Shown here piece by piece: positions 1 to 40,287 of a stretch of 40,287 nt of DNA. The notes beneath the pieces were generated by a model. It had not been told where the DNA came from, did no database searches, and was given only the letters and a program-made list of their open reading frames with translations. A program made the translations under genes and the position numbers. Location: IMG/VR virus record IMGVR_UViG_3300030838_000024, positions 1 to 40,287 of that record; one strand, 5' to 3'. Within the stretch, counting starts at the first letter, position 1. Each line of letters starts with the position of its first letter. The stretch comes from a virus.

Positions 1-35
1 AATAAAATCAGTATTTTATCAAGAATGATTATCAA

Positions 36-401
36 TTATGCTTCTAAATACCATCTACCATCTTTTATAATCTCTCTTAGTGTTGAAGGTGGATATTTAC
101 TTGATAAAAAATGCAATAAACTATCTAAACATTGAAAACCTTCATTTGTTTGCGTATCACAGTTTTCATATTCAACTCTACATAATTTATTTGAATTAAT
201 AACGTCCATAAAACTTACTGGTTCTTGGACTTTTATAAACTTCATATGTACATACATTTTTGTTAGTCTTACACTTTGTTTGTCATTTGGCTTAAACCAA
301 TTATACAAAACTCCATTTCTAACTTCAAAGTGTGCATCTGCATTTATAAATTCTATTCCTTCAGGTAAATCGAATATTTCTTGTAATGTATATTCTTTCA
401 C
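36..401 (-). CDS. Hypothetical protein, 121 aa
   Basis: Function not recognised. The protein is soluble-looking, with alternating charged and aromatic residues and no membrane segment. The start is the GTG at 401: AAGGAGG lies 8 nt before it, while an upstream in-frame GTG at 419 overlaps that site and is unlikely. It is the most distal gene of the leftward small-gene cluster seen here, 30 nt after the gene at 432-677. It may be the last gene of that cluster or be followed by more beyond the window edge. Confidence 0.75.
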   Translation of the reverse strand: MKEYTLQEIFDLPEGIEFINADAHFEVRNGVLYNWFKPNDKQSVRLTKMYVHMKFIKVQEPVSFMDVINSNKLCRVEYENCDTQTNEGFQCLDSLLHFLSSKYPPSTLREIIKDGRWYLEA

Positions 402-431
402 TTGCTTGTCCTCCTTCACTATTTATTTTAT

Positions 432-677
432 TTAATTATACCAAACAGTATTAATACAAAAATTCAATATATTTAATTCAGTTTGAAGCTTTTTATATAC
501 GTCACAATTATTTGTTTCACTAGCTTTTTTCATTAAGTCTTGTCTTTCTAAACTTCCTTTTTTAAGTTTCTTAGCTTCAGCTCTAAGTTCATTGATTACA
601 AAATCATAGTTTTCTAATTGTTCTTCTATAGCTTGTCTTTTAGCTGAAAGTTTATAGAATGCTTTTATTTTTCCCAT
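432..677 (-). CDS. Small coiled-coil hypothetical protein, 81 aa
   Basis: Not recognised by family. Residues about 10-65 are rich in Lys, Glu and Leu in a heptad-like pattern, suggesting a helical hairpin or coiled coil. ATG start with AAGGAGG upstream. It lies in a run of small leftward genes at close spacing, so it is probably co-transcribed with 701-958 and 36-401. Confidence 0.75.
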   Translation of the reverse strand: MGKIKAFYKLSAKRQAIEEQLENYDFVINELRAEAKKLKKGSLERQDLMKKASETNNCDVYKKLQTELNILNFCINTVWYN

Positions 678-700
678 ATTACCCCTCCTTGAATATTATT

Positions 701-958
701 TTACAACTTTTCTCGTTGCTTGTCTATATTTATTTTAATTTGTTTTTCTATCCATCTATCTATTTCTTTCCAATGTTCATAGTTACACCATTGAAAATTT
801 TCTATCCTCAAATTCTTGCTTAATTCATATTGTATAAAATATTTTTCTAACCATACTATAGTTGTTGAATTTATTTTGGTTGGTAATATAGCAAATCTCT
901 TAGTTGTTTTCTTATCGCCAACTTTATGTTTTTCTTTTTCTTTGATTTTAAATATCAT
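701..958 (-). CDS. Small phage-type hypothetical protein, 85 aa
   Basis: The N-terminal half carries a K-R-F-A-(x)-L-P-T-K motif followed by T-I-V-W-L-E. I associate this pattern with small uncharacterised proteins of Firmicutes phages. The C-terminus is a basic helix (E-x-Q-I-K-I-N). ATG start with AAGGTG 6 nt upstream. No function is assignable. The phage association is from memory of the family pattern. Confidence 0.75.
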   Translation of the reverse strand: MIFKIKEKEKHKVGDKKTTKRFAILPTKINSTTIVWLEKYFIQYELSKNLRIENFQWCNYEHWKEIDRWIEKQIKINIDKQREKL

Positions 959-972
959 AATTCACCTTCCTA

Positions 973-1197
973 TTACTCGTTTATTAGATCTAATATAATT
1001 CTTTGACCACAATTCTTACAATATTTATCATCAGTCTCCACATGTTTCTTACATACAGGGCAAATATTTAAATCATTTTCATCAAATTGAATTGCTTTAG
1101 GTATTTGTTTTTCACAAGCTTTTTTAATTCCTTTTCTTTTAATTTCTGTAATATCTAAATTATCAATCTCATATAAATACATTCTTGTTAAATTCAT
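973..1197 (-). CDS. Small zinc-ribbon protein, 74 aa
   Basis: The C-terminal part holds a C-P-x-C ... C-x-x-C-G zinc ribbon (residues about 46-65), a module that usually binds nucleic acid or protein. The N-terminal 40 residues are a charged helical region. The start is the ATG at 1197 behind AGAAAGGATAGG. A longer frame to 1248 has no ribosome site. A stand-alone zinc ribbon of this size could be an adaptor or anti-repressor-like protein; function unknown. Confidence 0.75.
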   Translation of the reverse strand: MNLTRMYLYEIDNLDITEIKRKGIKKACEKQIPKAIQFDENDLNICPVCKKHVETDDKYCKNCGQRIILDLINE

Positions 1198-1248
1198 AAT
1201 TAATCCTATCCTTTCTAATTGATAACCATTCCCCTTAAAACACGTCAT

Positions 1249-1725
1249 TTATCTACATCTTAAATTAGGTACTGCCCCACCAGTTCTTTTTCCATCAGTT
1301 TTTATTTCGTCCCTTTTTGTATCTATAATTTCAATTCTTCCTTCATCAAACCAAGTAGCATCATTATTCCTACTTTCTTTTGCAAATTCAGGTGATAATC
1401 CATAAGAAATATCTCCAGTTATACTAATTGATATTGTTATTATTTTCCCTTGGAAATTTGTTATCTTATCTTTTGCCAACATACCAAATTCATATAGTGC
1501 CTGATCAATATCATCATATTTATTACAAGAACTATTTTCTTCTAATTCTTTATATACACCTTCATCTAAAAATTTAAGTGTTGGAGCATCTACCCATTCA
1601 GATTCTTTTCCACTTATCAACTCAACTCTATCACATCCAGTAATGAATTTAGCTCTACCTTTTAAAATCCCCTCAAATCCTGTAACAATATCCTTACAAT
1701 TATAACCAAATTCTAATTTTTTCAT
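1249..1725 (-). CDS. Phage-type hypothetical protein with V-T-G-F-x-G-I ... T-G-C-D-R motif, 158 aa
   Basis: Residues about 12-40 contain D-I-V-T-G-F-E-G-I, then K-G-R-A-K-F-I-T-G-C-D-R-V. I recognise this as a recurring small beta domain in phage and plasmid proteins of unknown function. The central part is acidic and the last 15 residues basic. The start is the second in-frame ATG (1725), 10 nt after AAAGGAG; the first ATG at 1734 abuts the ribosome site. It precedes the zinc-ribbon gene by about 50 nt. Confidence 0.75.
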   Translation of the reverse strand: MKKLEFGYNCKDIVTGFEGILKGRAKFITGCDRVELISGKESEWVDAPTLKFLDEGVYKELEENSSCNKYDDIDQALYEFGMLAKDKITNFQGKIITISISITGDISYGLSPEFAKESRNNDATWFDEGRIEIIDTKRDEIKTDGKRTGGAVPNLRCR

Positions 1726-1802
1726 TTTAATCATTCTCCTTTTAATTATATATTTTAATCTTATTTAATCATTTAAACTATCACTTTTAAAATGACTTAC
1801 AT

Positions 1803-2069
1803 TTAATCATGTTTTAAATAAATTTCATAATCTAATACTTTATAAGCCTCAGTTTCTCCACCATCCATATTCATTTTATTAACAATCTCTTCTATTGTAT
1901 TACTTAAATAGAAATAACCTGTACCATCAAATCTAATCAAAGCAAATTTTGACATATCCTCATTTATGATTCTTGGTAAACATCCTACTATGTAATATTT
2001 TTCTGTATAATTACTATAAACTATATTTCCTACTTGTAATTCATTATTGTTGATTTTATTTAATTTCAT
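1803..2069 (-). CDS. Hypothetical protein, 88 aa
   Basis: Looks like a small beta-rich domain: an L-Q-V-G-N-I-V-Y segment near residue 11, then alternating hydrophobic strands, similar in feel to small SH3-like phage proteins. No family named. The ATG overlaps the stop of 2066-2326 by 4 nt, so translation is probably coupled. The GGAG site lies inside the upstream gene. Confidence 0.75.
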   Translation of the reverse strand: MKLNKINNNELQVGNIVYSNYTEKYYIVGCLPRIINEDMSKFALIRFDGTGYFYLSNTIEEIVNKMNMDGGETEAYKVLDYEIYLKHD

Positions 2070-2326
2070 AATTTTTTCTCCTTTTTTATTTGTTCTTTTA
2101 AATTATATTTAATTATTATTTGATTTATATTTAGTCCATTAGATAATTCAGTATAAACTAAATTTAAAACCATAGCATAAGAGTTCGATGTTTTAATATT
2201 TATATCTTTACATAGTTTTTTTAAATATGTTTCTCCAACATTGAACTCTTGTGATAATCTTTTAATAATATCATCATACATTATTAACTGTGTTTCAATC
2301 TGATATTTTAAATCTAAGAATCCCAT
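2066..2326 (-). CDS. Helical hypothetical protein, 86 aa
   Basis: All-helical. Residues 22-60 could form a helix-turn-helix-like unit (R-L-S-Q-E-F-N-V-G-E-T-Y-L-K-K-L-C), but this is not diagnostic. First gene of the operon behind the promoter at 2368-2396; start ATG with AAGGAGAG. It overlaps 1803-2069 by 4 nt. Confidence 0.75.
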   Translation of the reverse strand: MGFLDLKYQIETQLIMYDDIIKRLSQEFNVGETYLKKLCKDINIKTSNSYAMVLNLVYTELSNGLNINQIIIKYNLKEQIKKEKKL

Positions 2327-2367
2327 TTTAATCTCTCCTTTTTATATTAATTTGTTTGTCTAAACTA

Positions 2368-2396
2368 ATATTAGCATAAACTTCCAATCAATGCAA
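2368..2396 (-). promoter_or_regulatory. Sigma-A-type promoter for the 2326-to-36 gene cluster
   Basis: On the minus strand, TTGCAT and TAATAT are separated by 17 nt. The leader then carries an AAACAAATTAATAT element directly before the Shine-Dalgarno site of 2066-2326. Confidence 0.6.
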
Positions 2397-2489
2397 TAGT
2401 AATTCTATTAATTTATTTAATTATTTACATTTTGCTAATTGAAAATAAATATCAACTTAAAATGCAAATTTTATTTGGATTTTAGCGAA

Positions 2490-2518
2490 AATTAAAAGGC
2501 TACAACCTAGTCATAGCC
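2490..2518 (-). terminator. Rho-independent terminator-like hairpin
   Basis: On the minus strand GGCTA and TAGCC pair around an 11-nt loop and are followed by a T-rich run (TTTTAATTTT). It lies below the 2668-2895/2569-2643 genes and just above the promoter of the next operon. Confidence 0.55.
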
Positions 2519-2568
2519 ACATTCTTGATTTTTGTTAATTTACTAAAAACATTTCTGTCTTCATTAAA

Positions 2569-2643
2569 TTAAGATACTTTATTTTCAACCTCATTTTTAA
2601 TAGCTTCAATAATCTCTTCATTACTAAATGATACTATTATCAC
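2569..2643 (-). CDS. Possible 24-aa peptide
   Basis: A GTG-started frame with GAAGGTGG 9 nt upstream, beginning 24 nt after the stop of 2668-2895. It encodes an acidic amphipathic peptide (I-I-V-S-F-S-N-E-E-I-I-E-A-I-K). The ribosome site supports it, but the length is near the limit of what reading alone can justify. It could be a chance frame before the terminator. Confidence 0.35.
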   Translation of the reverse strand: MIIVSFSNEEIIEAIKNEVENKVS

Positions 2644-2667
2644 ATTTTCATACCACCTTCTAATTAT

Positions 2668-2895
2668 TTATAAACTAATTGTATTCTCACATTCTATTTT
2701 AGTTACTCTAAAACCATAATTCCATTGTATTTCTTCTAAAAAATTATCTTTTTCAATTTCATCACCTATTTTGCATTCTTTGATTACAATATCACAGATT
2801 TTATTAAATGCATCATTGGTTATGTATTGATCATTTAAAAGATATATAATCTCACTTGTCTTTTCTTTTTGTAAAATTAATTTATATAAATACAT
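2668..2895 (-). CDS. Hypothetical protein, 75 aa
   Basis: Mixed alpha/beta small protein, not recognised. The start is taken at ATG 2895 because AAAGGG lies 9 nt before it. The longer frame to 2946 has no ribosome site. Monocistronic or paired with the possible peptide at 2569-2643. Confidence 0.7.
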   Translation of the reverse strand: MYLYKLILQKEKTSEIIYLLNDQYITNDAFNKICDIVIKECKIGDEIEKDNFLEEIQWNYGFRVTKIECENTISL

Positions 2896-3035
2896 ATAAC
2901 CACACCCTTTCAAATCCCATATTACTATTATACCATTAATTTGCAATTAATATACCTATTTATTAATACTGTTTATATTAATTTATTATCATTCTTATAG
3001 CATGTGAGTTTTATAAAACTCTTAATATAAGATCA

Positions 3036-3056
3036 GAGAAGGTATATTGCCTTCTC
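3036..3056 (-). terminator. Hairpin downstream of 3061-3771
   Basis: A 7-bp stem, GAGAAGG with CCTTCTC, starts 5 nt after the stop codon. The following sequence is AT-rich without a clean T-run, so termination may be weak. Confidence 0.45.
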
Positions 3057-3060
3057 ACCT

Positions 3061-3771
3061 CTAAGCAGTTTTTACAACTTTAAAATTATTATCCATAAAT
3101 TCAATAATGTTGTTTAATAACTCATAACCATCTTTAGTTTTACATCCATTAAAACTCTTATATAGACTATAGATATAATCTTCATCTTTCATGAAATCTA
3201 CACTGATTGAATTTATACATTTGTTATGTTCTTTATTGCTATACACCCCTATATTAAAGCAAAATGATGTAATATATTTCCCGTCATTGCCAGTGCTACC
3301 GTATGGCTTAATATAATTTTCTGTTTTACCATCATATTTACTATTTAAAAATTCTTTAAATCTATCATTAATTGAACCTTCGGCGTAGAAAAAATCATGA
3401 GTCATTATTCCTATATTATATGTCCTATTTATATTGCACGTATAATCCCTGAATTCCATTTGTGGCTCACTATAATCAACCAAGCTAACTCCGTAACTTA
3501 ATTCTTCTCCATGACTTCCTTCTTCATCTGGAACATCTAAAAACAATGTCCATTGAACTCTTCCTTGTTTACCACCATTTATATTTTCTATGTTCCACAT
3601 TCTTATAGTAAATTCACTATCTTCACATTTAAAAAATGTTCTTGAATCATAACATTCTATAATAGTAACATCTTTATCTACTAACCCGTATTTCTTCTTC
3701 ATTGGCGTTTTGTTTATTACCTTCTTTACTAGTTGTTCTAATTCCTTACTTTCAGTTTTTTTAATTATCAT
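3061..3771 (-). CDS. Hypothetical protein, 236 aa
   Basis: Not recognised. The N-terminal 30 residues are a basic helix. The rest is beta-rich with many aromatic residues (for example T-I-R-M-W-N-I-E-N and R-V-Q-W-T-L-F-L-D), no membrane segment and no catalytic motif I can name. ATG start behind AAAGGAGATAG. It sits alone between the GIY-YIG gene and a hairpin, with a TGGTATAAT extended -10 about 50 nt upstream. Confidence 0.75.
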   Translation of the reverse strand: MIIKKTESKELEQLVKKVINKTPMKKKYGLVDKDVTIIECYDSRTFFKCEDSEFTIRMWNIENINGGKQGRVQWTLFLDVPDEEGSHGEELSYGVSLVDYSEPQMEFRDYTCNINRTYNIGIMTHDFFYAEGSINDRFKEFLNSKYDGKTENYIKPYGSTGNDGKYITSFCFNIGVYSNKEHNKCINSISVDFMKDEDYIYSLYKSFNGCKTKDGYELLNNIIEFMDNNFKVVKTA

Positions 3772-3902
3772 ATTCTCTATCTCCTTTTAATTGCATTTAC
3801 TTTAATTTCGAATCTTATAATATTATTATACCATAATATTGAAATTATATACCTTGTTTTATTATTATTTATTTTAATTTATTTTAATTTATTTATTATG
3901 TA

Positions 3903-5318
3903 TTAAATTGCTTGTCCTAAATTTTCATTATGTAATAATTCTTTTTGTTTTATGTATTCATCAGAATATTTCCATTTCAAAGGTGTTCCATCTTCTAATT
4001 TACCACAATAAATTCTTGTTCCATTACAACATGAGTTTATATGTCTATAAGATATTATTTTGTAATATTCTCCTGCTTCTTTAATCGTATTAAATTTTTT
4101 ATTTGTAGTAACGCAAACATATTTTTCTTTACAATATACAATTGTTTTTGAATCATATGTATAATCTTGATTATACAATTCTTTTAATTTGTTTTCTATA
4201 TCATATTTTATGTATTCTTCAGGAGTTAAATCTTCTATGTATTTCCATTGTAATTTTGTTCCATCAAATAGTTTTCCACTATATTTTTGTTTCCCTTGAC
4301 AACAATTTCCTATATGAGCATTATCTATATGATAAAATTTCCCAGCTCCTGCGATAGAATTAAAAACAATATTAAATGTTGTACAAATCACTTTTTTCTT
4401 AACTTCTTTTTTAATATAATTTTCTATATTCATTTTTTTAATACTATTTATTTTATTTTGAATATCTATATCTGTCATATGTATATAATCTTCATAATAA
4501 GCCCAAATCAATCTTGTTCCATCAGGAAATCTACCCGATGTTGATTGTAATCCCCTGCAACATTTTCCTATCGTTCCACTGTCTTTTCTAAAACCACAAT
4601 AGGTATTGGCATCACCTATACTTAAAAATATTTTTCTATTGTTAAGACAAACTACCTTTTTAAATTGTACATTTAGTTCTATATCTTCCATTCGTTCTTC
4701 CGCTTTATGTATTGTATAATCATTTAAGTACATCCATACCATTTTTTCACCTGTAATTGGATTTAATCCTGCATATCTATATTCTCCTTTACATGCTAAA
4801 CTAATTGTTTTTCTGTCTATATTATATTTTTTACCAGCTTGTTTAAGTGATAAAAAGGTTTCATTTGTGTTAACACATATAACAGGTAAAGATACTTCCA
4901 ATTTAGATATTCTATTTTTATTTTTAGATTCCTCAGTATGTTGAAATCCACAACCACTTCCACCGCCAATATTTTTATTGTATCCATATTTCCTATTATC
5001 AGAATCATAATAAGAAATCCAACATTGCTCTTTGATATTTAATTCTTCTTGGGAAAAAGCAATATCAAATACTTCTACTATTTCAAAAGCTTTAAATCCA
5101 TGTGTTTTTATAGAACTTAATAAATGTTTATTTGCGTCTAATTTTCTTTTTAATCTACCTTTATGGTAATTATATACTCTTTCAATTCCTGTACCTTTGT
5201 AATTATATCTTTTATAAAAACCACCTTCTTGTGCGGTTTGTCCAATATAAACTTTGCCATTAACAATATTTGTTATTCTGTATATAATCCCATACACTTC
5301 TAAATTCCCTATTTTCAT
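3903..5318 (-). CDS. GIY-YIG homing endonuclease with NUMOD/IENR-type repeats, 471 aa
   Basis: The N-terminal 100 residues hold a GIY-YIG nuclease domain: G-I-I-Y near residue 10 and V-Y-I-G-Q-T near 23. At least three further units follow (about 225-460) with the pattern F-x-S-I-x-x-A-x-x-Y/F ... C-C-x-G ... S-G-x-x-x-D-G-T-x-L-x-W, typical of DNA-binding repeats of phage homing endonucleases. Such enzymes cut a recognition site and promote spread of their own gene. The start is the ATG at 5318 behind GAAGAAGGTG; the frame remains open to 5390. It shares its first residues (M-K-I-G-N-L-x-x-Y-G-I-I-Y-R-I-T-N) with 35366-36427, so the two are paralogues. Confidence 0.9.
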   Translation of the reverse strand: MKIGNLEVYGIIYRITNIVNGKVYIGQTAQEGGFYKRYNYKGTGIERVYNYHKGRLKRKLDANKHLLSSIKTHGFKAFEIVEVFDIAFSQEELNIKEQCWISYYDSDNRKYGYNKNIGGGSGCGFQHTEESKNKNRISKLEVSLPVICVNTNETFLSLKQAGKKYNIDRKTISLACKGEYRYAGLNPITGEKMVWMYLNDYTIHKAEERMEDIELNVQFKKVVCLNNRKIFLSIGDANTYCGFRKDSGTIGKCCRGLQSTSGRFPDGTRLIWAYYEDYIHMTDIDIQNKINSIKKMNIENYIKKEVKKKVICTTFNIVFNSIAGAGKFYHIDNAHIGNCCQGKQKYSGKLFDGTKLQWKYIEDLTPEEYIKYDIENKLKELYNQDYTYDSKTIVYCKEKYVCVTTNKKFNTIKEAGEYYKIISYRHINSCCNGTRIYCGKLEDGTPLKWKYSDEYIKQKELLHNENLGQAI

Positions 5319-5381
5319 GTCTGCACCTTCTTCTATTAATTTATTGCCAAACCATATAAAGTTAATTATTTTCAAATTTAA

Positions 5382-5401
5382 GGGAAGCAATTATACTTCC
5401 C
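5382..5401 (-). terminator. Weak hairpin after 5428-6186
   Basis: GGGAAG and CTTCCC pair around an 8-nt loop, between the RNase H-like gene and the GIY-YIG gene. Only TTAAATTTG follows on the minus strand, so it is a weak terminator or attenuator at best. Confidence 0.35.
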
Positions 5402-5427
5402 ACATTACCTATAAATAACCCATTTAT

Positions 5428-6186
5428 TTATAATTTGTACCCTAATTTACTTAAAGCATAAAATACTGCACATATTCTTGTACTTGTAACTTCCATTGAT
5501 TTTCTTTTAAATCTAAGTCTTCCATCACATGTTACATCAATATCTGTATTATCCAGTTCTCTAGATGTTTTTATAAATTCAATCATATCATCACTTGAAC
5601 AATTGTTTGGAATTAATTTAAATAATGTGTCTTTATCATTGATAAGTTTTGCATTGTTAACAGCTATATATCTCATATCATCTAAATCTAATTCAACAAT
5701 ATTAGCAAATCCTTTTTCTTGAAGATAATCTACAACTGCTTGACCTATATTTATAGTTGGTATAATAATTTTACAATTATCAATTCCTTTTATTGATTCT
5801 ATCAATTTATCAGCAATATCTTCTAACTTATTTCCAGTAATTTTAATAAATCTAATTATTTTTAATTCTGAATTGTTGTTCTCTTCGAATAATACTCCAT
5901 AATTTGTTCCTTCTCTAGATACATCAAAAGATAAATAATAATTCTTACCACTTGGAATATCACTACTATAACTAATTCTTATATCATTATTAAATATAGT
6001 TTTAACTCTATTATTTGTAACATTGTCCATTGATGTAATTATTTCCACTTCGATAGTTTCGTCTCCATATTGACTCTTTTTAATTTCTCCTATGTATAGA
6101 TTATCAATGTCTTTCAACTTTAGCATTTTGCCAAAATCACCTTTTGTAAAAAATACTTTTGCTTTTCCTAATTGTGTACTGTTCAT
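5428..6186 (-). CDS. Protein resembling the terminase large-subunit nuclease (RNase H-like) domain, 252 aa
   Basis: From about residue 80 the order Y-L-S-F-D-V-S-R-E-G-T-N-Y-G, then a helix (L-E-D-I-A-D-K-L-I), then I-G-Q-A-V-V-D-Y-L, then R-L-R-F-K-R-K and a final A-V-F-Y-A-L helix follows the layout of C-terminal nuclease domains of phage terminases. The first Asp is present. The second usual Asp is Thr here (P-T-I-N-I-G), so activity is doubtful. No ATPase domain is present or adjacent. ATG start after AAAGGATG; a short hairpin sits just before the ribosome site. It could be an unrelated RNase H-fold protein; the family call is inference. Confidence 0.5.
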   Translation of the reverse strand: MNSTQLGKAKVFFTKGDFGKMLKLKDIDNLYIGEIKKSQYGDETIEVEIITSMDNVTNNRVKTIFNNDIRISYSSDIPSGKNYYLSFDVSREGTNYGVLFEENNNSELKIIRFIKITGNKLEDIADKLIESIKGIDNCKIIIPTINIGQAVVDYLQEKGFANIVELDLDDMRYIAVNNAKLINDKDTLFKLIPNNCSSDDMIEFIKTSRELDNTDIDVTCDGRLRFKRKSMEVTSTRICAVFYALSKLGYKL

Positions 6187-6206
6187 TTAATATCATCCTT
6201 TCTTTT

Positions 6207-6220
6207 ACTGCCTTTGCAGT
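6207..6220 (-). promoter_or_regulatory. Leader hairpin in front of 5428-6186
   Basis: ACTGC and GCAGT pair with a 4-nt loop, ending 11 nt before the AAAGGATG ribosome site. It could affect ribosome access. A 12-bp palindrome, TTCACTTGTGAA (6252-6263), lies further upstream and may be an operator. Confidence 0.35.
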
Positions 6221-6339
6221 CATCCTTATATTTTTATAATTCACATAGATTTTCACTTGTGAACTAATTCTAAAATACCAATATAGATATACTAGAATTA
6301 CCTCAAAAGGAGGTTTTATCTTTTGTTTGATTATTTAAT

Positions 6340-6768
6340 TTATTTCTTTTCTTTAAAACTTTCAACTGAATCTTCCTTAATAATATCATCAATTATTTTA
6401 ATTAATTCTTCTATCTCACTAACAGTTAATTCAATACTATCATCTGCATTAACTTCATCTTTTAACTTTACCAACTCTTCTTTTATTAATAATTTTCTAT
6501 TTTCTTCATAATCGACATGTACTCTATTCATTACTCTTTTATAAAAATCACTATATCTTTTACCTTCTGATTCATATTCAGACATTTTGCCAGCTTGTTT
6601 TAATTTTTCAACTAAATTAAAATCTTTAGGATATCCTATAGTTTGATTTGGATTCGTTTTAAATTCATTAATTTCATCTCTTAGTTTATCAAGTTGATAA
6701 GTTCTTATATAATCATACATTGCATCAAATATTTTTATGTCCTCTTTACTTAATATTTTTTCACTCAT
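6340..6768 (-). CDS. Helical, highly charged hypothetical protein, 142 aa
   Basis: Almost entirely Lys/Glu/Asp-rich helix with a coiled-coil tendency at residues 85-142 (K-E-E-L-V-K-L-K-D-E, then E-I-E-E-L-I-K-I-I-D-D-I). A short G-Y-P-K-D-F-N segment breaks it near residue 45. No known family. ATG start behind GGAG. Confidence 0.7.
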   Translation of the reverse strand: MSEKILSKEDIKIFDAMYDYIRTYQLDKLRDEINEFKTNPNQTIGYPKDFNLVEKLKQAGKMSEYESEGKRYSDFYKRVMNRVHVDYEENRKLLIKEELVKLKDEVNADDSIELTVSEIEELIKIIDDIIKEDSVESFKEKK

Positions 6769-6816
6769 TTATATATCTCCATTCTTTTTAATTTATTAAT
6801 TATTCTTAGCTGTTTT

Positions 6817-6957
6817 TCAAACTTGTACATTAAATTTAGCTACTATTGGCTTAGATTGTTTTGTATTACCTACCGTATAATAGATTTCAACAGTATTTTT
6901 ATCTATGTATACTGGTTCTTCAAAACTAACGTTAATTGATAATTTACTTGTATCCAT
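6817..6957 (-). CDS. Small beta-type protein, 46 aa
   Basis: Short frame with AGGTGAG 7 nt before the ATG. The sequence alternates hydrophobic and polar residues (L-S-I-N-V-S-F, V-E-I-Y-Y-T-V) and so probably forms a small beta sheet. It lies 48 nt before 6340-6768 in the same direction. Function unknown. Confidence 0.6.
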   Translation of the reverse strand: MDTSKLSINVSFEEPVYIDKNTVEIYYTVGNTKQSKPIVAKFNVQV

Positions 6958-7044
6958 ATTTCTCACCTACTTATATTTAATATTAATACATTAATTTGTT
7001 GTTATCAATATTTTCTTTGGAATATTTTTCTAAATTTATTTATA

Positions 7045-7088
7045 AGAGAGTTTTGATTATTCAATTTTTAAACTTCCATTTACTCTCT
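7045..7088 (-). terminator. Inverted repeat between 7171-7290 and 6817-6957
   Basis: AGAGAGT (7045-7051) and ACTCTCT (7082-7088) can pair across a 30-nt loop. A similar GAGAGTAA/TTACTCTC repeat occurs at 9156-9195. No clear T-run follows. Confidence 0.3.
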
Positions 7089-7170
7089 CATACTCCAGTT
7101 TACTCCGTTTTTCAAACATAAAAACCCTTTAAAATTTCCCTTTTACTTAAAAATTGTTATATTAATTTAT

Positions 7171-7290
7171 TTATCTCGTATATGTTTTAAATATTTCATT
7201 TTCTCTAATCTCGCATTTAGTTTGTAGTCTACAAAGCGATACAACGAATAATACTGTAAAACTTATTATTATTCCTAAAATTATTAACAT
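7171..7290 (-). CDS. Single-pass membrane peptide, 39 aa
   Basis: Residues 1-20 are a hydrophobic segment (L-I-I-L-G-I-I-I-S-F-T-V-L-F-V-V) followed by a basic, polar tail. The AGGGGG ribosome site is strong. The layout fits a small membrane protein or toxin-like peptide; no homologue recognised. It follows 7304-7420 by 13 nt and is probably co-transcribed. Confidence 0.6.
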   Translation of the reverse strand: MLIILGIIISFTVLFVVSLCRLQTKCEIRENEIFKTYTR

Positions 7291-7303
7291 TATTATTTCC
7301 CCC

Positions 7304-7420
7304 TTATTTGATTATTTTTATCTCATATAGAGTTTCATTATCTATATCATTAACTGTATGTAGCCCTAATAACTTATCTAATACTATTAACCCTATTACT
7401 ATCAATATTCCTTCTAACAT
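7304..7420 (-). CDS. Small membrane peptide, 38 aa
   Basis: A hydrophobic segment at residues 4-18 (G-I-L-I-V-I-G-L-I-V-L) is followed by an acidic then basic tail. AAGGAAG lies upstream, overlapping the stop of 7427-8074, so translation is probably coupled. It pairs with a second tiny membrane peptide downstream. Confidence 0.6.
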   Translation of the reverse strand: MLEGILIVIGLIVLDKLLGLHTVNDIDNETLYEIKIIK

Positions 7421-7426
7421 CTTATC

Positions 7427-8074
7427 TTACACGCTTCCTTTCTTCCTATTTATTAATTTTACAAATTTCTCTTGTTCATTTAATTCATATTCTGCATAAG
7501 ATTTTGATACTGAATTTATTAAGTGTTGCTTTTGTTGTAATGATTTATATTTAATTTTAACAGTGATTCCTTTTATCTTAGGCAATGTATCAGTTATTCC
7601 ATAAATATGATCTTCATTAACTTCAATAATATTATCTTTATGTTCATGTGAAGGGCTTCTCATATATTCTACTTTTAATATTTCGTCCACTTCATTCAAT
7701 ATATCACCGTTCATTTGTAATTGTCTTTTGTGATATCCGTTTTCATAATTCAACTGGGTTAAATGATTATCTTGATTACTTATTTTCTTTTCTTGTACTT
7801 GAAATCCACCTAGTTGTCTAACTAGCATTTCCATTGTTTTTAGTTCATTCTTTGCCTCTCTCCGAGCTTGTCTAAGTTTTTGTAATGACTTCGCTAGTTG
7901 CCACCCTGTATATAAATCGAATTTCCCTAATCCTTCTATCTTATGTAGTAAATCTTGTTGTACATCATTAAAGACTTTTTCTTTTATCTTAAGTTTATTA
8001 TAATATTCTTTAGCTTCTATGATATTTGTATTAATTTGATTAGCGTAACTTGTAGCTTTACACAATTTAATCAT
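7427..8074 (-). CDS. Coiled-coil hypothetical protein, 215 aa
   Basis: Residues about 15-100 are helical and basic (Q-L-A-K-S-L-Q-K-L-R-Q-A-R-R-E-A-K-N-E-L). Residues 125-185 look beta-rich, then a final helix. Not recognised. The ATG at 8074 is only 1-2 nt from AAAGGA; the TTG three codons in (8065) has ideal spacing and may be the real start. First gene behind the promoter at 8116-8144, followed by two membrane peptides. Confidence 0.75.
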   Translation of the reverse strand: MIKLCKATSYANQINTNIIEAKEYYNKLKIKEKVFNDVQQDLLHKIEGLGKFDLYTGWQLAKSLQKLRQARREAKNELKTMEMLVRQLGGFQVQEKKISNQDNHLTQLNYENGYHKRQLQMNGDILNEVDEILKVEYMRSPSHEHKDNIIEVNEDHIYGITDTLPKIKGITVKIKYKSLQQKQHLINSVSKSYAEYELNEQEKFVKLINRKKGSV

Positions 8075-8115
8075 TTCCTTTCTTTATATATTAATTTGTT
8101 TTGTATTATATATTA

Positions 8116-8144
8116 AGTATAAGGTTAAATATGGAAGATGTCAA
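8116..8144 (-). promoter_or_regulatory. Consensus promoter for 7427-8074
   Basis: Minus-strand TTGACA and TATACT with 17-nt spacing. The leader has an AAACAAATTAATATA element (about 8086-8101) before the ribosome site. It is the first promoter downstream of the HNH gene at 8182-9120. Confidence 0.75.
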
Positions 8145-8181
8145 TAGTATTTCTAGTATTTATATTAATTTATTTTATGTA

Positions 8182-9120
8182 TTAGTCCGTTATTTCAACT
8201 TTATAGTTAATCATAGCTATGTATAGGTGTTCAGGAATCTGATCTTTATAATCATTTGCTACTTGCTTAATTCGATTTTCCTTAAATTCTTTATAAGATT
8301 GAAATGCTTCTATTTTAGTATCAAATGTCCCAAGATATATACTTTTATTATTCTTATCTGTGCCTTTTGCTCTAATTTTCCCATCTTTCTTATTTAAACT
8401 AACACCAATAGGAAAATCCCCTCTATAATTCTTTCTATTAATAAACAAATTATTTATCCTTTCTGGAACAAAACAACAAGTATCAGGTGAATATATTTTA
8501 TTTCCCTTAATTAGAATATCTTTATCAAGACACATTTTCTCTCCTTCTATCTCATAATAATTTTCTTTATACCAGCGTACAAAATTCTCAAAATTGTACC
8601 ATTCTTCTGCTACAATACAATCTTTATATGTAGGATATTTTTCTTTATACTTTTTACTATAACATCTAGTCATCATACTATTCCACTTATAGTATTCTTT
8701 ACTTGTACTATTGTTTTCGTTTAAAACACTTACCTTATGGGCAATTCTATTAGTACAATTACTAACTTTTCCTTTTTTAAAATTGTCATATTGCGTTTTA
8801 ACTCTATATCCACCTTCAAATTCAACTATAATATTTTGTGTATTAATGTACTCTACAATAGTCATTTTAATACCATGATTGTTATATTTTACTTCTCCAG
8901 TTCTATCAATAAGACATGCCCTTTTAGAATTTTGTTTTTCATAGTCTGAATTTTTTATTAATCCTCTTTTAAAATTATTATATGTTTTATTATAAGATAT
9001 GTAACCATCTTCAAACTCAATATCTACATCGTTACATCCTCGATATTCTTTAATCCACATCCTTAGCCCTTGAGTGTTAATATTTTCTTCACCTATTCTA
9101 TTTAATAATTTTTCTTTCAT
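8182..9120 (-). CDS. HNH/AP2-type homing endonuclease, 312 aa
   Basis: Two tandem copies of a short beta domain (about residues 8-56 and 71-119; each ends V-x-F-E-x-G-Y ... Y-x-N-F-K-x-G). An HNH-like core follows (about 143-225: W-x-S-M-M-x-R-C-Y, W-x-N-F-x-x-F, L-D-K-D-I-L, G-N-K-I-Y-S-P-x-T-C-x-F-V-P), then an AP2-like DNA-binding segment (about 232-275). The start is ATG 9120; AAAGGAG lies before it and would fall inside the longer TTG frame. It is paralogous to 15532-16491. It probably spreads as a mobile endonuclease gene between phage genes. Confidence 0.85.
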   Translation of the reverse strand: MKEKLLNRIGEENINTQGLRMWIKEYRGCNDVDIEFEDGYISYNKTYNNFKRGLIKNSDYEKQNSKRACLIDRTGEVKYNNHGIKMTIVEYINTQNIIVEFEGGYRVKTQYDNFKKGKVSNCTNRIAHKVSVLNENNSTSKEYYKWNSMMTRCYSKKYKEKYPTYKDCIVAEEWYNFENFVRWYKENYYEIEGEKMCLDKDILIKGNKIYSPDTCCFVPERINNLFINRKNYRGDFPIGVSLNKKDGKIRAKGTDKNNKSIYLGTFDTKIEAFQSYKEFKENRIKQVANDYKDQIPEHLYIAMINYKVEITD

Positions 9121-9155
9121 TATTTTTCTCCTTTTCAATTTACTTTTAAACTAAC

Positions 9156-9195
9156 AAGAGAGTAATTCCAAGATTTCTCCCAGTCTTACTCTCTT
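9156..9195 (-). terminator. Hairpin after the peptide gene
   Basis: A perfect 10-bp inverted repeat, AAGAGAGTAA (9156-9165) with TTACTCTCTT (9186-9195), 20-nt loop. It lies between the 39-aa peptide gene and the HNH gene. Only a short T-rich tract follows on the minus strand, so it is a terminator or a binding site. Confidence 0.5.
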
Positions 9196-9223
9196 ATTGA
9201 TACCGACTTCTAATTAATAATGA

Positions 9224-9343
9224 TTATCCACGGTCAGAAGGACCAGCCCATGCAACTAATGTAGTAACGATCATTGATGTAATTATTATAGCCATCATCA
9301 TAAAGTATTTAACTCTAGCTTTTGTGTTTTTGCTTATCTTCAT
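9224..9343 (-). CDS. Secreted or membrane peptide precursor, 39 aa
   Basis: Basic N-terminus (K-I-S-K-N-T-K-A-R-V-K), then a hydrophobic stretch at residues 14-33, then a short C-terminal tail A-G-P-S-D-R-G. A very strong GGAGAGGTG ribosome site is present. The layout, export signal plus a short polar tail, matches precursors of RRNPP-type signalling peptides (Phr, NprX, PapR, AimP), whose mature 5-7-mers come from the C-terminus. It lies 93 nt after an all-helical gene in the same direction. It could also be a small toxin; signalling is inference. Confidence 0.7.
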   Translation of the reverse strand: MKISKNTKARVKYFMMMAIIITSMIVTTLVAWAGPSDRG

Positions 9344-9377
9344 TTTTGTTCACCTCTCCTCCATATGTACTATTAGC

Positions 9378-9392
9378 ATAAGATTTACTTAT
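9378..9392 (-). promoter_or_regulatory. Inverted repeat upstream of the peptide gene
   Basis: ATAAG and CTTAT flank 5 nt, about 35 nt before the peptide start. TTTACA and TATGCT-like boxes overlap it, so a weak separate promoter with an operator is possible. Confidence 0.3.
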
Positions 9393-9436
9393 ACTAAATT
9401 GTAAATATGGAAGAAATTATCTTTTGTTTATTTAAT

Positions 9437-10090
9437 TTAGCTTACTTTATTATTTCTTTTTTCTTCTTCTTTTAATAACAATACATTTTTATATAATGCA
9501 ACATCTGTTTTTTTAATTTCTTTTTCAAAACATTCAAATTGATCTTGATATTGTTTATTATTGTTATGTAATAATATGTCCATTATTTGTAGGACAATAT
9601 TATCATTACGCTCTAGCAAACTTATATTAAATTTTGCTGTTAATTTATTAAAATAACCCATTGTATCATTTGGAGTGCATGTTTTAAACGCATCATAATA
9701 TTCCTCATATGCTTTTATTTTCTCCTCATTGCTCAATTCATCTTTATAACTATCTATATAATTATTAAGGGCTTTACTATACTTGTGTTTATTCTCTTTT
9801 TTATAATTAGGAATTGAATTCAATTCATCTAATAGTAATTTCGAATGTAATTTTGCTGATTGTAAGTGTTCAGGCTTTTTGGTTAATAGTTCTGCCACAA
9901 CTAATCCATTTAATAACAATCTCCTGTTTTCTATTTTTTTTAATTTGTCGTGCATTTGAAGAAATAATTTTTGTAATTCAATTATTGCTTTATCTATATC
10001 ACCTTTTTTACCATTAACCCCGTCCCAAATATCATATGCCTCATCTAATTTCTTTTTAAATAGTCGTTCAATGGCATCTTCATTTATCAT
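9437..10090 (-). CDS. All-helical, possibly TPR-like protein, 217 aa
   Basis: Predicted almost wholly alpha-helical by inspection, with repeated helix pairs (I-E-L-Q-K-L-F-L-Q-M, Y-S-K-A-L-N-N-Y-I, K-I-K-A-Y-E-E-Y-Y-D-A-F) that look like degenerate tetratricopeptide units. No HTH is seen. It lies 31 nt after the MazF-like gene and before the 39-aa peptide gene. By position it could be a peptide receptor, a toxin partner or neither; it is shorter than Rap/AimR receptors (about 380 aa). AAAGGGG is the ribosome site. Family not established. Confidence 0.7.
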   Translation of the reverse strand: MINEDAIERLFKKKLDEAYDIWDGVNGKKGDIDKAIIELQKLFLQMHDKLKKIENRRLLLNGLVVAELLTKKPEHLQSAKLHSKLLLDELNSIPNYKKENKHKYSKALNNYIDSYKDELSNEEKIKAYEEYYDAFKTCTPNDTMGYFNKLTAKFNISLLERNDNIVLQIMDILLHNNNKQYQDQFECFEKEIKKTDVALYKNVLLLKEEEKRNNKVS

Positions 10091-10121
10091 CTTAATGCAA
10101 CCCCTTTAATCCTCATATATT

Positions 10122-10892
10122 TTACATGACTACAGATTCATCTCCTGTTTTATATATTTTATAATAATCTCTATAGTCTAATCCATTTTCTTTACAAATG
10201 TCTTCTAGTTCCATTAAAAATATTTCTCTTTCTTCTAATAAATGTTTGACTAAACTTTCAGTCTTTCTTCTTGCTATGGCTTTTTCATAAGTGTGTATGT
10301 CTTCTAATTTTTCTTCTAATCTAATTCTTATTTCTTTATTTAATTTCTCCAATGGCGTTTTCTCTTTTAAATCTCCTAATTGAATGTTTCGGGCATTATC
10401 TATGCGTTTCATGGTCAATTCGTCCACAGTACCAACATAAGTAAGCAAATCATATCTAACGTCTATAGTTGTTATTTGTTCTGTAAGAACTAGAGATTTT
10501 TCTTTTAAACCAAAATTCTCAATCTCGACGTGAACAGGAATATTAGCTTTTGACGATACTTTGCTTGTGATTGGGAATCCATTTACGATAGTTGAATATT
10601 GATTACTTAAACTATTTGAGGTTATTAAAAATGGACGTATATTACATTGGCAACTACCATTCCTTTTCCCTAAATTAACATACCAAATTTCACATCTTTT
10701 TGCTCTTTTAATCTCTCTATATTTTGTTTCGTTATTTAATTTATTATTACTATAACTACTCATTAGTTGATCAATTCTTTTGGTGTCCACAACTCCTCCT
10801 TTATTTGGAACATCATTTATAGCTATTTCTTTTTCTGCCAATTTATCTCTTAATTCTTTTAATCTATTATCATTTTCTAATAAAGTTAGCAT
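10122..10892 (-). CDS. MazF/PemK-like toxin-domain protein, 256 aa
   Basis: Residues about 64-170 form a MazF/PemK domain: R-C-E-I-W-Y-V-N-L-G at the start, I-R-P-F-L-I-T-S-N (Arg86), P-I-T-S-K (Thr109) and the L-T-E-Q-I-T-T-I-D strand. The Arg and Thr used by MazF RNases are kept. Unlike ordinary MazF (about 115 aa), it has a 60-residue helical N-terminal extension and a coiled C-terminal tail (170-240). No MazE-like gene is adjacent; a helical gene follows by 31 nt. The start is ATG 10892 behind GGAAGGTGG, not the longer TTG frame. Three tandem promoters precede it. RNase activity is inferred. Confidence 0.85.
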   Translation of the reverse strand: MLTLLENDNRLKELRDKLAEKEIAINDVPNKGGVVDTKRIDQLMSSYSNNKLNNETKYREIKRAKRCEIWYVNLGKRNGSCQCNIRPFLITSNSLSNQYSTIVNGFPITSKVSSKANIPVHVEIENFGLKEKSLVLTEQITTIDVRYDLLTYVGTVDELTMKRIDNARNIQLGDLKEKTPLEKLNKEIRIRLEEKLEDIHTYEKAIARRKTESLVKHLLEEREIFLMELEDICKENGLDYRDYYKIYKTGDESVVM

Positions 10893-10982
10893 TACGACCA
10901 CCTTCCGCTTAATTAATTCCTTCTTAATTTCCAATTAAAATTACTTTTTTATATACTTTAATTTGTTTCATCTCATGTTTAA

Positions 10983-11011
10983 ATTTTACTGCTAATTCCA
11001 TTTCTTGTCAA
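10983..11011 (-). promoter_or_regulatory. Promoter P3 of the MazF-like operon
   Basis: Minus-strand TTGACA and TAAAAT, 17-nt spacer. Closest of three tandem promoters, about 85 nt of leader to the ATG at 10892. An AAACAAATTAA element follows in the leader. Confidence 0.7.
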
Positions 11012-11083
11012 TACCTTTTTCCAATTATTTATAATTTATTTTTAACTTCTTTATTAATTTGTTTTGTCAATTCCTATATTCTT

Positions 11084-11112
11084 ATATTACTACTTATTTC
11101 CAAACCTGTCAA
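11084..11112 (-). promoter_or_regulatory. Promoter P2 of the MazF-like operon
   Basis: Minus-strand TTGACA and TAATAT, 17-nt spacer. It is similar to P3 in spacer (TGGAA then AG just before the -10), so the two may be duplicated units. Confidence 0.7.
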
Positions 11113-11173
11113 TAACCTTTTTAAATATTTTTTGTTTATACAATAATTTGTTTAATATCTTGTCCATGAGTTA

Positions 11174-11202
11174 ATAATACACCTACCTGAATACAATGTC
11201 AA
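11174..11202 (-). promoter_or_regulatory. Promoter P1 of the MazF-like operon
   Basis: Minus-strand TTGACA and TATTAT, 17-nt spacer. It lies immediately below the terminator of 11280-12437 and about 280 nt above the MazF-like start, with no gene between. Confidence 0.7.
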
Positions 11203-11245
11203 CAACTATTTAATAAATTAATGTAATAAGTTTTAGACTTTAAAA

Positions 11246-11278
11246 TATAAAAGAAAGACTAGAAATTACTTCTAGTCT
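11246..11278 (-). terminator. Strong terminator of the 13863-11280 operon
   Basis: A perfect 9-bp stem, AGACTAGAA with TTCTAGTCT, directly after the stop codon, followed on the minus strand by TTCTTTTAT. Confidence 0.85.
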
Positions 11279-11279
11279 A

Positions 11280-12437
11280 CTACTCTATATCAACAGCGTC
11301 AAAGCCGATTGATGCACAAATATCTTTAACTGTTTGATATGAGTTTGGATCTATTACTTTAAACTCTGCTGTTTTAGCTTTAAAACTTCCTGTTTGTCGC
11401 TTGATAACATTATCTCCAGTCAAACTCTCATATCTCTTTCTCATCATAGCGACTGATGTAGCATTAATTTTAGATTCATTGAAAATCTTAATTATAGCTT
11501 CAATATCATATGAACTAATCTTTCTCTCTTTTCTAATTTGTAATAATAATTCAAACTCTCTAGTAAATAATAAATCGTTAAAAGAAATTCTATCTATTTT
11601 TTCTGCATCTATTACTTCTTCTTTTCGTTTTTTATTTAATAATTTAAACGCAGTAAACACTCTACTATTTACAGTATTATAATTAGCTATTTCTCTCGTA
11701 TTAATTACATATGCGTCAGATTGGAATAATTGTTTTATTGATTCTTCTTCTACAATACTATCTACTTCTAATAAAAACTCTATAAATCTATCATCAATCG
11801 GCATCAATGTTATAAACTCTTCATTCTCATTATAAACACTGATAAATTTGTTTACTACATCTATATCTTTATATCTCAATCGTCTCATATAAATCACTTC
11901 TCTACCTAAAACACCATATCGAGCTAATAATAGTGGCTTTATATTTTCTGAACCAACACACTCTTTCATTTCTCTCATTAAACTATAAAATTCATCCATA
12001 TTGTATAATTTAGTTTGAAGTAGTTTTTTACTAGATTTTAGAGTCTTCATAGATTCTACTCCGGACAATGGGTTAACAGATATATCCCCTTTTTCAATAT
12101 AGTATTCAAAATACTTATTAACAAACAGTTTTATAGTTCCCATTGTACTCTCCATAGCATATATGAAGCTATTTAGCATAGATACTACTTCGTTACTCTT
12201 AAAGTCTTTTAAATCTTTATTTTTAGCAACTTCATAATCATGGATATTGTTATTATAAACCGACCATAAAGGCTTTTTAGTTATTTCGTCCTCATAAGTA
12301 TTATTTAACCACACAATCTTATCTATTTGAAATTGGTCATATTCACCTAAGATTCTTTGCTTTTCCTTTTCTGTTGCTTCAGGTGTATCTCTTTCGTATT
12401 TTTGACCTATAAATTCTAAATTTTCTTTAAGCAACAC
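11280..12437 (-). CDS. Tyrosine-recombinase-fold protein lacking the catalytic residues, 385 aa
   Basis: Residues about 80-125 resemble a core-binding (SAM-like) domain. Residues 165-200 (L-L-L-A-R-Y-G-V-L-G-R-E-V ... Y-K-D-I-D) match the start of the recombinase catalytic domain, where T-G-L-R-x-S-E is expected; the catalytic Arg position is Leu. I see no H-x-x-R-H box and no terminal Tyr. Inactive recombinase-fold proteins can be DNA-binding repressors, as with MrpR (YopR) of SPbeta. It overlaps the DGxHR gene by 11 nt. Start GTG 12437 behind GGAGGTG. The fold call is inference from motif spacing. Confidence 0.65.
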   Translation of the reverse strand: MLLKENLEFIGQKYERDTPEATEKEKQRILGEYDQFQIDKIVWLNNTYEDEITKKPLWSVYNNNIHDYEVAKNKDLKDFKSNEVVSMLNSFIYAMESTMGTIKLFVNKYFEYYIEKGDISVNPLSGVESMKTLKSSKKLLQTKLYNMDEFYSLMREMKECVGSENIKPLLLARYGVLGREVIYMRRLRYKDIDVVNKFISVYNENEEFITLMPIDDRFIEFLLEVDSIVEEESIKQLFQSDAYVINTREIANYNTVNSRVFTAFKLLNKKRKEEVIDAEKIDRISFNDLLFTREFELLLQIRKERKISSYDIEAIIKIFNESKINATSVAMMRKRYESLTGDNVIKRQTGSFKAKTAEFKVIDPNSYQTVKDICASIGFDAVDIE

Positions 12438-13863
12438 GTAGCACCTCCACTGTTAAATTTGCAAAATAATTATACACATCTTTATAATTACACGTATTTG
12501 GACTATTCTTTAATTTTAATTTTTTTAGTTCAGATTCTGGAATTGAATATATATTATCAACAATCTCATCTATCCTATTATAATCTCCTAGTACTCTCAT
12601 TGTATTTGCAATCGCAAGATAACCAACAAACATATTGCAGTCTAAAAGACTACTGTTATTTTTCATTTCTTCTATATCATCATTAAAATATTTAAATTTC
12701 AATGTATCAATTAATTCATCAATTGTTGAACCCAATTTTTTTGATATATCTCTAACTAATCCTTTTTTCTCTACAGGAATTTCGGTTAATGTTAAAGCAT
12801 CTAATAATATAGTTTTATAAGTTAACTTTCTTACCATTTTACGTTCTTCAAAATTTAATGCAATTTCGTCTTTTAATACTGTTGAATTCTCTTCAATTAA
12901 TTTCAAGAAATCTACATCATCGCCTTGTTTAAATCCTTTAATAAATTCAGGATTTGTATCTGATCTCTCGAATATTTGTCTGATTAATTCTTGAGCATCA
13001 GATAAACTTCTCAATACAACCCTAATATCTAGACCACCTTGTAATATAGCACCGTTATTTTGTGCTTTATACTGTTCTACAGCTTGATATACTGCTAACA
13101 TTCTATGAAAACCATCTAACATATCTATAACTGTGAAAGTCTCACTATCTAAATCATAATTCGGACTTACATATAAAGTTCCTACATTTGGGTATTTTTC
13201 TTCATCTATTGATTCATAATGGCGATTAGGTTCAAAATTTTCCTCTCCTTCAGCAAGTCTAATATTCACAATTATTTGAGTATCTTCTAATTTTTTGGTT
13301 TTAGACAATAATAAATTTGTCATTGCGTCAACATTTTTCTGATTAATATCAATAATTCTAACTGAATCGTCTTTAGTCCCTAACGATTTTGTCTTGTATG
13401 CTCTCTGAGATAATTTGTTATATCTGAATAGTACAAATTTAATATAATTATAGATTTGTTCATATGTGATTCGCCCAACATAGTTATAATTATCTACTTT
13501 TTGCATAAAAGGCAATACTACTTGTGTTACCTTCTTCTCTACATTAGTAAAACTATTATAGTCTAAAATATCTGTATCGCTAAAATATTTTCTATAGTTT
13601 AATTTTTCTAATGCTAAAACCTCATAGCAAACCTTAGTAATAGCAATTTTTTCTTCTTTAGATAATTTGTTTAATTTAACTGAACCGTCTAAAAACAATC
13701 CTGCTGTGATGTTTGTATTCAAATTCTTTTTAGCCAATTCTACATTAATTGATTTAATCAGCCCTTTATTTTTAAATTCTTTATTAACCACATTTTCTAA
13801 TTCTTTATTTAAATTGTCCTGACTATAAATCATGACTTCTTGTTGTCCTTGTTTAAGTTCCAT
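12427..13863 (-). CDS. DGxHR (ParB/DGQHR-like) protein, 478 aa
   Basis: Residues 247-260 read I-D-M-L-D-G-F-H-R-M-L-A-V-Y, the signature of ParB/DGQHR-type domains (usually DGQHR or DGHRR), with a helix after it and the partner region D-I-R-V-V-L-R about 30 residues later. Such domains occur in ParB CTPases, the DndB family and phage nucleoid proteins. The N-terminal 240 residues are unassigned; the C-terminal 150 residues are helical. Start ATG 13863 with GAAGGAG. First gene of a two-gene operon with the recombinase-fold protein; the pairing suggests segregation or repression, not proven. Confidence 0.75.
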   Translation of the reverse strand: MELKQGQQEVMIYSQDNLNKELENVVNKEFKNKGLIKSINVELAKKNLNTNITAGLFLDGSVKLNKLSKEEKIAITKVCYEVLALEKLNYRKYFSDTDILDYNSFTNVEKKVTQVVLPFMQKVDNYNYVGRITYEQIYNYIKFVLFRYNKLSQRAYKTKSLGTKDDSVRIIDINQKNVDAMTNLLLSKTKKLEDTQIIVNIRLAEGEENFEPNRHYESIDEEKYPNVGTLYVSPNYDLDSETFTVIDMLDGFHRMLAVYQAVEQYKAQNNGAILQGGLDIRVVLRSLSDAQELIRQIFERSDTNPEFIKGFKQGDDVDFLKLIEENSTVLKDEIALNFEERKMVRKLTYKTILLDALTLTEIPVEKKGLVRDISKKLGSTIDELIDTLKFKYFNDDIEEMKNNSSLLDCNMFVGYLAIANTMRVLGDYNRIDEIVDNIYSIPESELKKLKLKNSPNTCNYKDVYNYFANLTVEVLRVA

Positions 13864-13918
13864 AAAAATTCACTCCTTCATTAATATATTATTTATATTA
13901 TTAACATCTATATTAATT

Positions 13919-13947
13919 ATTATACTCGTTCAACAAATTAAATGCAA
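13919..13947 (-). promoter_or_regulatory. Promoter of the DGxHR/recombinase-fold operon
   Basis: Minus-strand TTGCAT and TATAAT with 17-nt spacing, about 50 nt before the ATG at 13863. Confidence 0.7.
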
Positions 13948-13950
13948 CAA

Positions 13951-13996
13951 AAAAAGTAATAAAATAATTACTATTTTTATTATTTTATTACTTTTT
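13951..13996. terminator. Large perfect hairpin between 14026-14316 and 12427-13863
   Basis: An 18-bp perfect inverted repeat, AAAAAGTAATAAAATAAT (13951-13968) with its complement at 13979-13996 and a 10-nt loop. A-tracts and T-tracts on both sides make it a plausible bidirectional terminator. Confidence 0.75.
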
Positions 13997-14025
13997 ATTA
14001 TATAATATTAAATTGTTCTTGTCCA

Positions 14026-14316
14026 TCATTTGGTAATTTTAATTCTTATGACTCTCTTGCCATATTCCAATATTAATATTTCATCTATGTAGTCACATTT
14101 TTTAAAGCTATCATTCTCTATTTCTATATCCATTATACTAATTCCTATAGTACCCCAGAAATCTTTAGCCTTACACAGTAGATTTTGTCTATTCTCTTCT
14201 ATTAATAGATTTTTATTATTTTGTTGAGCCATGAAAATATAACCTAGTATATTATCTACATTTATTCCTCTTTCTTTATTTTGTATTTGTTTAATTTTTT
14301 CTACTCTCATTTCCAT
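14026..14316 (-). CDS. Hypothetical protein, 96 aa
   Basis: Not recognised. The N-terminus is a basic helix, followed by mixed alpha/beta sequence. ATG start behind AAAGGGGTG. It is a single-gene unit between the promoter at 14393-14420 and the hairpin at 13951-13996, divergent from the HTH gene at 14595. Its position on the other side of the divergent control region suggests it is a target or partner of that regulator. Confidence 0.7.
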   Translation of the reverse strand: MEMRVEKIKQIQNKERGINVDNILGYIFMAQQNNKNLLIEENRQNLLCKAKDFWGTIGISIMDIEIENDSFKKCDYIDEILILEYGKRVIRIKITK

Positions 14317-14392
14317 TCTCGCACCCCTTTAATTATTTTTTGATTTTATATATTAAAACAAATTAATGGTTTAAACTTATTTTCAATTTCAT

Positions 14393-14420
14393 TTTATAAC
14401 AAATTAATATAGTATGTCAA
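14393..14420 (-). promoter_or_regulatory. Promoter for 14026-14316
   Basis: Minus-strand TTGACA and TATAAA, 16-nt spacer that itself contains TATATTAATTTGT. It faces away from the plus-strand HTH gene promoter. Confidence 0.6.
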
Positions 14421-14490
14421 GTTGTTTTTGGAATTATTTACATTTTGTTCATTGTTATATGAATTAATGATATTTTTCCATTGTAATACT

Positions 14491-14515
14491 ATTTTCGGAT
14501 ATTATTAACGAAAAT
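14491..14515. promoter_or_regulatory. Operator-like inverted repeat A
   Basis: ATTTTCG (14491-14497) and CGAAAAT (14509-14515), 11 nt apart, between the divergent promoters of 14026-14316 and 14595-14804. Confidence 0.4.
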
Positions 14516-14531
14516 CGGATTCACTTTTGTA

Positions 14532-14560
14532 AACATGTTGTAAATATTATCCAACATGTT
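14532..14560. promoter_or_regulatory. Operator-like inverted repeat B
   Basis: AACATGTTG (14532-14540) and CAACATGTT (14552-14560) form a perfect 9-bp inverted repeat, 11 nt apart. It overlaps the -35 and spacer of the HTH gene promoter, a typical autoregulation layout. Confidence 0.6.
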
Positions 14561-14567
14561 ATAGAAT
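14538..14567 (+). promoter_or_regulatory. Promoter for the HTH gene 14595-14804
   Basis: TTGTAA and TAGAAT, 18-nt spacer, on the plus strand, overlapping inverted repeat B. Confidence 0.45.
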
Positions 14568-14594
14568 AAGAGCAAAGGAGTTGTAAAAGTAAAT

Positions 14595-14804
14595 ATGGTT
14601 AGGATGAGGTTACATATTCTGATGGCTGAACGTGGCATCACTCAAAAACAACTATCTCTTATTGTTGGGATCAGGCAAGGAACATTAAGTGGTTATTGTT
14701 CAAATAATTATAAACATATTGTAAATACACATATAAATAAGTTATGTACTTACTTTAATTGCAGTATTTCAGATTTAATTGAATATAAACAAGATAATTC
14801 TTAA
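14595..14804 (+). CDS. Cro/CI-type HTH regulator, 69 aa
   Basis: A single small HTH domain: R-G-I-T-Q-K-Q-L-S-L-I-V-G-I-R-Q-G-T-L-S-G-Y (about residues 13-34) is the DNA-recognition unit, and the C-terminal C-S-I-S-D-L-I-E-Y is typical of short Xre/Cro-like proteins. One of only two plus-strand genes. The GGAG site is 14 nt before ATG, longer than usual. Flanked by operator-like repeats and followed by a terminator. A LexA-boxed promoter downstream points antisense into it. Likely one arm of a switch. Confidence 0.85.
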   Translation: MVRMRLHILMAERGITQKQLSLIVGIRQGTLSGYCSNNYKHIVNTHINKLCTYFNCSISDLIEYKQDNS

Positions 14805-14840
14805 AGATTAGATATTAATATTTTTATCTAGTCTTTTTAT
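14804..14840 (+). terminator. Terminator of 14595-14804
   Basis: AAGATTAGAT and ATCTAGTCTT pair with one G-U, followed by T5 on the plus strand. It starts at the stop codon. Confidence 0.7.
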
Positions 14841-14856
14841 TTTCCATATTTTAGTA

Positions 14857-14870
14857 CGAATGTTTGTTCT
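14857..14870. promoter_or_regulatory. Second, weaker LexA-like box
   Basis: CGAATGTTTGTTCT: half-sites GAAT and GTTC around 4 nt. It is less perfect than 14889-14902 and lies at about the start point of the minus-strand promoter. Confidence 0.35.
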
Positions 14871-14878
14871 CTATTGTT

Positions 14879-14907
14879 ATTATATTACAGAACGTGCGTT
14901 TGGTCAA
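14879..14907 (-). promoter_or_regulatory. Strong minus-strand promoter overlapped by a LexA-like box
   Basis: TTGACC and TATAAT with exact 17-nt spacing on the minus strand. The spacer contains AGAACGTGCGTTTG (14889-14902), a GAAC-N4-GTTT SOS-box core of the Gram-positive LexA type. It fires toward the 3' end of the HTH gene 14595-14804, giving an antisense transcript. No gene begins immediately downstream. Confidence 0.65.
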
Positions 14908-15000
14908 TGCAAATTTTAACTATTCCGTATTTTGATAAATATTTAACAAATTTATATACATTAAGATAAATTTTTATCAAGGTATTGTCTAAGTATTATT

Positions 15001-15031
15001 ATGTTCATTATGTTCATTGTCTATGTTCATT
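15001..15031. repeat. Three direct repeats ATGTTCATT
   Basis: Copies at 15001-15009, 15010-15018 and 15023-15031. TGTTCATTG also occurs near 14450. A 14-bp palindrome, ATTATCATGATAAT, follows at 15047-15060, and AGTTTG/CAAACT at 15061-15081. These look like protein-binding sites of the switch region. Confidence 0.5.
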
Positions 15032-15118
15032 TTCTATTATACACTAATTATCATGATAATAGTTTGACTCACAGGCAAACTTTAAGCTAAAGATATGTAA
15101 ATTACCAATATTTATTCA

Positions 15119-15148
15119 TTGATTCGACAATAACTTTCATGATATAAT
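15119..15148 (+). promoter_or_regulatory. Promoter for the HTH gene 15186-15479
   Basis: TTGATT and TATAAT, 18-nt spacer. It is bracketed by a TTCGACAA (15123-15130) and TTGTCGAA (15166-15173) inverted repeat, suggesting autoregulation. Confidence 0.55.
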
Positions 15149-15185
15149 AATGAAAATAATAACTTTTGTCGAAAGGGTCTAGTTA

Positions 15186-15479
15186 ATGTATTACTTACCG
15201 ATAAAAAAGATAAGGCATCTCAAGGGTATGACATTGAAAGAACTATCAGAAAAAACTGGATTATCTATTTCTTATTTGAGTAGATTAGAAGACGATAATA
15301 GCACTAGAAGTCGGACTCCAACTTTAATAACTTTAGAAAAAATTGCAATCGGGCTTTCGGTATGTCCAACAGATTTAATCTTTTACTTATGCACTAATTG
15401 TCAAATAAACAACTGTAAAAAGAGAGATAGTATAGATTTAAATAAGTTAATTGAAGAAAATTTAAACTTTTATATTTAA
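15186..15479 (+). CDS. Xre-family HTH regulator, 97 aa
   Basis: The N-terminal HTH is canonical: G-M-T-L-K-E-L-S-E-K-T-G-L-S-I-S-Y-L-S-R (about residues 14-33), then P-T-L-I-T-L-E-K-I-A and P-T-D-L-I. The tail has Cys-x7-Cys (C-T-N-C-Q-I-N-N-C), possibly a metal or redox site. Start ATG 15186 with GAAAGGG. Preceded by its own promoter inside an inverted repeat and ended by a bidirectional terminator. Probably a repressor of the early region; target unknown. Confidence 0.85.
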   Translation: MYYLPIKKIRHLKGMTLKELSEKTGLSISYLSRLEDDNSTRSRTPTLITLEKIAIGLSVCPTDLIFYLCTNCQINNCKKRDSIDLNKLIEENLNFYI

Positions 15480-15488
15480 TTATATTAT

Positions 15489-15525
15489 ATAAGCTAGGAT
15501 AAATTTAATAATCCTAGCTTATTTT
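15489..15525. terminator. Bidirectional terminator between convergent genes
   Basis: A perfect 12-bp stem, ATAAGCTAGGAT with ATCCTAGCTTAT, 10-nt loop and T-run, between the plus-strand HTH gene and the minus-strand HNH gene. Confidence 0.85.
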
Positions 15526-15531
15526 TATATA

Positions 15532-16491
15532 TTAATCATCAATATCTACTTCATATCTATACATTGAATCATAAAGTTTCTTCGGTATTTTATCTTTATA
15601 ATAATCTGCTACTTCTTTAATGTGTTTTTCCTTATATACTTTATATCTTTGAAATGCTTCATTTTGATCTGAATATGAACCAAGATAAACTTTATTATTT
15701 AATAAGGTATTCCTACATGTTGATATAAACTTACCATTATCATCATCAAAATATACCCCTATGGGATATTTTCCTCTTGCTTTATCACATTTAGTAAATA
15801 AACTATTAATTTTTTGTGGTACAAATACACATGTTTCTGGAGAGTATATTTTATTTCCTTTACATAGAATATCCTTATCCAATGCCATAATCTCATTATT
15901 TATTTCATAATAATTCTTTTCGTACCACGTTGCAAAGTTTTGGAAATTATGCCACGATTTATCTGCTACGCAATATTTATAAGTTGGTGTTTTTAATTTT
16001 TGGTTCTCATTGTAGCATCGGGTCAGCATGCTTTTCCATGTCATAAATTGCTTATTATATTTTAATTTAGAATAATCAACATGATATTTACCCTCTCCTA
16101 AGTAGCCTATATTAAATACAAATTTGTGATATGGGTTTATAATAGTCCCTAGTTTAAAACTATTATAAGTTTTATGCTTTACAATAATACCATCTTCGAA
16201 TTTAACATTTATATCGTTTTGATTTATATAGTTGATTATTTCCATTTTTTCATTTACTTTATTATAATTTGTTTCACCCGTTCTATCTTTAAATTTATTT
16301 AGTAATGCACATTCTGGGCATCCATGACCACATAACAAGTTTAATGGAATAGATTTCCATTCATGATTACATGACTTGTCCTTTACTAAAATTTTAGTTG
16401 TGCTATTAATATACTCTTCGATCACCTCAATATTCGGATTAATAACAAACATTTCTTCTTTAAATTGTTCTGTAGTTTTTCTTTTCCCCAT
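15532..16491 (-). CDS. HNH/AP2-type homing endonuclease with zinc ribbon, 319 aa
   Basis: The N-terminal zinc-ribbon-like unit (C-N-H-E-W ... C-G-H-G-C-P-E-C, residues 41-61) precedes one copy of the beta repeat seen twice in 8182-9120 (residues about 68-118). An HNH-like core follows (M-L-T-R-C-Y, W-H-N-F-Q-N-F, L-D-K-D-I-L, Y-S-P-E-T-C-V-F-V-P), then an AP2-like C-terminus (K-Y-P-I-G-V ... V-Y-L-G-S-Y). Start ATG with AAGGAGAAG. It is an intact mobile-type endonuclease inserted at the edge of the control region. Confidence 0.85.
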   Translation of the reverse strand: MGKRKTTEQFKEEMFVINPNIEVIEEYINSTTKILVKDKSCNHEWKSIPLNLLCGHGCPECALLNKFKDRTGETNYNKVNEKMEIINYINQNDINVKFEDGIIVKHKTYNSFKLGTIINPYHKFVFNIGYLGEGKYHVDYSKLKYNKQFMTWKSMLTRCYNENQKLKTPTYKYCVADKSWHNFQNFATWYEKNYYEINNEIMALDKDILCKGNKIYSPETCVFVPQKINSLFTKCDKARGKYPIGVYFDDDNGKFISTCRNTLLNNKVYLGSYSDQNEAFQRYKVYKEKHIKEVADYYKDKIPKKLYDSMYRYEVDIDD

Positions 16492-16608
16492 ATATTATCT
16501 TCTCCTTCATATATATTGTTTTAATTTATTTATATATGTACTAATGTGATATATAATCTATCAAAAGATAAACATTGTATATCACATAAATATTCATAAA
16601 TATTTATT

Positions 16609-16779
16609 TCAAAGTAATTTTAAATCATCAATATAGCATTCATGAATATCTAATCTATCACCTTCATTAACCTTTACAATTGCTACAGGAAATACCTTAC
16701 CTAATTGCTCTATTACGCCCTCAACTTCAACTCCATGCAGACTTATTCCTTGCACATTATCACCAATTTTATAATCCAT
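16609..16779 (-). CDS. Small beta-type protein, 56 aa
   Basis: Y-K-I-G-D-N-V-Q-G-I-S-L ... V-I-E-Q-L-G-K-V-F-P-V-A-I-V-K-V has the alternation of a small SH3/KOW-like barrel. GAGGTGG is 7 nt before the ATG. It stands alone between the HNH gene and 16821-17063. Function not known. Confidence 0.65.
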   Translation of the reverse strand: MDYKIGDNVQGISLHGVEVEGVIEQLGKVFPVAIVKVNEGDRLDIHECYIDDLKLL

Positions 16780-16820
16780 ATAAACCACCTCATAATATTA
16801 TTTTCTATATTATAGCTATT

Positions 16821-17063
16821 TTAGCATAATTTAAATGACATTTCTTTATTTTCTTTATTACTACTGCAAAACATTAAATTCCACATACAATCACATAAAT
16901 CAGACAACGGGATCACTTCTTTACTTTTATATTTTTTCTTAACTCTAAACAATTCTTTAATTTGATCTTCAATCTCACAAGGTTTAATACCAATTATGCT
17001 CCCTCTATCTACTTTAACACTTATTCCACTATCCATTTTAAAACTCACTATACTTTCATACAT
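16821..17063 (-). CDS. Hypothetical protein, 80 aa
   Basis: Small alpha/beta protein with four Cys residues in the second half (C-D-C-M-W ... F-C) but no classical zinc motif. The start is ATG 17063 behind AAAGGTGAG; the longer GTG frame to 17075 overlaps the ribosome site. Unknown function. Confidence 0.65.
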   Translation of the reverse strand: MYESIVSFKMDSGISVKVDRGSIIGIKPCEIEDQIKELFRVKKKYKSKEVIPLSDLCDCMWNLMFCSSNKENKEMSFKLC

Positions 17064-17131
17064 ACTTAATCTCACCTTTCTTTTATTTTTAATTTATTAA
17101 ATTTCATTTAAAAGTAACATTTCATTCTAAT

Positions 17132-17338
17132 TTATCTATATAGTCTTAACTCTTTTATGCTTCCAATCAACTTAGATATTGAATCAATTCCAAACAATGA
17201 TACCCATACATGCGAACAGGTTTGTGCAAGCAGTCCGGACACGGAATATTTTATAGCTAATCCTATAGTGACAATCGTCAGCCCCGTAGTCACTATTGCT
17301 ACTACTATAAATGCGTTGTATAGTTCTTTACTATTCAT
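17132..17338 (-). CDS. Small membrane protein, 68 aa
   Basis: A hydrophobic segment at residues 8-28 (A-F-I-V-V-A-I-V-T-T-G-L-T-I-V-T-I-G-L-A) and a weaker one at 33-52 suggest one or two membrane passes with a basic C-terminus. ATG with GAGGAGC. It follows 17371-17523 by 32 nt and belongs to the 18435-to-17132 gene run. No family recognised; a holin-like role is possible but unsupported. Confidence 0.65.
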   Translation of the reverse strand: MNSKELYNAFIVVAIVTTGLTIVTIGLAIKYSVSGLLAQTCSHVWVSLFGIDSISKLIGSIKELRLYR

Positions 17339-17370
17339 ATTTTCAAGCTCCTCATAATTATTAAGCTGAT

Positions 17371-17523
17371 TTAATTTTTATAATCTTCTTGTAACCCTAA
17401 CTTATATTTTAATTCATATAACTTTTCTTGCTTTAAAATTATTTCTGCTTCTAATTCTATTATATCTTCTTGAATATCATAAATCTCGTCTTTAGTCTCA
17501 TTAATCATATCTTCTTTATTCAT
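17371..17523 (-). CDS. Short coiled-coil protein, 50 aa
   Basis: Residues 5-42 are a continuous acidic/basic helix with hydrophobic heptads (I-Y-D-I-Q-E-D-I-I-E-L-E-A-E-I-I-L). GAGGGG ribosome site inside the end of the upstream gene; only 2 nt separate the two frames. Probably translationally coupled. Confidence 0.65.
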   Translation of the reverse strand: MNKEDMINETKDEIYDIQEDIIELEAEIILKQEKLYELKYKLGLQEDYKN

Positions 17524-17525
17524 AT

Positions 17526-17816
17526 TTATCCCCTCACCTTATCTTCCTTTTTATTGATATGCAATAAAAATACTCTTTCGATATCTTTCACATCTTTTTC
17601 AAATTGTTCATCATCATAAATATCACCACTATTAACTATATTTATAAAAGGAACTATTGCTTCTTCTGTATCATTACAATTAATAAATAAGTCTGGATCT
17701 AATCCATATTCATTTTGAATCATATCAATAAATTCTTCACTTAATTCGCTTACTTTCCTAGCAGTATCATTAATTTGTATTAGTTTTCTCTTTAATTTTG
17801 ATGGCAATTTATTCAA
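17526..17816 (-). CDS. Hypothetical protein, 96 aa
   Basis: A helical basic N-terminus followed by an acidic C-terminal half; no motif recognised. The start appears to be TTG at 17816 with AGAGGTG 7 nt upstream. Linked to 17371-17523 (2-nt gap). It lies below the two-domain HTH regulator, so it may be in its operon. Confidence 0.65.
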   Translation of the reverse strand: MNKLPSKLKRKLIQINDTARKVSELSEEFIDMIQNEYGLDPDLFINCNDTEEAIVPFINIVNSGDIYDDEQFEKDVKDIERVFLLHINKKEDKVRG

Positions 17817-17889
17817 TTCTCAACACCTCTTAGTATTAATAATATTACCAATTTACCTAGACTCTAAACCTATAAAATCAGATTTTTAT

Positions 17890-18435
17890 TCATTTGTCAT
17901 TTTCTATATATTTAATAATTTCTTCTTTAAATTTTCTTAATTTTTGCAACTCTTCATCATCAGTTAATCCTAATAAATAATCGATACTAACATTGAGTAA
18001 TTCAGCCATTAAAATTAGTTTTTCCGTATCTGGATAATTGACTCCAGTAGTATATTTACTGACTGTAGATTTTGTTATATTTAGTTTTTTTGCTAGTTCA
18101 GATTGTGACATATCGTTTTTATATAATACACCAATTAATCTTTTTGCAAAAATTTCTTTATTATTAGGATTATTTAACGCTTCATTTAAATTATTTTCAA
18201 CTGTAAAATCTTTATTACTTATTTCTGTTACATATAACAAATCATCAATACTAATTTTCAATACCTTTGCTATGTTTGAAAGAATTTCCATTCTTGGAGT
18301 CCTATTACCTGTTAGATATCTTGATATTGTGGCTTCCGTTACCCCTACTTTCTCTGAGAACTCTTTTTGAGTTAAATTAACAATTTCTAATTCTGCCGCA
18401 AGTCTTTCAGCAAATGTTTTATTAATGTTTCTCAC
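17890..18435 (-). CDS. Double-HTH Xre-type regulator, 181 aa
   Basis: Two complete Cro/CI HTH units: residues about 9-62 (L-T-Q-K-E-F-S-E-K-V-G-V-T-E-A-T-I-S-R-Y) and about 95-155 (M-S-Q-S-E-L-A-K-K-L-N-I-T-K-S-T-V-S-K-Y). Both carry recognition helices, so it may bind two half-sites or act as a pseudo-dimer. The only in-frame GTG (18435) lies directly on the AAGGAG sequence; the fourth codon, ATT (18424-18426), sits at ideal spacing and may be the real start. It lies downstream of the recombinase and a Cys-rich small gene. Confidence 0.85.
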   Translation of the reverse strand: MRNINKTFAERLAAELEIVNLTQKEFSEKVGVTEATISRYLTGNRTPRMEILSNIAKVLKISIDDLLYVTEISNKDFTVENNLNEALNNPNNKEIFAKRLIGVLYKNDMSQSELAKKLNITKSTVSKYTTGVNYPDTEKLILMAELLNVSIDYLLGLTDDEELQKLRKFKEEIIKYIENDK

Positions 18436-18460
18436 TCCTTAACTTTATAAAATTCCTATC

Positions 18461-18601
18461 TTATTTAGATTCATCGTCTTTCCATATACAAGCATAAATA
18501 TCATCCTTACAAACATAAGTTAGTTTATTAGTATTGTTTAATTGTATTTGATATGGACAACAATTATCAGGTTTATGACATTCATATATATTTTTACTCA
18601 T
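18461..18601 (-). CDS. Cys-rich small protein, 46 aa
   Basis: Five cysteines and a His (C-H-K-P-D-N-C-C ... V-C-K ... A-C-I-W) within 46 residues suggest a small zinc-binding knuckle. Start ATG with AAAGGAAGTG. It lies between the recombinase and the double-HTH regulator, 25 nt before the latter's start, so it is probably in the same operon. Function unknown. Confidence 0.65.
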   Translation of the reverse strand: MSKNIYECHKPDNCCPYQIQLNNTNKLTYVCKDDIYACIWKDDESK

Positions 18602-18685
18602 TACTTCACTTCCTTTATATTTATAATATTATACCATTTTACTAAATTTTAGTCACTTTTGATAAAAGATTTAATTTATAGGGTT

Positions 18686-19600
18686 TTATAAATCCTCCAT
18701 AACGTTTTTCATACGCTCTTCGTCCATTGTTATATATACTCTCGAAGTGTTGATATTTTCATGCCCTAAAACTTCTGCTACCATTAAAATATCTTTAGTT
18801 TTTCTGTATACATTAGTTCCTACGGTATGCCTTGTAGTATGTGTTACATATTTCTTATCTGTAAGACGTGCTATTTTGTATAATTTTTTCATCATAACTT
18901 GCACTGAACTTTTATCAATACCCCTTCTAAAATTTGATATGAATAGAACATTCTTATATTCCTCATCAACACCTTCTACTATTCTATTTTCCATATATTC
19001 TTTTATTGCTTCTAAACATTTTTTATTTAAATAAACAGAATCTTCTTTATTTCCTTTTCTTAATATTAGTAATTTATTTTCTTGAATATCATTTAGTTTT
19101 ATATGAGCAAGTTCTGAAACACGAATACCAGTATTTAATAGTATAGTCACAATACATTTATTTCTATAATAAAACATATCTTCACGATTCAAAGCATCAT
19201 ATATTTTTTCAACTTGTTCATCTGTAAATGCTATTGGAATTTTCTTACCTATTTTGGGGCTATCTAAATCTTCTGCTATATTTGTAGCTACAATATTTTC
19301 TTTACGCAAATATTTCCAATAAGATCTTAAACAAGCAACCTTTCTAGCTCTTGCATATTCTGAATTTTCTAGTTTATTTTTTGAATAGTTTATAAATTTA
19401 TTTAAATCGTATGTTTGTAATGATTTTAATGTTTTATTGGAAATTTCTTTTTTATTTTTGTAATCTTTCAAGAATGTAAAAAATACTCTTAAATCTGATT
19501 CATACCCTGATATTGTTGTTTTAGCTTTATTATCTGTATTTAATTGTTCTAAAAAATCCATTGCTGATAATGGTAATTTTATATTATTTTTCTTTTCCAT
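18686..19600 (-). CDS. Tyrosine recombinase (integrase/XerC-D-like), 304 aa
   Basis: The N-terminal core-binding domain (about 10-105) and catalytic domain (about 120-304) are complete. Catalytic residues are visible: R160 (N-T-G-I-R-V-S-E-L), K182, H254/R257 (T-H-T-T-R-H), H280 (L-G-H-E-N-I) and Y289 (R-V-Y-I). The length fits XerC/D-type enzymes without an arm domain, so it could resolve multimers or integrate. Start ATG 19600 behind AAGGAG; the GTG at 19609 overlaps the site. Upstream DNA holds a TGTAATATTACA palindrome and a hairpin. No attachment site can be proven. Confidence 0.93.
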   Translation of the reverse strand: MEKKNNIKLPLSAMDFLEQLNTDNKAKTTISGYESDLRVFFTFLKDYKNKKEISNKTLKSLQTYDLNKFINYSKNKLENSEYARARKVACLRSYWKYLRKENIVATNIAEDLDSPKIGKKIPIAFTDEQVEKIYDALNREDMFYYRNKCIVTILLNTGIRVSELAHIKLNDIQENKLLILRKGNKEDSVYLNKKCLEAIKEYMENRIVEGVDEEYKNVLFISNFRRGIDKSSVQVMMKKLYKIARLTDKKYVTHTTRHTVGTNVYRKTKDILMVAEVLGHENINTSRVYITMDEERMKNVMEDL

Positions 19601-19631
19601 GATTGTCACTCCTTATTTTTTTGTTTACATA

Positions 19632-19711
19632 TGTAATATTACAATTTGTTTTAGTAATTATATTTTTTATATTAATTTTATGCAAGTTATAAGAAAAATA
19701 TTCCTTATAAC
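19632..19711. promoter_or_regulatory. Palindromes upstream of the recombinase gene
   Basis: TGTAATATTACA (19632-19643) is a perfect 12-bp palindrome about 30 nt before the start. GTTATAAG/CTTATAAC (19686-19693 and 19704-19711) forms an 8-bp hairpin. Either could be an operator, a weak terminator of 19763-20167, or part of a recombination site. Confidence 0.35.
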
Positions 19712-19762
19712 CTCTGAAAACTAACACTAATAACTTGGTAAATTGATAGTTTTAGCATCTTA

Positions 19763-20167
19763 TTACATACCCATTTTAACATCTATACCTTGCCATATTA
19801 TACTCCAAATACAAGCAAATCCACATAAGATTATATCGCCCCACCAAAATATATCATTATGAGTTATAAAATTTAATATCAAACTAAGTATTCCTAACAT
19901 TACACTTATCCAAAATACCATATTTATAAATTTACTATCTTCTTTATAAACTTTATTACTATGACACATATCATGCCTATAATTTTTATTTTCACAACAT
20001 GGACAAATAACATAGTCTGATGATGATTTATTATTTCTATCATTCATATAAAAATCATTTTCATGAAAAATGTGACTACATACTTTTTCTTTCCCTTTCT
20101 TATTTTTATAGAAACCTCCACAAAAATAAGAACTCTTTGTATAATAATTTTCTTCAATACTTTTCAT
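19763..20167 (-). CDS. Zinc-ribbon membrane protein, 134 aa
   Basis: The N-terminal half is Cys/His-rich (C-G-G-F ... C-S-H-I-F-H-E ... C-P-C-C-E-N ... H-D-M-C-H), probably a metal-binding domain. Two membrane segments follow (about 82-102 and 108-128). ATG with AAGGAAGG. It resembles small membrane-anchored zinc-ribbon proteins of mobile elements. The orientation of the zinc part is probably cytoplasmic (inferred). Function unknown. Confidence 0.7.
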   Translation of the reverse strand: MKSIEENYYTKSSYFCGGFYKNKKGKEKVCSHIFHENDFYMNDRNNKSSSDYVICPCCENKNYRHDMCHSNKVYKEDSKFINMVFWISVMLGILSLILNFITHNDIFWWGDIILCGFACIWSIIWQGIDVKMGM

Positions 20168-20225
20168 AACACTATATCCTTCCTTAATTTATTATATTCT
20201 ATTAAATCAATGTATTTATCAACTT

Positions 20226-20408
20226 TTATAAAATATGTCCACCTAATTCAATGCTCCACTCATTTAATCTAAATATTCCATATGCACCATTGTATTTAAC
20301 CTCATATCCAATTAAATCATGGTTTGAATTATATAACTCATTACTTATTATTCCTTTATAAGTAATTGTTGTACCACCTATTTTCTTAACACATTTGATA
20401 GACCTCAA
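20226..20408 (-). CDS. Small beta protein, 60 aa
   Basis: Basic, beta-rich (I-G-G-T-T-I-T-Y-K-G-I-I, L-I-G-Y-E-V-K-Y-N-G-A-Y-G-I-F). The TTG at 20408 has GAGGTG 6 nt upstream and is preferred; GTG at 20417 is the alternative. It belongs to a chain of small leftward genes. Unknown function. Confidence 0.6.
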   Translation of the reverse strand: MRSIKCVKKIGGTTITYKGIISNELYNSNHDLIGYEVKYNGAYGIFRLNEWSIELGGHIL

Positions 20409-20449
20409 TTCTCCCACCTCACTTCCAATGAAATTATGATATTATTGCC

Positions 20450-20608
20450 TTATCTATCAACTTCAACTTCCATTCCTAAATCTTCTAATAAATCTTTAAT
20501 ATTACACGCCAACTCTCTTACACCACATTGCGAATCAAATGACCATCCATTTACCCAAATCATAGTATCTCCTATTTCAATTATAACCTTTTTCTTTTCA
20601 TCTTCCAT
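20450..20608 (-). CDS. Small acidic protein, 52 aa
   Basis: AGGAGG 8 nt before ATG. It has a short beta strand (V-I-I-E-I-G-D-T-M-I-W-V), a loop and an acidic helix (L-A-C-N-I-K-D-L-L-E-D-L). Not recognised, but the ribosome site and composition support it. Follows 20657-20980 by 48 nt. Confidence 0.65.
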   Translation of the reverse strand: MEDEKKKVIIEIGDTMIWVNGWSFDSQCGVRELACNIKDLLEDLGMEVEVDR

Positions 20609-20656
20609 TTTCTCTTTCCTCCTAAACTCAATATTTTAATGACTCTTCAATTAGCA

Positions 20657-20980
20657 TCAAAACACAAGCAACCCATATTTTTCAATATATCCTTTTAAAT
20701 CCATAGGCATGTTATCAAATAATCTAAACAAAAAGTATTGATAACTATTAACTTTCATTAATTCATCTTTGTGTATACCTACTGTCAGGTTACTAAATTG
20801 ATATTGAAGATTTTTATCTATAAAAGATATTCCTAAAACTAAATAATCTGCATCATTGAATCCTTTAATGTTCATTCCAGAAATTTTTGTATGATTGTAA
20901 TAGTTCATCCAATCCATAATATTATATTCAATTGTTTGACCAATTTTTATAACTTTAGCATTCTCTTTAAAATTTTTCAT
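20657..20980 (-). CDS. Hypothetical protein, 107 aa
   Basis: Mixed alpha/beta with aromatic-rich patches (Y-Q-Y-F-L-F-R-L-F-D); no motif recognised. ATG with GAGAGGA. Part of the 21263-to-20226 run of small genes under the promoter at 21307-21335. Confidence 0.65.
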   Translation of the reverse strand: MKNFKENAKVIKIGQTIEYNIMDWMNYYNHTKISGMNIKGFNDADYLVLGISFIDKNLQYQFSNLTVGIHKDELMKVNSYQYFLFRLFDNMPMDLKGYIEKYGLLVF

Positions 20981-21002
20981 ATAAATAATCCTCTCTTATA
21001 TT

Positions 21003-21149
21003 TTATTTTATTTGCACTAATTCAACTTCATCAGTTTTCAATCTTCTAATTCCTCCATATGTAAATAATTCAATGGTATCACCTTTAACAAATCCTATAA
21101 ATACTTTATCCTTTAGTTTATCATCATTTAATATTTTAAAAGCTCCCAA
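21003..21149 (-). CDS. Small beta protein, 48 aa
   Basis: TTG start with a full AGGAGGT 9 nt upstream. Residues 14-45 alternate hydrophobic and charged (V-F-I-G-F-V-K-G-D-T-I-E-L-F-T-Y-G-G-I), typical of a small SH3-like fold. Unknown function. Confidence 0.55.
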   Translation of the reverse strand: MGAFKILNDDKLKDKVFIGFVKGDTIELFTYGGIRRLKTDEVELVQIK

Positions 21150-21173
21150 TGTTATCTTACCTCCTGAATCCCA

Positions 21174-21263
21174 CTATATTTTTTCTTTGTTTATTCTTAG
21201 TAACATCTTTATAGCTAATTCATATTCTCCAGCTTCTAATAACCCTTTTATAATACCTTTCAT
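21174..21263 (-). CDS. Very short protein, 29 aa
   Basis: AGGAGGT six to seven nt before ATG, and a compact amphipathic helix (I-I-K-G-L-L-E-A-G-E-Y-E-L-A-I-K-M-L-L). It precedes 21003-21149 by 24 nt and is the first gene after the promoter at 21307-21335. It could be a leader peptide or a true microprotein. Confidence 0.5.
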   Translation of the reverse strand: MKGIIKGLLEAGEYELAIKMLLRINKEKI

Positions 21264-21306
21264 TTCAACTACCTCCTATTTGTTATTTTCTTAATCTCTT
21301 TTCTAT

Positions 21307-21335
21307 ATTATAGCATTTATATTTCAATATTGCAA
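21307..21335 (-). promoter_or_regulatory. Promoter for the 21263-to-20226 run
   Basis: Minus-strand TTGCAA and TATAAT, 17-nt spacer, preceded upstream by AATAAATTAATATA and AAGTA, an arrangement also seen at 25626-25654. Confidence 0.65.
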
Positions 21336-21356
21336 TACTTTATATATTAATTTATT

Positions 21357-21647
21357 TTAATAATTATACAATCCCAGATCTTTATGAATTGCCTTGTAAA
21401 ATAACGCCATAACTTCAGCTTCTTTGAGGTAATGACACCTTACATTTCTTTCACCATCTTGATTACTCATTACAAAATCATACGTTAAGAATCCATCTAC
21501 TGTTATGCTAATTTTGTAATACTCGTAGCTATCTTCATCTATAATATACTCTAAGCAACCGTTTATATACATATTATCTTTTCTATAAGTAACACACCAT
21601 TCATCTCCTAAGATTGCATTTAACTTTAACATTAAATTATATAACAT
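21357..21647 (-). CDS. Hypothetical protein, 96 aa
   Basis: Beta-rich, with a helical C-terminus (A-E-V-M-A-L-F-Y-K-A-I-H-K-D-L) and no motif recognised. AAGGAGC ribosome site. It ends just above the promoter at 21307-21335. Confidence 0.7.
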   Translation of the reverse strand: MLYNLMLKLNAILGDEWCVTYRKDNMYINGCLEYIIDEDSYEYYKISITVDGFLTYDFVMSNQDGERNVRCHYLKEAEVMALFYKAIHKDLGLYNY

Positions 21648-21763
21648 TTCAACTTGCTCCTTATTTAATTTGCTTCTTTGATATATTATATTCAGCTATA
21701 CTTAAAATAGTACCACAAAAATAATAAATTAATATAATAACTTAAAAACTATATATAGATAAA

Positions 21764-21934
21764 CTATCCCAACCAATATGCAAATGCTCCTATACTTAAA
21801 ATTAATAATATAATCAATATCCTAACTATTATTCCCATATAATTATAACTCAATTTAACATCAAATATTTTATTGTCTATGTGAAATTTTCTACTTTGGT
21901 ATAGATACTCACTTATTTCTTTTTTAGATTTCAT
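21764..21934 (-). CDS. Tail-anchored small membrane protein, 56 aa
   Basis: A polar N-terminal half and a hydrophobic C-terminal segment (I-V-R-I-L-I-I-L-L-I-L-S-I-G-A-F-A-Y-W) make it tail-anchored. It begins 8 nt after the stop of the HTH gene 21943-22254, so probably co-transcribed; the ribosome site (GTAGGCGA) is weak. Confidence 0.6.
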   Translation of the reverse strand: MKSKKEISEYLYQSRKFHIDNKIFDVKLSYNYMGIIVRILIILLILSIGAFAYWLG

Positions 21935-21942
21935 TATATCGC

Positions 21943-22254
21943 CTACTTTCTATTCATTTCCATTTCTAAAATAATATTTACTGTATGCTTACCCATATCA
22001 TCAAGACTATTATATTTATCTAACAGTTTCTTTTCACTTTCAGTTAAATAATTATTATTCCAACCCATTAACCAATCAGGAGCGACTTCTAATATATCAG
22101 CTAATCTTTCTATCTTATCAAAAGGTATATTTGATATTACACCACTTTCATATCTTTGTAATGTTGGCTTACTTACTCCTAGTTTTCTAGATACTTCGTC
22201 TAATGTCATATTTAATTCTAATCTTCTATTTTTAATATTCTCTTTAAAACTCAT
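21943..22254 (-). CDS. Xre-family HTH regulator, 103 aa
   Basis: N-terminal HTH: L-N-M-T-L-D-E-V-S-R-K-L-G-V-S-K-P-T-L-Q-R-Y (about residues 14-35), then P-F-D-K-I-E-R-L-A and A-P-D-W-L-M-G-W, the usual end of the phage-repressor HTH. The C-terminal part is a short helix, not a LexA-type peptidase, so no self-cleavage. ATG with AAGGAAG. It overlaps 22244-22426 by 11 nt. Confidence 0.85.
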   Translation of the reverse strand: MSFKENIKNRRLELNMTLDEVSRKLGVSKPTLQRYESGVISNIPFDKIERLADILEVAPDWLMGWNNNYLTESEKKLLDKYNSLDDMGKHTVNIILEMEMNRK

Positions 22255-22426
22255 AATTTTCTTCCTTTATAACTCTTCTTTGCTCTCTTTGAAGAACTAA
22301 ATTAGCCATATTCATATAAAAATCCTGTTCTTCCTTTGTTTTTGCCTCATTAAATAATTCCTTTAACTCTGAATATGAATACTTTAAAAACTGATTATAC
22401 AAATTAAAATTCGATTTGTTATCCAT
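22244..22426 (-). CDS. Helical hypothetical protein, 60 aa
   Basis: A single amphipathic helical protein (Y-S-E-L-K-E-L-F-N-E-A-K-T-K-E-E-Q-D-F-Y). The start is the second ATG (22426) because GGAG lies 9 nt before it; the first ATG (22441) precedes that site. Overlaps the HTH gene by 11 nt and may be its partner. Confidence 0.65.
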   Translation of the reverse strand: MDNKSNFNLYNQFLKYSYSELKELFNEAKTKEEQDFYMNMANLVLQREQRRVIKEENYEF

Positions 22427-22636
22427 AATATAATTCTCCATTCATTTTATATACATATAATTATATCATATATTTATTTTAATATTATACTATATAATTC
22501 TCAAAATATTCCAGTTATTTTTAACGTAAAATACCGAATTTAATTGCTTATTTTTCTACAGGTCTTATTATATTACCTACCTTATTACAACCTCGTGGTG
22601 AGCCTTGTGACGTTACTATATAAGTAATTTCTCTGC

Positions 22637-22672
22637 AACAAAAAAGAGTACAAAGATTTTTCTTTATACTCT
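22637..22672 (-). terminator. Terminator of 22685-23209
   Basis: A 12-bp stem (11 Watson-Crick pairs and one wobble) around a 4-nt loop, followed by T6 on the minus strand. Confidence 0.8.
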
Positions 22673-22684
22673 CAATAATTTAAT

Positions 22685-23209
22685 TTAGAATCCAGTTACT
22701 TCTGCTAATTTATACGTTGCAACTGCATCATCTGTATCTATTCCCATTGCTTTAAATTTCCATGTACCGTCTTTGGCTAAATTATTTACATTTGCAATAG
22801 CTGTTCCTAATTGATTACCATCTTTGTCAAATAAATTATATGTTACTTGAACATAATTTAATTCTTTTCCTGAGTTGTTTTTAATTATCCCTTCTATATG
22901 AATAGCAAATGAATCTTTTGAACTTGTAACTTCTCCAACAAATTCATATTTTTCTTTTGGTTTCTCTTCAACTTTTAGAGTTTCTGTTTTTGTTTCTTGT
23001 TTGTCTACACTTGCATTTGTTTGAGTTAAATCTGTTTTAGTCTTACTTCCTCCCGATCCTATTGCTCCCAATAAGAAGAATACTACAATAGTAATAAACC
23101 ACCATCTTAAATAAATAGGCTTTTTATTTTTAGCACCACAACTAGGACAAGACTTAGCACTTTTTGCAATTTCAATTCCACAAGTTTTACATTTAATCAT
23201 TTTAGGCAT
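22685..23209 (-). CDS. Zinc-ribbon, membrane-anchored FxLYD-type protein, 174 aa
   Basis: The N-terminal zinc ribbon C-K-T-C ... C-P-S-C (residues about 7-24) is followed by a membrane segment (about 33-50), a Thr/Lys-rich linker and a beta domain (about 88-174: I-E-G-I-I-K-N-N-S-G-K-E-L-N-Y-V-Q-V-T-Y-N-L-F-D-K-D-G) of the FxLYD type common in Firmicutes surface proteins. Topology would place the beta domain outside. Start ATG with GGAGAGC; own terminator. Role unknown; surface exclusion is one possibility. Confidence 0.8.
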   Translation of the reverse strand: MPKMIKCKTCGIEIAKSAKSCPSCGAKNKKPIYLRWWFITIVVFFLLGAIGSGGSKTKTDLTQTNASVDKQETKTETLKVEEKPKEKYEFVGEVTSSKDSFAIHIEGIIKNNSGKELNYVQVTYNLFDKDGNQLGTAIANVNNLAKDGTWKFKAMGIDTDDAVATYKLAEVTGF

Positions 23210-23260
23210 TTTCAGCTCTCCTCATTATTTATTATTATAATTTTAATTTATTTATATAAG

Positions 23261-23304
23261 CACAACATACAGTTATGTATCTATTTAAAATACCGTATGT
23301 TGTG
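23261..23304. repeat. Inverted repeat between 23337-23570 and 22685-23209
   Basis: CACAACATAC (23261-23270) and GTATGTTGTG (23295-23304), perfect 10 bp with a 24-nt spacer. No T-run follows; terminator or operator. Confidence 0.45.
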
Positions 23305-23336
23305 TTAAAGGTCTTGTTTTTAATGAAATAACGCTT

Positions 23337-23570
23337 TTAAAAGAATTTAAATTTATTGTCATGTAAATCAAACCTAATTTCATAATTAATGCTCTTTGGT
23401 TCTACATGATTTTCTTCAGATAGCTCTATTATTGATTTTAAATTTTCAAACACTTCATTAACTACTTCTTTGTCAGTTTTATTATGTTCTTCTATTATTG
23501 TTTCTACTATATCTGATATACATATAACTTTAGAAAAATCATTGTTGTTTATAATCTTGTATTGCTTCAT
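23337..23570 (-). CDS. Hypothetical protein, 77 aa
   Basis: Acidic alpha/beta protein with a beta hairpin at the C-terminus (I-N-Y-E-I-R-F-D-L-H-D-N-K-F-K-F). ATG with AAGGAGTG. No family recognised. Confidence 0.65.
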   Translation of the reverse strand: MKQYKIINNNDFSKVICISDIVETIIEEHNKTDKEVVNEVFENLKSIIELSEENHVEPKSINYEIRFDLHDNKFKFF

Positions 23571-23634
23571 TTTTAATCACTCCTTAATTATTAATTGATA
23601 ATTATTTTCAATAAAACTCTTGATTTATTGTCTT

Positions 23635-24177
23635 TTATTTTTTTAAATCTTCTAAAGCTTTTAATTCTTTTTCATATGCTGACATTTTAGATTCTATATA
23701 ATCTTTTCTTCTATTAATTGCTTCAACTAATTCATTTTCATACTCTTCTTTCGTTGCCAACTCATATTCTTTACTATCTTCTAATACATATTCCACTTTT
23801 AAACTGCAATTATTCTTAATTTCATATTTCCCATCAAAGTCATAATCTAGCCACAATCCACCATAAAATTCTTTTGTTCTATTTAGTTTTAATATTTCTT
23901 TCTTGTCTTTAATATACTCAGGTAAATCATCTACAAACTCATATTCCCAGTCCTTAAGCCATAATTCTTCATCATTATACTGTATACAAATCATTTCTTC
24001 ATAGTCATAACTATACAAGACATCAAATGTTTTTCCTACTGAATCCTTATATTCACTATTTAATATAGATTCACATTCTAAAACTTTTGCTTTTCTAAAT
24101 TTAAATGATTCTTTCTCTAAAATATATTCACCATCTTTTATTAATTGTTCTACAAAGCCATTTTCATATTTCTTCAT
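23635..24177 (-). CDS. Hypothetical protein, 180 aa
   Basis: Acidic beta-rich N-terminal 130 residues with many Tyr/Trp/Glu, then a helical C-terminus (Y-E-N-E-L-V-E-A-I-N-R-R-K-D-Y-I-E). No catalytic motif recognised. The start is ATG 24177, 9 nt after GAGGAG; the TTG at 24186 is too close to that site. Confidence 0.7.
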   Translation of the reverse strand: MKKYENGFVEQLIKDGEYILEKESFKFRKAKVLECESILNSEYKDSVGKTFDVLYSYDYEEMICIQYNDEELWLKDWEYEFVDDLPEYIKDKKEILKLNRTKEFYGGLWLDYDFDGKYEIKNNCSLKVEYVLEDSKEYELATKEEYENELVEAINRRKDYIESKMSAYEKELKALEDLKK

Positions 24178-24232
24178 GAATATCAACTCCTCAATATTTA
24201 ATTATATTATAACTCCGATTAAAAGAACTATT

Positions 24233-25012
24233 TTAAGCCAACATATTATTTTTATTGTATAAATATCTTAAACCATCAGCTAAGTTCTTTAAAGCTTCTG
24301 GTGATGGTTTATTGCATCTTACGGTTATAGTCACTTCTCTACCACCAATAATTCTCTTATCAACCGTTGTAGTCCACTCGCTTTTATTAACAGATTCAAC
24401 TTCCTCTAAATCAACTGCCTTTATTTCCTTTTCATTTAATGATTGACATACAACATTTATTTCTAATGGAATATTTCTTTTTCTATCTCTATAATTTTTA
24501 GAAATGAATCTAGCTATATATTCTATTTTAATATCAACATCTCTATATTCATTGTTATCTTTTACGAAATCATCATATAAGTATTTTATCATAGAATATT
24601 CTTTTTGTATTTTTGCTAAATTTAATGACATAAATTTATGTTTATAATCATCATATTGTTTAGATGATTTTTTATTGCTCTTTATTAATACAGGAATTAA
24701 TTTATCTATTATTGTATTTATATAATCACTAATATTTTTATAATTTTTTGTAACAGCTTTTAATAAACTTGTATTGAAGTCTTTCTCCCAATTATTACAT
24801 AACTTAATTAACTTGAAAATCTCAAACATTTCATATCCTTCGGTTGGAATATGAACAAATTTCAAAGGTTCGTATTTTTCAAATTCTGATTTTATAAAGT
24901 TAGCATTAATATTATATTTTTCTAGTTCTAATTTTAATCCTTCTATAGTTGCGTTTCTGTTCCCGTACATATATTTTTTAACTATAGTCTCATATCTTTT
25001 TATTTGTGGCAT
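24233..25012 (-). CDS. Hypothetical protein, 259 aa
   Basis: A helical N-terminal 170 residues (possible DNA- or RNA-binding, basic stretches K-S-N-K-K-S-S-K-Q and N-Y-R-D-R-K-R-N), then a short beta segment (R-I-I-G-G-R-E-V-T-I-T-V-R-C) and a final helix. ATG with AGGAGG. No family recognised. Single gene flanked by short gaps. Confidence 0.7.
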   Translation of the reverse strand: MPQIKRYETIVKKYMYGNRNATIEGLKLELEKYNINANFIKSEFEKYEPLKFVHIPTEGYEMFEIFKLIKLCNNWEKDFNTSLLKAVTKNYKNISDYINTIIDKLIPVLIKSNKKSSKQYDDYKHKFMSLNLAKIQKEYSMIKYLYDDFVKDNNEYRDVDIKIEYIARFISKNYRDRKRNIPLEINVVCQSLNEKEIKAVDLEEVESVNKSEWTTTVDKRIIGGREVTITVRCNKPSPEALKNLADGLRYLYNKNNMLA

Positions 25013-25089
25013 ATCAATATCCTCCTAATTTCATTCTTAATTCTCTTATGATAGTACACGATTTAACATGTACTAAGCTAAAAGAACTC

Positions 25090-25557
25090 TTATTTATTCA
25101 TTAATACATTTATTAACATTCTATACTCATTAGGTATTAAACTCAATACTAAGCTATTGTCTGTGTACTTTAAAGCCTTATCAAAATTATTTTCTATACT
25201 AAAAGTTATGAATGATTTTATATATCTTTCTTGATTATTTCTAGTAACACCTTCAAAATTATTTAAATAGCTTTCTAACTCGTTAGTATTAATCTCTAAA
25301 ATATCTTTATCAATTGCATCTATAAATCTTTTAACTGCACTCTTATATTGAGGTAGGCTTGATTTAGTTTTACCACTGTTACTCTCAAAGTTATTCCAGT
25401 ATTCTTGATTAATCCCTTTGATTGAATAAAGTTCTTTTCTAACTTCTAACCCCTTATAAAATTGCTCCCCTTTATGATAATTTCCTTTAGTTGTACTATT
25501 TGATGCTATCAAATTATTTGATCTAGATTTATAACTTTCAAAATTTACAAGTTCCAT
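25090..25557 (-). CDS. Integrase core-binding-domain-only protein, 155 aa
   Basis: Residues about 65-130 (S-L-P-Q-Y-K-S-A-V-K-R-F-I-D-A-I ... L-E-S-Y-L-N-N-F ... N-N-Q-E-R-Y-I-K-S-F-I-T-F) match the helical SAM-like core-binding domain of tyrosine recombinases, but the frame stops before any catalytic domain. The start is ATG 25557 with GAGGAG. Its own promoter is present, arguing for a functional short protein (for example a DNA-binding regulator) rather than a fresh truncation. The domain assignment is moderate. Confidence 0.6.
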   Translation of the reverse strand: MELVNFESYKSRSNNLIASNSTTKGNYHKGEQFYKGLEVRKELYSIKGINQEYWNNFESNSGKTKSSLPQYKSAVKRFIDAIDKDILEINTNELESYLNNFEGVTRNNQERYIKSFITFSIENNFDKALKYTDNSLVLSLIPNEYRMLINVLMNK

Positions 25558-25625
25558 ATAAAACACTCCTCATTAATATTTAATTACTTTTTATGTAGCA
25601 TTTCCGTAACTCTTATCTTATATTC

Positions 25626-25654
25626 ATTATAAATCTTTTCTTTATAAATTGCAA
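25626..25654 (-). promoter_or_regulatory. Promoter for 25090-25557
   Basis: Minus-strand TTGCAA and TATAAT, 17-nt spacer, with AATAAATTAATGTA and AAGTA upstream. Confidence 0.65.
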
Positions 25655-25685
25655 TACTTCTTACATTAATTTATTGAATTATTTT

Positions 25686-25835
25686 TTATACTAAGCAACT
25701 TATATTATTCAAAATCCATTCTAATGAAGTACCACGTTCTAATAATTCCTGTACTTTTCCCACAAAGCTTAAATTTATATTGATATTTTCCTTTGTACAA
25801 CTTTCTACAATCTTACTGTATATATTTATACTCAT
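25686..25835 (-). CDS. Small helical protein, 49 aa
   Basis: AAAGGAGG 8 nt before ATG. A helix (S-F-V-G-K-V-Q-E-L-L-E-R-G-T-S-L-E-W-I-L) dominates the C-terminal half. Starts 14 nt after the stop of 25850-26044, so co-transcribed. Not recognised. Confidence 0.6.
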   Translation of the reverse strand: MSINIYSKIVESCTKENININLSFVGKVQELLERGTSLEWILNNISCLV

Positions 25836-25849
25836 ATGTATTACCTCCT

Positions 25850-26044
25850 TTACCAAACTTGTATATATGGTGTTTTTATAATTTTCTTAGTTGGATTACC
25901 TAAAGTACCACCCCACTCAACTTTTACATCAACACATTCTTTTACATTACTTAATCTGCAATTACCATTCATCATATCATAAACTTTTATTTCAATATCA
26001 TCTGGATAATCTTTTATTTTTTCTAAAAATTCACCTTTGGTCAT
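25850..26044 (-). CDS. Small phage-type protein, 64 aa
   Basis: T-K-G-E-F-L-E-K-I-K-D-Y-P-D-D-I-E-I-K-V-Y fits a frequent phage/plasmid small-protein pattern (helix, then D-D/A-E-V-x-V strand). ATG with AGGAGGG. Function unknown. Confidence 0.65.
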   Translation of the reverse strand: MTKGEFLEKIKDYPDDIEIKVYDMMNGNCRLSNVKECVDVKVEWGGTLGNPTKKIIKTPYIQVW

Positions 26045-26098
26045 TTTATTTCCCTCCTATATTTTACAATTAAAATTTGATTTTTATCAGCTTATTTT

Positions 26099-26587
26099 TT
26101 ATTTATTACATAAATCTTTTCTAATTTTATCCCTTCTTTCTTCTCTACGCTCCTTTAAAGGATGTATAAAGTCATTATTTAAGGAATCTACACAACCATT
26201 ATTTATACTCCACACATATCCTATTGGAATAATATAATCATTATTAATATCATAAAATAAGCCATCATATGTATATTCTAAAACATTATATAAATCATTG
26301 GTATTCCACATATCAACTAATAATCCATTATAATTAATTTTATATCCTCCAAAAGAATTCTTTATAAATTCTAATTTGTGATATTCAGTGAATAATTCAA
26401 TACAATCTGAATCATTCAGGACTACTATATCTAAATCTTTTGGCTTTCTATCATTTAAAATATCTTTAACTGCTCCACCTATTAAAAATGTAGGACATTT
26501 AAATTCCTGTTCTAATATTATAGGAAATTTTTTTTGTAAATAATTTTTAATCTTTTCTTTATTTCTATTTAAATCATTATAATTCAT
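26099..26587 (-). CDS. Nucleotidyltransferase head-domain protein, 162 aa
   Basis: L-I-G-G-A-V-K-D-I-L (residues 35-44) and K-D-L-D-I-V-V (50-56, the D-x-D metal pair at D51/D53) are the signature of the poly(A) polymerase/CCA-adding nucleotidyltransferase head. Only about 160 residues exist versus 400 or more in tRNA enzymes, and the RNA-binding helical parts are missing, so the substrate is probably small. It lies 13 nt after the CYTH gene. ATG with AAAGGAG. Confidence 0.8.
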   Translation of the reverse strand: MNYNDLNRNKEKIKNYLQKKFPIILEQEFKCPTFLIGGAVKDILNDRKPKDLDIVVLNDSDCIELFTEYHKLEFIKNSFGGYKINYNGLLVDMWNTNDLYNVLEYTYDGLFYDINNDYIIPIGYVWSINNGCVDSLNNDFIHPLKERREERRDKIRKDLCNK

Positions 26588-26600
26588 TTTTACTACTCCT

Positions 26601-27083
26601 TTATATTAAAAAATTATCTTTATCCCAATACTTAGCTATATAACCATTCTTATATCTATTGTCATTTGTAACTTCTCTACCAAACCAATTTGGAATAATA
26701 AAACTATTACTTTTTTCTTCAGACTCAAACTCTACTTCAATTACCTTTAATGAATTAGTATCATCAACATATACATTCTCATAAAAATCAACTTCTGCTT
26801 TTAGATTATTTTTCAAAGGCACTATAAATCTAAATTTACTAATTAAACTGTTAGGTTGTCTATTTTTATATAAATCTTCATATGTATTTTGGGATATTTC
26901 AAGTTCATATTCTTCTCTAACTTTATCACCTTTACTTTTAACAGTTAAATAATATTTATCTTGTTTTTCTCTGATCCTTACTTCTGGTGTATATGACAAA
27001 TAACTTTGTTTTATTGCTTTTACTGGATATGTCCACATTTTTTCTATATTACCTTTAAATAAAAATTTCCTTTCTATTTCCAC
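26601..27083 (-). CDS. CYTH-domain (triphosphate tunnel) protein, 160 aa
   Basis: E-I-E-R-K-F-L at residues 2-8 is the CYTH signature. Further features are V-R-I-R-E-K, Y-L-T-V-K-S-K-G, E-E-Y-E-L-E-I, V-I-E-V-E-F-E and the terminal G-R-E-V-T-N-D-N-R-Y-K-N. Paired Glu/Arg/Lys strands bind triphosphate and metal. Family members include inorganic triphosphatases, thiamine triphosphatase and class IV adenylate cyclases. GTG start 8 nt after AAGGAG. Forms a gene pair with the nucleotidyltransferase. Confidence 0.88.
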   Translation of the reverse strand: MEIERKFLFKGNIEKMWTYPVKAIKQSYLSYTPEVRIREKQDKYYLTVKSKGDKVREEYELEISQNTYEDLYKNRQPNSLISKFRFIVPLKNNLKAEVDFYENVYVDDTNSLKVIEVEFESEEKSNSFIIPNWFGREVTNDNRYKNGYIAKYWDKDNFLI

Positions 27084-27154
27084 ATTAGTCTCTCCTTTAA
27101 TTTATTATTATATAGTATTTTAAACCATTTAAAAGTGGAATTTGATTAAAAACA

Positions 27155-27433
27155 TTAATATGCATCCCAAAGCATATATTCACCATTCATAAGTTCACTT
27201 AGTATTAAAGTTCCTTCAATTGAAGCACTCCTTAAATAATTTTCTTTTCCATATTCTTCACGCATAAATTCTTCTTCGTATAGATCTGATATAAGTAAAT
27301 TTTTATCTTTTTTATATTTTTCAATAACATAGTTTATTGCTTCATCTTCATCATCAAATATATAAAACATATCATATACATCTTCACCTCGTAATTCTAT
27401 TGGAATTTCAAAATTATCTTTACATGTTTTCAT
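27155..27433 (-). CDS. Acidic hypothetical protein, 92 aa
   Basis: Strongly acidic (D-V-Y-D-M-F-Y-I-F-D-D-E-D-E-A) alpha/beta protein with no family recognised. The start is ATG 27433 because AAGGAG is 9 nt before it; an upstream ATG at 27442 abuts the site. Lies upstream of the CYTH/nucleotidyltransferase pair. Confidence 0.65.
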   Translation of the reverse strand: MKTCKDNFEIPIELRGEDVYDMFYIFDDEDEAINYVIEKYKKDKNLLISDLYEEEFMREEYGKENYLRSASIEGTLILSELMNGEYMLWDAY

Positions 27434-27497
27434 TAAAATCATCTCCTTAAAATTATTTTTATCTGCTTTGCTTTAAAATGCAAGTTTGATTGGAACT

Positions 27498-27737
27498 CTA
27501 AACAACAAAATACTTACTATCCCATCTCTTGAAAATTTTATTTTTATCTCTTTTCTTTACATGAAATAATATATTCTGTCTTCTAAATTGCATATATCCT
27601 TTTGTATTTTTATCTTTATATATTAGTAGTTCTCTATTATATATAAGATGCTTCAAATCATATGTATAATAGCTTATAAATAATATTAAACGCTGATACC
27701 AGTATAAATTCTTTATATCAATTAAATTTTTCCACAT
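27498..27737 (-). CDS. Basic hypothetical protein, 79 aa
   Basis: Aromatic and basic (Y-W-Y-Q-R-L-I-L-F-I-S-Y-Y at 12-24 is a moderately hydrophobic segment), ending in K-K-R-D-K-N-K-I-F-K-R-W. Could be membrane-associated or nucleic-acid-binding. ATG with AGGAAG. Not recognised. Confidence 0.55.
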   Translation of the reverse strand: MWKNLIDIKNLYWYQRLILFISYYTYDLKHLIYNRELLIYKDKNTKGYMQFRRQNILFHVKKRDKNKIFKRWDSKYFVV

Positions 27738-27846
27738 ATCGTTAACTTCCTGAAGTTATTTTTTTTTCTCAAAAGAGACTATAAACAACCCTGCAAATAA
27801 TCCCTCCTTACACCTTAATTCTTTATGTAGTACTTTATATAATATA

Positions 27847-28668
27847 TTAAATTGCTGGTGCTAAATCTTCTATTACTTTTTCTAAAGGTTTTTCTATAAC
27901 CTTGCCGTCCTTTAATAATTTATTATATATGTATGTAATTCCTATAGGTTTCAAAAGTGTTTTATAGTTAGTTTGTCCTGTCCATTGATTAATTACTGGA
28001 ATAACTTTAAAATACTTTGTATAAGCTTGATAAGGTACATTATTAGACATTAATATCTTTTTATCTTTTAACCAAGCAAATAGTCTTGTTCTCCCTAATT
28101 CTTTAGATTCTAATATTTTAGCATATGTACCAATATCATAACAATTATTTGTATTTACAAACTTGTCTACCAAACTTACAATAGGTTTCATTTCAGCATT
28201 CTCATCTTTTAATAATAAATTTTCTTCTTTCAGTCTAGTTACTTTGTTTTGTAAAATAGTCATAGCTTGGAGAATAAATTCATCATCTGACATTTCACCA
28301 CCAGATACTTTTTCTTCTCCATTTATGTACGCTCCATCTTTTCTAATTGCAGGGATAACTACTCCTGTGATCCATTTTTTAAAATCTTTAGCTATCTTAA
28401 ATCTTTCAGGATTTCTTTTAGTTATAGATAATACTGAATTATATAATCCACTTTCATTAATTACTAAACATTCTTGCTCCCCTCCAAGGGTAAGCAAAGT
28501 TTGCGTATCCTTCTCATCATCATCTAAATTCCTTGTCATATCAGTAGCTTTGTTATATTGTAATACTTTTGCAACATCTGAACCCATAAACCAAATTACA
28601 TTGTCAATTTCAATTGCTCTTACCTCACCAAACCTTTCATTTAAAAATTCTTGTACTTTATTACCCAT
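27847..28668 (-). CDS. Phage antirepressor, Bro-N plus KilAC/ANT, 273 aa
   Basis: Residues 1-112 form a Bro-N domain (V-I-W-F-M-G-S-D-V-A-K-V-L-Q-Y, L-V-I-N-E-S-G-L-Y, F-K-K-W-I-T-G-V-V-I-P-A-I-R-K-D-G-A-Y), and residues about 150-265 a KilAC/ANT-like domain (L-F-A-W-L-K-D-K-K-I-L). Such proteins counter phage repressors or bind DNA. The start is ATG 28668 behind AAGGAAGAG; a longer frame starts at 28686. A TAAGGATA hairpin lies upstream (28723-28751). It fits the several HTH repressors nearby. Confidence 0.92.
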   Translation of the reverse strand: MGNKVQEFLNERFGEVRAIEIDNVIWFMGSDVAKVLQYNKATDMTRNLDDDEKDTQTLLTLGGEQECLVINESGLYNSVLSITKRNPERFKIAKDFKKWITGVVIPAIRKDGAYINGEEKVSGGEMSDDEFILQAMTILQNKVTRLKEENLLLKDENAEMKPIVSLVDKFVNTNNCYDIGTYAKILESKELGRTRLFAWLKDKKILMSNNVPYQAYTKYFKVIPVINQWTGQTNYKTLLKPIGITYIYNKLLKDGKVIEKPLEKVIEDLAPAI

Positions 28669-28722
28669 AATTCTCTCTTCCTTCATATTTATTAAACATA
28701 TTTTTTATTTAATATGCCTGTA

Positions 28723-28751
28723 TAAGGATACCCCCGTATAAGATATCCTTA
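28723..28751. promoter_or_regulatory. Hairpin upstream of the antirepressor
   Basis: TAAGGATA (28723-28730) and TATCCTTA (28744-28751), 8 bp, loop 13 nt, in the leader of 27847-28668 and just after the stop of 28762-29367. Operator or attenuator. Confidence 0.45.
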
Positions 28752-28761
28752 AGCCTACATA

Positions 28762-29367
28762 CTATTCTGCATCAATTACCACATCTTCAACTATTGCCCT
28801 AGTAATATCAATACTTAACAACTTACAAATTAAATATGTCACATATCCGTCCAATAATATATTTTCTTTATTAATTGTAATATCTTTATCAAATTTTTTA
28901 TTAACTTTATAATAATTTAATCTTTCAGAAATTTTATCTATTGATGGCGGAGTTAATTTGAATGAATCTTGAATATTAATATTTTTTACATTAATATAAA
29001 TTTTTTCTTTATTAAATTCATTGCATTTAGACTGTGCTTCTTCTTTGCTATAGAATAAATTTTCCTCAGCTCTATTTAAATTACTATGTCCACAATATCC
29101 TTTATATTTTACAGATGCTTTAAGATTACTATCTAAACTGACTTTATAAGATGTTATTTGGAATGGTTCATCACAAACTACATGAATTTGCTTGTTAGAT
29201 ACAAACTTACCTTGTCCCATACATTCAGGACATCTCATAACTTTATCATTGTATGTAATTGTCTTTTTACCCTCGCATACATGACAAACTTTTTCTTCTT
29301 TGATTTGCTTTATTGTATAGAATATCTCACCTTTTTCAAATTTAACTGGTATTATTAATTCTTTCAT
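28762..29367 (-). CDS. DnaJ-type zinc-finger protein with ParB-like C-terminus, 201 aa
   Basis: C28-x2-C31-x-G and C46-x2-C49-x-G-x-G are two zinc-ribbon knuckles of the DnaJ central type. The C-terminus (about 165-190: I-T-I-N-K-E-N-I-L-L-D-G-Y-V-T-Y-L-I-C-K-L) resembles the L-x-D-G-Y/H strand-helix of ParB/sulfiredoxin folds. The middle region is beta-rich and charged. ATG start, weak GAAGAAG. Strong promoter at 29411-29439. Zinc-finger part confident, ParB part tentative. Confidence 0.75.
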   Translation of the reverse strand: MKELIIPVKFEKGEIFYTIKQIKEEKVCHVCEGKKTITYNDKVMRCPECMGQGKFVSNKQIHVVCDEPFQITSYKVSLDSNLKASVKYKGYCGHSNLNRAEENLFYSKEEAQSKCNEFNKEKIYINVKNINIQDSFKLTPPSIDKISERLNYYKVNKKFDKDITINKENILLDGYVTYLICKLLSIDITRAIVEDVVIDAE

Positions 29368-29410
29368 TTTACATTTCTTCTTCTTACTTTAATTTATTTT
29401 TATTAATATT

Positions 29411-29439
29411 AGTATAAACTTTCCATTTTTAATTGTCAA
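29411..29439 (-). promoter_or_regulatory. Consensus promoter for 28762-29367
   Basis: Minus-strand TTGACA and TATACT, 17-nt spacer. AAATTAATATA lies upstream of the -35. Confidence 0.75.
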
Positions 29440-29483
29440 TTGCTTTTTATATTAATTTATCATAACCTATTCAAATGAGTAAT

Positions 29484-30008
29484 TTAATTACTCCATAAAC
29501 AAGTTAAATTACCCATTGAATTATCAAAACAACCATATAAAAAGTTTAAATCTAAGTAATTATTTTCATTATTTAATCTTTCTTTTAAGAATCCATTATC
29601 TTCATTCTCTATATCATCTATAAAGTTATTCCAGCTACTTGATATAAAGTTAATAAATCCTTCATCGTTTCCACGCTCTTTAAATCTTCTTATCCATTCT
29701 ACTTTTAAATCTTTATTAGGATATACCATAATAACTTTAATATTATTCTCTTTTAGAGCTTTCCTAACATTATCATGGCTTGATACAAATATTACATCAA
29801 CTTTTCCTATATTCTCTTTGATATGCTTAATATAATTCGTAGGAAACTCAGGATTCCTCTCTTTAGTATTATTACTATTCTCGTCTTTAACCCAACTAAA
29901 TTCACTACTGTCGCTATCTAACATAGCATATATATCTTGATGATTCCTAAAACAATAACTCTTTCCACATGCAGGAAATGCACTAATTACAAATGTTTGT
30001 TTTCTCAT
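29484..30008 (-). CDS. P-loop NTP-binding phage protein, 174 aa
   Basis: A Walker A motif is at residues 10-17 (A-F-P-A-C-G-K-S), then an S-D-S-S-E-F-S-W and V-D-V-I-F-V-S-S-H Walker-B-like strand, and K-V-I-M-V-Y-P-N-K-D-L-K-V-E-W-I-R-R-F-K-E-R, a lid-like helix. This resembles phage nucleotide or polynucleotide kinase-like P-loop proteins, substrate unknown. ATG with AAAGAGG. No obvious partner gene. Confidence 0.8.
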   Translation of the reverse strand: MRKQTFVISAFPACGKSYCFRNHQDIYAMLDSDSSEFSWVKDENSNNTKERNPEFPTNYIKHIKENIGKVDVIFVSSHDNVRKALKENNIKVIMVYPNKDLKVEWIRRFKERGNDEGFINFISSSWNNFIDDIENEDNGFLKERLNNENNYLDLNFLYGCFDNSMGNLTCLWSN

Positions 30009-30043
30009 ATTTTTATACCTCTTTCTTTTTTATTTTTTTTAAT

Positions 30044-30313
30044 TTAGTCTATTTCAATATTAATATTATAATCGTTTTTGATATCCATAAATTCATGATC
30101 TTGAATATCAAATATTCTATATAAAATATCCCCAATTATTTCATCTTTATTAATTAATTCAAGTCTAATTTGACAATCTTCTTTTCTGTAACAACCACCC
30201 ATATTATTTATAGATTTTCTAATATTCATCCTTTCTTGTAATAATGTTTCCATTGCTCTTTCTACATCTCTTTTACTTTGTGTAATTTTTAAAATTCCAT
30301 TTTCAATTTTCAT
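30044..30313 (-). CDS. Hypothetical protein, 89 aa
   Basis: Helical, with a basic N-terminus and two central Cys (G-C-Y-R-K-E-D-C). AGGAGG 6 nt before ATG. No family recognised; follows 30444-30689 in the same direction. Confidence 0.65.
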   Translation of the reverse strand: MKIENGILKITQSKRDVERAMETLLQERMNIRKSINNMGGCYRKEDCQIRLELINKDEIIGDILYRIFDIQDHEFMDIKNDYNINIEID

Positions 30314-30401
30314 TTTCTTCCTCCTAATTTTAATTGATAATTATTATTGATAAAATTCATGTTTTATTTACTATTGATTATTATTTTCAATTAGTTCTAT
30401 G

Positions 30402-30431
30402 TAAAAGAAAAGGAACTTATTAAAAGCTCCT
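30402..30431 (-). terminator. Terminator of 30444-30689
   Basis: 8-bp stem (AGGAGCTT with AAGTTCCT on the minus strand, one G-U) followed by TTTTCTTTT. Confidence 0.75.
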
Positions 30432-30443
30432 GAATTATAATTA

Positions 30444-30689
30444 TTACTTATCTACTGCATTTGCTAAAGCTTCAGCAAAATCAAAACTCTCTCTATATTC
30501 CTTACAATTAAATTGAATCTTTTCGTCTGTTATGCCGTCTTCAATACATCTGCAACAATCACCAGTTAACCAATCACCACATGCAGTTGCTCCATGTTTA
30601 TGAATATATTTTTTAAATACTTCTTCATTTACAGAAATTTTATCTTCACCTAGACTAATTGTTTTCTTAAATTCAAATAGTTTATCCAT
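30444..30689 (-). CDS. Cys-containing hypothetical protein, 81 aa
   Basis: C-G-D-W-L-T-G-D-C-C-R-C and a later C at residues about 37-61 suggest a metal site. Remaining sequence is helical and acidic. ATG with AAAGGAA and its own terminator. Unknown function. Confidence 0.65.
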   Translation of the reverse strand: MDKLFEFKKTISLGEDKISVNEEVFKKYIHKHGATACGDWLTGDCCRCIEDGITDEKIQFNCKEYRESFDFAEALANAVDK

Positions 30690-30841
30690 TTTTATATTCC
30701 TTTCTTTTTTATATACTTTTTATTACGGTTTATTTTACTAATTTTAACATACTATTTCATATTCTTCTAATATTATTTTATACGCTCTAGACCTTCTTTT
30801 GTTAACTATATAAAATCTTTATTAGTTTTTATTAGATTTTA

Positions 30842-30868
30842 AAAAGGAACTACAAAAAAATAGTAGTT
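30842..30868 (-). terminator. Terminator of 30884-31315
   Basis: AACTAC/GTAGTT stem on the minus strand followed by CCTTTTT. Confidence 0.65.
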
Positions 30869-30883
30869 ATCTCTTTATTACTA

Positions 30884-31315
30884 TTACCAATCTAACCCAA
30901 CTAATTTATCGCCCTTTACTTCCCAACATAGATTTTTTAATTGTTCTAACAAACTCATATTATACCATTGGATACTTCTATTTCTAAAACTTGATGCAGA
31001 ATGAGCATATATTTTTTGTTCCTTTAACCATTTTTCTAACTCTGACATGTTATTATTGAAATCTTTTAAATTTATATTACCTTTATAATTTGCTTTTATA
31101 TCAAATGTTATATAAACATCTCTATCAACATTTTCTAGACTTAAAACATTTTTTGTAAATTTTTTTTCTATAATGTCTCTATCACTTTCTTTTTGTTTCT
31201 TCAATTCTTCTCTCTTTTTATCTAAAATTATTTTTAATAAAGTTTCTCTCTTTTCTATTTCTCTTAACTCTTTTTCCATTTCTTCAACTTCATTATTTAA
31301 TTTATTACTTAGCAT
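30884..31315 (-). CDS. Coiled-coil protein with acidic C-terminus, 143 aa
   Basis: Residues about 10-55 form a long coiled coil (E-V-E-E-M-E-K-E-L-R-E-I-E-K-R-E-T-L-L). The rest is alpha/beta with W-L-K-E-Q-K-I-Y-A-H and I-Q-W-Y-N-M. The start is ATG 31315 behind AAAGGTGG; the longer GTG frame to 31327 overlaps it. Own promoter and terminator. Confidence 0.7.
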   Translation of the reverse strand: MLSNKLNNEVEEMEKELREIEKRETLLKIILDKKREELKKQKESDRDIIEKKFTKNVLSLENVDRDVYITFDIKANYKGNINLKDFNNNMSELEKWLKEQKIYAHSASSFRNRSIQWYNMSLLEQLKNLCWEVKGDKLVGLDW

Positions 31316-31374
31316 ATTAACAACCACCTTTATATTTAATTTATTTCTTTTATGTATCTCTTATCTATGTACTT

Positions 31375-31403
31375 AGTATATCATGGTTTAATCTAATTGT
31401 ACA
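31375..31403 (-). promoter_or_regulatory. Promoter for 30884-31315
   Basis: Minus-strand TGTACA and TATACT, 17-nt spacer, lying within a CTATGTAC (31365-31372) and GTACATAG (31399-31406) inverted repeat. Its leader shares ACATAGATAAGAGATAC with 31961-31989. Confidence 0.6.
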
Positions 31404-31476
31404 TAGATTTTAAACAAATTAATAGAAAACTAATCTACATATTCCCTTAAAATAATCAGTTTATCATAATATTCCT

Positions 31477-31677
31477 TTACACTATAACTAATATATTATC
31501 ATTATTATTAAAAATTATATCTTTTACAGTTGCGAAAATTATTGTCTTATTATATTCTTTTGCTAACTGTTTTAACATCTCTTTATCTGCCTTGTTAAGT
31601 TGTGCACTTCCTACCATTAAAATATCTTTTTCATTTTCTTGTAGTTCTTTTAATACTTTAGATACATATATATTCAT
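31477..31677 (-). CDS. Hypothetical protein, 66 aa
   Basis: Small alpha/beta protein (I-L-M-V-G-S-A-Q-L-N-K-A-D-K-E-M-L-K-Q-L-A) with a hydrophobic C-terminus. AAAGGAAG before ATG. Likely co-transcribed with 31731-31901. Not recognised. Confidence 0.6.
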   Translation of the reverse strand: MNIYVSKVLKELQENEKDILMVGSAQLNKADKEMLKQLAKEYNKTIIFATVKDIIFNNNDNILVIV

Positions 31678-31730
31678 CGTTAATAACTTCCTTTTCTTTT
31701 GATTTAATTATTTCACAGTTTTAATTTATT

Positions 31731-31901
31731 TTAATCCTCCAACTTACCTACTAATCTTTCAAGCTCATCAATTGATAAGTTAAATGTTTCGGGTTTGCCT
31801 TTATATCCTATGTATTGATGCACTCTTACTGCTACTTTGCCTAGTACTATTATTTTTATAGCTCCTAATTTTTTAGTTTCATATATATTGCCTTGTTTCA
31901 T
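31731..31901 (-). CDS. Small hypothetical protein, 56 aa
   Basis: Beta-rich start (G-N-I-Y-E-T-K-K-L-G-A-I-K-I-I-V) then a helix (S-I-D-E-L-E-R-L-V). The start is ATG 31901, 9 nt after AAGGGG; the GTG frame to 31922 is in the leader. Follows the strong promoter at 31961-31989. Confidence 0.65.
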   Translation of the reverse strand: MKQGNIYETKKLGAIKIIVLGKVAVRVHQYIGYKGKPETFNLSIDELERLVGKLED

Positions 31902-31960
31902 ATTCAACAACCCCTTAATCACATTAATTTATTTCCGTGGTATCTCTTATCTATGTATTA

Positions 31961-31989
31961 ATTATAATGCTATATTAAATCAAAGTCAA
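31961..31989 (-). promoter_or_regulatory. Strong promoter for 31731-31901
   Basis: Minus-strand TTGACT and TATAAT, 17-nt spacer, with TATATTAATTTGTT just upstream of the -35. Confidence 0.75.
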
Positions 31990-32059
31990 TAACAAATTAA
32001 TATATAAACAAAAATTATTTTCTGGTGGTTTTGTAGTCAATATAGAAGTTTTAAGCGTG

Positions 32060-32190
32060 TTTTGTTTTTAATGGTAACTTATACTATATTTTGATTTGTG
32101 AGCGTTCTGTGGCTTATATGAGCTTAATTTTATCTATATATAAGGTTGTTAGTATTAACTAGTATTTATATTAACAACCTTATTTTTTAT
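32060..32190 (+). ncRNA. Candidate plus-strand small RNA
   Basis: A plus-strand hairpin with perfect 12-bp stem (32140-32151 and 32172-32183) and T-run after it ends a region without a plus-strand gene. TTGTTT and TATATT (17-nt spacing, about 32067-32095) and TTGATT with TTATAT are possible plus promoters. Transcript would be about 60-90 nt. It may simply be a terminator for the minus gene ending at 32192. Prediction only. Confidence 0.35.
32140..32190 (+). terminator. Terminator-like hairpin at the 3' end of 32192-33412
   Basis: ATAAGGTTGTTA with TAACAACCTTAT, T-run on the plus strand. It begins right at the minus-gene stop, but the U-run is on the plus side. Confidence 0.6.
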
Positions 32191-32191
32191 T

Positions 32192-33412
32192 TTACATTTC
32201 ATCAATGAACTTTTTAGTTCTTTCAATTCCTGCATTGTAATCTGCTTCTGAATTGTAAACTTCTGCTATGAAATCACCCTCGCAATAAGTCAATATTGTT
32301 TTTAATTCATTGTTATATATATTCATTTGGTAATATTCAATATATAAATCCCTATAGCCCTTGTTTTGATAAAGTTCATACAATATACCTTTATCTATTG
32401 ATCCTCTGTAAATCGTTCTAGTAGCTTCTATTGTTTCATTATCTGCATAGATATTAATTACCTTTTTAAGTTCCTCATTATCTGTATTTATTTTAAATGG
32501 TAATATTTCATAGTTATCTAACATCTCATCATATTTGTTATGAGTAACTTTGTTTTTGTTTTCTTGTTTGTCTGCTGATACTTCTAAATTATTTAATGTA
32601 TAGCCTTTATATAAATTCCATTGGAATAGTTCGCCTGCTCCAATACTATTAATTTCTATATCGTGTTTATGATGTCCACTTATTCCAATTGTTACAACTA
32701 TTTTATTATCTTTATATATTAATACTTCTTGTAGGTTGATCCAATATTTATCACAACTTAAAACATACTCTTGAATTTCTTGAGGTAGTTCGTTCCAGTT
32801 TGTAATATATACAGTTTTTAAAGTTTCAATATTATTAAAATCGTTAGCATTTGGACAAATTTGTTTTTCTATCATTTCATCTAATAAACTATAGTAATAT
32901 TTTAAATGATTTGCAATTCCTTTTAATTCTATTTCGTTTTGTTCATTTTCAAAATTATATTCTTCAATAGTCTTATATATTTTATCTATAAAAGTGCTAA
33001 CAACTTCAAATGATTCTTTTTGAGTTTCTAAAGATTCAGTATTGATTGATAAAATTACCTTTGAAGATTCTTTTTTTAATTCTTCTAATACTGAAGGTTC
33101 AACTTCTACAATTTCTTGAACTACTTCAACTGGATTAAGTTCTTTTACTGCTATTATAGTGTCGTTTCTTATAGTTCTTGTATCTTCTTGCATTTCAGAA
33201 ATCCATTTACCATCTTCAAGTCTTGCATGTTCATTGATATATTCACAAGTAACTATTACACTTTTACCAGTTTTATTAGATTCAATTCTTATTATTTTTT
33301 CAGTTGATCCAAAATTAAAAACTCTTTCATCTCCAACCTTTAAGTTAATAGCTTTGATTCCTTCAACTATTCCAATTCCTTGTAGTCTTAAAATTCCTTC
33401 AAATTCTCTCAT
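32192..33412 (-). CDS. Hypothetical phage-type protein, 406 aa
   Basis: The largest unassigned protein here. Residues 1-95 look like a small beta domain (G-I-L-R-L-Q-G-I-G-I-V-E-G-I). Residues 95-190 are acidic and helical, and residues 200-406 are mixed. No membrane segment or catalytic motif recognised. ATG with AAGGAG. It has a consensus promoter and a strong palindrome (33495-33513) in its leader, suggesting tight regulation. Confidence 0.75.
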   Translation of the reverse strand: MREFEGILRLQGIGIVEGIKAINLKVGDERVFNFGSTEKIIRIESNKTGKSVIVTCEYINEHARLEDGKWISEMQEDTRTIRNDTIIAVKELNPVEVVQEIVEVEPSVLEELKKESSKVILSINTESLETQKESFEVVSTFIDKIYKTIEEYNFENEQNEIELKGIANHLKYYYSLLDEMIEKQICPNANDFNNIETLKTVYITNWNELPQEIQEYVLSCDKYWINLQEVLIYKDNKIVVTIGISGHHKHDIEINSIGAGELFQWNLYKGYTLNNLEVSADKQENKNKVTHNKYDEMLDNYEILPFKINTDNEELKKVINIYADNETIEATRTIYRGSIDKGILYELYQNKGYRDLYIEYYQMNIYNNELKTILTYCEGDFIAEVYNSEADYNAGIERTKKFIDEM

Positions 33413-33494
33413 TTTGATCTCCTTATATGCTTTTCAGGATTAAGCATAACCATATATTTTTTACTTTTAATATTAATTTGTTTTATTCCTATGT

Positions 33495-33513
33495 AAGTTA
33501 CAAGTTGTAACTT
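33495..33513. promoter_or_regulatory. Perfect 19-nt palindrome in the leader of 32192-33412
   Basis: AAGTTACAA-G-TTGTAACTT, perfect 9-bp arms around one central base, at about +17 to +35 relative to the promoter 33536-33564. A repressor site or leader hairpin. Confidence 0.65.
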
Positions 33514-33535
33514 GTTTCTGTTCTCTATATATACT

Positions 33536-33564
33536 ATTATACGCTCGTGTTTAGATAATGTCAA
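33536..33564 (-). promoter_or_regulatory. Consensus promoter of 32192-33412
   Basis: Minus-strand TTGACA and TATAAT with exactly 17 nt between. The best match to sigma-A consensus in the window. Confidence 0.85.
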
Positions 33565-33610
33565 CAAATTAATGTAGAAACAACTGATATTTTTTAATTA
33601 TTTTTAGGCA

Positions 33611-33635
33611 ATAAAAAGAAGCTTTTTCAAGCTCC
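33611..33635 (-). terminator. Orphan terminator of the minus strand
   Basis: GGAGCTT and AAGCTTC stem (one wobble) followed by TTTTTATT on the minus strand. There is no gene directly upstream (33640-33876), so it may end a small RNA. Confidence 0.65.
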
Positions 33636-33639
33636 AGTT

Positions 33640-33876
33640 ATTTATATTATAGTCAGATAATATTTTAATAAATTTTATCTCTTAAATACTCTCTTATGCT
33701 TCCAAATGCTCTAGTTTTCAAGGGTATAATTAGAATAAAATGGATATTTTAAAGATATATGTAAAGCTCATATGGACGTTTTAAGATTATATATTTTTAT
33801 ATGTGTTATTCGTTGCTGAATTGATTTAATGTTGATCTGGTGGTTTGTATGATGTTTAGTTTATTAATTTTAGACA
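33640..33876 (-). ncRNA. Possible small RNA or leader between two terminators
   Basis: 237 nt without a supported gene, bounded by the terminator of 33903-34292 (above) and the orphan terminator (below). Only a 23-codon frame without a ribosome site is present. TTGAAA/CATAAG boxes on the minus strand are weak. Speculative. Confidence 0.25.
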
Positions 33877-33904
33877 TTAAAAAAGAAGGTCTTTTAACCT
33901 CCTT
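33877..33904 (-). terminator. Terminator of 33903-34292
   Basis: 9-bp stem with G-U pairs, T6 following, overlapping the stop codon. Confidence 0.75.
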
Positions 33905-34292
33905 AATTATTAAACCATTCTATTAATTCATTTTCGTTATTACACTCGAACAATAATTCATCAAAATTATTGTCCCACCCATAAACCACAAATTTAAAAT
34001 TATCTGCATCATCTATATTAATTGAATATATAAGTTGACCATCTGCACCTGAAATATTGAGTTCATCGTAAGCTCTGTGATTTTTAAACCAAATATGCAT
34101 ATCTTGTGAGTCAAATTTTGAATCTTTAATATTTTTAATTATATTCCCCATGTAAATTGTTTTATCCCTTAATTGTCCATCTTTACAGTTCCAATCAAAC
34201 CAGCCTGCATCAATTTGTGTATCTATTTTCTTTTTATTAAAATCTCCATTGTTAAATTTTTCAATCCATTGATTCATGTTTATTTTTATCAT
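33903..34292 (-). CDS. Hypothetical protein, 129 aa
   Basis: Acidic, aromatic-rich (G-W-F-D-W-N-C-K-D-G-Q-L-R-D and W-F-K-N-H-R-A-Y-D) with no family recognised. ATG with AAAGGAG. Own terminator. Confidence 0.7.
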   Translation of the reverse strand: MIKINMNQWIEKFNNGDFNKKKIDTQIDAGWFDWNCKDGQLRDKTIYMGNIIKNIKDSKFDSQDMHIWFKNHRAYDELNISGADGQLIYSINIDDADNFKFVVYGWDNNFDELLFECNNENELIEWFNN

Positions 34293-34433
34293 TATTAATT
34301 TACTCCTTTATATCTTAGTTGTTTTGCTTCTTTAATATATTATATGATTTATGCACCTAAAAGATTCCTATTTAAATTAAATATATTAATTTATTTCTGA
34401 CTACTTAAAAGTTGAAATTTATTAGCTGACAAA

Positions 34434-34458
34434 CTAAAAAGAAGCCTTTCAGCTTCTT
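34434..34458 (-). terminator. Terminator of 34461-34676
   Basis: AAGAAGC-type stem with GGCTTCTT on the minus strand, then TTTTAG. Confidence 0.7.
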
Positions 34459-34460
34459 AA

Positions 34461-34676
34461 TTAATTTATACATATTGTTTTTAATGGTCTTGGTGCTACC
34501 ATATCATCACTCATAAGTGATAAACTAAAATGTTTTGAAAAACGTTGGCTATTTTTGAAATTGTTATACATCTTTTTAGCTTCTGCAATAGTTGAACATT
34601 CAATATTGAATGATTGTACTTGATCAAAATTTCTTCCCCTTCTGCAAGATATTGAGAATGTTGATATTTTATTCAT
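34461..34676 (-). CDS. Basic hypothetical protein, 71 aa
   Basis: Arg/Lys-rich (S-C-R-R-G-R-N-F, K-K-M-Y-N-N-F-K-N-S-Q-R-F-S-K-H-F) and likely to bind nucleic acid. AAAGGAG. Its leader has a hairpin element repeated before 34792-34923, so a shared regulation is likely. Confidence 0.65.
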   Translation of the reverse strand: MNKISTFSISCRRGRNFDQVQSFNIECSTIAEAKKMYNNFKNSQRFSKHFSLSLMSDDMVAPRPLKTICIN

Positions 34677-34699
34677 TTTAAAAACTCCTTTGATATATA

Positions 34700-34730
34700 C
34701 CTTAACCGCCTTGTAGGTCGGTGGTGTTTT
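34700..34730 (-). promoter_or_regulatory. Leader hairpin, copy 1, before 34461-34676
   Basis: On the mRNA, ACCACC pairs with GGCGGT (34705-34710 with 34720-34725), followed by TAAGG and then the ribosome site AAAGGAG. Its layout matches copy 2 at 34946-34975. A second hairpin, ACCACTT/AAGTGGT (34740-34757), lies just upstream. Confidence 0.5.
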
Positions 34731-34791
34731 TTGTAAGTGACCACTTTTTCAAGTGGTTTCGTATCAATTTTCAGATACTCTTCAGACTTAC

Positions 34792-34923
34792 TTATTTTAC
34801 TCTGTTTATATATTCCATTCGTTTGATACTATTTAAACTGCTCCAACTTGGATAAATTCCTAAACTTTCACATTCTGCATAATATAAATCAATTGCTTTT
34901 TCTCTTATTTCTAAAGTTATCAT
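34792..34923 (-). CDS. Small hypothetical protein, 43 aa
   Basis: AAGGAG 8 nt before ATG. A helix (R-E-K-A-I-D-L-Y-Y-A-E-C-E-S-L) precedes a Y-P-S-W-S-S-L turn and a basic tail. Preceded by hairpin copy 2. Not recognised. Confidence 0.6.
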   Translation of the reverse strand: MITLEIREKAIDLYYAECESLGIYPSWSSLNSIKRMEYINRVK

Positions 34924-34945
34924 TTTAAAATCTCCTTAATATTTG

Positions 34946-34975
34946 CCTTAACCACTATTTCTAGTTGGTGGTTTT
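34946..34975 (-). promoter_or_regulatory. Leader hairpin, copy 2, before 34792-34923
   Basis: AACCAC (34950-34955) with GTGGTT (34968-34973), then TTAAGG and A-rich sequence up to AAGGAG. The shared order CCACC, GTGGTTAAGG, ATAT, AAGGAG matches copy 1. Confidence 0.5.
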
Positions 34976-35124
34976 TAATTTGCTTTATCTTTATAATTTA
35001 TTATATGCTTATTAGATTATAATTACCACAACTTTTTAATAGATTAATGTATAAACCATTCGACAAATTGCGATAAAACTGAGTTTTTATTTGGATATTG
35101 ATTATTTATTTCAATTAAAATAGG

Positions 35125-35157
35125 AATAAAAAGAAAAGGATATATAAAAATATACCC
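35125..35157 (-). terminator. Terminator of the 36427-35169 unit
   Basis: GGGTATAT with ATATATCC on the minus strand, followed by TTTTCTTTTTATT. Confidence 0.65.
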
Positions 35158-35168
35158 TCAATACCTTT

Positions 35169-35381
35169 TTAACTAACTTGATTTTTAAATGCAAAATATA
35201 ATGATTTACTTTTAAAATATTTGTGACAATCAAACTTAGTATATACTTTCCAATTCCCCTTAATACATGCTATTTGTTTGTCTGTTGGCTTGTCTTTCTT
35301 CCATTTAGCATTCTTATCTATAAAACTACTTCCATATGTATAAGCCATATTATCAACATTATCTACTAACAATATTCCCAT
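35169..35381 (-). pseudogene. Possible C-terminal remnant of a helicase-like gene, 70 aa
   Basis: The frame overlaps the end of the GIY-YIG gene by 16 nt and starts at an ATG within it; the ribosome site (GGA) is weak. W-K-K-D-K-P-T-D-K-Q-I-A-C-I-K resembles the P-(A/S/T)-x-K-Q end of phage helicase/recombination proteins, whose N-terminal part is absent. It could be the leftover 3' piece of a gene invaded by the endonuclease. Alternatively it is a real small protein translated by coupling, starting at M-A-Y-T-Y-G. The family call is tentative. Confidence 0.5.
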
Positions 35382-36427
35382 ACTAAAAGAGTTCCATCTT
35401 CTAAACTACCACATGATTTTTGATGACTTAAACAACATTGACTTATACCACTTCTATCACAATTATAAAACTCTGAGGCTTCTCCTATACTGTTAAATTC
35501 TTTATTAGTTGTAATACATTTTACTTTCTTTTTTCTTTTTATACTTTGTAATTCAAGTGCCTTTTCTTTTGAATTCGCTTCATATATTTTTAAGTTTATA
35601 TCAGCTTGTGTCATTTTTATAAAATCACTATATCTCACCCAAATACAAGGTTTATTATTCAGCATTCCTGCATATCTTTGTTTATTATCACAACATTTTA
35701 ATATTGTACCTATACTTATATTTTTTATATCTTTTTCATTATTAATTATATCTGATGGTCTATCATATATAATTTTTGTTTCAATATTTACAATTCTTTT
35801 ATCATTAATTGAACATTCCAATTCATATATTTTATCTTTTATCTTTTCAATATCTTCATTAGTTAATTTAGAATATTCTGATTCGTATATAAAATACATT
35901 TTTATACCTTTACCTTGTACTATATAAGCATTATTCATTGCCTTATATATACTCTTATAACTAGTATTGTAATATATTTTTGCAGTCTCTATAAGTTCAA
36001 AATGCTTATTATCTATCACATTAACTATTTGTTTTGCATTGGGATTTTTATTTCCATCAAATACTCCTTGTTTCAATTCTGACATTCTTTTTCTAGTTTC
36101 TTCATTTTGTACACCGTTATGTCCACCATCATCATTATTATAACCATATAATCTATTATTGCTCTTATATAATACTATGTAGGATTTTTCTTTAATATCT
36201 AATTCATCTTTACTAAAAGCATAATCAATAATATCTAATTTAAAATTATCTACTCCATATTTTTTAGCAGAATCCTTTAAATGCTTATTCTTTGAATATA
36301 TCCACCATTCTCCTGCTGGATATCTCCTATTAAACTTATTTTTAGTTTGTCCAATATAAACTTTTTTATTAATTTGGTTTGTAATTCTATATATGATACC
36401 ATATATTTTTAAATTACCTATTTTCAT
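35366..36427 (-). CDS. GIY-YIG homing endonuclease, 353 aa
   Basis: The N-terminal GIY-YIG domain (G-I-I-Y near residue 10, V-Y-I-G-Q-T near 23, R-R and K-E-x-x-Y-I further on) is followed by two to three NUMOD1/IENR-like units (F-N-S-I-G-E-A-S-E-F-Y-N-C ... Q-C-C ... C-G-S-L-E-D-G-T-L-L-V-W-E-Y). Paralogue of 3903-5318 (shorter by about 120 aa). ATG with AAGGAAGG. It sits between the iteron region and a possible gene remnant. Probably an active mobile endonuclease. Confidence 0.9.
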   Translation of the reverse strand: MKIGNLKIYGIIYRITNQINKKVYIGQTKNKFNRRYPAGEWWIYSKNKHLKDSAKKYGVDNFKLDIIDYAFSKDELDIKEKSYIVLYKSNNRLYGYNNDDGGHNGVQNEETRKRMSELKQGVFDGNKNPNAKQIVNVIDNKHFELIETAKIYYNTSYKSIYKAMNNAYIVQGKGIKMYFIYESEYSKLTNEDIEKIKDKIYELECSINDKRIVNIETKIIYDRPSDIINNEKDIKNISIGTILKCCDNKQRYAGMLNNKPCIWVRYSDFIKMTQADINLKIYEANSKEKALELQSIKRKKKVKCITTNKEFNSIGEASEFYNCDRSGISQCCLSHQKSCGSLEDGTLLVWEYC

Positions 36428-36535
36428 GATGCATCAACCTTCCTTTTTTAATTTATTATCAACCTATTTAATATATAAGGGAAAACGTAGGTTGAAACGT
36501 CTTTCATTCAATTGATCAGATTGAACTATCCCTCT

Positions 36536-36569
36536 TATATAATACAACATAGCTTTCTATTTTGGGTAC
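36536..36569 (-). promoter_or_regulatory. Non-canonical promoter-like element, copy B
   Basis: On the minus strand GTACCC is followed after 19 nt by TATTATATA. AAAAA precedes GTACCC. Copy A (38107-38140) has the same spacing and words. It lies upstream of the GIY-YIG gene 35366-36427. Confidence 0.55.
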
Positions 36570-36616
36570 TTTTTTATAATTTTTTAATTTATTTTTACTT
36601 GAAAACGTCAATCTAT

Positions 36617-36695
36617 TAGATACTAATAAATGAAAGTTTCGCTATTTATTAGTATCTATAAATTTGACTGTTTGTTTTTATAGATACTAATAAAT
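36617..36695. repeat. Iteron-like repeats downstream of the replication gene
   Basis: TAGATACTAATAAAT at 36617-36631 and 36681-36695 (direct), and inverted at 36644-36658, each perfect over 15 bp. The first pair forms a hairpin with a 12-nt loop. ATACTAATA recurs at 36717-36725. GTTTCGCTA occurs at about 36636 and 36804. Candidate binding sites of the initiator encoded at 36827-37753. Confidence 0.7.
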
Positions 36696-36826
36696 CAAAG
36701 TCTTACCATAGCGTCAATACTAATACGCCAGTATAGTGTAGTAATATAACTAAATAACAATATAATCCATCAGTAATAAAATCCATAAGAAGATGAATTT
36801 ACAGTTTCGCTAAAGCTCAACCCCTG

Positions 36827-37753
36827 CTACGCCTTTTCGTTTGGTTTCTTTTCTTCTTTTTCTTTTGTTAGTTCTTCATATTGTTCTGTTAGTAGCTTTA
36901 TATTTTCAATATCAATTATGTTTGCTTGTCCTTCTTCTTGTCTTTTCTTTAGATATTTTAATTTGTTTGTAATTGACCTTTTTAAGTTACTCTTATCTTT
37001 GTTTCTTTGATTTACTTTTATAAATCCTTTTTTGATTCTTTCAATATTTAATCTTTGTAATAGTAGATCTTCATTTCCTGTTCTAGTATAAAACATATTG
37101 CCATTCTTAATTTGTCCTTTTGAAGTCTCTTTAAATCCTGCATAATCAAATACAAATATGTTTAAATCTCTAAGTATATTTATGTATTTTAAAGCTGTCT
37201 TTTCTGTTATTTCAGACATCTCAGCTATTTTAATTATACTTGGAAATCCTAATAAATAATCTTCAGCTTGTACATTGTTATTAAAGGTACTGCATATGTA
37301 TATGTAAGTTTTGATTAATGAATATGTATCAATTTTGTTTTTATTACTATAATTTATTAATAACTCAATTTCACTATCTAGTATCATTGTAAAACCACTA
37401 TCACCTATTTCATTAAATAACTCTGCAAAGATTAAGTCATTTTTGTTATAATCAATTATACTTTCTATAGTATCTTTGTCTTTTAAATATATATTATTGT
37501 AGTAAACTAATATTTCATCATTATAAAATGTTTGTAATATAGTTCTTATTTCCTTTTTGCCATATGTATTATTAGATTTTATTTGTAAAGATTTATATAA
37601 CCATTCTAAATTAAAAATGCATGTGTCCTTTGAGTTCCTAGACATATATAATAATGTTAAAACCGTTAATTCTTTAGGATCAAGCTCCTTATCATCTTTA
37701 ATTAAATTATTAGGTATTCTTGTAAATTTTCCTTGTAGTTGTCTTTCTTCCAT
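36827..37753 (-). CDS. Plasmid/phage replication initiator-like protein, 308 aa
   Basis: The start region F-T-R-I-P-N-N-L-I-K-D-D-K-E-L-D-P-K-E-L-T-V-L-T-L-L-Y is a winged-helix initiator pattern (RepA/DnaD-like). A second winged-helix is likely at 165-215 (F-P-S-I-I-K-I-A-E-M-S-E-I-T-E-K-T-A-L-K-Y-I-N-I-L-R-D-L-N-I), and a basic C-terminus follows with a coiled coil (260-308). Iterons lie immediately downstream. Start ATG with AAAGGAG (13-nt spacing). Upstream gene 37800-37997 is 46 nt away. Replication function is inferred from domain pattern and repeats. Confidence 0.78.
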   Translation of the reverse strand: MEERQLQGKFTRIPNNLIKDDKELDPKELTVLTLLYMSRNSKDTCIFNLEWLYKSLQIKSNNTYGKKEIRTILQTFYNDEILVYYNNIYLKDKDTIESIIDYNKNDLIFAELFNEIGDSGFTMILDSEIELLINYSNKNKIDTYSLIKTYIYICSTFNNNVQAEDYLLGFPSIIKIAEMSEITEKTALKYINILRDLNIFVFDYAGFKETSKGQIKNGNMFYTRTGNEDLLLQRLNIERIKKGFIKVNQRNKDKSNLKRSITNKLKYLKKRQEEGQANIIDIENIKLLTEQYEELTKEKEEKKPNEKA

Positions 37754-37799
37754 ATATTTTTATATCTCCTTTTGCTTTTTGATTATTTGATTTATGTAA

Positions 37800-37997
37800 T
37801 TATTTTTCTAATCCTTTATATTGACTCATGGCTTCAGTAAGTTCTGGCGTATTTTTGAATAACCATACAACTTTTTTAGGTTCGAATATATTGGGTAAAG
37901 TATCAACTATTTCAAAACCCTTATCAGTTAAAAATTTAGTCATTGCTATAGTTCTAATTACATAATTCTCTTTATTGTTATTATTTACTTTATTCAT
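37800..37997 (-). CDS. Small protein resembling DUF5659, 65 aa
   Basis: R-T-I-A-M-T-K-F-L-T-D-K-G-F-E-I-V-D-T-L-P-N ... K-V-V-W-L-F-K-N-T-P-E-L-T-E-A-M recalls the small DUF5659 family of Firmicutes phages and plasmids (from memory, not verified). ATG with GAAGGAA. It precedes the initiator gene by 46 nt, so it is probably its operon partner and might control copy number. Confidence 0.65.
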   Translation of the reverse strand: MNKVNNNNKENYVIRTIAMTKFLTDKGFEIVDTLPNIFEPKKVVWLFKNTPELTEAMSQYKGLEK

Positions 37998-38106
37998 AAT
38001 ACTTCATTCCTTCTTTTATATATTCTTTATCCTCTCTTATTCTGTATTAATTTATCATTCATTCAGCATCTTATCAGCAACCTTTCAATGTTATTTATAC
38101 TTATCA

Positions 38107-38140
38107 TATATAATACAAAAGTTTTCTGTGATTTGGGTAC
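38107..38140 (-). promoter_or_regulatory. Non-canonical promoter-like element, copy A
   Basis: GTACCC on the minus strand, then 19 nt, then TATTATATA, identical in spacing to copy B. AAAAA precedes it. Located about 110 nt before 37800-37997 and the initiator gene. Confidence 0.55.
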
Positions 38141-38220
38141 TTTTTATATATTAATTTATTGAGTTACTATCATTTGTTTATAGATTACTTAAAAAGTAGT
38201 CACTTCTCCCTTCAACTTTT

Positions 38221-38249
38221 ATTGTACTACTAAAGGATTATATTGTCAA
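38221..38249 (-). promoter_or_regulatory. Sigma-A promoter upstream of the initiator operon
   Basis: Minus-strand TTGACA and TACAAT, 17-nt spacer. It lies 81 nt above copy A, giving two promoter-like elements in series for 37997-to-36827. Confidence 0.75.
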
Positions 38250-38284
38250 GCTTGCTTTAATTTGTTATATATTATTATAAAGCT

Positions 38285-38316
38285 AAATAAAAAGACCAAC
38301 TATAAAAGCTGATCTT
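38285..38316 (-). terminator. Terminator of 38315-39037
   Basis: 9-bp stem with wobble pairs followed by TTTTTATTT on the minus strand. Confidence 0.75.
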
Positions 38317-39037
38317 AATTATATAGATTTTGATTTATAGATACATGAGAATGAAGTATACCTTCTTGACCATAATTACTTATAGAACCTTTTGCAATTA
38401 CTTCAGTTTCAAAAGTATTTGTTCCATCATTATATTCATTACCTTGTTTTGCCATCTCATAATGTACAAGTTCATGAATTAAAACTTTTTCCGCTTTAAT
38501 TTGATTTAAGTTACCTGATAAATCTGAATCTATAATAATTTGTATTGGTTTATTGTCTATTGTAAAAGTTGTTAATCCATTTATTTTCATATTAGAATCT
38601 GAGCTATTATATACCTTATTGAATACAATTGGAATGTTTAAAGTATCATTATAATTATCTTTTAGGAATTGTTGAGCGTATTGTGTTAATTCTGCGTCAG
38701 TTTGTAAGCTATTAGTATATGTAGTTCCGTCTGTTCCTAAGTTATATAGTTCTCTAAAATTTATAGCTGATCGCATTTGAATGATTTCATTATCTTTTAG
38801 TGTGATTGTAGCTTTATCATTTACTTGCCATCCGTCAGAACCTTCTTCATTTTCCATTAGATAAGTTTTATTATTGTCTGATTGGATTGTTACTGTTGAG
38901 TCTGTTACGCTTGTTATAGTTGCATTATGATTCTCTATTGTAGTTGCTTGGACTAATTGAGTTGGTGATATGATTATTAATAGTGTAATAACTCCTGTAA
39001 ATATAGTTGCTTTTATTAGAGTTGATATTGATTTCAT
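38315..39037 (-). CDS. Secreted zinc metalloprotease (HExxH), 240 aa
   Basis: The N-terminal signal peptide (basic start, hydrophobic 9-26, cleavage probably near A31 in V-Q-A-T) is followed by a beta region (about 32-90) and a protease-like domain with H-E-L-V-H at residues 188-192. E210 or E212 downstream is a possible third ligand (T-F-E-T-E-V). No lipobox, so secreted rather than anchored. The size and fold do not match a named toxin; a cell-wall or host-surface protease is possible. ATG with AAAGGGGAG; strong promoter and terminator make it a single-gene unit. Confidence 0.8.
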   Translation of the reverse strand: MKSISTLIKATIFTGVITLLIIISPTQLVQATTIENHNATITSVTDSTVTIQSDNNKTYLMENEEGSDGWQVNDKATITLKDNEIIQMRSAINFRELYNLGTDGTTYTNSLQTDAELTQYAQQFLKDNYNDTLNIPIVFNKVYNSSDSNMKINGLTTFTIDNKPIQIIIDSDLSGNLNQIKAEKVLIHELVHYEMAKQGNEYNDGTNTFETEVIAKGSISNYGQEGILHSHVSINQNLYN

Positions 39038-39082
39038 TATGATTACTCCCCTTTATTTATATATTAATTTGTTATATTTATT

Positions 39083-39111
39083 ATTATACTCTCATTATAT
39101 GCGTTAATCAA
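39083..39111 (-). promoter_or_regulatory. Promoter for the metalloprotease gene
   Basis: Minus-strand TTGATT and TATAAT, 17-nt spacer. AACAAATTAATATA (39060-39073) follows in the leader before AAAGGGGAG. Confidence 0.7.
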
Positions 39112-40287
39112 ATAAATTATAAAATAAATATATACATATATAATGAAGAGATTCTTTAAGTGTTGGTTATTAAGTGATCCAATATAGATTGTTAGCATTG
39201 TATTATTTATGTTATTAGTTCCATTACAAGGTAGTATATAAGGATTATATGAGGTTCTATTGATTAAGTTATACAATTGTACTGTTATCTAGTTAATTGT
39301 TATATAGCCTTTATATATGTACATCTTATTAATGTTATTAGTACAATTGGATCTGCTTTATAATGTATACTATTGTTATTGGTATAATAGTATTGTTTGT
39401 AATAAGTTATAATAAAGTTGTGCTTCATATTGACGTTGTATGAGGTCTTAGAGTTGTTAGTAATGTAATTGGTTGTCTTGATAGCTAAGTGTTGTATAAG
39501 GTTGTTAAGTTAGTTATAATAGATTTGTTATATTGTAGTGTTATTGTATCATTTATTACTGGTATTAGTGTATTGAGTTCATATAGTGTTTGATTATAAT
39601 TATATGTTAGTGTTTGCTTTTATTATGATATACTATATAAATATATGTGTTATACTAATTATGTATTGTGATATACTATATAGAAGAGTATTTATATTGT
39701 ACTATTGTGTTAATACAATGTGTATAAGTCTATCTATATTGTGGATAACTATTTTAATTTGTTATACTTATATTGTATTGGCATTATCGGTTACCTGTTA
39801 TTATGCTTAATTATGTGCTATTATAAAGGTTATTTGTATAATGTTAGTTATATTGGTTGTGGATAAGTCTGTTGATAACTTGTTCTTTATATGTTGATAA
39901 CCTGTGTATAAGTTTAGTTAGTATAATATTGATTATAAGTGTTGCAATCATCGACAACATTTGTCCACGATTATTCAAGTCAACTTCAAAACAATCAATC
40001 GTATTTTTAAATTGTATTCAATCAAACTGTCTCTTACTATCTATTCAGCTTATACTGGTCAAGTGATCCAATGTCACCTATTTAAGTTAAGATAAAAGCA
40101 ACATTTTAACAATAGATGATATAAGTTATCAATTAAATAGTGTTCGTATCTGTTCAAATTATTCAACTAAATATGTATTTAATGGAATTGTTGTTGAAGT
40201 GTTGGTATGACTTGTCTGTAGGGTTTTATGTTGTGAATTAGTGGTTATTTAATGTGGTTGATAATGGTTATTAATGTTTGGTTATTT
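39112..40287. other. Gene-free region, probable replication origin
   Basis: About 1.18 kb without a frame that has both a ribosome site and protein-like composition. By eye the plus strand changes from C-rich (minus genes) to G-rich between about 39.1 and 39.9 kb, C-rich to about 40.1 kb, then G-rich again. AAGTGATCCAAT occurs at 39172-39183 and 40061-40072. The DnaA-box cluster lies within. Confidence 0.6.
39719..39911. other. Six DnaA boxes, candidate origin core
   Basis: TGTGTATAA (39719-39727), TGTGGATAA (39740-39748, 39858-39866), TGTTGATAA (39870-39878, 39892-39900), TGTGTATAA (39903-39911). All are complements of TTATNNACA-type boxes in one orientation. TTATCCACA is the consensus. Four boxes are crowded within 54 nt. 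Confidence 0.75.

What the first reader, a model, noticed from the sequence alone, without database searches (positions are those of the whole stretch)
9156..11202. MazF-like toxin gene, helical gene and secreted-peptide gene in one unit behind three promoters
In transcription order: three tandem sigma-A promoters, a MazF/PemK-domain gene with long extra termini, a 217-aa all-helical gene, a 39-aa exported-peptide-like gene, a hairpin. No MazE-like antitoxin is visible. Established: MazF toxins are mRNA RNases, and RRNPP systems pair helical TPR receptors with secreted C-terminal peptides; phage arbitrium is one. Inference: a peptide-sensing circuit that controls a toxin RNase, carried on a mobile element.
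Basis: partly seen in the sequence, partly recalled or inferred. Interest (0 to 1): 0.85.

Follow-up and report, generated by a model that had tools for sequence, protein, structure and literature searches.

The report
Phage toxin, helical partner, pheromone-like peptide
A conserved gene cassette in SPbeta-like viruses of bacteria joins an RNA-cutting toxin, a helical partner protein of a new family and a tiny exported-looking peptide beside the viral master repressor, and may be a new way for viruses to use peptide signals when choosing between killing and sleeping.

Summary
On the minus strand of an SPbeta-like phage record lie a YopQ-like gene, an MrpR (YopR)-like repressor gene, a terminator, three TTGACA-17-nt promoters, a MazF gene with long extra termini, a 217-aa helical gene, a 39-aa exported-looking peptide gene and a hairpin. 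No MazE is visible. A scan of viral contigs with a MazF alignment found three divergent elements (MazF about 40% identical, helical protein 23-33%) with the whole cassette in the same order, behind two or three promoters of the same spacing. In all four elements the peptide gene is open, with a hydrophobic core and a short variable tail (GPSDRG, GSIGRG, TTGSKG, SGNGWG). The MazF C-terminal extension and the helical gene occur in the same 4 of 80 MazF loci. AimR was not detected in any of the four records. Best reading: a peptide-gated, phage-encoded MazF switch on the SPbeta repressor operon. In phi3T, arbitrium is reported to act through the host's MazF; here the phage carries its own. A TPR fold is not shown, and the partner is shorter than RRNPP receptors. 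Secretion, sensing and toxicity are inferred. In one relative the MazF gene is split between two reading frames.

The parts
12427..13863 (-). YopQ-like gene (478 aa), first part of the SPbeta-type repressor operon
   Evidence: phrog_5732 E 3.7e-29; tblastn to SPbeta yopQ 25.8% identity over 53% of the query, E 2e-11
11280..12437 (-). MrpR/YopR-like master repressor gene (385 aa, degenerate tyrosine recombinase)
   Evidence: PF22822 MrpR_N E 6e-5, 24 bits against a cut-off of 27; phrog_5830 integrase E 6e-10; directly after YopQ as in SPbeta; 18-20% identity to YopR proteins of five phages
11256..11278 (-). terminator-like hairpin after the repressor gene
11174..11202 (-). promoter 1, TTGACA-17-TATTAT
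   Evidence: counterparts in three relatives
11084..11112 (-). promoter 2, TTGACA-17-TAATAT
10983..11011 (-). promoter 3, TTGACA-17-TAAAAT
10122..10892 (-). MazF with a 63-aa N-terminal and an 83-aa C-terminal extension (256 aa from the ATG)
   Evidence: PF02452 E 9e-20; the Arg and Thr recalled as catalytic are kept; lengths of the extensions; C-terminal extension in 4 of 80 MazF loci
9437..10090 (-). 217-aa helical protein of a new family, candidate peptide receptor and/or MazF antitoxin
   Evidence: no match in Pfam, PHROGs or PADLOC, one hit far below cut-off in NCBIfam; homologues of 220, 215 and 211 aa in L057, L058, L059 at 33, 28, 23% identity
9224..9343 (-). 39-aa cationic-hydrophobic peptide precursor with tail AGPSDRG
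9153..9198 (-). hairpin closing the unit
   Evidence: -21.5 kcal/mol, z -3.71; a hairpin after the peptide gene in 4 of 4 elements

Best explanation
A peptide-gated toxin switch attached to the repressor operon of SPbeta-like elements in which no AimR was found. Host RNA polymerase reads MazF, the helical protein and the peptide precursor from two or three strong promoters. The helical protein holds the MazF in check, probably through MazF's extra C-terminal helices, which were seen only beside it. The precursor is exported and cut, its last five to seven residues accumulate outside and are taken back up, and they bind the helical protein and change its hold on MazF. Free MazF then cuts transcripts and tilts the element between lysis and lysogeny, as the host's MazF is reported to do in phi3T. 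Shown here: gene order, conservation in four elements, co-occurrence, promoters, open frames in the window, residues recalled as catalytic. Inferred: export, processing, sensing, binding, direction of the switch, RNase activity.
For: Whole cassette in four divergent elements. The helical family rang only in the 4 elements whose MazF carries the C-terminal extension, of 80 MazF loci kept from 169 relatives. MazF stop to helical start is 22-31 nt in 4 of 4. Of 130 genes of at least 100 aa tested, 5 have a Shine-Dalgarno-led cationic-hydrophobic small ORF within 150 nt downstream, and 4 of these 5 are the four helical genes (filter set after seeing the peptides). Peptide cores alike, tails different, Gly last in 4 of 4. 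Ten promoters, each with a 17-nt spacer, in four leaders. YopQ-MrpR directly upstream in 4 of 4. No AimR in the four records while SPBc2 and phi3T ring. phi3T arbitrium acts through MazF (PMC10769878: abstract and Discussion read).
Against: No TPR or RRNPP similarity: no TPR family in Pfam, hhalign to AimR E 0.61, to a TPR consensus P 0.23 against 0.0026 for AimR. The partner is 211-220 aa, under the RRNPP range. Single-sequence models have pLDDT 52 and 40. The window's MazF departs from its kin in the loop before the Arg (GSCQCN for GSEQGG). In L058 the MazF domain and its N-terminal part are in different frames. The tails vary in make-up (SGNGWG is unlike GPSDRG). Of four other phages with a YopQ-MrpR pair and no AimR, two carry MazF genes elsewhere in the genome and two carry none, so MazF is not a strict substitute for AimR.
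Confidence: 0.42

Rival explanations
1. A toxin-antitoxin pair with a new kind of antitoxin: the helical protein simply neutralises the extended MazF (stability, abortive infection or superinfection exclusion), and the small peptide is a membrane effector or membrane-damage sensor, not a signal.
For: Toxin and helical gene are 22-31 nt apart in 4 of 4, the helical gene is tied to the MazF extension, no MazE in the leader. Cationic small hydrophobic proteins are common in phages (recalled).
Against: The cationic end of the peptides is the N-terminus, so the variable tail would be expected to face outside (recalled rule); the tail varies in length and sequence while its last residue stays Gly; the set sits next to the lysogeny repressor in 4 of 4.
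Confidence: 0.3
2. Direct peptide control of MazF in the manner of the extracellular death factors: the processed tail binds MazF itself, and the helical protein is a chaperone or antitoxin that the peptide displaces.
For: Extracellular death factor peptides are reported to raise MazF activity (starts of abstracts of PMC5930309 and PMC7616896 in the search listing). MazF and peptide genes occur together in 4 of 4.
Against: Known death factor peptides are cut from housekeeping proteins rather than encoded as dedicated precursors (recalled); the constant third partner is the helical protein next to the peptide.
Confidence: 0.1
3. The helical protein and peptide control transcription (of the repressor operon or the tandem promoters) and MazF is only a passenger or the regulated output.
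For: Two or three tandem promoters with similar spacers suggest common regulation. In phi3T arbitrium the receptor is a transcriptional antiterminator (PMC10769878, abstract and Discussion).
Against: No DNA-binding family was recognised in the helical protein. The MazF extension tracks it.
Confidence: 0.12

Closest known systems
Arbitrium (AimR-AimP-AimX) of SPbeta and phi3T
   Same: SPbeta-type phage; helical gene followed by a small exported-looking precursor; next to the yopQ-mrpR operon; MazF as a working part (in phi3T the host's).
   Different: No AimR detected; the partner is 211-220 aa without a recognised DNA-binding or TPR motif; the unit is downstream of mrpR, not upstream of the operon; the phage encodes its own MazF.
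RRNPP peptide receptors (Rap, PlcR, PrgX, ComR and kin)
   Same: Adjacent small precursor and predicted all-helical partner.
   Different: Partner shorter than the 250-500 aa range; no TPR match; linked to a toxin gene.
MazEF type II toxin-antitoxin
   Same: MazF domain with the Arg and Thr that are recalled as catalytic.
   Different: No MazE seen; long N- and C-terminal extensions; partner gene downstream and without match in the libraries searched.
Extracellular death factor and MazF
   Same: A short secreted peptide reported to act on a MazF.
   Different: Here a dedicated precursor gene and a helical gene sit beside a phage MazF.

Membership tests
Arbitrium | AimR receptor | tested here: not met
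   NF038310 over the cut-off (70 bits) in SPBc2 and phi3T; in the window's contig only two hits of 16.6 and 15.2 bits, none in the L057, L058, L059 records; records may be fragments
Arbitrium | small exported precursor directly after the receptor gene | tested here: inconclusive
   a small cationic-hydrophobic ORF starts 37-93 nt after the helical gene in 4 of 4; export not tested
Arbitrium | AimX product or RNA controlled by read-through | not tested
   -
RRNPP | receptor of 250-500 aa | tested here: not met
   211-220 aa in 4 of 4; range from passages of PMC10075063
RRNPP | TPR fold in the receptor | tested here: inconclusive
   no TPR family match, hhalign to a TPR consensus P 0.23; model pLDDT 52, Foldseek best ComR E 0.29, PlcR Z 6.0 among unrelated rows
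RRNPP | small precursor exported by SEC | tested here: inconclusive
   29-39 aa with cationic start and hydrophobic core; no signal-peptide predictor at hand
RRNPP | receptor and precursor genes adjacent | tested here: met
   small ORF next to the helical gene in 4 of 4, if the helical protein is the receptor
MazEF type II toxin-antitoxin | MazF/PemK domain with catalytic residues | tested here: met
   PF02452 E 9e-20; Arg and Thr aligned with solved MazF relatives and invariant in window, L057 and L059; which residues are catalytic is recalled
MazEF type II toxin-antitoxin | adjacent MazE antitoxin | tested here: not met
   no same-strand ORF over 25 aa ends in the leader; no antitoxin family in the neighbouring genes scanned
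MazEF type II toxin-antitoxin | toxic mRNA interferase activity | not testable with these tools
   -
SPbeta-type repressor operon | yopQ followed by mrpR/yopR | tested here: met
   HMMs ring in that order in the window's element and in L057, L058, L059 (the HMMs were built with these members); independent matches of the window's pair

The most novel reading that the evidence does not exclude
A further way of phage peptide communication: SPbeta-like elements without AimR carry their own MazF under a new family of helical receptor, so that a phage pheromone gates a toxin RNase by protein contact rather than through transcription, with the signal tail diversified between elements so that each listens to its own kin.
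Probability: 0.38. Interest if true: 0.92.

Novelty: new variant of a known kind. Interest (0 to 1): 0.78.

Why it matters
Arbitrium in phi3T is reported to work by freeing or blocking the host's MazF, through a chain of receptor, antitermination and small inhibitor proteins. A cassette in which an SPbeta-like element carries MazF, a helical partner and a pheromone-like precursor in one operon beside its repressor would be a shorter version of that circuit. It would show that peptide talk between phages arose with more than one receptor family, and it makes the unsolved role of MazF in lysogeny directly testable with three small genes.

Tried and rejected
Relatives of the 217-aa protein: none but the same element by exact-peptide scans of viral contigs and genome contigs, none by tblastn in phages or plasmids. 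With homologues as queries: L057's against plasmids and L058's against phages, no match. The single-protein MazF scans found only the same element or nothing. Only the MazF alignment scan reached the three relatives.

Fold of the 217-aa protein: one single-sequence model, pLDDT 52. Foldseek listed ComR first at E 0.29; VIA-align listed PlcR at rank 10, Z 6.0, 105 residues at 4.5 A, among unrelated rows; in the viral library nothing at E 0.001 or better. I treat these as no evidence. The MazF model failed in the domain and gave usable helices only at the C-terminus.

Peptide tail search AxAGPSDRG-stop in viral contigs: 5 stretches; apart from the element itself the four others look like chance matches. 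Repeats of the leader elsewhere in the contig: the top rows were AT-rich noise. The YopQ scan of viral contigs gave 18 loci, 17 of them other records with a YopQ, none with the helical gene. Internal TPR signature in the 217-aa protein: best score reached by 160 of 300 shuffles.

Filters and circularity: the small-ORF filter was set after the relatives' peptides had been seen and is looser than that (hydrophobicity 1.8 instead of 2.0, length from 22, more Shine-Dalgarno patterns). The promoter pattern was chosen after seeing the sites, and its 2000 shuffles per leader keep single-base content only. The MazF and helical HMMs were built from members of the cassette, and many of the other loci are short stretches.

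Full report
Setting. The window is a 40,287-base virus record, GC 25%. Apart from its first 40 bases it equals part of a 111,869-base IMG/VR contig, called G001 here. That contig encodes a relative of YonO, the SPbeta RNA polymerase (phrog_8308 E 2e-232; 33.6% identity to SPbeta YonO), a tubulin/FtsZ-family protein (PF00091 E 9e-10) and a replication-initiator-like protein (phrog_4402 E 7e-29). It is thus an SPbeta-like phage with plasmid-like genes. The host is unknown.

The unit. On the minus strand lie a YopQ-like gene (13863-12427; SPbeta yopQ by tblastn) and an MrpR/YopR-like gene (12437-11280; PF22822 E 6e-5, just under the cut-off). The pair has the order seen in SPbeta, phi3T and four other phages. 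A terminator-like hairpin follows, then three promoters with 17-nt spacers, MazF, the 217-aa gene, the 39-aa gene and a hairpin of -21.5 kcal/mol. MazF probably starts at the ATG at 10892, which has a good ribosome-binding site (by eye). Its domain (E 9e-20) keeps the Arg and Thr that I recall as catalytic in B. subtilis MazF (aligned with two solved MazF relatives; invariant in window, L057 and L059; the Arg is invariant in 6 of 6 and the Thr present in 5 of 6). The loop before the Arg departs from its kin (GSCQCN for GSEQGG). The 63-aa N-terminal and 83-aa C-terminal parts are additional. No same-strand ORF over 25 aa ends between promoters and MazF, so there is no MazE there.

Is the small gene real? 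Of 1191 start-stop pairs of 25-65 aa in the 112-kb contig (nested starts counted apart), 2 have a Shine-Dalgarno, a cationic start and a strongly hydrophobic stretch outside larger ORFs; of these only the 39-aa ORF has a positive codon score, 0.12 against -0.16.

Relatives. Peptide-exact scans found nothing but the same element. An alignment of six MazF proteins scanned against viral contigs gave 271 stretches, 169 confirmed relatives, 80 kept. One of the 80 is the window's own element and three are new elements with the whole cassette: L057 (116.6-kb contig), L058 (229-kb contig), L059 (115-kb contig). In each, YopQ-like, MrpR-like, MazF, a helical protein of 220, 215 and 211 aa, and a small ORF follow in order. 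The helical proteins are 33, 28 and 23% identical to the window's, the MazF of L057 and L059 40% each. In L058 the N-terminal part and the MazF domain are in different frames: a sequencing fault, a decayed gene or a programmed shift.

Co-occurrence. An HMM of the four helical proteins, searched through the fetched MazF loci and phage loci, rang only in these four elements (the HMM was built from them, and many of the other loci are short stretches). The MazF C-terminal extension is present in 4 of 80 MazF loci, the same four (its HMM was built from three of them). MazF stop and helical start are 22-31 nt apart in 4 of 4.

The peptide in relatives. The precursors are 39, 34, 33 and 29 aa (L057 taken from the inner ATG, which has the better ribosome-binding site; from the outer ATG it is 40 aa). 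They end in AGPSDRG, AGSIGRG, ATTGSKG and SSGNGWG. Of 130 genes of at least 100 aa tested in the contig and the three loci, 5 are followed within 150 nt by such an ORF; 4 of the 5 are the four helical genes. This filter was set after the peptides had been seen. A hairpin follows the peptide gene in 4 of 4.

Promoters. The leaders hold 3, 3, 2 and 2 sites TTGACN-N17-TANNNT; the mean in single-base shuffles was under 0.01 in each, and 0 of 2000 shuffles reached the observed number in each. The pattern was chosen after seeing the sites.

AimR. The AimR model rings over its cut-off in SPBc2 and phi3T and in none of the four elements; in G001 it gives only 16.6 and 15.2 bits against a cut-off of 70, in a protein that looks by eye like two helix-turn-helix repeats. 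Geobacillus virus E3, Perkons, a Staphylococcus and a Mammaliicoccus phage, all with a YopQ-MrpR pair, also lack AimR matches; of these E3 (two copies) and Perkons (one) carry MazF genes, and the other two none. The E3 copies lie a little before the tail tape-measure genes and the Perkons copy about 11 kb from its yopQ. L077, a short contig, has a MazF without the extension shortly before YopQ-MrpR and no helical gene. YonO-like matches occur in G001, in the L057 record and, interrupted by stops, in the L058 record, but not in the L059 record or in E3.

What the helical protein is. Unknown family: no match in Pfam or PHROGs for any of four members beyond noise (best E 0.026 and 0.033), none better than E 0.04 in solved structures, none to AimR. 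A TPR consensus gave P 0.23 against 0.0026 for AimR in the same test. Single-sequence models were too poor to use.

Mechanism. In phi3T, arbitrium is reported to control the host's MazF, which promotes lysogeny when free (PMC10769878, abstract and Discussion). MrpR is the SPbeta master repressor (PMC10516654, passages). A phage MazF with a dedicated helical partner and an exported-looking precursor, behind the repressor genes of elements in which no AimR was found, is best read as the same logic in one operon: partner restrains MazF, peptide changes the restraint. Gene order, conservation, co-occurrence and promoters are shown. Export, processing, binding, toxicity and the direction of the effect are inference.

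Novelty. I saw nothing of this kind in the listings of the searches (open-access PubMed Central only; several listings were cut to the best rows). As two defining features of arbitrium and RRNPP systems were tested and not met (AimR, receptor length), I do not file it as a member of either; it works like them if the inference holds.

Noticed in passing
window 8182-9138 and 15532-16491: HNH endonuclease genes flank the repressor-toxin region on both sides. In L058 a different 524-aa ORF (6539-8113) sits in the matching gap after the peptide gene, and L057 shows no HNH-like ORF directly there (judged by eye).
   Followed up: partly
window 14026-14316; L057:1573-1830; L058:1514-1774; L059:1670-1924: A small gene of 84-96 aa starting with MEM precedes yopQ in all four elements.
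   Followed up: no
window 7427-8074; L058:8225-8863: A 212-215-aa gene of unknown function is shared by the window and L058 further downstream, alike by eye.
   Followed up: no
L015:16254-17336, L015:19304 onward, L016:6699-9527: The same phage contig has a tubulin-like gene, a replication-initiator-like gene and a YonO-like RNA polymerase: an SPbeta-like element that may live as a plasmid.
   Followed up: partly
L077:2536-5734: A MazF without the extension stands shortly before YopQ-MrpR in another element, in a different order and without the helical gene.
   Followed up: partly
L058:4733-5591: MazF domain and its N-terminal part lie in different reading frames.
   Followed up: partly
window 10983-11202 and leaders of L057-L059: Spacers of several promoters look by eye like imperfect palindromes (for example in L057), perhaps operators of a shared regulator.
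   Followed up: no
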